From Limimaricola pyoseonensis (GTDB lineage: Bacteria; Pseudomonadota; Alphaproteobacteria; Rhodobacterales; Rhodobacteraceae): a stretch of 64,000 bases of DNA. This document shows positions 1 to 64,000 of the stretch, in pieces. Position 1 is the first letter of the stretch, and each line of letters begins with the position of its first letter. The notes beneath the pieces are model-generated. The model was not told the DNA's origin and searched no databases. It worked only from the letters and a program-made list of their open reading frames with translations. The stretch spans positions 49,273 to 113,272 of the forward strand of contig NZ_FNAT01000005.1 of assembly GCF_900102015.1 (NCBI RefSeq), written 5' to 3'. The position numbers and the translations under genes are program-made.

Positions 1-76
1 CAAAAACACCTGTAAGAAGGCTCAGATATTTTCCAAACCACTTCAGATGCTTGCTAGGTTTTTTCTGCATAAAATG

Positions 77-166
77 TGGCGGAGCGAGAGGGATTCGAAC
101 CCTCGAGACGGTTTCCCGCCTACACACTTTCCAGGCGTGCGCCTTCGACCACTCGGCCACCGCTCC
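77..166 (-). tRNA. tRNA-Ser (anticodon GGA)
   Basis: Read on the minus strand this is a 90-nt tRNA with an encoded CCA end. The acceptor stem pairs GGAGCGG with the segment before the discriminator G (one G-T pair). The T-loop carries GTTCGAATC, a long variable arm marks the serine class, and the anticodon loop CTGGAAA gives anticodon GGA, reading UCC and UCU. It sits upstream of and divergent to the PerM-like gene. Confidence 0.97.
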
Positions 167-282
167 GTTGCGCGCTGACTAGCGAGAGCGGCGGGGCAAT
201 GCAAGGGGGCCATGGGCAGATTGCGACCCCCGGCGCGCTCGCGCATAGTGTGCGGCATGAAGAGCCAGCCCGACCCGACCCG

Positions 283-1437
283 ATGACCCCCCCGCCCCGT
301 CCCTCGGCCCTGCCCGCCGCCCGCTCCGGCGCGCCCGGCGACCCGAACCGCGTGCAAGCGGTGGCGCTGATCATCATCGCCTTCGCGGTGGTGCTGTTCC
401 TGCTGGTGCAGGCGCGCTTCCTGCTGATCTCGCTGGCCACGGCCATCGTGATCTTCTCGCTGATGAGCGACGCCATCTCCTTCATCGCCCGCGCCCGGAT
501 CGGGCCGGTCGGCATCCCGAACTGGCTCGCCTCGATCACCGCCTTCGTGGCGCTGGCGGCGATCCTGCTGACGCTGACCTCGGTGGTGCTGAACCAGATC
601 AACACCGTGCTGGTCACGACGCTGAGCTATGCCGACCGCGCGCCCGAGGCGATCGCGGCGCTGTTCTCGTGGCTGGGCGAAAGCACGGAGGCCGCGGTGC
701 TCAACTCGCTCAGGACGGTCGAGCTGGGCGGCTACCTGCGCGCCTTCGCGGGCCAGGCCGGCAACCTCATGCAGGGCACGGTGCTGGTGATCCTCTTCGT
801 GGGCTTCCTCTTCGCCGAACGGGTCTGGTTCGCCACCAAGCTCGTCAACTTCACCGGCGACCCGGTCAAGGCCGACCGGGTCGGACGGATCATCGGCTCG
901 ATCATCCGCCGGGTGAACCGCTACCTGCTGGTCAAAACCATCGTTTCGCTGATGACCGGGGTGATGGTCTGGGCGCTGGCCGGTCTGTTCGGGCTCGAGC
1001 TCGCCGTGGCGCTCGGCATCCTGACCTTCATCCTGAACTACATCCCCAACATCGGCTCGATCGTGGCGACGCTGCTGGTGGCGCTGGTGGCCTATGTGCA
1101 ACTCGGCGACGCCCGGATCACGGCGGCGATCTTCGCGATCACCGGCATCATCCAGTTCGTCAACGGCAACGTGCTCGACCCGATGATGATGGGCCGCGCG
1201 CTCAGGCTGTCGAGCTTCGGCATCATCATCTCGCTCGCCTTCTGGGGCGCGGTCTGGGGCATCCCGGGGATGTTCCTGTCGGTTCCGATCACCGTGGCCG
1301 CGATGATCGTCTGCTCCGAGATCCCGGCGCTGCGGCCGGTCGCGATCCTTCTGTCGCGCGAGGGGCTGCCCGAGCCCGAGATCTCGGCGCCGACCGCGGC
1401 GGCGATCGGCCGGGTGCACCGGGCGGTGCGGCGCTAG
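283..1437 (+). CDS. AI-2E family (PerM-type) transporter
   Basis: A 384-residue polytopic inner-membrane protein of the AI-2E transporter/PerM family (PF01594). Members export small solutes or act as antiporters, and the substrate here cannot be read from sequence. Two membrane segments lie at about residues 25-62, one at about 82-105, and a cluster follows from about 165 on. The family-typical LNYIPNIGSI (251-260) and NGNVLDPMMMG (294-304) are present. The open frame continues upstream into the tRNA, so I use the ATG at 283, after which a proline-rich tail precedes the first membrane segment; an in-frame ATG near 199 is the alternative. Its stop overlaps the stop of the convergent mscS gene by two bases. 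Confidence 0.85.
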   Translation: MTPPPRPSALPAARSGAPGDPNRVQAVALIIIAFAVVLFLLVQARFLLISLATAIVIFSLMSDAISFIARARIGPVGIPNWLASITAFVALAAILLTLTSVVLNQINTVLVTTLSYADRAPEAIAALFSWLGESTEAAVLNSLRTVELGGYLRAFAGQAGNLMQGTVLVILFVGFLFAERVWFATKLVNFTGDPVKADRVGRIIGSIIRRVNRYLLVKTIVSLMTGVMVWALAGLFGLELAVALGILTFILNYIPNIGSIVATLLVALVAYVQLGDARITAAIFAITGIIQFVNGNVLDPMMMGRALRLSSFGIIISLAFWGAVWGIPGMFLSVPITVAAMIVCSEIPALRPVAILLSREGLPEPEISAPTAAAIGRVHRAVRR

Positions 1438-4052
1438 CCCTCGCCGTCGCCCTCGCCGCCCGCCGCCCGCCATGCCCCGGCGTTCTTGAGCCACAGGTCG
1501 CGCTGCGGATAGGGCACCTTGATCCCCGCCGCGCGGAAGCGCTGCGCGATCTCGTGGTTCATCTCGGACTGCACCACCACGACGAAGTTGATGTCGCGCA
1601 GGATCGCCCGGATCTCGAACTCGTAGCCCTCCGGGCCGAAGCTGCGGAACAGCACCGCCGGCTCGGGATTGGCGAGCACCAGCGGATGGCTCTCGGCGAT
1701 GTCCTGCAGGATGTCGTGCACCTGGCCGAGATCGCTGGTGAAATCCACGCGTACCGGCACGATCACCCGCCCGACCGAGTTGCCGCGGGTCCAGTTGGTG
1801 ACCTGGTTCGAGACCAGGTCGGCATTGGGCACGATCACGTCGGTGCGGTCGAAGGTCTCGATCCGGGTCGAGCGCACCGAGATGTCGCGCACGTAGCCCG
1901 ACTGGCCACCGACCTCGATCCAGTCGCCCTCCGAGATCGGCCGCTCGATCAGCAGGATGATGCCCGAGACGAAGTTCGACACGATGTTCTGCAGGCCGAA
2001 ACCGATGCCGACCGAGAGCGCACCGGCGACGATGGCGAGGTTCGACAGGTCGAGCCCGGCCGAGGTGATGGCGAGGATCGCCGCGGTGGTGATGCCGATA
2101 TAGCCGAAGCCCACCGCGATGGCGTTCTGGCCGCCGAGATCGAGCCGCGTGCGCGGCAGCACGACCGAGCGCAGCGCCCGCTGGATCATCCGCGTCAGCG
2201 CGTAGCCCACGGTGAAGACGAGGAACAGCCACAGCAGGTCGGTCGGCTGCAGCCGCGTCTCGCCGAAGGAATAGCCCTCGCGGAAGCGGGTCCAGATCTC
2301 GGCCAGGTCCTCGGGCCGGGCGCCCCAGATCAGCGCCCCGAGCGGCAGCGCCGCGAGGATCAGCACCAGCCCCAGGAGCACCGGCACCAGCGCCGCGCGG
2401 GCCCGGTCCTCGGAGCCGGTGGCGAAGGTCCAGATGTCGAAGGCGAGGCGCTGCAGGATCACCAGCACGCCGATCAGGAACATGGTCTGCACCGCCGGGA
2501 TCAGGAGCGCGTCCGACAGCGCCGCGTAGCCCAGCACCGACAGGAGCGGCGCGATCACGGCCACGACCATCGCCACCTTGCCCAGCACCGACAAAAGGCC
2601 CTGGCGCAGGCTGGTGCTGTCGCGGCGCGGCAGCTCGGCGGCGAGCGGCGCGTCGGCCGCGGGCGCGGCCGTGCCGTCGCGGGTGACGCCCGCGAGCGTG
2701 CGGCCGAGCAGGAAGAGCGGCGCCGCCACCACCACCTGCATCGGCAGCGACAGTGCGGCCAGCGCGGTGGCCGGTGCGTCGCCCGACGAGATCAGCGCCG
2801 CGAGCATCTGCATCGCGGCGAGCGACCAGCCCAGCACCATCAGCTCGGCCCGGGCGCGGGTCTGCCGCGCCGGCGCGATGCCGGCGATCGGCTGCGCCGC
2901 CTCCGGCCCGAAGAACTGCCCCGCCATCCAGCGCGCCAGCAGCACCGACAGGCCCGCCAGCGGCAATGTCTGCAACAGCGCCGAGACCCGGCGCCCGTCG
3001 AGCCCGGTCAGGTCGAGCCCGCGCGCCACCAGCACCAGCCCGGCGAAGGGCAGAAGGAACTGGCCCAGAGAGACGCCGAAGGCCATCGCCCGCGCGCCGA
3101 GCCGGTCGGCCTCGAGCACGCGCCGGCGCAGCTGCCGGGCCCAGAAGCCGGCGCGCATCATCAGCCCGCCGGCGAGCCCCAGGAACAGCACCTCGGCCAG
3201 CCGGGCGCGCAGCACGTCCTGCCGGGCGGCCGCGCTCCAGCCGGCCCAGAGATCGGCCCGCAGCGCGGCGAGGCGGTCGAACAGCACGCCCGCCGCCTCG
3301 GGCCAATGCGCGGGGTTGAGCGGGGTCGGCCCGCGATTGCCGAGCGCGCGGCCGCGTCGTTCGCGGATCAGCCGGTCGATCTCGCGGATCAGGCCGTCGG
3401 CATGGGCATAGGCCTCGTCGGCCAGCCGCACCGGCGCGCGCAGCCGGGTCAGCTGCGCGCTCAGCGCGGCGCGACGCTCGGCGATCGAGGCGTCCTCCTC
3501 ACCGTCCTCGGGCGGCGGGCCGAGGGCCGCGATCTGCGCCTCGACGGTGGAGATGCGCGCGGCGTTGGCGCCGCGGGCGCGCTGGAACCTGTCGCGCCAG
3601 ATCACCAGCTCCTCGCGCAGCCTCTGCATCGCGAAATCGGAGCCGCTGCCGCGCTCCGACAGCGCCTCGCTGCGCGCGGCGGTGCGCTCCCAGCGGGCCC
3701 AGTCCAGGCCCTCCTGCTCCAGCGCCTGCGACAGCGGTGCCGTGCCGGGCAGATCGCCCGGCCGGTAGGGGCCATAGGCCTCGGCCGGGGTAAGCCGCGG
3801 CGCGGGTTCCGGCTCGGGTTCAGCCTCAGGCTCGGGCGCGGCGTCCTCGGCGGGCTGGGCCTCGGCCTCGCCCTCCGCCCCCTGCTCCGCCGCCGGCTCG
3901 GTCTCCTGCTCGGCCGGGGCGTCGAACAGCCCGCCCGGCGCGGGGGCGATGCCCTGCGCCGCGGCCAGGCCGGCCCAGCCCAAAAGCACGAGCCAGAGCG
4001 CGAGGCGCCCGGCGCGCGAGACGGCGCGGCCCGCCCGGGCCCGCCCCGTCAT
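1434..4052 (-). CDS. large MscS-family mechanosensitive channel with DUF3772-like N-terminus
   Basis: An 872-residue small-conductance mechanosensitive channel of the long type, expected to release solutes on hypo-osmotic shock. Residues 1-33 form a signal peptide ending AAAQ. Residues 40-87 are a Glu/Pro/Ala-rich acidic linker, followed by a periplasmic domain of the DUF3772 type and about ten membrane segments. The pore helix and MscS beta domain begin near residue 682 (GIGFGLQNIVSNF, then IERPISEGDWIEVGG). The start ATG overlaps the cysK stop as ATGA, so the two are co-translated. It is the last gene of the minus-strand block that begins with phr. Confidence 0.88.
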   Translation of the reverse strand: MTGRARAGRAVSRAGRLALWLVLLGWAGLAAAQGIAPAPGGLFDAPAEQETEPAAEQGAEGEAEAQPAEDAAPEPEAEPEPEPAPRLTPAEAYGPYRPGDLPGTAPLSQALEQEGLDWARWERTAARSEALSERGSGSDFAMQRLREELVIWRDRFQRARGANAARISTVEAQIAALGPPPEDGEEDASIAERRAALSAQLTRLRAPVRLADEAYAHADGLIREIDRLIRERRGRALGNRGPTPLNPAHWPEAAGVLFDRLAALRADLWAGWSAAARQDVLRARLAEVLFLGLAGGLMMRAGFWARQLRRRVLEADRLGARAMAFGVSLGQFLLPFAGLVLVARGLDLTGLDGRRVSALLQTLPLAGLSVLLARWMAGQFFGPEAAQPIAGIAPARQTRARAELMVLGWSLAAMQMLAALISSGDAPATALAALSLPMQVVVAAPLFLLGRTLAGVTRDGTAAPAADAPLAAELPRRDSTSLRQGLLSVLGKVAMVVAVIAPLLSVLGYAALSDALLIPAVQTMFLIGVLVILQRLAFDIWTFATGSEDRARAALVPVLLGLVLILAALPLGALIWGARPEDLAEIWTRFREGYSFGETRLQPTDLLWLFLVFTVGYALTRMIQRALRSVVLPRTRLDLGGQNAIAVGFGYIGITTAAILAITSAGLDLSNLAIVAGALSVGIGFGLQNIVSNFVSGIILLIERPISEGDWIEVGGQSGYVRDISVRSTRIETFDRTDVIVPNADLVSNQVTNWTRGNSVGRVIVPVRVDFTSDLGQVHDILQDIAESHPLVLANPEPAVLFRSFGPEGYEFEIRAILRDINFVVVVQSEMNHEIAQRFRAAGIKVPYPQRDLWLKNAGAWRAAGGEGDGEG

Positions 4053-5083
4053 GCGTCCTCGAAGACGCCCGGGATCGAGGAGGGCCCGCGGTCGAGCCAG
4101 CCCGGCACCGGCAGCCCCTTGGTCTTCAGGAAGTCCGGGTTGAACAGCTTCGACTGGTAGCGATTGCCGTAGTCGCACAGGATCGTCACGATGGTGTGGC
4201 CCGGCCCCAGCTCGCGCGCCAGGCGGATCGCGCCGGCGATGTTGATGCCCGACGATCCGCCGAGGCACAGCCCCTCCTGCTTCAGGAGGTCGAACACGAT
4301 CGGCAGCGCCTCGCTGTCGGGGATCTTGTAGCTGAAATCGGGGGTGAAGCCCTCGAGATTGGCGGTGATCCGCCCCTGCCCGATGCCCTCGGTGATCGAA
4401 TCGCCCTCGGATTTCAGCTCGCCCGTGGTGTAGAAGATGTGCAGCGCCGCGCCCTCGGGGTCGGCGAGGCCGATCTTCACGCCCTTGGGCTGCAGCGCCT
4501 CGGCGACGCCGGCGAGCGTACCGCCCGAACCCACCGCGCAGATGAAGCCGTCCACCTTGCCGCCGGTCTGCTCCCAGATCTCGGGGCCGGTGCTCTCGAC
4601 ATGCGCCTGCCGGTTCGCGACGTTGTCGAACTGGTTGGCCCAGATCACGCCCTCGGGCGTGGTCTTGGCCAGCTCCTCGGCCAGCCGGCCGGAGTAGCGC
4701 ACGTAGTTGTTGGGGTTGCGGTAGGGCGCGGCGGGCACCTGCACCAGCTCGGCCCCGGCGAGCCGCAGCATGTCCTTCTTTTCCTGGCTCTGGGTCTCGG
4801 GGATCACGATCACCGTCTTGAAGCCCATCGAGGCGCCGACCAGCGCCAGGCCGATGCCGGTGTTGCCGGCGGTGCCCTCGACGATGGTGCCGCCGGGCTT
4901 GAGCTGGCCCTTGGCGATGGCGTCGCGGATGATCCACAGCGCGGCGCGGTCCTTGACCGACTGGCCGGGGTTCAGGAACTCCGCCTTGCCCAGGATCTCG
5001 CAGCCAGTCGCCTCGGAGGCGGCGCGCAGCCGGATCAGGGGGGTGTTGCCGACGGCGGCGGCGAGATCGGATTTGATGTCCAT
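4049..5083 (-). CDS. cysK: cysteine synthase A (O-acetylserine sulfhydrylase)
   Basis: A 344-residue PLP enzyme that makes cysteine from O-acetylserine and sulfide in the cytoplasm. The PLP lysine is Lys44 in NPGQSVKDRAA, and the phosphate/substrate loop EGTAGNTGIG lies near residue 70. The chosen ATG at 5083 follows a good ribosome site (AGGAAAGG); an upstream in-frame ATG has none. In Rhodobacter sphaeroides cysK lies beside trgAB and contributes to high-level tellurite resistance, and the same neighbours occur here. The length is slightly above the usual 310-330 because of a C-terminal extension ending in a proline/glycine-rich tail. Confidence 0.95.
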   Translation of the reverse strand: MDIKSDLAAAVGNTPLIRLRAASEATGCEILGKAEFLNPGQSVKDRAALWIIRDAIAKGQLKPGGTIVEGTAGNTGIGLALVGASMGFKTVIVIPETQSQEKKDMLRLAGAELVQVPAAPYRNPNNYVRYSGRLAEELAKTTPEGVIWANQFDNVANRQAHVESTGPEIWEQTGGKVDGFICAVGSGGTLAGVAEALQPKGVKIGLADPEGAALHIFYTTGELKSEGDSITEGIGQGRITANLEGFTPDFSYKIPDSEALPIVFDLLKQEGLCLGGSSGINIAGAIRLARELGPGHTIVTILCDYGNRYQSKLFNPDFLKTKGLPVPGWLDRGPSSIPGVFEDA

Positions 5084-5135
5084 GGGGCGGCCTTTCCTCG
5101 TGTCGTCCAAGCCATAGGCAGCGCGGGCCCGGAAC

Positions 5136-6278
5136 TCAAGCGACCGGGATCTCGGCCTCGGCGCGCAGCCGCGCACGGTTGGCGTGCAGCCAGTAGAGCA
5201 TCGCGATCAGCGGCAGCGCGTCGATCTCGCCCGCGCCGATCATCTCGAGCGCGAGATCGAGCGCGACCACGTGCAGCCGCAGGTCCTCGTGCTCGGCCTC
5301 GAGCCCGCCGGCCCAGGGGCCCTGCTGCGGCAGCTCCGCGACGGCGAGGAAGCAGTGGAAGAAGTCGGTGCTCGAGCCCGGCGAGGGATAGCCCGAAAAG
5401 ATCGGCTCGAGCCGCGACAGCACCAGCCCGGCCTCCTCCCGGCCCTCGCGCCTTCCGGCCTCGATCGGGGTCTCGCCGGCATCGACGATGCCGGCCACCG
5501 GCTCCAGGATCCAGGGGTTGCGCGAGCCGCGCCGCGCCGGTCCGGCGCGGAACTGCTCGACCAGGAGCACCCGGTCGCGCGCCGGGTCGTAGGCCAGCAC
5601 CAGCGCAGCATCGATGCCCACCAGCACCTCGCGCCGCAGATCCGCGTTCTCGCCGCCGTCGAAGCGGTGATGCGACATCCGCATCTGCGCCAGCCGGAAG
5701 AACCCGCCCGACAGCGCCGCCGCCGGCTCGAGCCGCCACTGCCCCGGCAGCGGGTCGTGGCGCAGCCGGGCCGGGGCCGGCGTGCTGGCCGCGCGCAGCC
5801 GCGCGGCGGCGCGGCTGCGCATCATCGGCATCTGCCGCGCCGTGTCGTCCGGCCCCGGCACCGGGTCGAGCGACAGGATCTCCTCGGCCACCAGCGCCGC
5901 CATCGCGCCGTCGCGCCGCGCCCACTCCTCGACGTCCCATGCCCCTTCGGCCCGGCCGCGCGCCCGCCAGCTCAGCGCCGCGCGCCCCGCCTGCGCCCCG
6001 CTTTCGACCACGACCTCGCAGGGCTCGAGCCCGAGCGCCGTGCCATAGGCGCCGATCCGGGCCGCAAGGTCCGGCTCCGGGTCGGGCAGCAGCAGGCCCT
6101 CCACCGCCTCCCCCGGCGCGGCCACGAGCAGCGGCGGCGCGCCCTCGTCGCCCGACGCCGCGCATCGCAGCCCGTGCCCCGACAGCCACGCCGCGCGGGC
6201 GTCATCGGGCATCGCGCCGAAGGCCGCGCGCAGCGGCGGATGGGCGAGCGGGCCGTAGAGGAAGACCGGACGGCTCAC
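5136..6278 (-). CDS. trgB: NUDIX tellurite-resistance protein TrgB
   Basis: A 380-residue two-domain protein. The N-terminal part begins VFLYGPL and resembles the gamma-glutamylcyclotransferase/AIG2 fold. The C-terminal part is an ADP-ribose pyrophosphatase-type Nudix hydrolase with a complete Nudix box: G263, E269 and REGREEAGL at 277-285. Such enzymes hydrolyse ADP-ribose and related nucleotide sugars. The start is GTG, overlapping the trgA stop as GTGA. Identification as TrgB rests on the domain layout plus the trgA and cysK neighbours, as described in R. sphaeroides. How the Nudix activity contributes to tellurite resistance is not settled. Confidence 0.88.
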   Translation of the reverse strand: MSRPVFLYGPLAHPPLRAAFGAMPDDARAAWLSGHGLRCAASGDEGAPPLLVAAPGEAVEGLLLPDPEPDLAARIGAYGTALGLEPCEVVVESGAQAGRAALSWRARGRAEGAWDVEEWARRDGAMAALVAEEILSLDPVPGPDDTARQMPMMRSRAAARLRAASTPAPARLRHDPLPGQWRLEPAAALSGGFFRLAQMRMSHHRFDGGENADLRREVLVGIDAALVLAYDPARDRVLLVEQFRAGPARRGSRNPWILEPVAGIVDAGETPIEAGRREGREEAGLVLSRLEPIFSGYPSPGSSTDFFHCFLAVAELPQQGPWAGGLEAEHEDLRLHVVALDLALEMIGAGEIDALPLIAMLYWLHANRARLRAEAEIPVA

Positions 6279-6715
6279 GAGGCGCGCCGCGAGACCAGCT
6301 CGACCATCGTGCCGATCAGCGCGCCGCCCAGGATCAGCAGCATCGCCATCGACGGCGTGGCGAGCTTGACGGCGTTGAGCACCGTGAACTCGATCAGCGT
6401 CTCGACCGCCTCCATCGGGTCGCGCAGGTTCAGCCGCATCGACAGCCGCAGCACATGCAGCAGGCCATGCAGCACCAGCACCAGAGCCAGCCCCAGTATC
6501 GTCGCCGTCAGGCCGTTGCTCGCCCCCATCCGCAGCCCGCCCCCGACCCGGCGGCCGACGAAGAACCAGCCGATCAGCAGGCCGATCCCGGCGTTGATCT
6601 CGGGGATGCGCCCCGCGGGCAGCTCCCCGTGCAGCAGCCGCAGGCCGACCAGCGAGGCGAGATAGGCCAGCGCGGCGAAGAGCAGCGCGGCGCTGAGCTT
6701 GGAGGCGGTGGGCAT
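6275..6715 (-). CDS. trgA: TrgA family membrane protein (tellurite resistance)
   Basis: A 146-residue protein with four predicted membrane segments, at about 7-26, 40-55, 68-92 and 120-140. It is an inner-membrane partner of TrgB, and the R. sphaeroides trgAB pair was identified by its role in tellurite resistance. The ATG at 6715 follows a purine-rich GGGAGAGA site. It lies only 16 bp after the cfa stop and overlaps trgB as GTGA, so cfa-trgA-trgB-cysK-mscS can be one transcript. The biochemical function of TrgA is unknown. Confidence 0.85.
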   Translation of the reverse strand: MPTASKLSAALLFAALAYLASLVGLRLLHGELPAGRIPEINAGIGLLIGWFFVGRRVGGGLRMGASNGLTATILGLALVLVLHGLLHVLRLSMRLNLRDPMEAVETLIEFTVLNAVKLATPSMAMLLILGGALIGTMVELVSRRAS

Positions 6716-6731
6716 CGAGGTCTCTCCCAGG

Positions 6732-7940
6732 TCAGGCGGGGCGCGTCACGGTGAACTGCGCGACGTCGCAATTGCCCCCCCGGAACGTCCCGGCGCAGGC
6801 GCAAAGATAGAAGTTCCACATGCGGCGGAACCGGTCGTCGAAGCCGAGACGGGTTACCTCGTCCCAGCGCGCGTTGAAGGTCTCGTGCCACTGGCGCAGC
6901 GTGCGCGAATAGCTTTCGCCGAAGGTGACGGAGCCGGCGAAACGCAGCCCGGCCGTCTCCGTCAGCGCGCGCAGCACCGAGGGGCTGGGCAGCATCCCGC
7001 CCGGAAAGATGTATTTCTGAATGAAATCCACCCCCTTGCGATACTGCGCGAAGCGATGGTCTGGCAAGGTGATGATCTGCAATGTCGCGTTGCGGCCGGG
7101 GGCGAGGCAGTCGCGCACCCGGTCGAAGAAGACCGGCCAGTAGCGTTCGCCCACCGCCTCGAACATCTCGATCGAGGCGATGCCGTCGTAGCGGCCGCGC
7201 TCGTCGCGGTAGTCCTGCAGCTTCAATGTCACCCGCTCCGAAAGCCCGGCCTTCGCGATGCGGCGCTGCGCGTAGTCGAACTGCTCGCGGCTGATGGTCA
7301 GCCCGGTGACGCGCAGCCCGCGCTCGCGCGCCGCGTATTCGGCAAAGCCCCCCCAGCCGCAGCCGATCTCGAGCACGTGGTCGTCCGGCCGCACCGCCAT
7401 CGCGTCGATCAGGCTTTCGTACTTGCGGCGCTGCGCCGCCTCGAGGCTCTGCTGGCCGCCGTCGAACAGCGCCGAGGAATAGGTCATCGTCTCGTCGAGC
7501 CAGAGCCGGTAGAACTCGTTGCCCAGATCGTAGTGGTAGCTGATGTTGCGGCGGGCCTGGCGCCGGGTGTTGGAATGCAGCCAGAAACGCAGCTTCTCGT
7601 AGGCGCGCACCAGCCCCTGCCCGGGAAAGCCGTCGAAGAGCTGGTCGGCGTCGTCATGGATCAGGTCCATGAAGGCCATCAGGTCGGGCGTCGACCACCA
7701 GCCTTCCATGTAGGCCTCCGAAAAGCCCAGATCGCCCTCGCGGATCAGCCGGGCGAAGGCGTCGGGGTGGTGGACCTCGACGGCCGCGACATAGCCCGGC
7801 GCGGCCCCCTCGCCGCGAAACACGCGGCCGTCCGGCAGGGTGATGTCGAGCCGGCCGCGCGGGATCGACCGCACGGCGTCGAAGACCTGCGGAAAATAGC
7901 GCGGCAGATCACTCTGGCCCTCGGTGCCGGTGAGGATCAT
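6732..7940 (-). CDS. cfa: cyclopropane-fatty-acyl-phospholipid synthase family methyltransferase
   Basis: A 402-residue SAM-dependent enzyme that adds a methylene group to, or otherwise modifies, unsaturated acyl chains of membrane phospholipids. The SAM-binding motif EIGCGWGGF is at 191-199, and the family-typical NISYHYDLGNEFYRLWLD precedes it. The start at 7940 is preceded by GGGAGG; an ATG 15 bp upstream lies inside that ribosome site and is rejected. It follows phr by 76 bp on the same strand. In R. sphaeroides phrA and cfaA are neighbours in the sigma-E singlet-oxygen regulon, and the same pairing suggests shared control here (inference). Confidence 0.9.
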   Translation of the reverse strand: MILTGTEGQSDLPRYFPQVFDAVRSIPRGRLDITLPDGRVFRGEGAAPGYVAAVEVHHPDAFARLIREGDLGFSEAYMEGWWSTPDLMAFMDLIHDDADQLFDGFPGQGLVRAYEKLRFWLHSNTRRQARRNISYHYDLGNEFYRLWLDETMTYSSALFDGGQQSLEAAQRRKYESLIDAMAVRPDDHVLEIGCGWGGFAEYAARERGLRVTGLTISREQFDYAQRRIAKAGLSERVTLKLQDYRDERGRYDGIASIEMFEAVGERYWPVFFDRVRDCLAPGRNATLQIITLPDHRFAQYRKGVDFIQKYIFPGGMLPSPSVLRALTETAGLRFAGSVTFGESYSRTLRQWHETFNARWDEVTRLGFDDRFRRMWNFYLCACAGTFRGGNCDVAQFTVTRPA

Positions 7941-8016
7941 GGTTGTGCCTCCCACTCGCTGCCGTTGACCAGCTTACTCGACGTTATGGCATTGTCACGG
8001 CTTCAGGCGCGCAAGT

Positions 8017-9438
8017 TCAAGGCCGGCCACGCAATTCGCCATAGGCGGCGAGCGCGCGCTCGCGCCCCTCGGCGGCGGTGACGACGGGCTCGGGGTAGGC
8101 CGCGTCCGGGTCCAGCCCCCAGCTTTGCGGCACGGCGCGGAAGTAGTCGCGCGCGGTCTCGGGCGGGTCCGCCTGCCCTTCGGCGATCCAGGCTGTCCGG
8201 TAGGCGCCCTCGGGGTCGAACTTCGAAAGCTGGGTCTCGGGGTTGAAGACCCTGAAATAGGGCGTGGCATCGGGGCCGGAGCCCGCGATCCACTGCCAGC
8301 CCAGCGCGTTGCTGGCCGGATCCCAGTCGATCAGGCAATCGGCGAACCAGTCCTGCCCGATCTTCCAATGCGTCAGCAGGTGCTTGGTGAGGTAGGAGCC
8401 GACGATCATCCGCGCGCGGTTGTGCATCCGCCCCGTCACGTACATCTCGCGCATGGCGGCATCGACGAATTGCATGCCGGTGCGGCCGCGCTTCCAGGCG
8501 GTGGCGGCGTCGCTTTCGCCGTCCTCGGACCAGGAAAACCCGTCCCATTCGGCGCGCCAGTTGCGGCTGGCGAGGCGCGGCGTGTGGTGCAGCAGGTGGT
8601 AGGCGAACTCGCGCCAGACCAGCTCCTTGAGGAAGTCGCCCGCCCCGTCCTTGCCGTCATCGCGCGCCGCCAGTCCGGCGGCGTAGCAGGCGCGCGGCGA
8701 GATCTCGCCATAGGTCAGGTTCTCCGACAGCCCGGAGGTGCCGTCGATGTCGGGCCGGTCGCGGGCGACGGCATAATCCTCGATCCGCTCGGCCACGAAG
8801 CGGTCGAGCCGCGCCCGCGCCGCCCGCTCGCCGACGGTGACGTGCCTGGCGACGATCTCGGCGCCACGCCGCATGTCGCGCGCCATCTGCCAGTCCGCGA
8901 GACGGGCGCTCTCGGGCCAGCTCTCGGGCGCGGGCAGCTTGGCCGGCGCGGGCAGCGGCGCGCCCGGATCGCGGCCGCGCACCGCCTTCCAGTAGGGCGT
9001 GTAGACCTTGTAGAAGCCGCCCGTCTGGGTCTCGACGCTCTCCGGCTCGAACAGCAGGTGGCCCTCGAAGTCGCGCGTCTCGATGCCCTCGGCGTCGAGC
9101 CCGGCCATCACCTCCTCGTCGCGCGCCCGCGCATCGGGGTCGTAGGCCCGGCTCCACCACACCGCCCGCGCACCGGTCTGCTGCGCAAGCTCGCGCAGCG
9201 CGCCCAGCGCCCGGCCGCGGCGCAGCACCAGCTTCGAGCCGATCGCGTCGAGATCCTTCGCGAAGCTCTCGACCGACAGCCCGAGCCGGAAGCGCGGCGC
9301 GGCGCCCTGCCCCTCGACCACCTCGTCATGCAGGAAGACCGGGATCAGCGGCGCGCCGGTCTCGACCGCCTCCGCCAACATCGGGTGGTCGCAGAGCCGC
9401 AGGTCGCGGCGGAACCAGAGCAGGATCGGTGCGGTCAT
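8017..9438 (-). CDS. phr: deoxyribodipyrimidine photo-lyase (cryptochrome/photolyase family)
   Basis: A 473-residue flavoprotein that repairs UV-induced pyrimidine dimers using blue light. It starts MTAPILLWFRRDLRLCDHP, the photolyase N-terminal Rossmann domain. The FAD-binding C-terminal domain carries WKRGRTGMQFVDAAMREM, MHNRARMIVGSYLTKHLL and DWDPASNALGWQWIAGSG, typical of class I enzymes. The ATG at 9438 follows GAGGAAAGG. A TGATCC hexamer on the minus strand (9494 to 9489) lies about 50 bp upstream and resembles the -35 element of Rhodobacter sigma-E promoters, but no matching -10 at the expected spacing is clear. Confidence 0.95.
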   Translation of the reverse strand: MTAPILLWFRRDLRLCDHPMLAEAVETGAPLIPVFLHDEVVEGQGAAPRFRLGLSVESFAKDLDAIGSKLVLRRGRALGALRELAQQTGARAVWWSRAYDPDARARDEEVMAGLDAEGIETRDFEGHLLFEPESVETQTGGFYKVYTPYWKAVRGRDPGAPLPAPAKLPAPESWPESARLADWQMARDMRRGAEIVARHVTVGERAARARLDRFVAERIEDYAVARDRPDIDGTSGLSENLTYGEISPRACYAAGLAARDDGKDGAGDFLKELVWREFAYHLLHHTPRLASRNWRAEWDGFSWSEDGESDAATAWKRGRTGMQFVDAAMREMYVTGRMHNRARMIVGSYLTKHLLTHWKIGQDWFADCLIDWDPASNALGWQWIAGSGPDATPYFRVFNPETQLSKFDPEGAYRTAWIAEGQADPPETARDYFRAVPQSWGLDPDAAYPEPVVTAAEGRERALAAYGELRGRP

Positions 9439-9670
9439 CGGGGCCTTTCCTCGTGCAACGCGCCCCGAGAGCTAGCGCCGCGCCCGGCGGATCAAGTCGG
9501 CCGCGACGTCGACTGTGCGAGGCAGCAGCTGCCGGACGAGGCCTTGGACAAGCGCGGCCAGCGAGAGGCGCGTCAGGCTCTGGCCTCAAGCGGAGAGAAG
9601 GCCGAAGCCGCCGGCGGACAGGGTCGGCGAGAGCATCATGGCGCGCATCCCGGCGCGTCATGAAAACGAG

Positions 9671-9692
9671 AAAGGCCGGTCTCCCGGCCTTT
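9671..9692 (-). terminator. hairpin terminator after the BCCT gene
   Basis: A perfect 9-bp stem (AAAGGCCGG / CCGGCCTTT) with a 4-nt loop. On the minus strand it follows the BCCT stop by about 66 bp and its right arm ends in TTT. Confidence 0.65.
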
Positions 9693-9724
9693 CGCCGCAA
9701 TGCGGCACGGTCCTGCAAGGTGGT

Positions 9725-9750
9725 GGCGGCCCGCCGCGCGGCGGGCCGCC
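9725..9750. repeat. 26-bp perfect GC palindrome
   Basis: A perfect inverted repeat with half-site GGCGGCCCGCCGC and no loop bases, made only of G and C, lying 8 bp beyond the BCCT stop codon. It probably forms a very stable hairpin at the transcript end. No other copy was noticed in the window. Confidence 0.6.
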
Positions 9751-9757
9751 CTGCCGG

Positions 9758-11473
9758 TCAGGGCACCGGGTTCTTGCGCTCGTTGCGCAGCGCCATGAAG
9801 ATCGCCACGCACATCACCAGGAGCACCATGGCGAAGGGGAAGCCGGTGGCCACCGCCATCGCCTGCAGCGCCGCGAGACCGCCGCCCAGCAGAAGCGCGA
9901 TCGCGACGAGGCCCTCGAAGATGCACCAGAACACCCGCTGCGGCAGCGGACCGTCGGTCTTGCCGCCGGCGGTAATGGTGTCGATCACCAGCGAGCCCGA
10001 GTCAGACGAGGTGACGAAGAACACGATCACCAGCACGATGCCGATCAGCGAGGTGATGGTCGCCAGCGGCAGCTGGCTCAGCATCTCGAACAGCTGCACC
10101 GGCAGCGCCGCCTCGGCCGCGCCGCGGAAGCCGTCCTGCACCACCTGGGTGATCGCGGTGCCGCCGAACACGCTCATCCACAGCACGCAGACCAGCGAGG
10201 GCACGAGGAGCACGGCGATCATGAACTCGCGCACCGTGCGGCCGCGCGAGACGCGGGCGATGAACATGCCGACGAAGGGCGACCAGCTGATCCACCAGGC
10301 CCAGTAGAAGGCGGTCCAGCCCTGGCTGAAGTTCGCGTCCTCGCGGCCGAAGGGCTGGCTCAGCGCCGGGAAGTTGACGATGTAGGCCCAGAGCGACCCG
10401 AAGAAGGTCGAGATGATGGTGCCGGTCGGGCCAACGAAGAGCACGAAGAGCAGCAGCATGAAGGCGAGGAACATGTTGATCTCGGAGGCGCGCTTCACGC
10501 CGCCGTCGAGACCGGCCATGACCGAAACCAGCGCGATCGCGGTGATGGCGAGGATCAGCACGATCTTGATGCCCGCGCCGGTGCGGCCGACCTCGTTGCC
10601 CTCGGGGTCGAGCAGCGGGTTGTTGTAGCTGAAGCCGAACACCTGCCGCGTCTGCTCGGCGGTGTCGCCCACCCCGAACAGGTAGTCCATGCCCGCGACC
10701 GCCTGCTCGGCGCCGAAGCCCAGCGAGGTGGCGAGGCCGAACAGCGTCGCGAAGACCGCGAGCACGTCGATCACGTGGCCGCTCCAGCCCCAGACGCGCT
10801 CGCCCAGCAGCGGGTAGAAGGCCGAGCGGATCGAGAGCGGCAGGCCCTGGTTGTAGGAGAACAGCGCCAGCGCCAGCGCCACCACCGCGTACATCGCCCA
10901 AGGGTGCAGGCCCCAGTGGTAGATGGTGGCGGCCATGCCCAGCATCCGCGCCTGCTCGGGGTCGCCCGGCGCGCCGGCCAGCGGCGCCCAGCTTTCCGGC
11001 GTGCCGGCCTGCTCGGCCACGGAGGTCGAGAAATGCGACAGCGGCTCGGAGACGCCGTAGAACATCAGGCCGATGCCCATGCCGGCGGCGAACAGCATCG
11101 CGAACCAGCCGGCATAGCCGAAATCGGGGGTGGCGCTCTCGCCGCCGAGCCGCACCGAGCCGAGCGGCGTGACGATCAGCAGCAGCCCGAACAGCACGAA
11201 GATGTTGCCGCCGAGGATGAAGAACCAGCTGAAGTTCGCGGTCAGCCAGTCGCGCACGCTCTCGAACAGCGCGGTGGCCTGGTCGGGCACCATCAGCGTG
11301 CCGATCACGAAGGCCACGATGCCCAGCCCGGCGATCAGGAAGACCGGGTTGTGGATGTCGAGCCCGAAGGGCCCGATCTGCGTCTGGATGTTGTCCTGTC
11401 CGACCTCGTAGTCGGTCTCGTCTATGAGACGCGTGGCGTCTGCCGCGTCTGGATCGGTGTCCGGCGTCGTCAT
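9758..11473 (-). CDS. BCCT family betaine/choline-type transporter
   Basis: A 571-residue secondary transporter of the betaine/carnitine/choline family with about twelve membrane segments. It carries the family signature GWTAFYWAWWISWSPFVGMF in the central helices. Such carriers import quaternary ammonium compounds or dimethylsulfoniopropionate (DMSP) with Na+ or H+. The N-terminal 60 residues are acidic and cytoplasmic. The start at 11473 is preceded by GGGGGTGA; ATG 11485 is an alternative four codons upstream. The gene directly upstream on the same strand is acuI-like, which makes DMSP or a related betaine a reasonable substrate guess, but this is inference. Confidence 0.9.
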   Translation of the reverse strand: MTTPDTDPDAADATRLIDETDYEVGQDNIQTQIGPFGLDIHNPVFLIAGLGIVAFVIGTLMVPDQATALFESVRDWLTANFSWFFILGGNIFVLFGLLLIVTPLGSVRLGGESATPDFGYAGWFAMLFAAGMGIGLMFYGVSEPLSHFSTSVAEQAGTPESWAPLAGAPGDPEQARMLGMAATIYHWGLHPWAMYAVVALALALFSYNQGLPLSIRSAFYPLLGERVWGWSGHVIDVLAVFATLFGLATSLGFGAEQAVAGMDYLFGVGDTAEQTRQVFGFSYNNPLLDPEGNEVGRTGAGIKIVLILAITAIALVSVMAGLDGGVKRASEINMFLAFMLLLFVLFVGPTGTIISTFFGSLWAYIVNFPALSQPFGREDANFSQGWTAFYWAWWISWSPFVGMFIARVSRGRTVREFMIAVLLVPSLVCVLWMSVFGGTAITQVVQDGFRGAAEAALPVQLFEMLSQLPLATITSLIGIVLVIVFFVTSSDSGSLVIDTITAGGKTDGPLPQRVFWCIFEGLVAIALLLGGGLAALQAMAVATGFPFAMVLLVMCVAIFMALRNERKNPVP

Positions 11474-11613
11474 CGTCACCCCCATGCTAGCTGTTTCACG
11501 ACGACCTAGCCCCCGGGGGGGAAGGTCAAGAAAACGTGCCCTTCGCATAGTCTTGCACGGAACGCGACCCGACTGGCCGGATCGCGCCCCCTGCGGGATG
11601 ACGCGCCGCGCCG

Positions 11614-12603
11614 TCAGCCGTTGACGTCGACCACCACCCGGCCGCGGACCTGGCCCTTGAGGATCTCGGCCCCGAGACCCGGCAGGTCGTCGAGGCGCGC
11701 GGGCCGGATCATCGCGCGCAGCTTGTCCATCGGCAGCTCCGCCGCGATCCGGTCCCAGGCCCGGGCCCGCGCGTCATAGGGCTCGGTCACGCTGTCGATG
11801 CCCAGCAGGTTGACCCCGCGCAGCAGGAACGGCGTGACCTTGGCCGGCAGCTCGGTGCCGCCGGCGAGGCCCACCGCCGCGACCGAGCCGCGCGCCTTCA
11901 CTTGCCCCAGGAGCCGCGCCAGCATCGGCCCGCCCACCGCGTCGATGCAGCCGGCCCAGACCTCGCTCTCGAGCGGCTTCTTCACCGTCTCGGCCAGGTC
12001 GGCGCGCGGCACGATGCGGCTCGCGCCGAGATCGCGCAGGTAGTCCTCGGTCTCGGGCCGGCCGGTGACGGCGGCGACCTCGTAGCCGTTCGAGGCCAGA
12101 AGCGCGGTCGCGACCGAGCCGACGCCGCCGGACGCGCCGGTGACCAGCACCGGCCCCTGCCCCGGCTCGAGCCCGTGCGCCTCGAGCGCCATCAGCGCCA
12201 GCATCGCGGTCAGACCGGCGGTGCCCACCGCCATCGCGTCGCGGGTCGACAGCGCGTCTGGCAGCGGCACCAGCCAGTCGGCCTTGACCCGCGCCTTCTG
12301 CGCGTAGCCGCCCCAATGCGTCTCGCCCACGCGCCAGCCGGTCAGCACCACCTTGTCGCCCGGCGAGTAGCGCGGATCGTCCGAGGCCTCGACCGTGCCG
12401 GCGAAATCCACCCCCGGCACGTGCGGGTATTGGCGCACGAGCCCGCCGCCGGGGCCGATGCAGAGTCCGTCCTTGTAGTTCAGCGTCGAGTACTCGACCG
12501 CGACCGTGACGTCGCCCTCCGGCAGGCGGGCCTCGTCGACCTCCTGCACCTCGGCGCGGGTCGCGCCGTCCTCGTCCTTCTCCACCACGAGCGCCTTGAA
12601 CAT
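11614..12603 (-). CDS. acuI: MDR-family acryloyl-CoA reductase (AcuI-like)
   Basis: A 329-residue zinc-free medium-chain NADPH oxidoreductase. The N-terminus MFKALVVEKDEDG and the segment STLNYKDGL (about 39-47) match the YhdH/AcuI branch. The nucleotide-binding motif TGASGGVGS is at 155-163. AcuI reduces toxic acryloyl-CoA to propionyl-CoA, a step in DMSP and acrylate metabolism and in 3-hydroxypropionate assimilation. The ATG at 12603 follows AAGGAGGAC. The frame is open further upstream, but those residues are low-complexity and lack a ribosome site. The symbol is an assignment by similarity; other MDR reductases are possible. Confidence 0.8.
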   Translation of the reverse strand: MFKALVVEKDEDGATRAEVQEVDEARLPEGDVTVAVEYSTLNYKDGLCIGPGGGLVRQYPHVPGVDFAGTVEASDDPRYSPGDKVVLTGWRVGETHWGGYAQKARVKADWLVPLPDALSTRDAMAVGTAGLTAMLALMALEAHGLEPGQGPVLVTGASGGVGSVATALLASNGYEVAAVTGRPETEDYLRDLGASRIVPRADLAETVKKPLESEVWAGCIDAVGGPMLARLLGQVKARGSVAAVGLAGGTELPAKVTPFLLRGVNLLGIDSVTEPYDARARAWDRIAAELPMDKLRAMIRPARLDDLPGLGAEILKGQVRGRVVVDVNG

Positions 12604-12760
12604 GGGCGTCCTCCTTAGGGCCTTGGCTGCGTCGCGGGCAGTGAGGCACGTCTGGTTGCGGGATGCAATCGGCGGCGCGCGACGGGCCTTGATGCGGCGC
12701 GGGGCCGCTTCTACGGTCGCCTTGCCGCGCGCCCGTCGCGCCACCACAGGGAGACCATCG

Positions 12761-13804
12761 ATGATCCATCTCCGCCTTCTCGGCGCCGCCTCTCTCGCCG
12801 CCCTCGCCAGCGCCGCCGCGGCGCAGGATTCCGAGCTGACCGTGCTCGACTATCCCGGCTTCGAGGTGCCCGGGTTCCACCCCGCCTATGTGGAGAAGCA
12901 CGGCACCGGCCCGACCTTCTCCTTCTTCGGCGACGAGGAGGAGGCGTTCCAGAAGCTGCGCTCGGGCTTCCAGGCCGACGTCACCCACATCTGCGCGGGC
13001 TCGGTCACCAAATGGGCCGAGAGCGGGCTGATCGAGCCTTGGGACACCACACGGATCGACGCTTGGGCCGACCTGAACCAGGACCTCACCGGCACCGACA
13101 TCGGCGCGGCCACCGAGGAGGTCTTCTTCATGCCGACCGACTTCGGCTCGACCGCGATCGCCTACAACCCCGAGGAGGTCACCGAGGACGACGTCGCGTC
13201 GCTGCAGGTCTTCAAGGATCCGAAGTTCGCCGGCCGCATGGCGCTGCCGGACAACGTCGACGACGCCTTCGCGCTGGCCTATCTCGCGACCGGCACCACC
13301 GACTGGACCGAGGCCACGGACGAGCAGTTCGAGGCGGCGGCGGCCTGGCTGCGCGAGGTGCACCCGAACCTGCGCACCTACTGGGTCGACCCGGCCGAGC
13401 TGAGCCAGCTGATGGCCACCGGCGAGGTGCTGGTGAGCTGGGCCTGGAACGAGACCTACCCGACCATGGTCGAGGAAGGCCGCCCGATCGGCTTCGAGCG
13501 CGAGACCGAGGAAGGCTCCTCGCTGTGGCTGTGCGGCTACGTCAACATGAAGGACGCGCCGGGCTCGGAGGACAAGGCCTACGACTACGTCAACGCGATC
13601 CTCGGGCCGCAGGCGGCGATGCCGCTGCTCGAGGCCGGCTTCGGCACCGCCAACGCCGCGGCGCTGGGCGAGATCGACGAGGAGACGCTCAGGGCCTCGG
13701 GGCTCGAGAAGATCGATGTGCCGGTGCTGGCCCAGCTGCCGATCTCCAACGACCTGCGCGAACGCCACGCCGAGACCTTCGAGATGATCAAGGCCGGCTT
13801 CTGA
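12761..13804 (+). CDS. periplasmic ABC-type substrate-binding protein (PotD/PotF-like), orphan
   Basis: A 347-residue secreted binding protein. Residues 1-22 are a signal peptide ending AAAAQD. The mature part (ELTVLDYPGFEVPGF, then PTDFGSTAIAYNPEEV and LMATGEVLVSWAWNETYP) resembles polyamine/iron-type solute-binding proteins of cluster D. No permease or ATPase gene adjoins it, so it either serves a transporter encoded elsewhere or has another role. The start follows CAGGGAGACC and is divergent from acuI with 157 bp between them. A stable hairpin lies 27 bp after the stop. Confidence 0.85.
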   Translation: MIHLRLLGAASLAALASAAAAQDSELTVLDYPGFEVPGFHPAYVEKHGTGPTFSFFGDEEEAFQKLRSGFQADVTHICAGSVTKWAESGLIEPWDTTRIDAWADLNQDLTGTDIGAATEEVFFMPTDFGSTAIAYNPEEVTEDDVASLQVFKDPKFAGRMALPDNVDDAFALAYLATGTTDWTEATDEQFEAAAAWLREVHPNLRTYWVDPAELSQLMATGEVLVSWAWNETYPTMVEEGRPIGFERETEEGSSLWLCGYVNMKDAPGSEDKAYDYVNAILGPQAAMPLLEAGFGTANAAALGEIDEETLRASGLEKIDVPVLAQLPISNDLRERHAETFEMIKAGF

Positions 13805-13830
13805 GCCGCGCCACCTCGCGAGCAAACCGG

Positions 13831-13853
13831 AGGGCGGGCCATCGGCCCGCCCT
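13831..13853 (+). terminator. hairpin terminator after the binding-protein gene
   Basis: A perfect 10-bp stem AGGGCGGGCC / GGCCCGCCCT with a 3-nt loop, 26 bp past the stop codon. No T run follows, as is usual at this GC content. Confidence 0.6.
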
Positions 13854-13925
13854 CTGCCGTTCCGGCGTGACCGGGAACGGGCGTCGCGTTACCTTGTCCC
13901 CGCGGCAACCCCAAGGGAGGCGGTC

Positions 13926-14207
13926 ATGACCCCGGATGGATCCGGAGACGCGGCGCGCGGCTGGCGGTGGCGGCTCGGCATCATGCCTGCGCTGCTGGCG
14001 GTGCCTTTCCTGGCGATGCAGATGACGCCGGCGGTGCGCTGGTCGCCGGCCGACTTCGCGCTCGCGGCGGCGATCCTGACGGCGGCGATCGGGCTGCAGG
14101 CCCGGCTGGTGCGCGGCCGGTCCCGCCGGTTTCGCATCGCGGTGTCCGCCGGGCTGGCCGCCGCCCTCGGCCTCGTCTGGGCGCAGGGCGCGGTCGGGCT
14201 GTTCTGA
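13926..14207 (+). CDS. small membrane protein of unknown function
   Basis: A 93-residue protein with three hydrophobic segments (about 17-33, 43-58 and 69-91) separated by short basic loops (RLVRGRSRRFR). A strong ribosome site, AAGGGAGG, precedes the ATG. I do not recognise a named family. It stands alone between the hairpin at 13831 and the ssrA promoter. The residue composition and good start make a real gene likely, but the function is open. Confidence 0.65.
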   Translation: MTPDGSGDAARGWRWRLGIMPALLAVPFLAMQMTPAVRWSPADFALAAAILTAAIGLQARLVRGRSRRFRIAVSAGLAAALGLVWAQGAVGLF

Positions 14208-14242
14208 GCGCCGATTGCGCCCGCTTTCCGCGGCGCCGCCCC

Positions 14243-14271
14243 TTTTCAAGCCCCGCCGTCCCGCCTATATT
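14243..14271 (+). promoter_or_regulatory. probable sigma-70-type promoter of ssrA
   Basis: TTTTCA (14243-14248) and TATATT (14266-14271) are separated by 17 bp and placed directly before the tmRNA. Transcription would start near 14278, where a GTTCC-TTCG-GGAAC hairpin with a UUCG loop begins. Confidence 0.55.
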
Positions 14272-14277
14272 CGGCAT

Positions 14278-14600
14278 GTTCCTTCGGGAACTATGGGCAT
14301 AAACGCGCTCGTAATAAGCGGATCGGACCCGGGGGCGGTACCCGGCGGCTCCACCAAACATCCCTCGTTGGGGGCAGATGGGGCCGAAACAGGATCGACG
14401 AACGTGTAAAGGAGTGGCTTTGTCCCGGTGAGGTACCACCGTTATCGGTCCGAAATGTACAGTTGCCAACGACAACCGTGCTCCGGCAATGGCTGTGGCT
14501 GCCTAAGCAGTCTCGGTCCGCCGAAACTTAAGTCCTTGCGCCTAGCCGCGTAAGGCGGGGTTCGCAGGCACCTGGCAACAGAAGCCTGCACTTCCCCCCT
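14278..14600 (+). ncRNA. ssrA: transfer-messenger RNA, two-piece (circularly permuted) form
   Basis: tmRNA rescues stalled ribosomes and tags the incomplete peptide for proteolysis. The gene is permuted as in other Alphaproteobacteria. The acceptor piece comes first and ends in CCA at 14354-14356. A spacer of about 23 nt follows, then the coding piece starts GGGGCCGA at 14380. Its first seven bases pair with CGGCTCC before the CCA, rebuilding the acceptor stem with one G-T pair. The tag frame runs from GCC 14465 to the TAA at 14504-14506 and encodes ANDNRAPAMAVAA. A GCAGGC/GCCTGC hairpin lies at 14564-14589. The outer ends are approximate. Confidence 0.93.
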
Positions 14601-14693
14601 CTTTCCCGAACCGTACCGGCCCGTTCATGCCGATCGCGTGAGGCGCGAACCGCAACGCTTGCCCCGGACGGTGACGCTGGGGCAGCATGGGTC

Positions 14694-15362
14694 ATGGCCC
14701 GGCCCTTCGCCCTCGCCTTGTGGATTGCCAGTGTCCCTACCGCCGTCGCGGCCTGCGACACCGCGCTCGTGCTGGCGATCGACGTGTCGAACTCGGTCGA
14801 CGAGGCCGAATACCGGCTGCAGGTGGACGGGCTGGCCGACGCGCTGGCCGACCCGATGGTGATCGAGGCCGCGACCGTCGGCAAGGTGTCGATGACGGTG
14901 CTGCAATGGTCGGCCTCCTCGCAGCAGCGCGTCACCACCCCATGGACCTCGATGCAGGACCGCGCCACGCTGGCGCGCTTCGCCGCCGAGGTGCGCGCCA
15001 CGCCGCGCGCCTTCACGCTGGGCGGCACCGCGCCGGCCGAGGCGATCGAGGCCGCGCTCGACCTGATCGCCGCCGGCCCGGTCTGCCACCGCAAGGTGAT
15101 CGACATCTCGGGCGACGGCACGCCCAATGACGGCGGCGACGTCGAGACGGCGCGCCGGCGCGCCGAGCTCGAGGGCGTCACCGTCAACGGCATCGCGATC
15201 GAGAGCATGGGGGTGGCGATCAGCCAGTTCTACGCCCGGCGACTGGTCAGCCGCGACGGCTTCGTGATGACCGCGCGGGCGCATCGCGACTACCCCCGCG
15301 CGATCAAGGCCAAGCTCCGGCGCGAGCTGGTCCGCGTGGTCGGCCAGGCCACACCGCCCTGA
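14694..15362 (+). CDS. DUF1194 domain protein with VWA-type fold
   Basis: A 222-residue probably secreted protein. Residues 1-19 form a signal peptide ending in AAC. The rest is a von Willebrand A-like domain with an intact MIDAS start DVSNS (DxSxS) near residue 31 and later conserved acidic positions (DISGDGTPNDGGDVE). Such domains bind Mg2+ and mediate protein contacts; the partner is unknown. The family (DUF1194) is common in Rhodobacterales. The ATG at 14694 is chosen because it begins the signal peptide; an ATG at 14687 is in another frame. Confidence 0.85.
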   Translation: MARPFALALWIASVPTAVAACDTALVLAIDVSNSVDEAEYRLQVDGLADALADPMVIEAATVGKVSMTVLQWSASSQQRVTTPWTSMQDRATLARFAAEVRATPRAFTLGGTAPAEAIEAALDLIAAGPVCHRKVIDISGDGTPNDGGDVETARRRAELEGVTVNGIAIESMGVAISQFYARRLVSRDGFVMTARAHRDYPRAIKAKLRRELVRVVGQATPP

Positions 15363-15447
15363 GCCGGCGCGCCCGCGCCCCCCGGGACCCCCTTTCATCC
15401 CGCCTCGAATCCCTTATGCTGATCGCGACTTCTGAGGGTGACGCTAC

Positions 15448-15921
15448 GTGACACGCAATTCGGACCGGACCATCGATTACGGCAACCTGATGCATCGCGC
15501 GATGCGCGGGCTGATCCAGGAGGTGCTGGCCCGCGTCGCCGAGGAGGGCCTGCCCGGCAAGCACCACTTCTTCATCACCTTCGACACCATGCATCCCGAC
15601 GTCGAGATCGCGGACTGGCTGTCGGACCGCTACCCGGGCGAGATGACCATCGTGCTGCAGCACTGGTTCGACAACCTCGCGGTGACGGACGAGGGATTCT
15701 CGGTGACGCTGAACTTCGGCGACAGCCCCGAAGGTCTCTACATCCCCTACGACGCGATCCGCACCTTCGTGGACCCCTCGGTCGAGTTCGGCCTGCGCTT
15801 CGAGACGCAGGAGGACGAGGACACCGAGGAGGCGCCGATGCAGGAGATGGCCGAGCCCGAGGACGACGAGCCCAAGAAGGGCGAGGCGCAGGTCGTCAGC
15901 CTCGACAGCTTCCGCAAATAG
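15448..15921 (+). CDS. sspB: SspB family ClpXP adaptor
   Basis: A 157-residue alpha-type SspB, which tethers ssrA-tagged proteins to ClpX for degradation by ClpXP. The substrate-binding fold spans about residues 8-125 (FFITFDTMHPDVEIADWL, TLNFGDSPEGLYIPYDAI). An acidic linker follows (about 127-150), and the C-terminal tail VVSLDSFRK matches the ClpX-binding XB motif. The start is GTG at 15448, the only start consistent with the family N-terminus. It lies about 850 bp from ssrA, so the tagging RNA and its adaptor are neighbours. Confidence 0.93.
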   Translation: MTRNSDRTIDYGNLMHRAMRGLIQEVLARVAEEGLPGKHHFFITFDTMHPDVEIADWLSDRYPGEMTIVLQHWFDNLAVTDEGFSVTLNFGDSPEGLYIPYDAIRTFVDPSVEFGLRFETQEDEDTEEAPMQEMAEPEDDEPKKGEAQVVSLDSFRK

Positions 15922-15984
15922 GGAATTGCCCCGGCGCGGGGCGGCGCGGTAGATGGCATGCGACGGCATACCAGGGAGACCGCG

Positions 15985-17376
15985 ATGACCCAGACCCGCA
16001 CCGAAACCGACAGCTTCGGCCCGCTCGAGGTGCCTTCCGGTCGGTATTGGGGCGCGCAGACGCAGCGCTCGATCCAGAACTTCCCGATCGGCTGGGAAAA
16101 GCAGCCCGTGGCGATCGTGCGGGCGCTCGGCGTGATCAAGCAGGCCTGCGCGCAGGCCAACAAGGCGCGCGGCAAGATCGAGCCCGAGATCGCCGACGCG
16201 ATGATCAAGGCCGCCTCCGAGGTCGTGGCCGGCCAGCTCGATGATCACTTCCCGCTGGTGGTTTGGCAGACCGGCTCGGGCACCCAGTCCAATATGAACG
16301 CCAACGAGGTGATCGCCAACCGCGCGATCGAGATCCTCGGCGGCGAGATGGGCTCCAAGTCGCCGGTGCACCCGAACGACCACTGCAACATGGGCCAGTC
16401 CTCGAACGACACCTTCCCGACCGCGATGCACATCGCCGTGGCGACCACCGCGCGCGACGTGACCCTGCCGGGGCTCGAGAAGCTGCACGCCGCGCTGGTC
16501 GAGAAGGCCGAGGCCTTCAAGGACATCATCAAGATCGGCCGCACCCACACCATGGACGCGACGCCGCTGACGCTGGGCCAGGAATTCGGCGGCTACGCCC
16601 ACCAGGTCGCGATGGGCATCGAGCGCATCAAGGGCGCCCTGCCCCGCATCCACGAGCTGGCGCAGGGCGGCACCGCCGTCGGCACCGGGCTGAACACGCC
16701 CATGGGCTGGGGCGAGACCGTCGCCAGGAACATGGCCGAGATCACCGGCCTGCCCTTCGTCACCGCGCCCAACAAGTTCGAGGCGCTGGCCGCGCATGAC
16801 GCGATGGTCGAGATGTCGGGCGCGCTGCGCGTGGTCGCGGGCTCGCTGTTCAAGATCGCCAACGACATCCGCCTCTTGGGCTCCGGCCCGCGCTGCGGCC
16901 TCGGAGAGCTGATGCTGCCCGAGAACGAGCCCGGCTCCTCGATCATGCCCGGCAAGGTCAACCCGACCCAGTGCGAGGCGCTGACCCAGGTCTGCGCCCA
17001 TGTCTTCGGCAACGACGCGGCGGTGGGCTTCGCCGGCAGCCAGGGCCATTTCGAGCTCAACGTCTACAAGCCGATGATGGCCTACAACGTGCTGCAGTCG
17101 ATGCAGCTTCTGGGCGACGCGGCAGTGGCCTTCACCGACAACTGCGTCTCGGGTATCGCGGCCAACGAGGAACGGATCGACAAGCTGATGCGCGAAAGCC
17201 TGATGCTGGTCACCGCGCTGGCGCCGACCATCGGCTACGACAACGCCACCACGGTCGCCAAGACCGCGCACAAGAACGGCACGACGCTGAAGGAAGAGGC
17301 GATCGCCCTCGGCTTCGTCGACGCCGAGACCTTCGAGCGCGTGGTGCGCCCCGAGGAGATGATCGGGCCGAAATGA
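15985..17376 (+). CDS. fumC: class II fumarate hydratase
   Basis: A 463-residue iron-independent fumarase converting fumarate to malate in the TCA cycle. It carries the superfamily signature [16 protein letters not shown] near residue 316, the substrate loop [14 protein letters not shown] near 98 and [11 protein letters not shown] near 140. The ATG at 15985 follows CAGGGAGACC. The stop overlaps the DUF4169 start as ATGA, so fumC leads a small operon of three to four genes. Confidence 0.97.
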
Positions 17377-17549
17377 AGCCGGTGAACCTCAACCAGGTTC
17401 GCAAACAGAAGGCGCGGGCCGAGAAGAAGGCCCGCGCCGACGCCAACGCCGCGAAGTTCGGCCGCAGCAAGGCCGAGAAGGCGCGCGAGCGCGCAGAGGC
17501 CGAGGCGACGGCAAAGCGGCTCGACGGGCATCGCCGCGACGATGAGTGA
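17373..17549 (+). CDS. DUF4169 family small basic protein
   Basis: A 58-residue, very Lys/Arg/Ala-rich protein starting [20 protein letters not shown]; the middle is probably one charged helix. It matches DUF4169, a family of unknown function seen mainly in Alphaproteobacteria beside fumC or a ribbon-helix-helix gene. The start is ATGA-overlapped with fumC, and the stop lies inside the start of the next gene (8-bp overlap). The short basic composition would fit RNA or DNA contact, but nothing proves that. Confidence 0.8.
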
Positions 17550-17760
17550 CGGCCGGCCGGTCAAGCGCTCGCTGACGCTCAGGGGCCACCGCACCAGCGT
17601 CTCGCTCGAGGACGTGTTCTGGCGGGCCTTCCGCGACATCGCCGGCGCCGAGGGCAAGACCATCAACGGCCTCGCCGCCGAGATCGACGAGGGGCGCGGC
17701 GATGTCGGGCTCGCCTCGGCGATCCGGGTGTTCGTGCTGCGGCGGTTCATGGATCGTTAA
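17542..17760 (+). CDS. ribbon-helix-helix domain protein
   Basis: A 72-residue protein of the RHH_4 type (PF13467). The strand SLTLRGHRTSVSLED is followed by two helices (VFWRAFRDIAGAEG; INGLAAEIDE). Proteins with this fold bind DNA as dimers, often as autoregulators. It overlaps the preceding DUF4169 gene, so the two are translationally coupled. No toxin partner is visible, so a toxin-antitoxin role is not supported. Confidence 0.82.
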   Translation: MSDGRPVKRSLTLRGHRTSVSLEDVFWRAFRDIAGAEGKTINGLAAEIDEGRGDVGLASAIRVFVLRRFMDR

Positions 17761-17783
17761 CCTAACGCTGCTTCGATCGGGCC

Positions 17784-18014
17784 ATGACCACCCTGCCCGT
17801 CGAGATCAGCGCCGAGCGCTGGCTCTGCCAGCTTTTCGCCTCCCGCGCCGCCGCATCCGGCGGAATCGTCCGGCGCAGCCTTCGGGATGTCGACCGGATC
17901 GTCGGGCGCACGCGGTTCCTGCACGAGATCGAGCGCCGGGGCTTCCGGGCCGTCGAGAACGCGGGTCAGGTCGTGATCTTCTGCAACCGCGACCCCATCC
18001 GCCCCTTGCACTGA
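17784..18014 (+). CDS. small hypothetical protein
   Basis: A 76-residue protein, MTTLPVEISAERWLCQLFAS at the start, with no membrane segment and a basic middle (RRSLRDVDRIVGRTRF). It begins 23 bp after the RHH gene and ends at the tandem palindromes, so it closes the fumC operon. Related small proteins have been labelled phosphoribosylanthranilate isomerase in databases, but 76 residues cannot form that barrel and I do not accept that name. The ribosome site is weak, and function is unknown. Confidence 0.6.
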   Translation: MTTLPVEISAERWLCQLFASRAAASGGIVRRSLRDVDRIVGRTRFLHEIERRGFRAVENAGQVVIFCNRDPIRPLH

Positions 18015-18058
18015 CAATTTCCTTCGAAGGAAATTGCAAAACTCTTCGAAGAGTTTTG
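18015..18058. repeat. two adjacent perfect 22-bp palindromes sharing a TTCGAA core
   Basis: The first palindrome (18015-18036) has core CCTTCGAAGG flanked by CAATTT/AAATTG. The second (18037-18058) has core CTCTTCGAAGAG flanked by CAAAA/TTTTG. They abut with no spacer between the convergent 76-aa gene and the P450 gene. Each arm is AT-rich, in contrast with the surroundings, and ends in a T or A run, so each could act as a terminator, one per strand. The arrangement also resembles an intergenic REP-like element. Confidence 0.75.
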
Positions 18059-18059
18059 A

Positions 18060-19406
18060 CTATCCCCGCTCGGTCACACGCAGCCTGATCCCGTCCCGCG
18101 CCCGCACCGTCAGATGCGCCACCGGCACGGGCTCGTCCCCCGCCACCGCCTCGAACCGGAACCGCCCGAGCAACGCCGCCAGCAGCACCGCCGCCTCGGC
18201 CATGGCGAAGCCCGCGCCGGGGCAGACCCGTGGCCCCGCGCTGAACGGCATGTAGGCCGCGCGCGCGCTCTCCCGCCCCTCCGCCCGGTTCCAGCGATCC
18301 GGGTCGAAGCCGTCCGGGTCGTCCCAGAACCGCTCGTGCCGGTGCAGGTGCCAGGGCGACAGCACCAGCTGCGCGCCGCGCCGCACCTTGCGCTCCCGAA
18401 ACCGCTCCTCCCGCCCCGCCTCGCGCACCATCATCGGCACCGGCGGGTAGAGCCGCAGCGCCTCGCGGAAGACGTCGCGGATCAACCGCATGTCCGACAG
18501 CCGCGCGGCCCCGCGCGCCTCCCCGGCCGCCCGTTCCTGCACCTCCGGATGCGTCGCCAGCAGGTAGAGCGCCCAGCCCAGCGCCGAGGCGCTGGTTTCG
18601 TGCCCGGCGAGGAAGAAGATCGCCACCTGGTCGACCATCTCCTCGGGCGTGAAGGTCTCGCCGGTCTCGGGGTCCGGCGTCGTCATGATCTTGGTGGCGA
18701 GATCGGGCGGCGCCCGCCCCGCCGCGATCTCCGCGGCCCGATCCTCCACCAACCCCGCGATCAGCGCCCGGATACGCCGCGCCGTCGCCCGCGTCTCGCG
18801 CGAAAACAGCCGCGGCATCCAGCGCGGGCCCCGCAGGAAGGCCGCGAGGTTCAGAAGCGGCTGGCTGCGCTGATGGGCGCGGAAGGCGTGGAAGGTCTCT
18901 GAAGCCACCTCGTGCTCGATCGGGATCGAGAACAGCGTGCGGAAAATGACGTCGGCGGCGGCGTGGCTCGCCATCTCCTCGATCTCAACCGTCCGGCCGT
19001 CGGCCAGCGGCGCCAGCCGCGTCACCGCCGCCTCCCCCGCCGCCCGCATCGCGGGAAGGCTCTCCTTCAGCCGCCCGCCCTCGAAGGCCGGGTCGATGAT
19101 CCGCCGCTGCCGCTCCCATGTCGCGCCGTTGGTGAGGAACACCGAATTGCCCAGCAGCGGTCGCAGCCCGGCGCCGATCCGGTCCGACTTTGGAAAGTCG
19201 CGCGGCCGCTCCTGCAGCACCAGCCGCACCAGCTTCGGGTCGTTGAGCAGGAAGCTGTGGAAGAAGGGCGTGCGGAACTCGGCCATCCAGGCGCGGTAGA
19301 GCCGCGCCGGCTGGGCCGAGAGGATGTCGGCGCGAAACAGCCGCAGGTGCCGCCAGAGCGACACGCGCGGCGCGCGCGGCACGGGCTTGGGCGGCAGCGG
19401 GCTCAT
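18060..19406 (-). CDS. cytochrome P450
   Basis: A 448-residue soluble haem-thiolate monooxygenase with all core motifs: I-helix AGHETS at 267-272, ExxR at Glu315-Arg318, and the haem loop FSAGPRVCPGAGF with Cys395 as the iron ligand. The sequence resembles the bacterial group often called unspecific or fatty-acid-type P450s (CYP102/4-like ends). No ferredoxin or reductase gene adjoins it, so electron transfer must come from elsewhere. The ATG overlaps the stop of the alpha/beta-hydrolase-like gene as ATGA. The substrate is unknown. Confidence 0.93.
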   Translation of the reverse strand: MSPLPPKPVPRAPRVSLWRHLRLFRADILSAQPARLYRAWMAEFRTPFFHSFLLNDPKLVRLVLQERPRDFPKSDRIGAGLRPLLGNSVFLTNGATWERQRRIIDPAFEGGRLKESLPAMRAAGEAAVTRLAPLADGRTVEIEEMASHAAADVIFRTLFSIPIEHEVASETFHAFRAHQRSQPLLNLAAFLRGPRWMPRLFSRETRATARRIRALIAGLVEDRAAEIAAGRAPPDLATKIMTTPDPETGETFTPEEMVDQVAIFFLAGHETSASALGWALYLLATHPEVQERAAGEARGAARLSDMRLIRDVFREALRLYPPVPMMVREAGREERFRERKVRRGAQLVLSPWHLHRHERFWDDPDGFDPDRWNRAEGRESARAAYMPFSAGPRVCPGAGFAMAEAAVLLAALLGRFRFEAVAGDEPVPVAHLTVRARDGIRLRVTERG

Positions 19407-20617
19407 GCGGCGACGGTGACGTGCGGCGAGGTGGCGGCGCGGATCACCTGCCGCGAGGGCGCACGCCCCGCGAAGCGCTCGGCCAGCGTCAGCGGCCCGG
19501 CGGTGACGCGGAAATAGTCGTAGTCACCGGGCCGGTCGAAGGCGCAGAGATACTGGAAATGCAGCCGGAAGAAGCGCCAGCGCAGCTCGCGCCAGCGCGC
19601 CGGGCTCAGCGTCTGTGTGAAGGCGGCCGAGATGACGAGCGGCCAACGCTGCCCCTCGGGCGCCACGCCCGACACCGCCACCGGGTCGCACAGCGCGAAG
19701 GCACAGCCGTCGCCCGGCGCGGTGACGTCGACCCAGGCGATCTCCTCGCGGGTCGACAGGTAGGCGAGATCGCTTCTCAACCCCTCGGCCCGCGGCAGAA
19801 AGGACATCATCGGCACCACCTGCCCGAGCGACAGGAACCCCAGCGCCGGCCCCCCTTCCGGCACCCGCCCCGAGCGGATCAGCCGCGCCAGCACCGACAC
19901 GCCAAGATGCGCGCCAGAGGAATGCCCGACCAGCAGTACCTCGTCGGCGTCGGAGCACAGCGCCTCGGCCAGCCGGTCGGCGAAGCCGTCGAGCCGGTGT
20001 TCCAGCGCATCGGGGTTGGCGCCGTTCCTGCGCGCGGCGAAGGCGTAGTCATGCATGAGGTAATGCGCGAAGAGCCGGTTGTCGTGGCGGCGGAACCACT
20101 CCAGCACCGCCCAGGCCGAGGCGAGCCACACGGGCCAGCGCGCCAGGCCGCCCGGTAGGCCGACCAGACCGGCCAGCGAGGCCGCGCCCGCCCCGAGCAG
20201 CGCGCCGATCCCCAGCGCCAGCGCAAGCTGCAACAGCAGCGCCGCCACCGGGTAGAAAGCGGCGATCACCGGCCCCTTGCGCAGCCGCATCAGCCGCCTG
20301 AGCGCGCCGGTCGAGATGTAGGTCCACGCGGTCCGGACAAGCTGCGCATAGGTCGCGACAAGGCCGCCCTGCATCTGCGCGCGCACGATGTCGGACCAGA
20401 CCAGCACCTCGAATTCGGCCTCGACCTCCGCCCCCTCGATCCGGGCCCGCGTGCACCAGCCGAAGCGCCGGCCCTGCATCGGCGAAAGCGTCAGATCAAA
20501 ACCGGAAATCCCGGCCTGCGCCGCGGCTTCCTTGCGGTAGAGTTCGCGGTAGCGGCGCGGGTGGATCGGGTCGAAGCCCGGGATGTAGAACACCCGCCGT
20601 TTCCTGACCTGCCGCAT
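19403..20617 (-). CDS. membrane-associated alpha/beta-hydrolase-like protein of unknown function
   Basis: A 404-residue protein. The start reads FYIPGFDPIHPRRYRELYRKE. A hydrophobic region lies at about 112-175 (two to three membrane segments), and a serine-hydrolase elbow VGHSSGAHLG follows with Ser233 in GHSSG. Acidic and histidine partners cannot be placed with confidence. The start at 20617 follows GGGAGGTGGG; an ATG 12 bp upstream sits in that ribosome site. It is translationally coupled to the P450 gene, suggesting a shared lipid or ester substrate (inference). I do not recognise a characterised family member. Confidence 0.78.
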   Translation of the reverse strand: MRQVRKRRVFYIPGFDPIHPRRYRELYRKEAAAQAGISGFDLTLSPMQGRRFGWCTRARIEGAEVEAEFEVLVWSDIVRAQMQGGLVATYAQLVRTAWTYISTGALRRLMRLRKGPVIAAFYPVAALLLQLALALGIGALLGAGAASLAGLVGLPGGLARWPVWLASAWAVLEWFRRHDNRLFAHYLMHDYAFAARRNGANPDALEHRLDGFADRLAEALCSDADEVLLVGHSSGAHLGVSVLARLIRSGRVPEGGPALGFLSLGQVVPMMSFLPRAEGLRSDLAYLSTREEIAWVDVTAPGDGCAFALCDPVAVSGVAPEGQRWPLVISAAFTQTLSPARWRELRWRFFRLHFQYLCAFDRPGDYDYFRVTAGPLTLAERFAGRAPSRQVIRAATSPHVTVAA

Positions 20618-20684
20618 CCCACCTCCCATGCCTGCCGCCCAGCCTAGCGGCCGGAAACGGCAGGCTGAAGGCGGAAAACGGGCG

Positions 20685-21440
20685 TCAGCCGAGCGCGGCC
20701 AGCGCCGGGAAGGTCTCGAGCAGCCAGAAGCTGAAATCCGAGAACTGCCCGGTCAGCATCATCAGCCCCACGGTCCACAGAAGCAGCCCAGAGGTCCGCT
20801 CGATCCGGCCCATGTGGCGCTTCATCCAGGCCATCGCGCCGGTGAGCTTCGGGAAGAAGGCCGCGACCAGCAGGAAGGGGATGCCGAGACCGGCGGCATA
20901 GACCGCGAGCAGCGCCGCGCCGCGCGTCACCTCGGCCTCGGTGGCGGCCAGCCCGAGGATGGTGCCGAGGATCGGCCCGAGGCAGGGCGTCCAGCCGAAG
21001 GCGAAGGCCAGCCCCAGCACGTAGGCCCCGAAGGCCGAGCCGCCCCGGTCGCCGCCCGTCATCCGGGCCTCGCGGTCGAGGAACGGAATGCGGATCACCC
21101 CGGTGAAATGCGCGCCGAAGATCATGATCGTCATACCCGCGATCACGTTGAACCAGCCCTGGAACTGCAGGAACATCCGCCCCAGCGCCGAGAAGGCGAC
21201 GCCCAGAAGCAGGAACACGGTCGACAGCCCCAGCACGAAGAACAGCGCCGCCGTCAGCACGCGGCGCCGCTCGCGCGCGGGCGCCGAAAGGTCGGAGACC
21301 GACACCCCGCCCATATAGGCGAGATAGGGCGGCACGATCGGCAGCACGCAGGGGCTGAGGAAGGACAGCAGGCCCGCCGTGAGGGCGATCATCATCGCCG
21401 GCAGCAGCGTCGCGTCGAGGATCATCTCGGCTGAAAACAT
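20685..21440 (-). CDS. ccdA: cytochrome c biogenesis protein CcdA
   Basis: A 251-residue inner-membrane thiol transporter of the CcdA/DsbD family with six membrane segments. It passes reducing electrons from thioredoxin to the periplasm for haem attachment to apocytochromes. The two redox cysteines are visible in LSFLSPCVLPIVPPY (near residue 31) and FGWTPCLGPILG (near residue 150). The ATG at 21440 follows AAGGAGAG. It fits the window's other cytochrome genes (caa3 oxidase, ccmF, ccmH) although not adjacent to them. Confidence 0.94.
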   Translation of the reverse strand: MFSAEMILDATLLPAMMIALTAGLLSFLSPCVLPIVPPYLAYMGGVSVSDLSAPARERRRVLTAALFFVLGLSTVFLLLGVAFSALGRMFLQFQGWFNVIAGMTIMIFGAHFTGVIRIPFLDREARMTGGDRGGSAFGAYVLGLAFAFGWTPCLGPILGTILGLAATEAEVTRGAALLAVYAAGLGIPFLLVAAFFPKLTGAMAWMKRHMGRIERTSGLLLWTVGLMMLTGQFSDFSFWLLETFPALAALG

Positions 21441-21543
21441 GCGGTTCTCTCCTTCTGCGCAAGCCTACGCGTGTCGTGCGGGCGCGTCATCGCCGCGCCG
21501 GTCAATTGGTCGTGGGGATTGTTTCGCCCCGGATGCCGTCCGC

Positions 21544-22593
21544 TCAGACCCCCGGCAGCACCCACAGCGCCTCGGGCGGCAGGCGCCACAGCATGTCGCG
21601 GCCCGGCTCGGCGCCGCGCGCGGCGCCCGCGCGCATCAGGGCCTCGAGCCGCTGGCCCCCCGCCTCGGCCGTGATCCGGGTCAGGAGCCCCTCGAAGCGG
21701 GTGTCGAGGATGCGCGCGCCCACGACGTTGTCGTTGGGTCCCGGCTGGGTCGCGGGTTCGATCGCCTCGGGGCGCAGCGTCAGGCAGCCCTGCCCCTCGG
21801 GCGCGCCCTCGGGCAGCGCCAGGCGGCCCAGCGCGCAGTCGAAGGCGCCGCCAGAGGAGCGGCCGGGGATAAAGTTGCAGCCGCCGAAGAAGCGCGCCAC
21901 GTCGAGATCGGCAGGCCGGGTCCAGAGGCTGCGCGGCGCACCGATCTGGCGGATGCGCCCGTCGAGCATCAGCGCCACCCGGTCGCCCAGCACCGCCGCC
22001 TCCTCCTGGTCGTGGGTGACGACCAGCGTGGTGATCCCGGTCTCGCGCTGCAGACGGCGCACAAGCGCCCGCATCTCGCCGCGCAGATTGGCGTCGAGCG
22101 CCGAGAGCGGCTCGTCCAGAAGCAGCACCTTCGGGCGCAGCACCAGCGCGCGCGCCAGCGCCACGCGCTGCCGCTGCCCGCCCGACAGCTCGTGCGGGCG
22201 GCGGTCCCCGAAACCCGCGAGCTGCACCTGCTCCAGCGCCTCGCCGACCCGGCGCGCGATCTCGGCCCGGGCCGTGCGGCGCATCCTGAGCCCGAAGCCG
22301 ACATTGGCGGCCACCGTCATGTGCGCGAAGAGCTGGCCGCTCTGGAACACCAGCACCGCGTCGCGCTTTTCGGGCGGCAGGCGCAGCACGCTCTCGCCGT
22401 CGAGCCGGACGTCGCCGGCATCGGGCGCGATCAGCCCCGCCACCACCCGCAGCGCCGTGGTCTTGCCGCAGCCCGAGGGGCCGAGCAGCGCCAGCATCTC
22501 GCCGCGCTCGACCTTGAGCGCGAGTTCCGACAACGCCGCGCGCTCCGCGCCCGGGTGGTGCAGCGTCAATCCGTCGAGTGTCAGCCGCGTCAC
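21544..22593 (-). CDS. ABC transporter ATP-binding protein (YnjD-like)
   Basis: A 349-residue ATPase with Walker A GPSGCGKTT, Q-loop, signature LSGGQRQRVALARAL, Walker B VLLLDEPL and switch histidine in VVTHDQEEA. A C-terminal TOBE-like regulatory region runs from about residue 240. It is the energy subunit of the importer encoded by the three preceding genes. The start is GTG at 22593, overlapping the permease stop as GTGA. The order binding protein-permease-permease-ATPase resembles E. coli ynjBCD, whose substrate is not established. Confidence 0.92.
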   Translation of the reverse strand: MTRLTLDGLTLHHPGAERAALSELALKVERGEMLALLGPSGCGKTTALRVVAGLIAPDAGDVRLDGESVLRLPPEKRDAVLVFQSGQLFAHMTVAANVGFGLRMRRTARAEIARRVGEALEQVQLAGFGDRRPHELSGGQRQRVALARALVLRPKVLLLDEPLSALDANLRGEMRALVRRLQRETGITTLVVTHDQEEAAVLGDRVALMLDGRIRQIGAPRSLWTRPADLDVARFFGGCNFIPGRSSGGAFDCALGRLALPEGAPEGQGCLTLRPEAIEPATQPGPNDNVVGARILDTRFEGLLTRITAEAGGQRLEALMRAGAARGAEPGRDMLWRLPPEALWVLPGV

Positions 22594-23393
22594 CGCGCCC
22601 CTCCGCCCAGAGCCAGGCCGCGCCCCGTGAGCTGGCGCGCGGTCAGCGCGAGGATCACCAGCCCCGGCGCGAGGCTCAGCATCGCGAGCACCCCGGCCTG
22701 GTCGTTGCGCCCTGCGCCGGCCTGCGCATAGAGCAGAAGCGGCAGCGTCACCACCCGCCCGCCGCCGATCGTGAGCGTCAGGATGTATTGCGACCACGAG
22801 ACGAGGAAGGCGAAGAGACCCGCCACCATCACACCGGGCGCGATGGCCGGCAGCATGACGTGCCACAGCACCTGCATCGGCCGCGCGCCCAAGCTGCGCG
22901 CCTGCGCCTCGGCCTCGGCGTCGTAATTGGCGAAGACGCCCGACATCACGAAGACCACGTAGGGCAGCGTCGGCACCAGATGCACGAGGATCACGCCCGC
23001 CATCGAGTTGGTCAGCCCCAGCCGCAGGAACACGCCGTGGATGCCCAGACCCACCGCGATGCCCGGCACGATCACCGGGGCGAGCAGCGCCAGTTCGACC
23101 AGCGCCTTGCCGCGGAACTTGTAGAGCCCGAGCGCCCGCCCCGCCGGGATGCCCAGCGCCAGCGCCAGCCCCGCCGAGGCCAGAGCGACGGTCGTGGTGG
23201 TCAGAAGCGCGCCGGGGATCTCCGAGCGCGGCGCGAAGGCGCGCGCCCAGGGCTCCAGCGTCCATGTCGCGGGCAGCACCTGCGGGAAGAACCAGCCGCG
23301 CGCCACCGACCACAGCCCCAGCGGCAGCAGCGGCGCCACGAGGCAGCAGACCAGCACGAGGCCGGCCACGACGCGGAGCAGGCCCATGTTCAT
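22590..23393 (-). CDS. ABC transporter permease, second subunit
   Basis: A 267-residue permease with six membrane segments and the inner-membrane EAA-type loop EAEAQARSLGARPMQVLWHVMLP, shortened here to its key residues E-A-x6-G-A. It pairs with the upstream permease to form the channel. The ATG at 23393 overlaps the stop of the upstream permease as ATGA, and its own stop overlaps the ATPase start. Confidence 0.9.
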   Translation of the reverse strand: MNMGLLRVVAGLVLVCCLVAPLLPLGLWSVARGWFFPQVLPATWTLEPWARAFAPRSEIPGALLTTTTVALASAGLALALGIPAGRALGLYKFRGKALVELALLAPVIVPGIAVGLGIHGVFLRLGLTNSMAGVILVHLVPTLPYVVFVMSGVFANYDAEAEAQARSLGARPMQVLWHVMLPAIAPGVMVAGLFAFLVSWSQYILTLTIGGGRVVTLPLLLYAQAGAGRNDQAGVLAMLSLAPGLVILALTARQLTGRGLALGGGAR

Positions 23394-24250
23394 CGGCGCG
23401 CCGTGAAGGCCGCGCGAATGAGCAGCGCCGAGACCAGCGCGATCAGCATCGCCAGCGCCATCGCCTCGGGCCGGGCGGCGAGGTCGGGCGAGGTGAAGCG
23501 CTGCCACGCCAGCACCGGCAGCGCGGCGGGCGAGCTTTGGCCCAGCAGCACCGGGACCTCCCACGCCCCGAAGGCGAAGGCGAAGACGATCGCGCCGGCG
23601 CGGACCAGCGCCGGCATCAGCAGCGGCAGCAGCACCAGCCGCATCGCCGCGAAGGGCCCGGCGCCGAGCGTGCGGGCCGCCGATTCCGGGTCGTCGCCGA
23701 GCGACTGCATGTTGGCCAGGAGGATCAGCCCGACGAAGGGCACCTCCTTCCAGACGTAATGCGCGATGATGCCGATGGCGAAGCGGTCCTGCGTCAGCGG
23801 CGGGAAGTCGGCCGGCGTGTCGATGCCGCCCGCGCCCGCCACCAGCCGCGCGAGAAAGCCCGACTGCGACAAGAGCCACAGGATGCCCAGCGCGCCGACC
23901 GCGTGCGGGATGGTCAGGTTGATCTGGAACAGCAGCCGCGCCAGCCCCTGCCCCGGAAAGCTGCGCCGCAACAGCAGCGCCGCACCGAGGCCGATGCCGC
24001 AGGAGAGCGCGGTCGAGGCCCCGGCGATCCACAGCGACAGGCCGAGCGAGCGCCAGACCCGGCCCTCGGAGAGCACCTGTGCCCAGGCGTCGAGCGACCA
24101 GCCGCCGCCGCGCTCGGCGAAGCTGCCTGCGAGGCCGAGCACCAGCCCGCCGCCGAACAGCACCGCGATCACGCAAAGCGCGGGCGCGAGCGACAGCCAG
24201 GGATGCCCGCGCCCCAGCACCTCAGTTGCCGACGTTCTCGATCCAGCCAT
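23390..24250 (-). CDS. ABC transporter permease, first subunit
   Basis: A 286-residue permease with six membrane segments and the conserved cytoplasmic loop PESAARTLGAGPFAAMRLV. The ATG at 24250 gives a 29-bp overlap with the binding-protein gene; a GTG at 24220 would remove the overlap and give a ten-residue shorter protein. The N-terminal extension is polar, so either start is possible. It forms one transport unit with the genes on both sides. Confidence 0.88.
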   Translation of the reverse strand: MAGSRTSATEVLGRGHPWLSLAPALCVIAVLFGGGLVLGLAGSFAERGGGWSLDAWAQVLSEGRVWRSLGLSLWIAGASTALSCGIGLGAALLLRRSFPGQGLARLLFQINLTIPHAVGALGILWLLSQSGFLARLVAGAGGIDTPADFPPLTQDRFAIGIIAHYVWKEVPFVGLILLANMQSLGDDPESAARTLGAGPFAAMRLVLLPLLMPALVRAGAIVFAFAFGAWEVPVLLGQSSPAALPVLAWQRFTSPDLAARPEAMALAMLIALVSALLIRAAFTARR

Positions 24251-25451
24251 CCTCGATGGCCTGGGTCCAGTCGGCCTGAAGCTCCGGCAGCGCCGCCTGC
24301 CCCAGCTCCTCGATCGCCACGACCGAGGGGTGCCGCTCGAGCGCCGCGAAGCCCGCCTGCACCTCGTCCGAGGCCCGGTCGGGCTCGATCACCGTGGCCG
24401 CGCCCCAGACGTCGGGCTGCGCCTTCTCGAGCTGCGCCTCGCCAGACAGCAGCAGGTTCTGCAGCACCATCGCGGCGGCCTTGTTGGGCGAATTGACCGG
24501 GATGACCATGTAGTTGGTGTTGGCCAGCGTCCCGTCCTCGAGCCCGTAGGACATCGCCGTCTCGGGGAAAATGCCGTTCACCACCGCCGTGCCGACCTCG
24601 GCCGGGTCGTAGGTGAAGAACAGGTCCACCTCCCGGTTGGCGAACATCTGCTGCAACTGGGTGATCGAGGTCGGGTAGGTCCTGCCCTCGCGCCAGAGCG
24701 ACGGCTCCAGATCGTTGAGGATGTCCCAGGCCTTCACGGCGACCTCGTCGAACTTCGCCTGGTCGAATGGCCCGATCAGCGTCTCGGGGCCGCCCGCGGC
24801 ATGGATGAAGACGTGGCGCACGAAGGCCGCGCCGGTGAAGTCGGGCGGCGCGGGATAGGTGAAGCGGCCGGGATTGGCGCGCGCCCAGTCGAGCAAATCG
24901 GGGATGGTTCGCGGCGGCTCCTCGGTGCGGGCGGTGTCATGCGCGAAGGCGAACTGCACCCGGCTCCACGGCACCTCGCAGCCCTCGACCGGCGTGCCGA
25001 AATCGTTGGCGATGGCGGGGTTGTCGAAATCCACCAGCTCGGCGTTGGGAAGCTTCTCGACATAGCCGCACCAGGCGAGGTCGCCCTGCTTCATGGTGCG
25101 GAAGTTCTCGCCGTTGATCCAGATCATGTCGACCGCGCCCTCGGCGGCACCGGCCTCGACCTCGCCCAGAACGATGTTCACCGCCTCGGCGGTGTCGGTG
25201 AGCGGCACGCGGTTGAGGGTGATGCCGTATTCGTCGGCCAGGAGCCCGCCGATGTAGTCCGAGACATAGGCGTTGATGTTGTCGGCCCCGCCCCACATGA
25301 AGACGTTCACCTCGCCGCCGCGCGCGGCCTCGACGATCTCGTCCCATTCCATCGCCAGCAGCGCCTCGCCGTCCTGCGCCGTGGCGGCAAAGGGCGCCAT
25401 GCCCGCCGCCAGCACCAGCGCCCCGCCGATCCCCCCGATCACCGTCTTCAT
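24222..25451 (-). CDS. periplasmic substrate-binding protein, YnjB-like
   Basis: A 409-residue secreted binding protein. Residues 1-25 form a signal peptide ending AATAQD. The mature start, MEWDEIVEAARGGEVNVFMW with GGADNINAYV after it, matches the YnjB group of cluster-D binding proteins. The ATG at 25451 follows GGGAGAA; the longer frame adds a basic stretch without a signal peptide. It heads the four-gene transporter operon. The ligand is unknown; thiamine-like or metal-chelate ligands are proposed for related proteins, without proof here. Confidence 0.87.
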   Translation of the reverse strand: MKTVIGGIGGALVLAAGMAPFAATAQDGEALLAMEWDEIVEAARGGEVNVFMWGGADNINAYVSDYIGGLLADEYGITLNRVPLTDTAEAVNIVLGEVEAGAAEGAVDMIWINGENFRTMKQGDLAWCGYVEKLPNAELVDFDNPAIANDFGTPVEGCEVPWSRVQFAFAHDTARTEEPPRTIPDLLDWARANPGRFTYPAPPDFTGAAFVRHVFIHAAGGPETLIGPFDQAKFDEVAVKAWDILNDLEPSLWREGRTYPTSITQLQQMFANREVDLFFTYDPAEVGTAVVNGIFPETAMSYGLEDGTLANTNYMVIPVNSPNKAAAMVLQNLLLSGEAQLEKAQPDVWGAATVIEPDRASDEVQAGFAALERHPSVVAIEELGQAALPELQADWTQAIEDGWIENVGN

Positions 25452-25561
25452 GCCGTTCTCCCGTCGGTCGCGTCGCCCCTGCCGGGCGGTCGGCTTCCTG
25501 ATGCCCGCGCGGCGACGATCCCGCAACACACCAAAATGTCAGGGCTTTGCAATATGGCCGC

Positions 25562-26715
<1,154 letters not shown>

Positions 26716-26719
<4 letters not shown>

Positions 26720-27294
26720 GCCGCGGCCTCCCTTTCGTTCACCGCGCGGGCGGTCAGCCACAGCCCCGCCACCAGATAGACCGGCGTGCCGATCCCCAGC
26801 ATCAGGATGCCGCCCAGCTGCTGGCCGGTCAGGTCCGGCATCAGCCCGCACCATGCGGAATAGAGATCGCGCGGCGCGAGGATCAACAGCGCGCCCAGAA
26901 GCGTCATGTGCATCGAGGTGAGCAGGAGCCCCCCCGCCCCGGCCAGCGGATGGCCCGCGCGCAGGCAGCCGGCCCAGACCAGGAGCCCGGCGAGCAGGAA
27001 GCTCGCCTGCTCGGCTGCGAACCACGCGGTGTGGGTGAAGGCCAGCCCATGCGCGCGCGGCAGGTGCCAGGCCCAGACCACGGCGAATTCCAGCGCGGCG
27101 GCGATCAGCGGATTCAGCGCGAAGCCCCGCGCCAGACCCGGCCAGCCGATCACCAGAAGCGGCGCCGCCACCGCCACCAGCACCATGTGCCGCAGCATGT
27201 GGCCCGCGAACTCGGCCCCGAGCCACAGCGTCAGCGGCGCGAGCCAGACCGCCGCCAGAAGGCCGAGGCCCAGGATCAGCGGCACCGGCCTCAC
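26716..27294 (-). CDS. ctaG: caa3-type cytochrome oxidase assembly protein CtaG
   Basis: A 192-residue polytopic protein of the caa3_CtaG family (PF09678), implicated in assembling the oxidase, probably at the copper-loading step. Membrane segments cover most of the length. Conserved histidines occur in GHMLRHMVL, VWAWHLPRAH and SMHMTLLG. I assign a GTG start at 27294 because it overlaps the stop of the preceding gene as GTGA and removes an unrelated upstream stretch. It is unlike the Cu-chaperone CtaG/Cox11 of aa3 oxidases. Confidence 0.85.
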
Positions 27295-27716
27295 CGGCAG
27301 CTCCCGATCAGCAGGAGCGGCAGCGCGTCGAAGACCACGCCGATGAACGAGACCAGCGCCAGCAGGAAGCCGGCATGGCCGAGGAACTGGTGCCGGTCCT
27401 CGGCATTGCCCACAGGGTTGGAGAACTCGCCCGTGCCCCAGACCTCCCAGCGCCGGAAGGCGCGCCAGCCGATCCAGCCGATCGCCGCGAGGCAGGCCAG
27501 CGTCAGCGCGCCCAGGGCCAGCCGCAGCCCCTCCATGCCGAACATCCGCTCCAGCCGGAAGCAGTAGACCGAGACCGAGGCGTAGCAGATCAGGAAATGC
27601 CCGGCCCAGATCGTCGGGCCGAGCGTGATCCGCCACAGGCTCTCGCGCTCCTCGGCGAATTCGCGTTCGTCCTCATGCGCGGTGGGCTGGCGGTCGTCGC
27701 GTCCGGGTTCGGCCAT
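27291..27716 (-). CDS. cox-cluster membrane protein of unknown function
   Basis: A 141-residue protein. The N-terminal 27 residues are charged, followed by three hydrophobic segments at about 30-52, 63-87 and 112-138. It lies 10 bp after the ctaD stop and overlaps ctaG, so it is translated with the oxidase genes. Its position suits a small accessory or subunit-IV-like protein of the caa3 complex, but I see no motif that confirms this. GHFLICYASVSVYCFRLER is a distinctive first membrane segment. Confidence 0.78.
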   Translation of the reverse strand: MAEPGRDDRQPTAHEDEREFAEERESLWRITLGPTIWAGHFLICYASVSVYCFRLERMFGMEGLRLALGALTLACLAAIGWIGWRAFRRWEVWGTGEFSNPVGNAEDRHQFLGHAGFLLALVSFIGVVFDALPLLLIGSCR

Positions 27717-27726
27717 GGCGTCCTCC

Positions 27727-30297
27727 TCACATCATCCGCGGCACGAGGCCGATCATCGCGCCGGTGACCAGCGCGGTGAGGCCGAGGAAGTGCCAGAACA
27801 GCGTGACGTTCCACAGATCCGCGTCGTAGCGCGGGGTGAGCTTGCCGAAGAGCGAGCCCGCGAGGCAGTAGAGCTGCATGATCAGCCCCGCGCTGGCATG
27901 CGCCACCAGCCAGACCATCAGCGCCCACATCATCGCCGGGTAGACGTGGGTGGTCGGGTCGAGGTCGAGCACCGAGAAAATGATCGCCGCCATGCCCGCC
28001 GCCGTCAGCAGCGGCCCGGCGACCAGCCCGGCCCGCGCCGCGCCGACCCGGCCCGCGCGGTTCAGCCCGCGCGCGGCGCGCGTCGCCAGCCACGCGGCCG
28101 CGAAGGCGGCGGTGGCCAGCGCGACGAGAGTGCCGCTCGCATGTTCGGCCCCGGGCGGCGGGAAGGCGGCGTTGGAGGTCCAGTAGAAGAACACCCCGAA
28201 GACCAGAGAGGCGAAGGCCGTGGCGTCGCCCAGCATGGTGATCCAGACCGCCCACCAGCCCACCGCCTGCGGCCCCGCCGCGTAGGTGGGCAGCCGCAGC
28301 CCCAGCCCGGCCTCCTTCATGTCGGCCTCGGGCGGCCGCGCCGTGCTGGTCCAGAGCCAGTAGCAGATGCAGACCACCGCGAAGGCGGCGCAGACGATCG
28401 CCGGCGGGTAGAGATGGAAGGTCGGGAAGATGAAGGCCCCGCCGGTGAAACCGGCGGCGAGGATGGTGATGTAGGCCGGGCCGGTCACGCGCTGCACCTG
28501 CAGGGGCCGCGCGTCGATCACGCTGGTCACGATGGTCTCGCGCAGCCCCTCCTCGGCGTCGGGCAGGTAGTAACGGCCGCGATCCATCCGGTCGACCATC
28601 TTCGGCTGGTCCCACAGCGGGTAGCGCGTGGTGACATAGGGGATCGAGCGGACGCCCCATTTCGTCTCGGGGATCTCGTGGCTCCATTCCAGCGTGCCGC
28701 CGCCCCAGGGGTTGCGCTCGATCTGCGGCTGGCCGGATTTCGGGCGCAGGATGTCCCAGGCGAAGACCGCGAAGCCCGCCGCGATGATGAAAGCGCCGAC
28801 GGTCGAGATCTGGTTCAGCCAGTCGATGCCGAGCCCCTCGGGATAGGTGTAGACCCGGCGCGGCATGCCCAGGAGACCCGTCAAGTGCATCGGCAGGAAG
28901 CAGATGTTGAAGCCTGTGAAGATCAGCCAGAAGGCCCAGCGCCCGAGCCGCTCGGACAGCATCTTCTTCCGGAAGAACGGGAAGAAGTAGTAGACCCCGG
29001 CGATCACCGGAAAGATCATGCCGCCGAACAGCGTGTAGTGCAGGTGCGCCACGATGAAGTAGGTGTCGTGCACCTGCCAGTCGAAGGGCGCAATGGCGAC
29101 CATGACGCCGGTGAGCCCGCCCGCGGTGAAGATCGCGAGCGCCCCCGCGATCCACAGCATCGGAAGCGTCATCACCACCCGCCCCGCGATCAGCGTCGCG
29201 ACGAAGGCGAAGAGCTGGATGCCGGTGGGGATCACCACCGCCTCGGACGCCGCCGAGAAGAAGCCAAGCGAGATGTTGGGCAGGCCGGTGGTGAACATGT
29301 GGTGCACCCAGAGCCCGAAGCTCAGGAAGCCCGTGCCCACCGCCGAGAGCACGATCCACGAATAGCCGAGGATCGGCCGGCGCGCGACGGTGGGCACCAC
29401 CATCGCGGCGATGGCGATCGAGGGCAGGAAGATGATGTAGACCTCCGGGTGGCCGAAGATCCAGAACAGGTGCTGCCACAGCATCGGGTCGCCGCCGCGC
29501 GTGGGGTCGAAGAAGGGCCAGTCGAACGAGCGCTCCAGCTCGAACAGGAAATCGCCCGCGATCAGCGGCGGGAAGGCGAAGAGGATCATGCCGCCGACCA
29601 CCAGCACGTACCACGCGTAGAGCGGCATGACATTCACGCGCATCCCCGGCGGCCGGCATTTCAGCGCGCCGACGATCAGCTCGACCGCCGCCGCGATCGA
29701 GGCCACCTCGATGAACGAAAGGCCCAAGAGCCAGATGTCGGAGCCGATGCCCTGCTCCTTGGTGGCGAGCGGCGGGTACATGAACCAGCCCGCCTTGGGC
29801 GCGGCGTCGAACAGGATCGAGCCGATCACGAAGACGCCGCCGATCAGGAAGCACCAGTAGCCATAGGCCGAGAGCCGCGGAAACGGCATGTCGCGCGCGC
29901 CCAAGAAAGCGGGCAGGATCAGGATCGAGATCGCCTCGAACATCGGCACGGCGAAGAGGAACATCATCGCCGAGCCATGCATGGTGAAGAGCTGGTTGAA
30001 GCGGTCGGCCGAGATCAGGTCGTTCTCGGGCGCCCAGAGCTGCAACCGCATCAAGAGCGCCATGACCCCGGCCATCAGCATGAAGAAAAAGGCCGTCAGC
30101 GTGTACCAGAGCCCGACCTCGGAGTTGTTTACCGCCGTCCAATAGCGCCAGCCCTGCGGCGTCTTCCACGCCGCGCGCAGGTTGTCCTCCTGCCGCGCGC
30201 GCACCTCGTCGGGCACCGGCTCGTCGAGCATCTCCTCGGTCGGGGGATAGATGCCCTCGGGCGCGAGATCGCCTGCGGGGATGCGGTTCTGCTTCAT
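27727..30297 (-). CDS. ctaD: cytochrome c oxidase fused subunit I + III
   Basis: An 856-residue fusion. Residues 50-590 are the haem-copper subunit I with haem a ligand His107, the CuB histidines His283 (in FGHPEVY, with Glu285 of the D channel), His332 and His333, and haem ligands His418/His420 in VAHLHY. Residues 620-856 are a subunit III domain with five or more membrane segments. The fusion is known from caa3 oxidases. One oddity is that the K-channel motif normally read PTGIK is PTGIQ here (Gln361 or next to it). The start overlaps the coxB stop as ATGA. Confidence 0.94.
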   Translation of the reverse strand: MKQNRIPAGDLAPEGIYPPTEEMLDEPVPDEVRARQEDNLRAAWKTPQGWRYWTAVNNSEVGLWYTLTAFFFMLMAGVMALLMRLQLWAPENDLISADRFNQLFTMHGSAMMFLFAVPMFEAISILILPAFLGARDMPFPRLSAYGYWCFLIGGVFVIGSILFDAAPKAGWFMYPPLATKEQGIGSDIWLLGLSFIEVASIAAAVELIVGALKCRPPGMRVNVMPLYAWYVLVVGGMILFAFPPLIAGDFLFELERSFDWPFFDPTRGGDPMLWQHLFWIFGHPEVYIIFLPSIAIAAMVVPTVARRPILGYSWIVLSAVGTGFLSFGLWVHHMFTTGLPNISLGFFSAASEAVVIPTGIQLFAFVATLIAGRVVMTLPMLWIAGALAIFTAGGLTGVMVAIAPFDWQVHDTYFIVAHLHYTLFGGMIFPVIAGVYYFFPFFRKKMLSERLGRWAFWLIFTGFNICFLPMHLTGLLGMPRRVYTYPEGLGIDWLNQISTVGAFIIAAGFAVFAWDILRPKSGQPQIERNPWGGGTLEWSHEIPETKWGVRSIPYVTTRYPLWDQPKMVDRMDRGRYYLPDAEEGLRETIVTSVIDARPLQVQRVTGPAYITILAAGFTGGAFIFPTFHLYPPAIVCAAFAVVCICYWLWTSTARPPEADMKEAGLGLRLPTYAAGPQAVGWWAVWITMLGDATAFASLVFGVFFYWTSNAAFPPPGAEHASGTLVALATAAFAAAWLATRAARGLNRAGRVGAARAGLVAGPLLTAAGMAAIIFSVLDLDPTTHVYPAMMWALMVWLVAHASAGLIMQLYCLAGSLFGKLTPRYDADLWNVTLFWHFLGLTALVTGAMIGLVPRMM

Positions 30298-31325
30298 TCG
30301 AGCCCCTCGAGATAGGTCGCGATCGCGCCGAGCTGGTCGTCCGTCAGATGCGCGTAGGCCGGCATCTCGGCGCCGGGCTTCCAGGCGCCGGGGTTGGCGA
30401 CCCACTTGGCAAAGTCCTCGACCGAGGTGCCGAGCCGCCCGGCGGCGAGCGAATGGCGCGAGCCCACATGCGTCAGGTCCGGCCCCACCTGCCCCACGGC
30501 CGGCGTGCCGCGCACCGCGTGGCAGCCGCCGCAGCCCTGCGCGAAGAACAGCGCCCGGCCCCGCTCGGCCAGCGCGCCCTCGGGCGGCCGCGCCTCAGCG
30601 GCCTCGGCCTCGAGCCAGGCTTCGAAGGCGGCGGGCTCCATCACCTCGGCCTCGAAGGCCATCCAGGCGTGGCTCTCGCCGCAGAACTCGGCGCATTGGC
30701 CGCGATAGACGCCCGGCCGCTCGGGCCCCAGCGTCATCTCGGTCACGCGGCCGGGGAACATGTCCATCTTGCCGCCGAGGCTCGGCACCCAGAAGGAGTG
30801 GATCACCTCCTTGCTGTCGAGCAGGAAGGTCGAGCGCACGCCCGCCGGCAGCCGGATCTCGTTGGCGGTGGTCACGGTGCTGCCGTCGGCGCGCTCGTAC
30901 TCCACCCGCCACCACCACTGCTCGCCGGTCACGCGGATCACCGGGCCGTCGCCGGTGGCGCGCAGGTCGGGCATGATCGAAAGCCCGTAGACCAGCAGCG
31001 CGCCCAGCGTCACGGTCGGAAACAGGATGCCGCCCAGGATCACCAGCCAGTTGGCGAGGTATTGCGAATGCGCCGCCGGGCTGCGGCGCGTGGCCCAGTA
31101 GAACAGCCCGTTCATGCCGATCCAGAGCAGCACCGCGCCCACCAGCATGACCCAGAACAGGTCGCCCAGCACGCGCGAATCCTCGCCCGCCGGCACCAGC
31201 ACCGATTGCCGCCCCTCGCAGCCCGCCAGAAGCGCCAGCGCCGCCAGCGGCCACAGCCGCGCGGCGGCCCGGCGCGGTGCGCGCGGGCGCGGCCCGGTCG
31301 TTTCGGCACGAAGGCTGGCTGTCAT
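30294..31325 (-). CDS. coxB: cytochrome c oxidase subunit II with cytochrome c domain (caa3 type)
   Basis: A 343-residue protein. The lipobox LLAGC places the lipidated cysteine at 36. Two membrane hairpin segments lie at about 55-77 and 90-115. The CuA site is formed by His176, Cys211, Cys215, His219 and Met222 (CAEFCGESHAWM), and a C-terminal class I cytochrome c carries CGGCH at 265-269. The haem domain marks the caa3 type, in which the oxidase carries its own cytochrome c. It is the first gene of the cluster, divergent from the 221-aa membrane protein with 168 bp between them. Confidence 0.95.
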   Translation of the reverse strand: MTASLRAETTGPRPRAPRRAAARLWPLAALALLAGCEGRQSVLVPAGEDSRVLGDLFWVMLVGAVLLWIGMNGLFYWATRRSPAAHSQYLANWLVILGGILFPTVTLGALLVYGLSIMPDLRATGDGPVIRVTGEQWWWRVEYERADGSTVTTANEIRLPAGVRSTFLLDSKEVIHSFWVPSLGGKMDMFPGRVTEMTLGPERPGVYRGQCAEFCGESHAWMAFEAEVMEPAAFEAWLEAEAAEARPPEGALAERGRALFFAQGCGGCHAVRGTPAVGQVGPDLTHVGSRHSLAAGRLGTSVEDFAKWVANPGAWKPGAEMPAYAHLTDDQLGAIATYLEGLE

Positions 31326-31493
31326 CTGCGTCCCGTCGAAGCCCCCGCCGCTGCGCGGGTCACGACAATGAGAGCGCGCGCGCGCCTGCGGTCAACGGTC
31401 GCAGGGCGAACAAAGTGGCGGCATCGAAAAGGTTTTCTCGGGCGCGCCGGGCGGCTATGGAACGGCCTCGTAACGCCGATGCGGAGCCGCAGC

Positions 31494-32155
31494 ATGACCC
31501 CCGACCGTTTCACCCCGGCCCGCGTCTTCGGCGCGGCCACCCTCCTGCTCGTGCTCGCCGTCGCGCTGGGCGTGCTGCAGGACCAGCTCGACCGCCAGTT
31601 CCGCGAAAGCGGCATCGTCACCTACGGCTCGGTGCTGCTCCTGGCCGCGATCTCCTGGACCGCCTTCCGGATAGGCCGCATCCGCCGCGACCGCGCGAAA
31701 CCCCTCCTGCGCGATCCACGCGCGGTCTGGGTCGCGATCGGCGCGGGCTTCGCCTTCCTCGCGCTCGACGATCTCGCGCAGGTGCACGAGAACCTCGACC
31801 GGCTGATCCACTACATCCTCGGGATGGAGCAGACCGCCCTGACCGACCGGCTCGACGACGCGATCATCGGGCTCTACGGGCTGGCCGGCCTCGCCGTGCT
31901 CTGGCTCTGCCGCTCCGAGCTGCGCCGGTTCGGCGGGCTGCTGCCCTGGCTCGGCCTCGGCTTCTCGCTGCTGGCGCTGCAGGTCGTCATCGACCTCATC
32001 TCGAACGGCAGCGAATGGCTGGACCTCCTCGACATCGCCGAGGCGCGGCGGCCGCTCTGGGCGGACGTGCTCGGCATCGTCGAGGAGGCGGCCAAGCTCT
32101 TCGCCGAGGCCGCCTTCCTGTCGGGCTTCGCGCGCGTTCTGGCGCGGCTCAAACC

Positions 32156-32159
<4 letters not shown>
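31494..32159 (+). CDS. membrane protein of unknown function
   Basis: A 221-residue protein with about five membrane segments (16-33, 42-58, 80-97, 124-142 and 155-172) and a conserved-looking amphipathic segment LDDLAQVHENLDRLIHYILG. The ATG at 31494 is chosen because GGAG lies at good spacing before it; an ATG 15 bp upstream is the alternative. It is divergent from coxB and ends two bases into the convergent nadE stop. I do not recognise the family. Confidence 0.7.
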
Positions 32160-34219
<2,060 letters not shown>

Positions 34220-34288
34220 GGCATCTCCTCCTGCATCTGCGGCGCGGCGACCATGGCGCGCCCGGGCCGGATGCGCCAGCCCCGCCGC

Positions 34289-34882
34289 TCAGCCACCGCC
34301 CAGCGCGAACCAGCCGCCGACGCCCAGCGCCGCGAGCGCGAGCGCCAGCCCCAGCGCCATCAGCAGCCCGTCGCGCAGCGTCAGCGCCAGCCCGATCGCC
34401 ACGATCGCCGCCATCGGCGCGGTCGAGGCGAAGGGCACCAGCTCCAGCGGCGGTACGGTCAGGCACAGCACCAGCACCGCCACCCCCGCCAGCCGCGTCG
34501 CGCGCGCGCCGGTCAGGCGCGTCCATCGGCCGTGGAACCAGCGGTCGAGCCAGTCGCCGACGCCCTCCATCTTCTCGGCCGCCGCGCGCAGCTTGTCGCC
34601 CGGCACGCTGCGCCGTCGCAGCACGCCCGGCAGCCACAGATCGTCGCGCCGCAGCACCAGCTGCACCGCGAAGATCGAGATGATCAGCGCCAGCAGCGTC
34701 GGCACGCCGGGAATGCCGCCGATGGGCGAGATCTCGATCAGCGCCGGCACGAAGAGGAACGGCCCGTGGCCGCGGTTCCCCAGCGCCGAGATCACGTCGT
34801 CGACCGTGACCTGCTGCGCGTCGCGCCCCTGCTGCTTCAACCGGTCGAGGATATCCTCGACCGCGTGTGTCTGCTTGGCCAT
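34289..34882 (-). CDS. ExoD family membrane protein (exopolysaccharide synthesis)
   Basis: A 197-residue ExoD-like protein (PF06055). In rhizobia ExoD affects exopolysaccharide production and alkaline tolerance; the exact activity is unknown. It has an N-terminal helix (MAKQTHAVEDILDRLKQQGR), two hydrophobic stretches (PFLFVPALIEISPIGGIPG and beyond; residues 50-80) and two C-terminal membrane segments. The ATG at 34882 is chosen to match the family N-terminus rather than an ATG 39 bp upstream. Confidence 0.85.
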   Translation of the reverse strand: MAKQTHAVEDILDRLKQQGRDAQQVTVDDVISALGNRGHGPFLFVPALIEISPIGGIPGVPTLLALIISIFAVQLVLRRDDLWLPGVLRRRSVPGDKLRAAAEKMEGVGDWLDRWFHGRWTRLTGARATRLAGVAVLVLCLTVPPLELVPFASTAPMAAIVAIGLALTLRDGLLMALGLALALAALGVGGWFALGGG

Positions 34883-34943
34883 GCCTCGCCCCGGCTCCCG
34901 TTCGCTTCGCGAGGCCAACACCGGGCCGGGGCGGCTGTTCCGG

Positions 34944-36950
34944 TCAGGCGTGACGATCGGGGCGCTTGCGGGCGGCGCGGCGCGGGCGGGCCCGCGTGGC
35001 GCGGCCCGGCGCGGGCGCGGCGTCGTCCAGCAGCCGCTGCGGCGGGGCCATCGCGGGCTCGGCCCGGCGCGGCAGGGCGCGCTCCAACTCGCTCAGCGTC
35101 GCCAGCGCGGCGGCGTCGGCGTCTCTGTGCAGCACCACGCGGCCGAGCCCCGCGGCCCGGGCGCGCTCGATGGCGGCGGCGGCCTCGGCCGGCCCGGCGG
35201 CATCCGGCAGGGCGATGCGCGACACGACCTCGCCCGCGACCGCCGCCTGCAGCGCCGCCGCCATGTCGATCTGCGCCGCGACATCGACCTGGTCGGCCCT
35301 GGCGCCGCCGGGGGCGGCGTGGTCGAACACCATCGCCTGCGCCTCGCTCAGCCCCGGCGCGCCGCGCAGCGTGCCATGGCCGAAGACGTGCCGCTCGGCC
35401 CGCGCCAGCACCGCCGGCGAGATGCCCAGATCGGCCAGGAAATCGCGCCTCGGGTCGGCGTAGTCGGCCAGTTCCAGCCCAAGCGCCTGCGCGCAGAAGC
35501 CGCGGCCCAGCCGCCACGGCGTCAGCGCCTGCCGCAGCCCGCCGCTTTCGGCCAGCGCCGCCTCGACGCGGGCGATCTGCTCGGTCCCGAAGCCGCGCCG
35601 GCGCAGCGCCGCGTGGTCGAGGCCGGGGGCCGCGTCGAGCGTGCCGTGCCCGGCAAGGTGTCGGATCGCCGCCATCCGCGCCGCGGCGTCGAGGCCGAGC
35701 GCCTCGAGCCCGCGCATCACCGCCGGATGCGGGGCGCGCTGATGCGCCTCGCCGGCCATCTCGGTCTCCGTCACCAGCGCGGCGAGCGGCGCCAGCGGCT
35801 CGGCCGGGCAGCCGGCGATCGCGGCGGCGTCGATCCGGCCGATGGCGGCGACGGTGCGCCCCCCGGCCTGCGCGCAGCCCTGCTGCAGCAGGTCCCCAGC
35901 CTCGGCGGCCGCCGCGCGGGCGGCCGGCGTGGCATAGGCCAGCCCCTGCCCCGCCAACCATGCCCCGAGATCGAGCAGACCGAGCCCGCCCGGCCCGGCC
36001 GCGATGTCGAGCGCCAGCGCCCAGAGCCCCGCGGCATGGACGAAGCCCGCCCGGTCGAAGCCGCCATCCGCATCGAATGCGGTGAGACGCAGCGCCGCGC
36101 GCGGCGCAGGCCCGCGCCGTTCGGCCAGTTGCAGGTCGAGGCGGACGCCGTCGCACAGCGCCGCGGCCAGCGCCGGGCCGGGCTCGGAGGTGACCGCCAG
36201 CCGCAGCGCGGTCCGCGCGCCGGGGGCCGGCAGGTCGCGCCAGGGCGGCCGGCCGGGCCGGTCCTGGCGGCCATGGCGCACCGCGCGGCCGATCCATTGG
36301 TCCGACAGTCCCGCCACCCGCGCAGCACCGATCGCCCGGGCCAGATCCGCCGCCGCACCCTGCCGCTGGGCGCCCGCCACCGCGTCGAGCGGCGCCACCT
36401 GACGCGGCGCGACCGGCCCGGCCGCACGGATCAGCGCGGCACCCCGCGCCGCCCCGAGCAGTTCTTCGGTCGCGGCCACGGCGGCGGGCTCGGCCATGCG
36501 GCCCGCATCGCCGTCGATGCCGTAGGCCCAGCCCAGCCCGACGCCCTGCCAGAAGGCCCGGTCCGGCACCGCCATGCGCCGCAGCAGGGTCGCCGCGATC
36601 TCGTCGCGGAAGGCCATGGCGTCGGCGGGGCGCGCGAAACGGCCCTGCTGCCAGCCGCCATGCGCCAGCGCGCCGGCCAGCCGGCCGATCGCGGCGCGGG
36701 CGTCGCGCTCGGCCGCGTCGCGCGGCGCATCGCCCGCGGCGGGCCACAGCGCCATCGGCAGGCCCGCTTCCGGCATCCGGCTCTGGCGCGCGGGCACCGG
36801 CACCGGCGCGAGGCCATGGGCGGCGAAGGCGTTCGCCTCCGCCTCGCTCCAGTCGAAGGGCACCAGCGCGCCGCCCTCGGGCAGCCGGCGCATGGCGAGC
36901 CCGGACAGGGGGTCCTGCCCGGCCGTCGTGAAGCGCCGCTCGATCCGCAT
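34944..36950 (-). CDS. NrdJ-like protein lacking the ribonucleotide reductase active site
   Basis: A 668-residue protein whose segments line up with adenosylcobalamin-dependent ribonucleotide reductase NrdJ (about 1200 aa). The start MRIERRFTTAGQDP and WAYGIDG at 141-147 match the NrdJ N-terminal domain. Residues 290-355 match the barrel part that follows the active site. Residues 405-610 match the C-terminal region, including GHGTL at 434-438 and again at 524-528. The catalytic NPCSE loop, the GSGTGSNFS substrate loop and the C-terminal zinc ribbon are all missing, and a basic tail (RARPRRAARKRP) ends the protein. The frame is intact with host-like codon use. The role is unknown and reductase activity is not expected. 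Confidence 0.78.
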   Translation of the reverse strand: MRIERRFTTAGQDPLSGLAMRRLPEGGALVPFDWSEAEANAFAAHGLAPVPVPARQSRMPEAGLPMALWPAAGDAPRDAAERDARAAIGRLAGALAHGGWQQGRFARPADAMAFRDEIAATLLRRMAVPDRAFWQGVGLGWAYGIDGDAGRMAEPAAVAATEELLGAARGAALIRAAGPVAPRQVAPLDAVAGAQRQGAAADLARAIGAARVAGLSDQWIGRAVRHGRQDRPGRPPWRDLPAPGARTALRLAVTSEPGPALAAALCDGVRLDLQLAERRGPAPRAALRLTAFDADGGFDRAGFVHAAGLWALALDIAAGPGGLGLLDLGAWLAGQGLAYATPAARAAAAEAGDLLQQGCAQAGGRTVAAIGRIDAAAIAGCPAEPLAPLAALVTETEMAGEAHQRAPHPAVMRGLEALGLDAAARMAAIRHLAGHGTLDAAPGLDHAALRRRGFGTEQIARVEAALAESGGLRQALTPWRLGRGFCAQALGLELADYADPRRDFLADLGISPAVLARAERHVFGHGTLRGAPGLSEAQAMVFDHAAPGGARADQVDVAAQIDMAAALQAAVAGEVVSRIALPDAAGPAEAAAAIERARAAGLGRVVLHRDADAAALATLSELERALPRRAEPAMAPPQRLLDDAAPAPGRATRARPRRAARKRPDRHA

Positions 36951-37125
36951 GCCTGCCCTCGTCCGTCGGAATCGCCAATTGCCGGAGCCTGCCCCGGCGA
37001 TCCGACCGACCCTGTGGCAGGCCCGGCAGACGGTCAACGCGTGCCACCCGGGCCGCGGCGGATTCCCGGCGCGCGCCAGACAGGCGCGAAATCCATCCCC
37101 CGCCCCACGGGCTTCACCCACAGGC

Positions 37126-37134
37126 TTATCCACA
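37126..37134 (+). promoter_or_regulatory. consensus DnaA box (TTATCCACA)
   Basis: Perfect match to the 9-mer DnaA-binding consensus, 176 bp upstream of the NrdJ-like start. One exact match could arise by chance, but a second close copy lies about 100 bp away in the same orientation. Confidence 0.5.
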
Positions 37135-37234
37135 GGGTCATTCACGGGGCCGAGGCCCGGAATCGCCCTGCGAATCAGGGCGATGCGGCGGTGGCGACAG
37201 GCTGACCCCGAGGCAGCCGCCGCAGGTTCGCAAT

Positions 37235-37243
37235 CTATCCACA
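37235..37243 (+). promoter_or_regulatory. DnaA-box-like site (CTATCCACA)
   Basis: One mismatch to TTATCCACA, same orientation as the 37126 site, and both are followed by GG so that TATCCACAGG is shared. Confidence 0.35.
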
Positions 37244-37595
37244 GGCCGGGACAACAGCGGGGCCGAGTTGTCCACCGAAGGGTGTATCCGACGTGCCACA
37301 GCGCCGATTCCGGGGCGATGCGCCGTCGCCGGAGCCGGACCGGCCGCGACGGCGGGTGCCGGGCCTCGGGGGGATTCGCACGATCTGCCAGTCCGACCGC
37401 GCCCCGGCCCGATCGCAACGACGTCGACCGAACGACGACGGCACGCCTCCCGGCGCGTCCCGGTCAGCCGGGAGAACGGTGAGCTTCGCCCGCTCTCAAT
37501 TCGGCAGCGGGCCGGGTCGCGAACGGCAGAAGGACGATACCCAAGGCCCCGAAGGGCCCGCGGGACCGGCCGATACCTCGAATGATGTGAGGATC

Positions 37596-37672
37596 TGGTC
37601 GGGGCGGCAGGATTCGAACCTGCGACCCTCTGTTCCCAAAACAGATGCGCTACCAGGCTGCGCTACGCCCCG
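37596..37672 (-). tRNA. tRNA-Pro (anticodon TGG)
   Basis: A 77-nt tRNA with encoded CCA. The acceptor arms CGGGGCG and CGCCCCG pair fully. The anticodon stem TCTGT/ACAGA encloses the loop TTTGGGA, giving anticodon TGG, and the T-arm carries GGTTCGAATCC. Confidence 0.97.
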
Positions 37673-37736
37673 AACCGTGGCCCTTCTAGGCCGCGCGCGG
37701 CCCGGGCGCAAGCGCCGCCCGAGCCATTCTCCCGGC

Positions 37737-38216
37737 TCAGTCGCAGGGGTCGGCGGCGGGGGTCGCGGCGCTGCCGATCGCGGGGTGGCGCATCGTGTCG
37801 CCCGGCGCGATGCCGAGCCGTCCCGCCATGCCGCCATTGACCTCGAGCACGTACTGGATGTCCGGCCCGCCGGGGATCGGCGTCTCGTCGAGGGGCACCG
37901 CGCCCTCATGCACGTGCCGCACCCGCCCATCCGCGCCCGCGAAGATGATGTCGAGCGGAATCAGCGTGTTTCGCATCCAGAACGAGGCGAAGCGCGGGCT
38001 GTCGTAGACGAAGAGCATGCCCGACATGCGCGGCATCTCCTCGACGAACATCAGGCCGCGCGCGCGCTCGGCGTCGTCGTCGGCGACCTCGACGTCGAAT
38101 CGCGCCTGCCCCCATTCGCCGCGCAGCAGCACCTCGTCCTCGGCGCAGACGGCGGCCGCGGCGGGGCCCGCAAGGGCCATGAGGGCGGCCAGCAGGCCCG
38201 GCGCGATTCGCATCAT
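37737..38216 (-). CDS. DUF192 family secreted protein
   Basis: A 159-residue protein with a signal peptide (residues 1-21, ending PAAAAV) and a DUF192 domain (ARGLMFVEEMPRMSGMLFVY, FWMRNTLIPLDIIF, VLEVNGG). DUF192 is a small beta-rich fold of unknown biochemical role that is widespread in periplasmic proteins. The start ATG overlaps the stop of the cold-shock gene as ATGA, a pairing I recall as common in Rhodobacterales. Confidence 0.9.
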   Translation of the reverse strand: MMRIAPGLLAALMALAGPAAAAVCAEDEVLLRGEWGQARFDVEVADDDAERARGLMFVEEMPRMSGMLFVYDSPRFASFWMRNTLIPLDIIFAGADGRVRHVHEGAVPLDETPIPGGPDIQYVLEVNGGMAGRLGIAPGDTMRHPAIGSAATPAADPCD

Positions 38217-38773
38217 GCGGCGCCGCCCCGCTCGTCGGCGTGCAGCGCCGCATCCCAGGCCAGGATCGCGGTCGCCATGCGGCCGCGCTTGCCCTCGATC
38301 ACCTTCAGCGCCACCGCCTCGCCGGGCTGAAGGTCGGCGAAGCCCGAGCTGCGCAGCACCTCGATATGCAAGAAGATGTCGTCGGGCGCGCCGAACAGGT
38401 TGGCGAAGCCGAAGCCCTTGGCCTTGTCGAACCACTTCACCCGCGCGGGCTCGAGCGGCAGCGCGGCGAGGAAGGCGGGGTCGAACTCGGCGAAGTCCGC
38501 CAGCGGCGCCGCGCCGGGTTGCGCCGGCGCCTCGAGCGCGATGATCGAGACCGCCTGGATGCCGCGCTCGGTGCGTTGCGCGAGGATCCGGATCCGCGTG
38601 CCGTCGGCGACCGAGTTCTGGCCGTAATTGCGCAGCACGTTGCCGTGCAGCAGGATGTCCGCCCCGCCTGAATCGGGAACGATGAAGCCGAACCCCTTGG
38701 CCGTGTCGAACCATTTCACATGACCCGCCACTTCGATCTTGCCGTCGGAGTCCTTGTCCACCATCTCGCTCAT
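38213..38773 (-). CDS. double cold-shock-domain protein
   Basis: A 186-residue cytoplasmic protein with two CSD folds. The first has GHVKWFDTAKGFGFIVPD (near residue 16) and DILLH; the second has ARVKWFDKAKGFGFANLFG (near 115) and DIFLHIEVLR. Both contain the RNP-type KGFGF core that binds single-stranded RNA or DNA. Tandem CSD proteins are typical of Alphaproteobacteria. The ATG at 38773 follows CTGGAGG; the longer frame adds residues without family similarity. Confidence 0.92.
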   Translation of the reverse strand: MSEMVDKDSDGKIEVAGHVKWFDTAKGFGFIVPDSGGADILLHGNVLRNYGQNSVADGTRIRILAQRTERGIQAVSIIALEAPAQPGAAPLADFAEFDPAFLAALPLEPARVKWFDKAKGFGFANLFGAPDDIFLHIEVLRSSGFADLQPGEAVALKVIEGKRGRMATAILAWDAALHADERGGAA

Positions 38774-38873
38774 TCGTGCCTCCAGCGGCCCCGGACCGCC
38801 CGTCCCAACGTCGGGCGTCTCTGCATCACAGGCGCGGTTTCCGCACAAGCCCCCAATTTCATTCCACGTGAAA

Positions 38874-39479
38874 TCATGGGCTCAACCGTATCACTTCGAA
38901 CCGTTCTCCGGGCTCGGCTCGCGACCATTTGTGCCGGTCGTGAAGCCGAAATGCCCCATCGGCCCAGAACTCGATCTCCAGCGGCCGAATCCGGTAGCCG
39001 CCCCAGAAGGGGGGCCGCGCCGGGTCGGGCCCGCGCAGAACGCCCTGCCGCGTCACCTCGGCCACCAGCGCCGCGCGCGAGGCCAGCGGCCGGCTCTGGC
39101 GCGAGGCCCAGGCCCCGAGCCGGCTCTTGAGCGAACGCGACCGGAAATAGGCGTCAGCCTTGGGGCCGTCCTCGCGCTCGACGATGCCGCGCACGCGGAT
39201 CTGCCGCGCGAGCGACTTCCAGTGCATCACGAAGGCCGCCTTGCCCGCGGCCTCGATCTGCCCGGCCTTGGCGCTCTCGTAATTGGTGTAGAACACGAAG
39301 GCGTCGGCCTCGATCTCCTTGAGGAGCACCATCCGCACGTCCGGCAACCCCTGCGGATCGACCGTGGCCAGCGCGATCGCGTTGGGATCGTTCGGTTCGC
39401 TGCGCTCGGCCTCCGACAGCCAGCGACGCGCGATCTCGAACGGATCCTCGCCGGCGAAGATCCCATCACGGTCCGTCAT
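38874..39479 (-). CDS. pdxH: pyridoxamine 5'-phosphate oxidase
   Basis: A 201-residue FMN enzyme producing pyridoxal 5'-phosphate from PNP or PMP. Family motifs are clear: [20 protein letters not shown] (FMN/substrate strand), [16 protein letters not shown] and the C-terminal [13 protein letters not shown]. The length is normal. The ATG at 39479 follows AGAGGG and lies divergent to fabI with 182 bp between the starts. Confidence 0.95.
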
Positions 39480-39661
39480 CAACCCTCTTTCGTCACTCGC
39501 ACCCGACACCTGGTGGGTGCAGTCTATCTCATTCGACGCGTGGATGCGCCGCCCGTTCGATTGATGCCACGGTGACGCCACGTCGCCCAGTGGCCTTGAT
39601 GCCCCCCCGGCGATCGCCTAAACCGGATCGAAACGGTGCCGGACCGGCAAGAGGGACATTC

Positions 39662-40468
39662 ATGACATCGCAGCTGATGGCAGGAAAACGCGGACTCATC
39701 ATGGGTCTCGCAAACGACAAGTCGATCGCCTGGGGGATCGCCAAGGCCTGCGCCAATGCCGGCGCCGAGCTCGCCTTCTCCTATCAGGGCGAGGCGCTGC
39801 TCAAGCGGGTCGGCCCGCTGGCGGCCGAGCTGGGCTCGGACATCGTGCTGCCCTGCGACGTCGGCGACGAGGACAGCATCGACCAGCTGTTCGCCCAACT
39901 CGAGGAGAAATGGGGCAAGCTCGACTTCATCGTCCACGCCATCGGCTTCTCCGACAAGTCCGAGCTGCGCGGCCGCTACGTCGACACCTCTAAGAACAAC
40001 TTCCTGATGTCGATGGACATTTCGGTCTGGTCCTTCACTTCGGTGGTCAAGCGCGCCTCGGCGATGATGAACGAGGGCGGCTCCTGCCTGACGCTGACCT
40101 ATTACGGCGCCGAGAAGGTCATGCCGCATTACAACGTCATGGGCGTGGCCAAGGCGGCGCTGGAAGCCTCGGTGCAGTACCTCGCCGAGGATCTCGGCCG
40201 CGACAACATCCGCGTCAACGCCATCTCGGCCGGCACGATCAAGACGCTCGCGGCCTCCGGCATCGGCGATTTCCGTTACATCATGAAGTGGAACGAGTAC
40301 AATTCGCCCCTGCGCCGCACCGTCACCCAAGACGAGGTCGGCAAATCCGCGCTATACCTGCTGTCCGATCTCGGATCGGCGGTGACGGGCGAGGTGCATC
40401 ACGTCGATGCGGGCTACCACGTCATCGGCATGAAGAACCCGGACGCGCCCGACATCACGAAAGGCTAG
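39662..40468 (+). CDS. fabI: enoyl-[acyl-carrier-protein] reductase (NADH)
   Basis: A 268-residue SDR enzyme catalysing the last step of fatty-acid elongation. The nucleotide motif GLANDKSIAWGIA is present near residue 15, and the catalytic residues Tyr147, Tyr157 and Lys164 keep the FabI spacing (YYGAEKVMPHYNVMGVAK). The ATG at 39662 follows AAGAGGGAC. gpt follows 6 bp after the stop, so the two are probably co-transcribed up to the terminator at 40999. Confidence 0.96.
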   Translation: MTSQLMAGKRGLIMGLANDKSIAWGIAKACANAGAELAFSYQGEALLKRVGPLAAELGSDIVLPCDVGDEDSIDQLFAQLEEKWGKLDFIVHAIGFSDKSELRGRYVDTSKNNFLMSMDISVWSFTSVVKRASAMMNEGGSCLTLTYYGAEKVMPHYNVMGVAKAALEASVQYLAEDLGRDNIRVNAISAGTIKTLAASGIGDFRYIMKWNEYNSPLRRTVTQDEVGKSALYLLSDLGSAVTGEVHHVDAGYHVIGMKNPDAPDITKG

Positions 40469-40474
40469 AGAGCG

Positions 40475-40978
40475 ATGACCGACCGACTGCCGCACGAGAA
40501 AGGCTTCCACGTCTCCTGGGACCAGCTGCACCGCGACAGCCGCGCCCTGGCCTGGCGGCTCGACGGGCGCGGGCCCGACGACGGCGCCTGGAAGGCCGTG
40601 GTGGCGATCACCCGCGGCGGCATGGCGCCGGCGATGATCCTCGCCCGCGAGCTGGGCATCCGCACCGTCGACACCATCTCGGTCAAGTCCTACGAGCACC
40701 AGAGCCAGTCGCACGCCAAGGTGCTCAAGGCCCCCGACGCCGAGATGATGGGCGACGGCACCGGCATCCTGGTGATCGACGACCTGGTCGACACCGGCCG
40801 CACGCTGGAGCTGGTGCGCAAGATGTACCCCAAGGCGCATTTCGCCACCGTCTACGCCAAGCCGCTCGGCAACAAGCAGGTCGACACCTATGTCACCGAG
40901 GTGAGCCAGGACACCTGGATCTTCTTTCCCTGGGACATGGCGCTGCAATATGTCGAGCCCTATCGCGGCCGCGACTGA
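40475..40978 (+). CDS. gpt: xanthine phosphoribosyltransferase
   Basis: A 167-residue purine salvage enzyme converting xanthine (and guanine) with PRPP to the nucleotide. The PRPP motif [13 protein letters not shown] and the N-terminal segment ALAWRLDG match Gpt, and WIFFPWDM closes the protein as in the E. coli enzyme. The ATG at 40475 lies 6 bp after fabI with GAGAG as the ribosome site. Confidence 0.93.
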
Positions 40979-40998
40979 CACCACCGCCCAACACATCG

Positions 40999-41026
40999 AA
41001 CGACCGGCCCCGCGCGGCCGGTCGTT
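40999..41026 (+). terminator. intrinsic-type terminator after gpt
   Basis: An 11-bp perfect stem (AACGACCGGCC / GGCCGGTCGTT) with a 6-nt loop, 20 bp after the gpt stop and followed by TTGCGTTT. Confidence 0.75.
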
Positions 41027-41107
41027 TGCGTTTCTGGCCCAGTGCTTTGGGGTTTGCGCGCCCCCGCCGCCGTCGCTAGCCTCCGCGCGACCGCATCAGG
41101 AGGCCGC

Positions 41108-42280
41108 ATGACCATCGCCCGCACCCGCTCCACCTTCCAGCCACCGGTGATGGAGGCGCGGCGCTGGCTCGAGGGGGTCGACTTCCCGCCGGAGCGGCCG
41201 CTGATCAATGTCAGCCAGGCCGCGCCGCTCGACCCGCCGCCGCGTCCCTTGCGCGAGGCGATGGCGCGGATGGTGATGGAGGATGCACAGGCGCATCTCT
41301 ACGGCCCCGTGCTCGGCCTGTCCGAGCTGCGCGCCGAGATCGCCGGGCGTTGGAGCGCGGATTACGGCGGCGAGGTCCGCCCCGAGCAGGTGGCGATCAC
41401 CTCGGGCTGCAACCAGGCCTATTGCGCGGCGCTCGCCGCGCTCTGCGGCGAGGGCGACGAGGTGATCCTGCCCGAGCCGTGGTACTTCAACCACCGCATG
41501 TGGAACGACATGGCGGGGCTCAGGACCGTGCCGCTCGCGACCGGCGACGACCTGCTGCCCGACCCCGAGGCGGCGGCGGCGCTGATCACCGAGCGCACCC
41601 GCGCCATCGTGCTGGTCAGCCCCAACAACCCCGGCGGGGTCGAGTACCCGTCCGATCTGCTCGCCGCCTTCCGCGACCTGTGCCGCGCCCGCGGGCTGGC
41701 GCTGATCCTCGACGAGACCTATCGCGACTTCGACGCGCGCACGGGCGCGCCGCACGACCTCTTCGCCGATCCCGACTGGGACGAGGTGCTGATTCAGCTC
41801 TACTCCTTCTCCAAGGCCTACCGGCTGACCGGCCACCGGATCGGCGCGCTCACCGCCTCGCCCGCGCGGCTGGCCGAGGCCGAAAAGTTCCTAGACACCG
41901 TCACCATCTGCCCCACCAGCCTGGGCCAGCGCGCCGCGCTGTGGGGCATGCGCAACCTCGGCCAGTGGCTCGCGGGCGAGCGGGCCGAGATCCTCGACCG
42001 TCGTGCCGCCGTGACCGAAAGCTTCGGCCGCCTCGCGGATCGCGGCTGGCGGCTGATGGGCTGCGGCGCCTATTTCGCCTGGATCGAGCACCCGTTCGAC
42101 GCGGCCTCGGACGCGCTCGCCAAGCGCCTCGTGCACGAGGCGGGCGTGCTCCTGCTGCCCGGCACGATGTTCACGCCCGAGGGCTCCGCCCGGGGCCGTA
42201 AACAGCTGCGCATCGCCTTCGCCAATGTCGACCGGGCCGGCATCGCGGCGCTGGAGGACCGGCTCGCAGGCTTCGGCTAG
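41108..42280 (+). CDS. class I/II PLP-dependent aminotransferase
   Basis: A 390-residue fold-type I aminotransferase of the aspartate family. The PLP lysine is Lys236 in LYSFSKAYRLTGHRIG, Asp202 lies in LILDETYRDF, and SPNNPGGVEYP binds substrate carboxylate. The donor and acceptor cannot be read from sequence. The ATG at 41108 follows AGGAGG. It stands between terminators of the neighbouring operons and is probably a single-gene unit. Confidence 0.9.
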   Translation: MTIARTRSTFQPPVMEARRWLEGVDFPPERPLINVSQAAPLDPPPRPLREAMARMVMEDAQAHLYGPVLGLSELRAEIAGRWSADYGGEVRPEQVAITSGCNQAYCAALAALCGEGDEVILPEPWYFNHRMWNDMAGLRTVPLATGDDLLPDPEAAAALITERTRAIVLVSPNNPGGVEYPSDLLAAFRDLCRARGLALILDETYRDFDARTGAPHDLFADPDWDEVLIQLYSFSKAYRLTGHRIGALTASPARLAEAEKFLDTVTICPTSLGQRAALWGMRNLGQWLAGERAEILDRRAAVTESFGRLADRGWRLMGCGAYFAWIEHPFDAASDALAKRLVHEAGVLLLPGTMFTPEGSARGRKQLRIAFANVDRAGIAALEDRLAGFG

Positions 42281-42371
42281 GCCCGCCCGGCTTGCGCGCC
42301 CTGCCCCTCTTGCCTATGCAACACCGACACGCATCCGGGCCCATGCCGAGGCCTGCGACAGGGGGACCGTC

Positions 42372-44270
42372 ATGGCTGAGAAAAAGGGCAACCGCGTCTT
42401 CGTCTGGATCATCCTGATCCTGCTTTTCGTGGGCCTCATCGGGTTCGGCGCCACGGGGCTGACCGGTCACGCGACCCGGCTCGGCACGGTCGGCGAAAAG
42501 GAGCTGGAGGTGCAGGCCTACGCCAACGCGCTGCAAAGCCGCATCCGCGCCTTCGAAAGCCAGACCGGCGAGGCGGTGAGCCTCGCGCAGGCGCAGCAGA
42601 TCGGCCTCGACCGCGCCGTTCTGGGCCGGCTGGTGACCGAGCGGGTGCTCGACAACGAAGCCGACCGCCTCGGCCTGTCGGTCGGCGACGAGCGGGTGCG
42701 CGAGCAGGTGCTGCAGATCGGCGCCTTCCAGGGGCTCGACGGCCAGTTCGACCGCGACGCCTATCGCGAGGCGCTGCGCCGCAACGGCCTGACCGTCTCC
42801 GAGTTCGAGACCGGGCTGCGCGAGGGCGAGGCCCGCGCGCTGCTCGAAAGCGCCGTGGTGAACGGCATCGCCGCGCCCCAGCCGCATGTCGACGCGATGA
42901 TCGACTTCCTGATGGCGCGCCGCGACATCACCTGGGCGCCCGTCACGCTCTCGCCCGCCGCCGCCGCCGCGCCCGCGGGCGACGGCCCGCGCGTGCTGCT
43001 GCCCGAGATCACCCTCGACCCCGAGATCCCCGCCCCCTCCGAGGCCGAGATCCAGGCCCGTTACGAGGCCGCGCCCGAGGCCTACACCGCGCCCGAGCGG
43101 CGCGAGATCACCTATGCCTGGCTGCGCCCCGAAACCGTGAGCGAGAGCATCGAGGTGCCCGAGGAGGACGTCCGCGCCCTCTACGAGCAGCGCATCGACG
43201 ACTACGTGCAGGAAGAGCGCCGCCTGGTCGAGCGCCTGGTCTACCCCAATGCCGAGGCCGCAACGGAGGCCAAGGCCCGTCTCGACGCCGGCGAGGCCGA
43301 GTTCGAGGCGCTGGTCGAGGCGCGCGGGCTCGACCTGTCGGACGCCGATCTGGGCGACGTGGCGCGCGGCGATCTGGGCGACGCCGCCGAGCCGGTCTTC
43401 GCGGCAGAGGCCGGCGAGGTGGTCGGCCCGGTCGAGACCGGCCTCGGCCCGGCGCTGTTTAGGGTCAACGCCGTGCTCGGCGCCGAGGAAGTGAGCTTCG
43501 AGGAGGCCGCGCCCGATCTGCGCGGCGAGCTGGCCCGCGCCATGGCGCGGCGCGAGATCCAGGACGCGACCGACGAGATCGAGGATCTGCTCGCCGGCGG
43601 CGCGGCGCTCGAGGACCTGGCCGAGCGCACCGGCATGGAGCTCGGCAGCCTGTCCTGGTCCGAGGGCGAGACCGACGGCATCGCCGCCTACGCCCCCTTC
43701 CGTCAGGCCGCCGCCGTGGCCGAGCAGGGCGACTTCCCCGAGCTGATCGGCTTCGAGGATGGCGGCGTCTTCGCGCTGCGGCTCGACGGCGTGACCGAAC
43801 CGGCGCTGCGCCCGCTCGATGAGGTGCGCGAGCAGGTGGTGGCCGACATCATGGCCGAGACCCGGCAGACGATGCTCACCGAGCGCGCCGAGGCGCTGGC
43901 CGCCGAGATCGCGGGCGGGGCCTCCTTCGAGGCCGCGGGCCTCGCGCCGCGCGACGTCGACGCCCTGACCCGCCGCGACTTCGTCGAGGGCACCGCGCCC
44001 GGCTTCGTGACCGAGATCTTCGAGATGGAAGAGGGCGAGACCCGCGCCATCGCGCTGCCCGAGGGCGCCGCCGTGGTCCGGCTCGACGCCACCGCCGCGC
44101 CCGAGGCCGACGACCCGGCCGTGGCGGCCGAGCGGCAGGCCATCGAACAGCGGCTCGCCGGCTCGATCGCGCAGGACATCTACGCCGCCTACGCCACCGA
44201 GGTGCAGGCCAACACCGAGATCCGCATCGACGACGCCGCCATCCAGGCGGTCCACAGCTCCTTCAGGTAA
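42372..44270 (+). CDS. PpiD/SurA-type periplasmic peptidyl-prolyl isomerase
   Basis: A 632-residue membrane-anchored chaperone. A single N-terminal anchor (residues 9-28) is followed by a SurA_N-like domain (QAYANALQSRIRAFESQTG, then LVTERVLDNEADRLGLSV). A parvulin-like central domain spans about 245-370, weakly conserved and probably non-catalytic, and a second similar domain follows. It should assist folding of exported proteins at the inner membrane. The ATG at 42372 follows AGGGGGACC. It lies 8 bp before trpE and may share its transcript. Confidence 0.85.
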   Translation: MAEKKGNRVFVWIILILLFVGLIGFGATGLTGHATRLGTVGEKELEVQAYANALQSRIRAFESQTGEAVSLAQAQQIGLDRAVLGRLVTERVLDNEADRLGLSVGDERVREQVLQIGAFQGLDGQFDRDAYREALRRNGLTVSEFETGLREGEARALLESAVVNGIAAPQPHVDAMIDFLMARRDITWAPVTLSPAAAAAPAGDGPRVLLPEITLDPEIPAPSEAEIQARYEAAPEAYTAPERREITYAWLRPETVSESIEVPEEDVRALYEQRIDDYVQEERRLVERLVYPNAEAATEAKARLDAGEAEFEALVEARGLDLSDADLGDVARGDLGDAAEPVFAAEAGEVVGPVETGLGPALFRVNAVLGAEEVSFEEAAPDLRGELARAMARREIQDATDEIEDLLAGGAALEDLAERTGMELGSLSWSEGETDGIAAYAPFRQAAAVAEQGDFPELIGFEDGGVFALRLDGVTEPALRPLDEVREQVVADIMAETRQTMLTERAEALAAEIAGGASFEAAGLAPRDVDALTRRDFVEGTAPGFVTEIFEMEEGETRAIALPEGAAVVRLDATAAPEADDPAVAAERQAIEQRLAGSIAQDIYAAYATEVQANTEIRIDDAAIQAVHSSFR

Positions 44271-44278
44271 GGCATCCC

Positions 44279-45790
44279 ATGACGCTCGGCCCCGATTTCG
44301 AGACCTTCCGCACCGGCTACGAGAACGGCGCGAACCAGGTGGTCTGGACCCGGCTGGCGGCCGATCTCGACACGCCGGTCTCGCTGATGCTGAAGCTCGG
44401 CGGCGAGGGCCGGCACGCTTTCCTCCTGGAAAGCGTGACCGGCGGCGAGGTGCGCGGCCGCTACTCGATCATCGGCCTGAACCCCGACCTCGTCTGGGAC
44501 TGCCGGGGCGAGACCAGCCGCGTCAACCGTGCCGCGCGCTACGACGACGACGCCTTCGAGGATCTCGAGGGCCACCCGCTCGACACGCTGCGCGCGATCC
44601 TCGCCGAAAGCCGGATCGACCTGCCCGAGGACCTGCCCGCCGCCTCCGCCGGCCTGTTCGGCTATCTCGGCTACGACATGATCCGGCTGGTCGAGCGCCT
44701 GCCCCACGTCAACCCCGACCCGCTCGGCCTGCCCGACGCGGTGATGCTGCGCCCCACGGTCGTGGCGGTGCTCGACGGGGTGAAGGGCGAGGTGATCCTC
44801 GTCGCGCCGGCCTGGGCCGGGGCCGGGCAATCCGCCCGCGCCGCCTATGCCCAGGCCGCCGAGCGGGTGACCGAGGCGATGCGCGCGCTCGACCGCCCCG
44901 TGCCGCAGGAGGCGCGCGCGCTGCAGGCCCCCGCGCCCTTGTCCGCGCCGGTGTCGAACTTCAGCCACGAGGGCTACCTCGCCGCCGTCGAGAAGGCCAA
45001 GGAGTACATCCGCGCCGGCGACATCTTCCAGGTGGTGCCGGCCCAGCGCTGGACCCAGGACTTCGCCGAGCCGCCCTTCGCGCTCTACCGCTCGCTCAGG
45101 CGCACCAACCCCTCGCCCTTCATGTTCTACTTCAATTTCGGCGGCTACCAGGTGGTCGGCGCCAGCCCCGAGATCCTCGTGCGGGTGATGGGCGGCGAGG
45201 TGACGATAAGGCCCATCGCCGGCACCCGCCCGCGCGGCGCCACGCCCGAGGAGGACCGCGCCCACGAGGAGAGCCTCTTGGCCGACGCCAAGGAGCTGTC
45301 CGAGCACCTGATGCTGCTCGATCTGGGGCGCAACGATGTCGGCCGGGTCGCGAAACCCGGCACGGTGCGCCCGACCGAGAAGTTCATCATCGAGCGCTAT
45401 TCCCACGTCATGCACATCGTCTCGAACGTGGTGGGCGAGCTGCGCGACGATCAGGACGCGCTGTCGGCCCTGCTCGCGGGCCTGCCCGCCGGCACCGTCT
45501 CGGGCGCGCCCAAGGTGCGGGCGATGGAGATCATCGACGAGCTCGAGCCCGAGAAGCGCGGCATCTATGGCGGGGGCCTGGGCTATTTCAGCGCCGGCGG
45601 CGACATGGACATGTGCATCGCGCTCAGGACCGCCGTGGTGAAGGACGAAAAGCTCTACATCCAGGCCGGCGGCGGCGTGGTGCATGACAGCGACCCCGAG
45701 GCCGAGTACCAGGAGACGGTGCACAAGTCGAACGCGCTGCGCCGCGCGGCGGCCGACGCCGCGATGTTCCGGCCCGGCGGCCAGGGCTGA
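44279..45790 (+). CDS. trpE: anthranilate synthase component I
   Basis: A 503-residue enzyme that converts chorismate to anthranilate with ammonia supplied by TrpG. The N-terminal half carries the tryptophan-feedback motif LLESVTGGEVRGRYSIIG. The chorismate-binding half has PIAGTRPRGATPEEDRAHEE, LLDLGRNDVGRV and YGGGLGYFSAGGDMDMCIALR. It is split from trpGDC by two minus-strand genes, a common arrangement in the order. A palindromic terminator lies 24 bp after the stop. Confidence 0.96.
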   Translation: MTLGPDFETFRTGYENGANQVVWTRLAADLDTPVSLMLKLGGEGRHAFLLESVTGGEVRGRYSIIGLNPDLVWDCRGETSRVNRAARYDDDAFEDLEGHPLDTLRAILAESRIDLPEDLPAASAGLFGYLGYDMIRLVERLPHVNPDPLGLPDAVMLRPTVVAVLDGVKGEVILVAPAWAGAGQSARAAYAQAAERVTEAMRALDRPVPQEARALQAPAPLSAPVSNFSHEGYLAAVEKAKEYIRAGDIFQVVPAQRWTQDFAEPPFALYRSLRRTNPSPFMFYFNFGGYQVVGASPEILVRVMGGEVTIRPIAGTRPRGATPEEDRAHEESLLADAKELSEHLMLLDLGRNDVGRVAKPGTVRPTEKFIIERYSHVMHIVSNVVGELRDDQDALSALLAGLPAGTVSGAPKVRAMEIIDELEPEKRGIYGGGLGYFSAGGDMDMCIALRTAVVKDEKLYIQAGGGVVHDSDPEAEYQETVHKSNALRRAAADAAMFRPGGQG

Positions 45791-45814
45791 GCCACCGAAC
45801 GTCCGGACAAAGAA

Positions 45815-45840
45815 AAAGGGCGGGGAATTCCCCGCCCTTT
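45815..45840. terminator. bidirectional terminator between trpE and the DoxX gene
   Basis: A perfect 26-bp palindrome with half-site AAAGGGCGGGGAA, so both strands end in a TTT arm. It lies between the convergent trpE and DoxX-family genes. Confidence 0.8.
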
Positions 45841-45861
45841 CGCGTGCCGGGCCCTGTCGGA

Positions 45862-46272
45862 TCAGGCCTTGCCGCGCGCCGCGTCGAGGCTCCAGGGGCC
45901 GGGGCCCGCCGCGACGATGTAGAGGAAGACGAAGCAGTAGAGGATCGCCGCGTCGCCGCCGTTCAGCGTCGGAAACAGGTTCTGCGGCGCGTGGAACATC
46001 CAGTAGGCCACCGCCATCATGCCCGACATCACGAAGGCCACGGGGCGGGTGAAGAGGCCGATCAGCAGCAGCAGCCCGCCGACCAGCTCGAGCAGGCCGC
46101 CGATGCCGAACAGCGACAGAAGCGGCGGCTGCTGGTCGGTGGCCGGGAAGGCCAGCAGCTTCTGGCTGCCATGCAGGGTGAAGATCAGCGCGCTGGTGAT
46201 GCGCAGCACGCTGAGCAGCTGCGGCGCCCAGGCAGAGGCGCCATCGGTGCGGGTGGAGACGTTCGCGGTCAT
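45862..46272 (-). CDS. DoxX family membrane protein
   Basis: A 136-residue protein with four membrane segments typical of DoxX (PF07681): LRITSALIFTLHGSQKLLAF, then LFGIGGLLELVGGLLLLIG, followed by PVAFVMSGMMAVAYW and DAAILYCFVFLYIVAAG. DoxX-like proteins are quinone-linked or oxidative-stress membrane proteins with ill-defined activity. The ATG at 46272 matches the family N-terminus; the longer frame is discarded. Confidence 0.87.
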   Translation of the reverse strand: MTANVSTRTDGASAWAPQLLSVLRITSALIFTLHGSQKLLAFPATDQQPPLLSLFGIGGLLELVGGLLLLIGLFTRPVAFVMSGMMAVAYWMFHAPQNLFPTLNGGDAAILYCFVFLYIVAAGPGPWSLDAARGKA

Positions 46273-46366
46273 GGTCGAGAATCCCGTTGGGTCAATCTGA
46301 CGCCAACATGGACCCGCACAACGCACTCGTCAAAGCGCCGTTTCTGTGCGCAAAAGCGCAGATCCG

Positions 46367-48100
46367 TTATTTCCCCGGCCCCAGCGTCTGCATCTGCAGC
46401 ACCGCCGAAAGCGGCACCTGCGCCACCTGCCCGGCCCGGTTCTGGCTGCCCCAGAGCGTCAGCGCGGTGACGGTCTCGGGCCTGAGCCGCGCCAGCAGCG
46501 CCACCGCGCCCTGCTGGCGGGCGCGGAACGCCGCCTGGTCGAGGAAGCGTCGGATCACTCGCGCATCCTGCCCGGCGGCGTCGAGGTCGCGGTAGATCTC
46601 GACCGCCGGCACGCCGGCCTCGTCGGCGCGGCGCAGCGGCGTCGCCAGCCCCTGCGCCAGCGCCGCCAGACCGCGCCCGTCGGCGGCCAGCCGGTCCAGC
46701 GCCTGCCGCGTCACCCCGGCATCGGCGCTCAGCCCGCCATCGCCGGCATCGACCAGCGCCACCGTCTCGGGCAGCTGCGCGAAGGCGGCGCCGAAGGCCA
46801 CCTCGACATCGGCCGGCGTCGCGCCGCGCGGCAGCCGCGACAGCGCCGCCACCTCGTAGCCCGCCGCCCGCCACGCCGCCATCCGCTCGGCGGCGTCGGG
46901 CAGCTCGGGGTCGATCGCGATCGTCACCGGGAAGGGGATCGAGGCCGCCGCCGGCACCGCCGCGTCGAGCGCCCCGTCATCGATCAAGGTGACCGAGAAC
47001 AGCGGCGCGCCGGCCGGCGCGTCATGCGGCGCGGCATAGCGCAAAAGCGCCGGCGCGTCGTCGGGCAGCGCCGTTTCATCGGCCGCGCCCGCCTCGGGCG
47101 CCGCCGCGTCGGCACCGGGGCGGCGCACCCGCACGCCGGTCTCGCCGCCGGGCAGGCCCAGCGCGGCAAGGTCGCGCTCGGCCTCGCCGGTCGGCATGAT
47201 CACCCGGCCCGAGCCGTCGGGCGCCTCCGGCACGCCGGGCGCCTCGGCCGCGGCCGGCGGCGCCGGGGGTTGCGGCGCGTCGGGCAGGACGGTGATGCTG
47301 CCCGTCTCGCCCTGCCCCTCGCCCGGCCCGGCGGCCCGGTCGGAGGCGGGGGCGTCGTCCGGCCCGGCCGGGGCGCCCGCCTCCGGGGCCTCGGGGGCCT
47401 CCGCCGTCTCCTCCACCGGCTCGACCTCGACCTCGATCCCGGCCGCCGCGCCGGTCTCATTGGTCTCGTCGGACTCGGCCACGATCACCTCGCGCGGCGC
47501 CTGCGAGGGCGGCGGCGGGGTCTCGGTCGAGACGGTGATGTCGGCCTCGGAGGCCGGCACCTCGATCACCCGCGACTGCGGCGAGGGCAGCACCGGCGTC
47601 TCGGCCGAGAGCGCCACCTGCGGCCCCTCGTCGACCTGCGGCACCGGGCCCGGCCCGGCGGCGTCGGGGCTGGCCTCGGGCGTCGCGGCGGGCGCGGTCT
47701 CGGCCTCGGGGATGGCGGCGGGGCCGGCCGGCACGTCGGCCCGCGGCGTGTCGGTCGCAGCCACGCGCGCGGGCTCGGTCTCGGGCAGACGCGGCGCGTC
47801 GGGGGCCTCGAAGGGCGATCCGCCCGGCGCCTCGACCTCTGCCGCGGCGTCGGGGGCGGTCTCGGGCAGGTCCGGCGCGGTGTCGGTGGCCGGGTCGGTC
47901 TCGGTGTCGGTGGCGTCCTCGGGGGCGTCCGGCGCAGGCGCGACGTCGGGCTCGACAGTCTCGAGAACTTCGGCCCCCGCACCCGCACCGGCCCCGGCGA
48001 CGTCGCGGCTCGGCGGTTCGGCGATCAGCGAGGCCACCGCCAGCGCCCCCGCCGAGACCAGCAGCCCCCAGATTCCCCCGATGATGAAGCCAGCGCCCAT
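46367..48100 (-). CDS. divergent polysaccharide deacetylase family protein with long acidic linker
   Basis: A 577-residue protein. An N-terminal anchor (residues 3-24, [20 protein letters not shown]) is followed by a linker of about 290 residues made almost wholly of Ala, Pro, Glu, Asp, Thr and Gly. The C-terminal 210 residues form a NodB-like divergent deacetylase domain (YibQ type, PF04748) with [20 protein letters not shown] and [19 protein letters not shown]. Members lack the full metal triad and are of uncertain activity. It starts at 48100 with GGAGAG and is divergent from trpG. Confidence 0.83.
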
Positions 48101-48260
48101 CTCTCCTGCCCCGCTGCGCCGGCCGGACCGGCATCCTGTCTCGCGCCCCGGACCTTGACGTTTCCCGCCGCTCGGTCCCATTTATGGCGCGACCTTACCA
48201 AGGGACGACCCGCTTGCGGTAGCCCCGAATTTGCCCCGCCATCCCCGGCCCGGAGGGACG

Positions 48261-48866
48261 ATGCTTCTCCTGATCGACAATTACGACAGCTTCACCTGGA
48301 ACCTCGTGCACTATCTGGGCGAGCTGGGCGCGGAGGTGGTCGTGAAGCGCAACGACGAGATCGGCGTCGACGAGGCAATGGCGATGGGCCCCGAGGGCAT
48401 CGTGCTCAGCCCCGGCCCCTGCGACCCCGACCAGGCCGGGATCTGCCTCGACCTGACCCGCGCCGCCGCCGAGAGCCGCATGCCGCTTCTGGGCGTCTGC
48501 CTCGGCCACCAGACCATCGGCCAGGCCTTCGGCGGCCGCGTCGTGCGCTGCCACGAGATCGTGCACGGCAAGACCGCGCAGATGCTGCACCAGGGCCGCG
48601 GCGTCTTCGCCGGGCTGCCCTCGCCCTTCCTCGCCACGCGCTACCACTCGCTGGTGGTCGAGCGCGACAGCCTGCCCGAGAGCCTCGAGATCACGGCCGA
48701 GCTGGCCGACGGCACGATCATGGGCCTCGCGCATCGCGACCTGCCGATCGAGGGGGTGCAGTTCCACCCCGAGAGCATCGCCTCGGAGCACGGCCACCAG
48801 ATGCTGAAGAACTTCCTAGACCGGCTGCCGGGCCGGGCGCCCCACCAAAGCCCGGTGGCGGCATGA
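48261..48866 (+). CDS. trpG: anthranilate synthase component II (glutamine amidotransferase)
   Basis: A 201-residue class I amidotransferase that releases ammonia from glutamine for TrpE. Catalytic triad: Cys80 in LLGVCLGHQ, with His169 and Glu171 in VQFHPESI. The ATG at 48261 follows GGAGGG. The stop overlaps trpD as ATGA. It heads the run trpG-trpD-ung-trpC-moaC-moeA. Confidence 0.96.
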
Positions 48867-49879
48867 GCGAGCGCCTGAAACCGCTGATCGCCGCCGCGAT
48901 CGAGGGCCCGCTCACCCGCGAGCAGGCCGAGGCCGCCTTCTCGATCCTGTTCGACGGCGACGCGACGCCGGCGCAGATGGCCGCCTTCCTCGTCACGCTC
49001 CGGATGCGCGGCGAAACCGTGCCCGAGATCGCCGCCGCCGCGACGGTGATGCGCGCCCGCTGCCTCAAGGTCGAGGCGCCCGAAGGCGCGATCGACATCG
49101 TCGGCACGGGGGGCGACGGCAAGCACACGCTCAACATCTCGACCGCCGCCGCCTTCGTGATCGCCGGCGCCGGCGTGCCGGTGGCCAAGCACGGCAACCG
49201 CAATCTCAGCTCGCGCTCCGGCGCCGCCGACGCGCTGGGCCAGCTCGGCATCCAGGTGATGGTCGGCCCCGACAAGGTCGAGCGCGGCCTCAGGGAGGCC
49301 GGGATCGGCTTCATGATGGCGCCGATGCACCACCCGGCGATGAAGCATGTCGGCCCGGTGCGCGCCGAGATCGGCATCCGCACCCTGTTCAACATCCTCG
49401 GCCCGCTGACCAACCCGGCCGGCGTCAGGCGGCAGGTGACCGGCGCCTACGACCCGGCGCTGATCGTGCCTATGGCCGAGACGCTGGCCCGGCTGGGCTC
49501 CGAGCGCGCCTGGCTGGTGCATGGCGGCGACGGCACCGACGAGCTGTCGATCACCGCGCCGACCCGCGTGGCCGAGCTGTCGGACGGCCGGGTCGAGGAG
49601 TTCGAGATCACCCCCGCCGATGCCGGGCTGCCCGTCCACCCCTTCGCCGCGATCGTCGGCGGCACGCCCGAGGAGAACGGCCGCGCCATGCGGGCGCTGT
49701 TCGAGGGCGCGCCGGGCGCCTATCGCGACGCGGTGCTCCTGAACGCCGCCGCCGGCCTCGTGGTGGCGGGCCGCGCGCGCGACCTGCGCGAGGGTGCTGC
49801 GTTGGCGGCCGAGAGCATCGACACCGGCGCCGCCAAGCGCGCCGCGGCGACGCTCGCCGCCATCAGCACGGCGCAGTGA
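48863..49879 (+). CDS. trpD: anthranilate phosphoribosyltransferase
   Basis: A 338-residue enzyme of the second tryptophan step, transferring the phosphoribosyl group of PRPP to anthranilate. It carries the PRPP loop [14 protein letters not shown] near residue 79, [20 protein letters not shown] and the substrate helix [19 protein letters not shown]. The ATG overlaps the trpG stop, and the downstream ung gene starts 8 bp after its stop. Confidence 0.97.
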
Positions 49880-49886
49880 GCCCGCG

Positions 49887-50576
49887 GTGAGCCCCACCGG
49901 ACCCGGCTGGGCCGACCTGCCCTTCTTCGCCGAGGACTGGCCGGCGCTGCGCGACCGGCTGGCCGCGCGGGACGCGGTCGCGCCGCCCGCCGCACTCAGG
50001 TTCCGCGCGCTCGACCTCACCGCGCCCGAGGACGTCCGGGTGGTGATCCTGGGCCAGGATCCCTACCCGACGCCGGGCCACGCCACCGGCCTCGCCTTCT
50101 CGGTGCCGGGCGATCTGCGGAAGCTGCCGCCGAGCTTGCGCAACATCTTCGCAGAAATGCGCGACGACATCGGCTGCGCGCCCGAAAGCGGCGATCTCAC
50201 CCATTGGGCGCAGCAGGGCGTGCTGCTTCTGAACACCGCGCTCTCGGTCGATCCCGGCCAGCCCGGCAGCCATGCCCGCTGGGGCTGGGACAGGCTGGTG
50301 GCGCAGGTGCTCGACCGCGCCGCGCGGCGGCCTTGCGCCTTTCTCCTTTGGGGCAACCACGCGCAGAAGGTGGCCCGCCCCTTCACCGGGCCCGAGCATC
50401 TGGTGATCGAGACCGCGCATCCCTCGCCGCTCGCCGCGCGGCGCGGCTTCTTCGGCTCGCGCCCCTTCGGCCGGATCAACGACTGGCTCGAGGCGCGCGG
50501 CGAGGCCCCGATCGACTGGTGCCATGCATCGCGCGGCGACGCACAGACGCTTTCCAACACCGCATCCGACGGCTAG
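49887..50576 (+). CDS. ung: uracil-DNA glycosylase (family 1)
   Basis: A 229-residue repair enzyme that removes uracil from DNA. The water-activating loop GQDPY is at 56-60 (Asp58), and HPSPL at 178-182 is the minor-groove loop. The motif continues PTPGHATG, so the histidine usually found after GQDPY is Pro here. NTALSV matches the family NTxLTV. The start is GTG at 49887, 7 bp after trpD. A DNA-repair gene inside the trp operon is an unusual neighbour, and the nearby lexA may not be related. Confidence 0.92.
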   Translation: MSPTGPGWADLPFFAEDWPALRDRLAARDAVAPPAALRFRALDLTAPEDVRVVILGQDPYPTPGHATGLAFSVPGDLRKLPPSLRNIFAEMRDDIGCAPESGDLTHWAQQGVLLLNTALSVDPGQPGSHARWGWDRLVAQVLDRAARRPCAFLLWGNHAQKVARPFTGPEHLVIETAHPSPLAARRGFFGSRPFGRINDWLEARGEAPIDWCHASRGDAQTLSNTASDG

Positions 50577-50585
50577 AACCGACAC

Positions 50586-51392
50586 ATGGACATTCTCGAC
50601 AAGATCAAGGCCTACAAGCTCGAAGAGGTCGCCGCGCGCAAGGCCGCGCTGCCGCTTTCCGAGATCGAGGCGCGCGCCGCCCAGGCCCCCGCCCCCCGCG
50701 GTTTCGCCGACCGCCTGACCGAGGCCGCGCGCGAAGGCTACGGCCTGATCGCCGAGATCAAGAAGGCGAGCCCCTCCAAGGGGCTGATCCGCCCCGATTT
50801 CGACCCGCCGGCGCTGGCCCGCGCCTACGAGGCCGGCGGCGCCGCCTGCCTGTCGATCCTGACCGACGAGCCGTCGTTCCAGGGCGCCGACGACTACCTC
50901 GTGCAGGCCCGCGCCGAGACCACGCTGCCGGTGCTGCGCAAGGATTTCCTCTACGACCCGTGGCAGGTGGCCGAGAGCCGCTCGCTCGGGGCCGACTGCA
51001 TCCTGATCATCATGGCCAGCGTCTCCGACGCGCAGGCGCGTGAGCTGGAAGAGGCCGCCGAGCGCTGGGGCATGGACGCGCTGATCGAGGTGCATGACCG
51101 CGAGGAGCTGGAGCGCGCGGCCAACCTGAACTCGAAGATGATCGGCATCAACAACCGCAACCTGCAGACCTTCGAGACCTCGCTCGACGTCACCCGCAAG
51201 CTCGCCAAGCACGTGCCGGTCGACCGGATGATCGTCGCCGAGAGCGGGCTGAACACGCCCCAGGACCTCGCCGAGATCGCCCGCTACGGCGCCCGCGCCT
51301 TCCTGATCGGCGAGAGCCTGATGCGGCAGGAGGACGTGACGGCCGCGACGCGGACGCTGCTGTCGAACCCGCTGACCGCGCCGGGGGCCTGA
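50586..51392 (+). CDS. trpC: indole-3-glycerol phosphate synthase
   Basis: A 268-residue TIM-barrel enzyme that closes the indole ring in tryptophan synthesis. Motifs include [20 protein letters not shown] (catalytic lysine in KKASPSKG), [28 protein letters not shown] and [14 protein letters not shown]. The ATG at 50586 lies 9 bp after ung, and the stop overlaps moaC by one base (TGATG). Confidence 0.97.
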
Positions 51393-51862
51393 TGGCCCTG
51401 TCGCATTTCGACGCCGCGGGCCACGCCCACATGGTCGACGTCACCGACAAGGCGGTGACCGACCGCCGCGCCGTGGCCGAGGGCGTCGTGCGGATGGCGC
51501 CGGAGACGCTCGATCTCGTGAAACAGGGGCGCGCCGGCAAGGGCGACGTGCTCGGCACCGCCCGGCTCGCCGGCATCATGGCGGCCAAGAAGACCGCCGA
51601 CCTGATCCCGCTCTGCCACCCGCTGCCGCTGTCGAAGGTGACGCTGGATCTGGAGCCCGACGACACCCTGCCCGGCGTCCGGATCACCGCGACCGTCAAG
51701 ACCACCGGCCGCACCGGGGTGGAGATGGAGGCGCTCACCGCCGTCACGGTCGCCGGGCTCACCATCTACGACATGCTCAAGGCCGCCGAGAAGGGCATGG
51801 AGATCGGCGGCGTGCGCCTGCTCTCCAAGGAAGGCGGCAAGTCGGGGCACTGGGAGGCGTGA
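51392..51862 (+). CDS. moaC: cyclic pyranopterin monophosphate synthase
   Basis: A 156-residue molybdenum cofactor enzyme forming cyclic pyranopterin phosphate after MoaA. Signature residues occur in [18 protein letters not shown] and [20 protein letters not shown]. The start overlaps trpC as TGATG, and the stop overlaps moeA as GTGA, giving tight coupling of tryptophan and molybdopterin genes. Confidence 0.96.
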
Positions 51863-53031
51863 TCCCGGTCGCCGAGGCGCTCGACCGGCTCTTCGCGCTG
51901 GCCTCCCCCGTCGGCACCGAGGAGGTCGGCCTGACCGACGCCCGGGGCCGCGTGCTGCGCGCCCCCGTCACCGCAACCCGCGACCAGCCGCCCTTCGCGG
52001 CCTCCGCCATGGACGGCTACGCGATCCGCGAGACCGACTGCGCGGCGGGCACGCGGCTCGCCGTGATCGGCGAGGCGGCGGCCGGGCACGGCTTCGCGAG
52101 CGCGGTGAAGCCCGGCGAGGCGGTCCGCATCTTCACCGGCGCGCCGGTCCCCGAAGGCGCCGAGCGCGTGGTGATCCAGGAGGACACCGCGCGCGAGGGC
52201 GACACGGTGATCCTCGGCCACGGCATCTCAGACAACCGCAACATCCGGCCCGCCGGCATCGACTTCCACGCGGGCGACGCCATCGCCGCGCCGCGCCTGC
52301 TGCGCCCGGCCGACATCGCGCTCGCCGCGGCGATGAACGCCGCCCGGCTGACCGTGGCGCGCCGGCCCGAGGTGGCGATCCTCGCCACCGGCGACGAGCT
52401 GGTCGCGCCCGGCGGCGAGCCGCGTCCCGACCAGATCATCGCCTCGAACGCCTACGGCCTCGCGGGCATCGTCGAGGCGGCCGGCGGCCGCGCCCGGCTG
52501 CTGCCGATCGCCGGCGACAGCATGGCCTCGCTGGCGCAGGCCTTCGACCTGGCGCGCGGCGCCGACATCGTGCTGACCGTCGGCGGCGCCTCGGTGGGCG
52601 ATCACGACCTCGTCGGCGCGGCGGCCGCCGAGGCCGGCATGGAGCGCGCCTTCTGGAAGGTGGCGATCCGCCCCGGCAAGCCGCTGATGGCCGGCCGTTT
52701 CGGCCAAGCGCTGCTACTGGGCCTGCCCGGCAACCCCGTCTCTTCGATGGTCTGCGCGCATGTCTTCCTCGTGCCGCTGATCCGCGCGCTTGCGGGCCTG
52801 CCGCCCGCCCCCGCGCCGCGCCGCCGGGTCCGGCTCGCCGCCGACCTGCCCGCCAACGGCCCGCGCGAGCACTACCTGCGCGCCGATCTCGGCGCGGACG
52901 GCGTGCGCCCGCACCCCAGGCAGGACAGCTCGCTCCTGTCGGTGCTGGCCGCCGCCGACGCGCTGATCGTGCAGCCCCCCGACGACCCCGCACGCCCCGC
53001 GGGAGCAGAGGTCGAGGTGATCGACCTCTGA
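51859..53031 (+). CDS. moeA: molybdopterin molybdotransferase MoeA
   Basis: A 390-residue enzyme that inserts molybdate into adenylated molybdopterin. Domains follow the usual order: an N-terminal hinge ([17 protein letters not shown]), the MoCF-binding domain with [14 protein letters not shown] and [14 protein letters not shown], and the C-terminal beta domain. The start is GTG overlapping moaC. The lexA promoter begins right after its stop. Confidence 0.95.
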
Positions 53032-53034
53032 CAC

Positions 53035-53063
53035 TTGACACAAAACGGGAACGTGCGTAGAAC
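53035..53063 (+). promoter_or_regulatory. lexA promoter with alphaproteobacterial SOS box
   Basis: TTGACA at 53035-53040 and TAGAAC at 53058-53063 form a promoter with a 17-bp spacer. A perfect GAAC-N7-GAAC SOS box (53049-53063) covers the -10 element, so LexA bound there would block RNA polymerase and repress its own gene. Confidence 0.85.
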
Positions 53064-53100
53064 GGAGAACCAACCTCTACGGCACGGCAAAGGGGCAACC

Positions 53101-53781
53101 ATGCTGACCCGAAAACAATCCGACCTGCTGGAGTTCATCCACCGGAGGATCCGCAGGGACGGCGTGCCGCCCTCCTTCGACGAGATGAAGGACGCGCTCG
53201 ACCTGCGCTCGAAATCCGGCATCCACCGGCTGATCACCGCGCTCGAGGAGCGCGGCTTCATCCGCCGCCTCGCCCATCGCGCCCGCGCGCTCGAGATCCT
53301 GAAGCTGCCCGAGGCGATGGAAGCCCGCCTCGCCGCCGAGGAGGCCGAGGCCACGCCCGACCCCAAGCCCGCCGACATGCCCGCCGAGATCGCGGCGCTG
53401 GCGATGAACCTGCCCGTGATGGGCCGGATCGCCGCCGGTGTGCCGATCTCCGCGATCAGCGAGGTCAGCCACGAGATCGCCGTGCCCGGCACCATGCTCG
53501 GCTCGGGCAACCACTACGCGCTTGAGGTGCGCGGCGACTCGATGATCCAGGCCGGGATCAACGATGGCGACGTGGTGGTGATCCGCGAGACCGGCACCGC
53601 CGACAACGGCGACATCGTCGTGGCGCTGATCGAGGATCAGGAGGCGACGCTGAAGCGCTTCCGCCGCCAGGGCGGCAAGATCGCGCTCGAGGCCGCCAAC
53701 CCGGCCTACGAGACCCGGCTCTACACCGACGAGCAGGTGCGCGTACAGGGCCGCCTCGTCGGCCTGATCCGCAGCTACTGA
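53101..53781 (+). CDS. lexA: SOS repressor LexA
   Basis: A 226-residue repressor-protease. The winged helix spans residues 1-65 ([33 protein letters not shown]). A linker of about 30 residues leads to the self-cleavage site Ala112-Gly113 (RIAAGVP) and the Ser147/Lys185 dyad ([13 protein letters not shown]). RecA filaments trigger cleavage after DNA damage. The ATG at 53101 is 38 bp past the SOS box with AAAGGGG as the ribosome site. It has its own promoter, although it follows moeA closely. Confidence 0.97.
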
Positions 53782-53803
53782 GCGCCGCCCGGTCGGGCGA
53801 GAC

Positions 53804-53831
53804 ACGGCGCGGCCCGCCCCGGCCGCGCCGT
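53804..53831. terminator. hairpin terminator between convergent lexA and comEC
   Basis: An 11-bp perfect stem ACGGCGCGGCC / GGCCGCGCCGT with a 6-nt loop, 22 bp after the lexA stop and 12 bp before the comEC stop. Confidence 0.65.
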
Positions 53832-53843
53832 TCGCGTTCATGC

Positions 53844-55973
53844 TCACCGGGATGACAGCAGCGGCGAGGCGTCGCGCGCCGCCCTGTCGGACCACAGCCT
53901 GCGCCCCGCCCGCTCGGCCGTGCTGGTGACGTCGAGCCCCGCCGCCCCGGCCTCGACCGCCAAGGCGCCCAGCCGCCGCAGGTCGAGGCTGTCGTAGCGC
54001 AGGCAGGGGCGCGGCGTCGGGTCGGGATGGTTGGCGATCACCAGCGCCGCGCCGTCGCAGCCCCTGAGCGCCGCCAGGGCGGTCTTGCCAGACACCTGCA
54101 GCACCTCGACCCCGCCCAGCCGCAGCCGCACCACGCGGTCTTCTCGCGGCAACACCACGGGGTCATGCGCCGCCGCCTGATCCCGCCCCGCCCCGTCATT
54201 CTCCAGCCAGGCCGCGGCGGCGAAGCCGTCGCCCTTCGGCTTCGACAGCGCCCGTCCCTCCGGCGTCATCAGCCCCACGAGCCCGCCGCTCTCGGCCACC
54301 AGCAGCGCCGGGCGCTCGGCCCCGGCCCAGAGCCCCGCGGCCAGCGCCAGCGGCGCCAGCCCCGCCCAGCGGCCCCGCCCCTGCCACAGCATCAGCACGA
54401 GCCCGCCCGCCGCCACCAGCGGCAGCACGAGGCCGGGCGGCGCGATCACTGCGGAGCTTGCGCCGTCGAGCGCGGCGATGCGCTCGGCCACGATCAGGAT
54501 CCAGCTCGAGCCGATCTCGACCATCCACAGCGCCGGCCGCTCCAGCCCCAGCGGCGCGGTCAGCGCCAGCAGCACCGCGCCGGGCATCACGAGGAGGCCC
54601 ATCGCCGGCGCCGCGAGCAGGTTGGCGATCAGCCCGTAATGCGCCACCCGGTTGAAATGCGCCGCGGCGAAGGGCGCGGTGGCCATGCCCGCCACCACCG
54701 AGGACAGCGCGAGGAGCGCCACGGGCATCCACAACCGCGCTGCGCCGCGCGGCCGGTGCCAGCCCGGCGGCAGCCGCCCGAACACCGCCGTCAGCGCCAG
54801 CGCGGCGGCGAAGGACATCTGGAACCCCGCCGAGAGCAGCGTCTCGGGCCGCAGCGCCAGTACGACGAGCGCCGCGATCCCCACCACCCGCAGGCTGATC
54901 GCCCGCCGGTCGGCAAGGATCGCGCAGAGGCCGACCGCGACCATGACGAAGGCGCGCTCGGTCGCGACGTCGCGCCCGGCCAGCGCGAGGTAGAAGGCCG
55001 CCGCCGGCAGCGCCGCCCCGGCGGCGATCTTGCGCGCGGGCCATCTGAGCGCCAGCGGCGGCAACGCCGCGATCCCGGCGCGCACCAGCCAGAACACGAA
55101 GCCCGCCAGCATCGCCATGTGCATCCCCGAGATCGAGACGAGGTGGTAGAGGTTCGACTCCCGCATCGCGTCGTTCGCGGCCTGCCCCAGCCCGGAGCGG
55201 TCGCCCGTGGTCACGGCCGCGGCAAAGCCGCCGGCCTCGCCCGGGATGCGGGCGCGGACCCAGCGGCTCAGCCGGTCGCGCAGCCGCCCCAGCGCCATGC
55301 CCTCGATACTGTCGGTCGCGCGCAGCACCGGATTGCGGGTATAACCCACCGCGCCCAGCCCCTCGAACCAGGCATGGCGGCGGAAGTCGAAATCGCCCGG
55401 CTCGGCCGGCCCCGGCGGCGGCGAGAGATGCCCGGTGGTCATCACCCGCATCCCCGGCGCGGGCACCAGCCACGGATTGGCCTCCAGCAGCGACAGCCGC
55501 ACCCGCCCGGGCGTGCGCCCCGGCGCGACATCCTTGAGCCGCACCCGGTCGAGCGTCAGCCGCAGCCGGTCGCTGCCCGAGCGGTCGATCTCGACCACCC
55601 GCCCCTCGATCGGGCCGTAATAGCGAAAGCCCAGCACCGGGGACGCGACCCCATGCGCCCGCGCCCCCGCCAGCACGAAGCCCGCCGCCGCGAAGCCGGC
55701 GAAGAGCAGAAGCGCCCGCAACGCGACCGAGCGCGCGAAAACCGCGACGCCCGCCGCCCCGGCCGCCAGCAGCGCGCCCCAGCCATGGGCCGCAAGGCCC
55801 GGCTCGCGCAGCAGCGCGAACCATGCGCCGATCCCGGTGCCGAGCGCCACCGGCGCCCAGGCCGCGAGATAGCCGTTCTGCCGGGCCAGCAGCGCCTCGA
55901 CCCAGCCGAAGACGGCGCCGGGCGCGCCCGGCCGCCACGCTTGTTTCCGCGCCCCGACCTGAGTATCCCCCAT
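53844..55973 (-). CDS. ComEC/Rec2-family DNA uptake channel protein
   Basis: A 709-residue polytopic membrane protein. It has N-terminal membrane segments, an OB-like domain ([20 protein letters not shown] near residue 121), the competence core DGDRSGLG-type segment [20 protein letters not shown] and [12 protein letters not shown], then more membrane segments. The C-terminal beta-lactamase-like domain seen in long ComEC is reduced, with little of the metal motif visible. ComEC conducts single-stranded DNA during transformation; in gene-transfer-agent producers it is needed to receive GTA DNA. Confidence 0.88.
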
Positions 55974-56024
55974 GCAGACAAGGCTAGACCCCTCATGGTT
56001 AGCGAAAGGTTAAAACTCCCCGAC

Positions 56025-57428
56025 ATGTCCCAGACCCCGGTCGTCACCCGCTTCGCCCCCTCGCCCACCGGCGCGCTGCATATCGGCGGCGCGCGCACCG
56101 CGCTGTTCAACTGGCTCTACGCGCGTGGCCGCGGCGGCAAGTTCCTGCTGCGCATCGAGGACACCGACCGCGCCCGCTCCACGCCCGAGAACACCCAGGC
56201 CATCCTCGACGGGCTGACATGGCTCGGCCTCGACTGGGACGGCGAGCCGATCAGCCAGGCCGCCGGCGCCGAGCGCCACGCCGAGGTGGCCCGCCAGATG
56301 CTGGCCGAGGGCAGCGCCTACAAGTGCTTCTCGACGCAGGAGGAAATCGAGGCGTTCCGCGAGGAGGCCCGCGCCAAGGGCGGCTCGACGCTGTTCCGCT
56401 CGCCCTGGCGCGACGTGGCCGAGGCCGAGCACCCCGACGCCCCCTTCGCGATCCGCATCAAGGCGCCGCGCGACGGCGCCACGACGATCCGCGACGAGGT
56501 GCAGGGCGAGATCACCATCGGCAACGACCAGCTCGACGACATGGTGCTGCTGCGCTCGGACGGCTCGCCGGTCTACATGCTCGCGGTGGTGGTCGACGAC
56601 CACGACATGGGCGTGACCCACGTGATCCGCGGCGACGACCACATGACCAACGCCTTCCGCCAGGCGATGATCTACCGCGCCATGGGCTGGGAGCTGCCGG
56701 TCTTCGCGCATGTGCCACTGATCTTCGGCCCCGACGGCAAGAAGCTGTCGAAGCGCCACGGCGCCACCGGCGCGGCCGAGTACCAGAAGATGGGCTACCC
56801 GGCGGCCGGCATGCGCAACTACCTGACCCGGCTGGGCTGGAGCCACGGCGACGCCGAGTACTTCTCGGACGCCGAGGCGCGCGAATGGTTCGACCTGGGC
56901 GGCATCGGCAAGTCGCCGGCGCGCTTCGACATGAAGAAGCTCGAGAACCTCTGCCGCCAGCACATCGCCGCCTCGGACGATGCCGCGCTGCTGCATGAGG
57001 CCGAGGAATTCCTCGCCGCCATCGGCCGGCCCAAGCTGACCGAAGGGCAGCGAGACGGGCTGCTCGCGGCCATGCCGCATCTCAAGGAGCGGGCCAAGAC
57101 CTTCCCGGAACTTCTTGAAAAGGCTCACTTCGTTCTCGCCGACCGGCCGATCGCGCCGGACGAGAAATCGGCCAAGAACCTCGACGATGTATCCCGTGGT
57201 ATACTGGCAGAATTGACGCCGCAGCTGCAAACTGCTAGCTGGGAGCGTGACACGCTGGAGGGGGTCGTGACAGCTCTGGCCGAGGCGCATGGCCTCGGGT
57301 TGGGCAAGCTTGCAGGCGCGCTGCGCGCCGCGCTGGCGGGGCGCATGGTCAGCCCCAGCGTATTCGACATGATGCTTGTGCTCGGTCGCGACGAAAGCGT
57401 GGCGCGGGTCAAAGATGCGTCGGCCTGA
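56025..57428 (+). CDS. gltX: glutamyl-tRNA synthetase
   Basis: A 467-residue class I aminoacyl-tRNA synthetase charging tRNA-Glu (and possibly tRNA-Gln, with GatCAB amidation). The HIGH-type motif is [13 protein letters not shown] (about 12-24) and the KMSKS-type motif is KKLSKRHGA (near residue 240). The ATG at 56025 is chosen because it matches the family N-terminus [16 protein letters not shown]; an in-frame ATG at 55995 adds ten residues. It is divergent from comEC. Confidence 0.95.
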
Positions 57429-57537
57429 CACTGGCGCGTCACCGTTTCCCCGCTAGCTAGGGACGCGGCATCGAGAGGCAATTTGCGCCACAGCCCGGCT
57501 CCGGCCGGGCCAGGGCGGGAGCATGAAGGGAACCTGA

Positions 57538-58833
<1,296 letters not shown>

Positions 58834-58861
58834 CCTGAAGTAAGGAAAGCGGAGGAATCGC

Positions 58862-58893
58862 AAGGGCCCGGCGGCAGCGCCGGGCCCTTTTTC
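58862..58893 (+). terminator. intrinsic terminator after gltA
   Basis: A 12-bp perfect stem AAGGGCCCGGCG / CGCCGGGCCCTT with a 4-nt loop, followed by a T run (58888-58892). It is the clearest Rho-independent terminator in the window. Confidence 0.9.
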
Positions 58894-59140
58894 GTGGGGC
58901 CGAAAACATGGCCCCCGCCATGATTCCGACACATTCCCATGAGCGGCCGAAGCGCCCCGAAACGCGGGGTCGAAACCGGCAACAATGCACCCGCTCGCAA
59001 GGAAACTGTCGCCAAAAAGACCTGTCTAATCGGACATGTCCGGGCAGATAGGGGGTAACGCGCACGTTAGCTGGGAGCCCTTTTTTTGTTGTGTTCCGTG
59101 CAAAGCCCTCATTTCGACCCATCCGTAGGGACTTGTCCAA
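58894..59140. other. AT-enriched intergenic region, possible small RNA
   Basis: No protein gene was recognised. The stretch has less GC than its neighbours and holds a CGGACATGTCCG palindrome (59031-59042), a TAACG-CGCA-CGTTA hairpin (59056-59069) and a run of seven T (59081-59087) shortly after. This looks like a plus-strand transcript end, but no promoter could be fixed. Confidence 0.35.
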
Positions 59141-59278
59141 ATGGTTAAGGCCCTGACAGGCAATGCATTTTTTCCGGACGCCCCGAGGCTCTGCCACGCC
59201 ATCGCCGCAATTCGTGCCGATATAGATAGCGTTGCAGACGCCATCTCGCTTTACCGAGTGATTGCCAGGAAGGATTAA
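59141..59278 (+). CDS. possible 45-residue small protein
   Basis: An ATG frame of 45 codons ending TAA, 4 bp before the next gene, with a GGGAC upstream as a weak ribosome site. The peptide starts MVKALTGNAFFPDAPRLC and continues as an amphipathic helix to the C-terminus YRVIARKD. Third-position GC is about 60 percent, well below neighbouring genes, so it may be a leader frame, a young gene or non-coding. Its placement would allow coupling to the 193-aa gene. Confidence 0.35.
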   Translation: MVKALTGNAFFPDAPRLCHAIAAIRADIDSVADAISLYRVIARKD

Positions 59279-59282
59279 GAGC

Positions 59283-59864
59283 ATGACCATTCAGGCCCAT
59301 ATTTACCCCGCCCCCGCCGCCGAGAGCTGCGAAGCCACCGTCACGGGCGCGGCCGACATCCGGGTGGTGCTGCACGAGCTCGGCGATGGCGGTCTGATGA
59401 TCGACCTGCAGATGGACGAGGATCAGGCGCAGGGGCTCGGCATCACCGCCGTGCAGTTCGACTTCGCCGCCGCCGAGCTGCTGCCCCGGCTGAGCCTGTC
59501 GGGCCCCGAGCTGCGGGCGCAGCGCTTCGGTGCCGGCTCGCGCGGCCATGACTGCACCGCCCTGCTCGCCCATCCGCACAGCCGCCGCGGCCAGCCGCTG
59601 CGCCGCACCGCGATGGTGCTGGCCCATGACAGCCTGGTGCTCACGCTCGACGATCTGGCCGGCCAGGACTTCGTGGTCCGTCTCGCGCCGGTGGCCGCCA
59701 ACCACGCCGCCTGCGACGGGCTGACCGTGACCGGCCGCTTCCCCACCCGCCCGGCGGCGGTGCCGGGCGCCGGGCGCTCGACCGACGGCTCGGTCTTCGG
59801 CGGCGTCATGGACGAGATCATGGCCCTCACCGCGCCGGCCCAGCCGGCCCGCCGCATCGCCTGA
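59283..59864 (+). CDS. hypothetical protein, 193 residues
   Basis: A soluble-looking protein without signal peptide or membrane segment. The middle is rich in beta-type segments (VVLHELGDGGLMIDLQMDED; AMVLAHDSLVLTLDDLAGQD). The C-terminal 40 residues are low-complexity with GRSTDGSVFGGVMDEIMALT. The ATG at 59283 follows AGGAAGG. I do not recognise the family. It is isolated between the AT-rich gap after gltA and a convergent enoyl-CoA hydratase gene. A hairpin follows its stop. Confidence 0.7.
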   Translation: MTIQAHIYPAPAAESCEATVTGAADIRVVLHELGDGGLMIDLQMDEDQAQGLGITAVQFDFAAAELLPRLSLSGPELRAQRFGAGSRGHDCTALLAHPHSRRGQPLRRTAMVLAHDSLVLTLDDLAGQDFVVRLAPVAANHAACDGLTVTGRFPTRPAAVPGAGRSTDGSVFGGVMDEIMALTAPAQPARRIA

Positions 59865-59873
59865 GCCGCCGGA

Positions 59874-59892
59874 CAGGCCCCTAAAGGGCCTG
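59874..59892. terminator. small hairpin between convergent genes
   Basis: A 7-bp stem CAGGCCC / GGGCCTG with a 5-nt loop, 10 bp after the 193-aa gene and 32 bp before the end of the enoyl-CoA hydratase gene. Confidence 0.5.
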
Positions 59893-59923
59893 CCGGGGCC
59901 GTCAGGGGCGCTTCAGAGGCCCT

Positions 59924-60700
59924 TCAGCGGCCCTCGAAGGCCGGGGGACGCTTCTGCAGGAAGGCGACCACGCCCTCCTTGAAATCGCGGCTGCGGCCGC
60001 AGGCGCCCTGCAGCTGCGCCTCCAGCGTCAGCTGATCGGCATAGGAATTCTCGAAACTCGCCCGCATCGCCTGCTTGAGATGCGAATAGGCCTCGGTCGG
60101 CCCCTGCGCCAGCTGCGCCGCGCGCGCGCGCCAATGCGCCGCGAAGCCCTCTTCCGGCACCGCCTCGTAGATCATGCCCCAATCGGCCGCCTGCCGCGCC
60201 GGGACCTTGTCGGCGAAGAGCGTGGCGCCCATGGCGCGCGCCAGACCGACCTGCCGCGGCAGCGTCCAGGTGCCGCCGGCATCGGGGATCAGGCCGATCC
60301 GGGTGAAGGCCTGGGTGAAATAGGCCTCCTGCGAGGCGATCACCACGTCGCAGGCCAGCGCGAGGTTCGCGCCCGCCCCGGCCGCCGGGCCGTTGACGGC
60401 GGCGATCACCGGCAAACGGCACTCGGTGATGGCGTTGAGCATCGGCACGTATTCGTCGCGCAGCACCCGCTCGAGATCGGTCGCCGCCGCGTTGCCCGCG
60501 TCGCCCAGATCCTGCCCCGAGCAGAAGGCGCGGCCCGCGCCGGTCAGCACCAGCACGCGGGCGGTCTCGGCCGCGGCGCGCACCGCGTGGGTGATCTCGG
60601 CCCGCATCTGGCCGTTGAGCGCGTTCATCTTGTCGGGCCGATTCAGCGTCAGCACCGCCGTGCCGGCCTCGATTTCGAATGTGATCGTCTGGTAGTCCAT
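59924..60700 (-). CDS. enoyl-CoA hydratase/isomerase family protein (PaaG-like)
   Basis: A 258-residue crotonase-fold enzyme. The oxyanion-hole segments are GRAFCSGQDLGD (near residue 60) and NGPAAGAGANLALACDVVIA (near 105), followed by FTRIGLIPDAGGTW. The aspartate in PDAGGT and the GQDL motif fit the PaaG group, which isomerises ring-epoxide or enoyl-CoA intermediates of phenylacetate breakdown. No other paa gene lies nearby, so plain enoyl-CoA hydratase activity is equally possible. The ATG at 60700 follows GGAGGGACC. Confidence 0.88.
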   Translation of the reverse strand: MDYQTITFEIEAGTAVLTLNRPDKMNALNGQMRAEITHAVRAAAETARVLVLTGAGRAFCSGQDLGDAGNAAATDLERVLRDEYVPMLNAITECRLPVIAAVNGPAAGAGANLALACDVVIASQEAYFTQAFTRIGLIPDAGGTWTLPRQVGLARAMGATLFADKVPARQAADWGMIYEAVPEEGFAAHWRARAAQLAQGPTEAYSHLKQAMRASFENSYADQLTLEAQLQGACGRSRDFKEGVVAFLQKRPPAFEGR

Positions 60701-60768
60701 CTGGGTCCCTCCGCTGTTCGGGCGCAGCCTGCACCCGGGCTGACGCGCACGGAAGGTGCGACCCGGCG

Positions 60769-61212
60769 TCAGCGGTCGAGGATGTCGCGCAGCCGCGCCT
60801 CCTCCTCTTCCGAGAGGCGGTCCTCCGGCCCCTTGGCGCGGCGGCGGATCGAGACCACCGCCACCCCGCCCGCGACCAGCAGGAGCACCGGGGCCGCGAG
60901 CCAGAGCACGAGGTTGGCGCCAGAGGCGTCGGGGCTCAGCAGCACGTATTCGCCGTAGCGGTCGACCACCGCCTGCACCACCTCGGCGTCGCTGTCGCCG
61001 GCCACCAGCCGCTCGCGCACGTAGAGCCGCAGGTCGCGGGCGACGCCGGCATTGCTGTCGTCGATGTTCTCGTTGCGGCAGACCGGGCAGCGCAGGCCGG
61101 CGCTGATGTCGCGGGCGCGCGTTTCCAGCGCCGGGTCGTCGAGGATCTCGTCCGGCTCGACCGCGAAGGCCGGCGCGGCCACGAGCGCGAGCGCGAGCGC
61201 CAGCCGCCTCAT
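60769..61212 (-). CDS. ccmH: cytochrome c-type biogenesis protein CcmH (CycL)
   Basis: A 147-residue membrane-anchored thiol-oxidoreductase that reduces apocytochrome c cysteines before haem ligation. Residues 1-17 are a signal peptide; the redox pair Cys42/Cys45 lies in [15 protein letters not shown], and a C-terminal anchor spans about 104-123. The ATG overlaps the ccmF stop as ATGA. The short length shows it lacks the CcmI-like TPR part. Confidence 0.94.
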
Positions 61213-63182
61213 TGCGCCGCCACCGCGCTCGGGGCCGCGCGCCGCGCGCCAGCGGCGACCCGCAGCCGCCGGTCGGTGAGCGACAGCCCCCCGCCCAGCG
61301 CCATCAGGATCGCGCCGCCCCAGATCCAGTTCGCCATCGGCTTGACGTGCGAGCGCACCGCCCAGCCGCCGCCATCCTGCTCCTCGCCGATCACCACGTA
61401 GAGGTCGCGCCAGAGGCCGCCATCGATCCCCGCCTCGGTGGTGGGCATGCCGGCCACCGGGTAGAAGCGCTTCTCGGGATGCAGCGTCGCGATCTCGGCG
61501 CCGTCCGCGCGCAGCGTCATGTCGGCCATGGTGGTCAGGTAGTTCGGCCCCTCGGTCTCGCGCACCGCGTCGAGCGTGACCTCGTAGCGGCCGATCTGCC
61601 AGCTGTCGCCGATTTGGGCCACGCGGATGTCCTCGCGCTCCCAGGCCAGCAGCCCGGCGATGCCGATGATGGTGACGCCGAGCCCGCCATGCGCCAGCGC
61701 CCGGCCCCAATCGGCGCGCGGCACGCGGGCCAAGCGCTTCAGCCGGGCGGCAGGGGCGCCGCGGCCGGTGCGGCTCCAGATGTCGACCAGCGCGCCGCCG
61801 ATCACCCAGGCCCCGAGCGCGAGGCCCAAGGGCCCCAGCGCCGAACGGCCCGAGCCCAGCGCGTAGCCCAGAAGCGCAGCAGAGGCGGCCAGCAGCGCGG
61901 CGGGCCAGAGCTGGCGGGCGACGCGGGCCCCGGTCGCGCGTTTCCAGGCGAAGAGCGTGCCGAAGGGCAGCAGCACGCCCAGCGCCACGAAGAAGGGCGT
62001 GAAGGCCGCGTCGAAGAAGGGCGGCCCGACCGAGAGCACCCGGCCGAAGGCCATCTCCGCCACCAGCGGCCAGACCGTGCCGACGAAGACCACCAGCGCC
62101 GCGACGGCCAGAAGCACGTTGTTGGCCACCAGCGCGCTTTCGCGGCTCAGGAGCCCGAACACGCCCTTGGCCTCCATCGCATGCGCCCGCGCGGCATAGA
62201 GCGTCAGCGCGCCGCCGGTGAAGACGGCGAGGATGGCGAGGATGAACACGCCCCGCTCGGGGTCGTTGGCGAAGGCATGCACGCTCGTCAACACGCCCGA
62301 GCGGACGATGAAGGTGCCCAAGAGCGAGAAGCTGAAGGCGATGATCGCGAGAAGCACGGTCCAGCTCTTCAGCGCCTCGCGCTTCTCGGTGACGATGGCC
62401 GAGTGCAGCAGCGCGGCGGCGAAGAGCCAAGGCATGAAGCTCGCGTTCTCGACCGGGTCCCAGAACCAGAAGCCGCCCCAGCCCAACTCGTAATAGGCCC
62501 ACCACGAGCCCAGGGCGATGCCGATGGTCAGAAACAGCCAGGCCGCCAGCGTCCAGGGCCGCACCCAGCGCGCCCATGCGGCGTCGACCCGGCCCTCGAT
62601 CAGCGCGGCCACCGCGAAGGAGAAGGCCATCGAGAGGCCGACATAGCCGAGGTAGAGAAACGGCGGGTGGAAGGCGAGGCCGGGGTCCTGCAGGAGCGGG
62701 TTCAGGTCGCGCCCGTCGAAGGGCGGCACCTCGACCCTGAGGAACGGGTTCGAGGTGAAGAGCATGAAGGCGAAGAAGGCGACGCCGATCGCGCCCTGCA
62801 CCGAGAGCACGCGCGCGCGCAGCCGCTCGGGCAGGTTGCCGCCGAACCATGCGGCCGCCGCGCCGAAGCCCGACAGGATCAGCAGCCACAGCAGCAAGGA
62901 GCCCTCGTGATTGCCCCAGACGCCGCTGATCTTGTAGATCATCGGTTTCAGCGAATGCGAGTTCGCCACCACCAGCGCCACCGAGAAATCCGAGGTGACG
63001 AAGGCCACGGTCAGCGCCGCGAAGGCGAAGCCGGTGCACAGGAACTGCGCCGTGGCGGCGGGTTCGGCCACCGCCATCCAGGCGCGCCAGCCCTTCTGCG
63101 CGCCGACCATCGGGACCACCATCTGCACGATGGCGGTGACGAAGCCCAGAATCAGGGCGAAATGTCCAAGCTCTACCAGCAT
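61209..63182 (-). CDS. ccmF: haem lyase CcmF (c-type cytochrome maturation)
   Basis: A 657-residue polytopic protein that attaches haem to apocytochrome c in the periplasm (system I). The WWD domain is clear ([19 protein letters not shown] near residue 235), and conserved histidines occur in the loops around it ([25 protein letters not shown]). The ATG at 63182 follows AGAGAAG. It forms an operon with ccmH and is needed for the caa3 oxidase and the triheme cytochrome found in this window. Confidence 0.96.
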
Positions 63183-63239
63183 GTCTTCTCTCTATCCGAT
63201 CCCCGTCCGACCCGCCATCGGGCGGAACGGGACAGGGTG

Positions 63240-63773
63240 TCACGGCTGCGTGCGGCGCCAGTCCTCGAGCGCGGCGTTGGGGTCGGGCGTGGCGGTCGTC
63301 GCCGGCCCGGCGCGCGGGCGCGGGCCGGGCGGCGCGGGCGCCTGCGCCAGCGCCGCGACGACGGCGCGCTCGAAGCCCTGTCCATGCGCCTGCATCCGGG
63401 CGCCGAAATAGAAGCTGACGATCGCCCCCATCAGCCACCACAGCGGCTCGGGCACCAGCGCGAGGCCGGCCATCCGTTCGGAGAACCACGCCGGGTCGGC
63501 CATCGCCGCGCCGATCAGCCCGAGCGTGCCGAAGGCCATCATCGGGCGCGGTAGCCGGTTCAGCCCGTCGATGAAGCGGTCCCAGCCCCCGCGCCGCTCG
63601 CGCGCCATCTCGGCCGCGAACTGCGCCAGCACGCGGGCGCGATGCTCCGCCGCCCGCCCCGCCCCGGCCTCGGCGTTCTCGCGGAAGACCTCGACCGTCT
63701 CGGCCACCACGTTGCGCCGCTCTCCGAAGAGCGCGCCGAAGACGCTGCCGATCACCCCGCCGATCATCCCCAT
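63240..63773 (-). CDS. GTA-type holin (3TM holin family)
   Basis: A 177-residue protein matching the GTA_holin_3TM family (PF11351). The N-terminus [20 protein letters not shown] and two further hydrophobic segments ([32 protein letters not shown]) give three membrane passes; the tail is Pro/Ala-rich. In Rhodobacter capsulatus the homologous holin opens the membrane so the endolysin can lyse GTA-producing cells. Its ATG lies inside the end of the N-acetylmuramidase gene (10-bp overlap). Confidence 0.85.
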
Positions 63774-64000
63774 GACGCCACCCTCTCGCGATGCTCGGCC
63801 TCGCTCAGATGGTAGCGCGGCGATATGAACTCCTCGGCCCGGCGGATCCAGCCGCCCTTGCCGCCGTCACGGGCGCGCGCGTATTTGCGGCTCCTGGGGC
63901 GGCGGTCGGCGAGGCGGTAGTACCAGTTGCGCCGGGCGATGCCGTAGGCGTCGGCGAAATGCTCGGGCGCGGCCTGCTGCGCGCGCGCGGCCGCGGCGAT
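63764..64000 (-). CDS. holin-associated N-acetylmuramidase (GTA endolysin), C-terminal part
   Basis: The last 78 codons of a gene running off the right edge. The visible part ([40 protein letters not shown]) matches the peptidoglycan-binding C-terminal domain that follows the glycoside hydrolase 108 domain in GTA endolysins. The frame stops at 63764-63766, inside the holin start, so the two are coupled. The catalytic domain lies outside the window. Confidence 0.8.

What the first reader, a model, noticed from the sequence alone, without database searches (positions are those of the whole stretch)
34944..36950. NrdJ-shaped protein without a ribonucleotide reductase active site
The protein aligns by eye with NrdJ over its N-terminus (MRIERRFTTAGQDP, WAYGIDG), middle and C-terminal third (two GHGTL segments, RVEAAL), yet it is about half the size. 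It lacks the NPCSE catalytic loop, the GSGTGSNFS loop and the zinc ribbon. The frame is 668 codons long without a break and in a GC-rich host, so decay by neglect is unlikely. A reductase shell may act as a nucleotide sensor, a partner or regulator of the true NrdJ, or a B12-binding protein. I know of no assigned function.
Basis: partly seen in the sequence, partly recalled or inferred. Interest (0 to 1): 0.72.

Follow-up and report, generated by a model that had tools for sequence, protein, structure and literature searches.

The report
Dead half-size DNA-precursor enzyme remnant
In the bacterial genus Limimaricola a large enzyme that makes DNA building blocks has lost its active-site half, yet the shortened protein still appears to be kept by selection, so it may do a different, unknown job.

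Summary
Window 34947-36950 (minus strand) encodes a 668-aa protein collinear with the roughly 1220-aa class II ribonucleotide reductase NrdJ (R. sphaeroides 7b9p, E 3.2e-55). The active-site, effector-loop and zinc-ribbon motifs are missing. By genus label and contig lengths the host groups with Limimaricola. No long NrdJ was found in its 8 genomes: 5 have an intact short form (599-668 aa), 1 is frameshifted, 1 split between contig ends, 1 cut off at a contig end. The gene sits at the ancestral nrdJ locus: nrdJ degraded in place. It is not simply decaying: a codon model on four sister species gives omega 0.215 and rejects neutrality in 10 of 10 segments, though constraint is 3-4 times weaker than in three neighbours and composition has drifted. 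The only other RNR found is a class II NrdJ_Z. NrdR-box-like sites precede 19 of 21 long nrdJ genes, 0 of 8 short ones. A sensor role through the RNR effector site is disfavoured. Best reading: a catalytically dead pseudoenzyme kept for a secondary, probably binding, function; function is inferred, not shown.

The parts
34947..36950 (-). Short NrdJ-derived gene, 668 codons (stop at 34944-34946)
36579..36866 (-). Ribonuc_red_2_N domain (residues 29-124), the class II RNR N-terminal domain
   Evidence: Pfam PF08471, 28.7 bits vs cut-off 27; not detected at E up to 0.1 in the three sister short proteins scanned
36510..36530 (-). WAYGIDG (residues 141-147), kept here, absent from the 5 other short rows
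36102..36503 (-). Residues 150-283: all that stands in place of about NrdJ 172-489 (active site, effector loops); partly modelled with low confidence
35112..36098 (-). Residues 285-613: remains of the second half of the RNR barrel plus the helical GHGT segment; residues 441-480 are the most identical block among the short proteins
   Evidence: (NrdJ 490-523 weakly, 670-916 strongly)
35637..35651 (-). GHGTL segment 1 (residues 434-438)
35553..35570 (-). RVEAAL (residues 461-466)
35367..35381 (-). GHGTL segment 2 (residues 524-528)
37033..37038 (-). GTTGAC, -35-like hexamer, present in 8 of 8 Limimaricola upstream regions; no NrdR-box-like site near it
37126..37134 (-). TGTGGATAA, DnaA-box-like site (name recalled) inside a block conserved in the genus
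37235..37243 (-). TGTGGATAG, second such site about 110 bp further upstream
37596..37672 (-). tRNA-Pro(TGG), upstream neighbour shared with 7 of 13 full-length nrdJ loci examined
34289..34882 (-). ExoD-like gene directly downstream, same strand (name recalled)

Best explanation
The gene is the in-place, catalytically dead descendant of the long class II ribonucleotide reductase gene nrdJ. In the ancestor of Limimaricola a second class II enzyme, NrdJ_Z, was left to make the deoxyribonucleotides. The long NrdJ then lost the first half of its barrel with the active site and effector loops, and its C-terminal zinc domain; its upstream region lost the NrdR boxes but kept a core promoter. The remaining protein (N-terminal segment, remains of the second half-barrel, helical GHGT module) is still kept by moderate purifying selection. 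Shown by computation: descent, position, missing motifs, no other RNR class found, constraint among sister species. Inferred: that it is made, that it works as a binding or scaffold protein, and that it keeps a non-catalytic side function which the full enzyme already had. I put about 0.35 on that specific role and about 0.85 on 'dead nrdJ descendant, still a constrained protein'.
For: Homology and collinearity with gaps at the catalytic parts. Same locus: csp, tRNA-Pro and nrdJ lie together in 7 of 13 full-length loci examined, and the same neighbours flank the short gene. No long NrdJ found in 8 of 8 genomes of the genus, and one other large-subunit RNR gene in each, in two pieces in G002; in the window's genome it is NrdJ_Z, 607.2 bits over cut-off 399.95, with no class I small subunit and no NrdD found. 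Omega 0.215 on 587 codons of four sister species, 2dlnL 327.9 against omega = 1; each of 10 segments rejects 1 (2dlnL 17.9 to 77.4). Recent pair G006/G007: dN/dS 0.30; third positions differ at 11.7%, first and second at 4.7% each. In the five-species branch test omega = 1 is rejected on 4 of 5 terminal branches. Conserved blocks upstream in 8 of 8.
Against: Constraint is weak for a useful gene: 0.215 against 0.055-0.074 in three neighbours and 0.034 in NrdJ_Z. Amino-acid make-up has drifted: A+R+G+P 51-56% against 28-37% in five full-length NrdJ, Lys at most 0.6%. Pieces differ between lineages: the window copy keeps WAYGIDG and lost about NrdJ 601-650, the sisters the reverse. G002 has a frameshift. 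Omega on the window's own branch could not be estimated (branch length at its bound), and on the G007 branch neutrality is not rejected (2dlnL 2.76). The nucleotide-level indel test gave no clear support. The structure match has a large rmsd (16.7) and was guided by NrdJ sequences. No expression, partner or phenotype data.
Confidence: 0.6

Rival explanations
1. Slowly dying gene: the reductase became dispensable and is eroding by in-frame deletions and drift; remaining constraint only avoids toxic misfolded products or keeps translation into the downstream genes running.
For: Weak constraint and strong compositional drift; different pieces lost in different lineages; frameshift in G002; loss of NrdR-box-like sites.
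Against: Intact short frame in 5 of 8 genomes, with 9-19 length changes between the 9 more distant pairs (in frame by construction of the alignment); neutrality rejected in 10 of 10 segments and third-position excess in the recent G006/G007 pair; conserved upstream blocks; the G002 assembly also splits its RNR gene.
Confidence: 0.27
2. Regulator or partner of the remaining RNR, NrdJ_Z: the shell binds it and tunes dNTP supply.
For: NrdJ_Z is the only other RNR found in the genome and the shell descends from a reductase.
Against: The loop 1/loop 2 region and the cysteine-rich C-terminal domain are missing. No NrdR-box-like site within 2 mismatches was found in the RNR loci searched, so no sign of shared NrdR control.
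Confidence: 0.1
3. Nucleotide sensor or B12-binding protein.
For: Descent from a B12- and nucleotide-binding enzyme.
Against: Effector loops missing; PTGTI loop changed in 6 of 6 short rows. B12 contacts were not mapped.
Confidence: 0.05

Closest known systems
Long class II ribonucleotide reductase NrdJ (NCBIfam NF005736 / PRK07562; PDB 7b9p, Rhodobacter sphaeroides)
   Same: Collinear sequence over N-terminus, second half of the barrel and GHGT region; same neighbours as in 7 of 13 full-length loci examined; a GTTGAC hexamer upstream, as in 15 of 21 full-length loci
   Different: 668 against about 1220 aa; active site, effector loops and zinc ribbon missing; no NrdR-box-like site; weaker constraint and drifted composition
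Catalytically inactive herpesvirus RNR large-subunit homologues (recalled; of PMC12845177 only the search listing was seen)
   Same: RNR-derived proteins without reductase activity kept for another job (recalled)
   Different: Unrelated origin in viruses; those roles concern host signalling (recalled)
NrdJ_Z (TIGR02504), the host's remaining RNR
   Same: Class II relative in the same cell
   Different: Has barrel, TSCPD domain and NPCGE motif; zinc ribbon by eye only

Membership tests
Class II RNR NrdJ (NF005736) | Profile score above curated cut-off 1737 bits | tested here: not met
   172.7 bits; the full-length control L038 scores 2190.6
Class II RNR NrdJ (NF005736) | Finger-loop NPCSE, beta-A Cys (HACFIQ) and beta-F Cys (ACNLAS) | tested here: not met
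   0 of 6 short rows against 49 of 49 full-length rows (full-length rows chosen partly by NPCSE). The structural roles of the motifs are recalled
Class II RNR NrdJ (NF005736) | RNR barrel domain PF02867 | tested here: not met
   No hit in P0001 at E up to 10 nor in 3 sister short proteins at E up to 0.1; full-length L038 hits
Class II RNR NrdJ (NF005736) | Effector loops 1 and 2 (region of SGLM..GGTTRRAAKM) | tested here: not met
   5 of 6 short rows empty; P0001 has 12 doubtfully aligned letters; GGTTRRAAKM in 49 of 49 full-length rows
Class II RNR NrdJ (NF005736) | C-terminal TSCPD domain and zinc ribbon | tested here: not met
   No TSCPD hit in the 4 short proteins scanned; ribbon cysteines in 0 of 6 short and 49 of 49 full-length rows
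Class II RNR NrdJ (NF005736) | N-terminal domain PF08471 | tested here: met
   P0001 28.7 bits over 27; not detected in the L033, L035 and L037 copies
Class II RNR NrdJ (NF005736) | Orthology by position | tested here: met
   Same neighbours as in 7 of 13 full-length loci examined; 6 differ or could not show it (L133 ends at the gene)
Class II RNR NrdJ (NF005736) | Adenosylcobalamin-dependent reductase activity | not testable with these tools
   expected absent because the motifs are missing
Pseudogene | Disrupted frame in sister species | tested here: inconclusive
   5 of 8 intact, 1 frameshifted (G002), 1 split between two contig ends (G005), 1 cut off after 36 codons (G001)
Pseudogene | No purifying selection (omega near 1) | tested here: not met
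   omega 0.215, 2dlnL 327.9 on four sister species; not settled for the window's own branch

The most novel reading that the evidence does not exclude
A bacterial ribonucleotide reductase has become a stable non-enzyme across a whole genus: it left the NrdR regulon, sits under a promoter block with DnaA-box-like and GANTC sites, and serves a cell-cycle or replication-linked binding role that exposes a hidden second function of long NrdJ in alphaproteobacteria.
Probability: 0.15. Interest if true: 0.75.

Novelty: new variant of a known kind. Interest (0 to 1): 0.5.

Why it matters
It looks like an RNR caught turning into something else: full enzyme in neighbouring genera, half-size dead form in one genus, same locus, measurable selection. 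It could reveal whether class II RNRs carry non-catalytic functions, and the dispensability of long NrdJ where NrdJ_Z is present can be tested directly. The searches (open-access library only; 20 of 51, 15 of 51, 9 of 9, 7 of 7 and 8 of 28 papers listed) showed me no title or abstract start on a bacterial RNR pseudoenzyme of this type. Six papers use the phrase 'ribonucleotide reductase-like protein' and were not read, and NCBIfam has a subfamily of that name (NF005401), so a prior report is not excluded.

Tried and rejected
Class I replacement: I first took the C8 RNR for class I NrdA (note; scripts carry the label 'nrdA'). One search shows NrdJ_Z (class II), and one search finds no class I small subunit. 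Corrected.

Replication origin: the upstream DnaA-box-like sites suggested one, but cumulative GC skew of the 244-kb contig keeps falling through this place, without a minimum there. Rejected. No chance control was run for the DnaA-box-like or GANTC sites.

Nucleotide-level indel phase test: gap costs were too lax and the alignments too gappy; multiples of three were 188 of 619 gaps in the gene and 36 of 155 upstream. Not used. The in-frame gap counts come from a protein-guided alignment and are in frame by construction.

First structure model (5 sequences, pLDDT 49.5) was too poor to use. The second (55 sequences, pLDDT 74.8, pTM 0.71) matches 7b9p (E 5.8e-22, TM 0.62 by query length, but rmsd 16.7 over 916 columns), and 49 full-length NrdJ rows guided it, so the match is not independent proof of fold.

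Domain look-up for the GHGT segment: only sub-threshold hits such as SAM_SMF (DprA) and UBA_DHX29; not interpreted.

One search stopped with an error and had used wrong frames for exoD and csp; redone.

The NrdR-box consensus was typed partly from recall and partly from looking, so one search is mildly circular. Of the full-length loci only 21 same-family ones were given; one of the 8 short ones (L050, 4 mismatches) had a shuffle fraction of 0.035.

The tree used (G003 with G000) was assumed from identities, not inferred.

Full report
WHAT IS THERE. The gene runs from 36950 down to 34947 (stop 34944-34946) on the minus strand, 668 aa. Against the sequences of solved structures, with E up to 10, it matches only the class II RNR of Rhodobacter sphaeroides significantly (7b9p E 3.2e-55, 7b9q E 5.5e-55; the third hit has E 0.24; the organism is named). 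There are two strong stretches, residues 2-149 to NrdJ 2-171 and residues 366-613 to NrdJ 670-916, and a weak one (285-318 to 490-523) between. NCBIfam gives the long B12-dependent RNR model NF005736 at E 8.4e-51 but 172.7 bits against a cut-off of 1737; Pfam gives only Ribonuc_red_2_N.

WHAT IS MISSING. Alignment A4 has 6 short and 49 full-length rows. HACFIQ, GSGTG[TS]NFS, GGTTRRAAKM, NPCSE, ACNLAS and the zinc-ribbon cysteines occur in 49 of 49 full-length rows and, searched as patterns over the whole row, in 0 of 6 short rows (for the effector loops the shorter GGTTRR was searched). APTGTI is in 49 of 49 full-length rows and altered in 6 of 6 short ones. Short rows do carry letters in the finger-loop columns, and P0001 has 12 doubtfully aligned letters in the effector-loop columns. 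The full-length rows were chosen by a script that required NPCSE and a GSGTG-type motif, so conservation of these two is partly by selection; one short row (L045) ends at its frameshift. The structural roles of the motifs are recalled. Loss of the C-terminal cysteine-rich domain fits a report that it matters for catalytic turnover of a class II RNR (PMC5704485, abstract and passages), and that long class II RNRs have folded C-terminal domains (PMC9669993, passages).

WHERE IT OCCURS. The search of 195 genomes (own included) matched 161. Seven others are labelled the same genus; six of them matched and the seventh, G001, only at E 0.0016. A scan of genome contigs returned 9 loci, 6 titled Limimaricola (soesokkakensis, variabilis, hongkongensis, two cinnabarinus strains and sp. 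G21655-S1), whose contig lengths equal those of G002-G007. The other 3 loci lie outside the genus, with tblastn spans of 2.7-2.9 kb for 610-666 query residues, as expected of long NrdJ (one of them, L068, is the contig of the full-length L041, by length). In the genus, intact short ORFs occur in 5 of 8 genomes (G000 668, G006 and G007 642, G003 614, G004 599 aa). G002 has a frameshift, G005 is split between two contig ends and G001 shows only the first 36 codons at a contig end. Each genus genome has one gene with the RNR barrel PF02867 and open frames well under 1220 aa, G002's in two pieces, so no long NrdJ was found. In the non-genus rows listed the open frames run from 1166 to 1526 aa, apart from G048 (1031), G135 (979) and G189 (663); G048 and G135 run into contig ends, G189 was not checked. 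Not all rows were listed.

LOCUS. Genes I name from recall as ppiD, an aminotransferase, gpt, fabI, pdxH and csp, and a tRNA-Pro, lie upstream of the short gene. csp and tRNA-Pro stand before full-length nrdJ in 7 of 13 full-length loci examined (in one, L130, some 2.8 kb away; in another, L133, the contig ends at the gene). I infer that the short gene is nrdJ itself, changed in place, not a transferred paralogue. Downstream, exoD and nadE were found in 6 of 6 sister loci that cover that side, and in 0 of 13 full-length loci within the fetched stretch.

THE REMAINING RNR. The window's genome has one PF02867 gene, on C8. It is class II NrdJ_Z (TIGR02504, 607.2 bits over 399.95; NPCGE motif; TSCPD; zinc ribbon by eye). 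No class I small subunit and no NrdD were found, while those searches rang in 7 and 6 of 14 control genomes. I first misread this gene as class I and corrected it. So DNA precursors seem to depend on one B12-dependent enzyme. Sister copies of it were typed only through identity (94-99% among the five genomes compared).

IS IT DECAYING? The open frame is weak evidence: 2 of 5 alternative frames are also stop-free. Comparison between species is better. Nei-Gojobori dN/dS for the recent pair G006/G007 is 0.30, against 0.13 (exoD), 0.11 (nadE), 0 (csp) and 0.02 (NrdJ_Z). A codon model on four sister species gives 0.215, against 0.055-0.074 for three neighbours and 0.034 for NrdJ_Z; omega = 1 is rejected by 327.9 (2dlnL), and in 10 of 10 segments; the lowest segment is G007 residues 201-270 (0.069). 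In the five-species branch test omega = 1 is rejected on the G000, G003, G004 and G006 branches and not on G007 (2.76); the G000 branch length ran to its bound, so its omega is unreliable. On the other side, composition has drifted: A+R+G+P 51-56% against 28-37% in five full-length NrdJ; Lys 0.1-0.6% against 2.8-5.9%. Identity to P0001 is only 39-44% where nadE keeps 85-88%. The nucleotide indel test was of no use. The protein is thus constrained, but loosely, and most clearly so in the sister species.

REGULATION. An NrdR-box-like site (at most 2 mismatches) precedes 19 of 21 full-length nrdJ genes and 0 of 8 short ones (best 4-6 mismatches); the GTTGAC hexamer is present in 8 of 8 short and 15 of 21 full-length upstream regions. 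nrdR is present in 13 of 13 genomes tested. The upstream 380 bp hold blocks conserved in the genus, with two DnaA-box-like sites (at most 1 mismatch) about 110 bp apart in 7 of 8 copies and at least one GANTC site in 8 of 8. The site names are recalled; chance was not tested for them and function is unknown. The contig shows no skew minimum there.

MECHANISM. Shown by computation: descent in place, loss of catalytic and effector parts, a constrained protein in the genus, loss of NrdR-box-like sites. Inferred: that the second class II enzyme made the long one dispensable as a reductase, that the protein is made, and that a non-catalytic property, most likely binding of a partner through the retained helical half, remained under selection. 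Slow decay under residual selection is the main rival.

NOVELTY. RNR-derived pseudoenzymes are known from herpesviruses (recalled). Searches showed none for bacteria in what was listed; I looked at listings and abstract starts only, apart from passages of PMC5704485, PMC9669993 and PMC8365446.

Noticed in passing
G000:C8 (L044:8668-10941): The only other RNR found in this genome is a B12-dependent NrdJ_Z; no class I small subunit or class III RNR was found, so DNA synthesis looks cobalamin-dependent.
   Followed up: yes
window 36950-37330: Upstream region with blocks conserved in 8 Limimaricola genomes: DnaA-box-like sites, GANTC sites and a GTTGAC hexamer. The pattern TGTGGAWAANCCTGTGGG has one exact match in the genome, here, and one more with two mismatches.
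   Followed up: partly
L140 (G000:C7:34449-34462) and L141 (G000:C12:357047-357060): The only two sites in the genome within one mismatch of an NrdR-box pattern; the first lies between a RarA-like ATPase gene and an acyl-homoserine-lactone-synthase-like gene (names recalled). The reversed-pattern control gave 29 hits per strand, so these may be chance.
   Followed up: partly
L045 (G002): Frameshift in the G002 copy of the short gene; the same assembly also has its RNR gene in two frames, so sequencing error is likely.
   Followed up: partly
window 27500-44000: Very long apparently spurious ORFs (up to 1602 aa) opposite real genes in this GC-rich window: frame length is no evidence of coding here.
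   Followed up: partly
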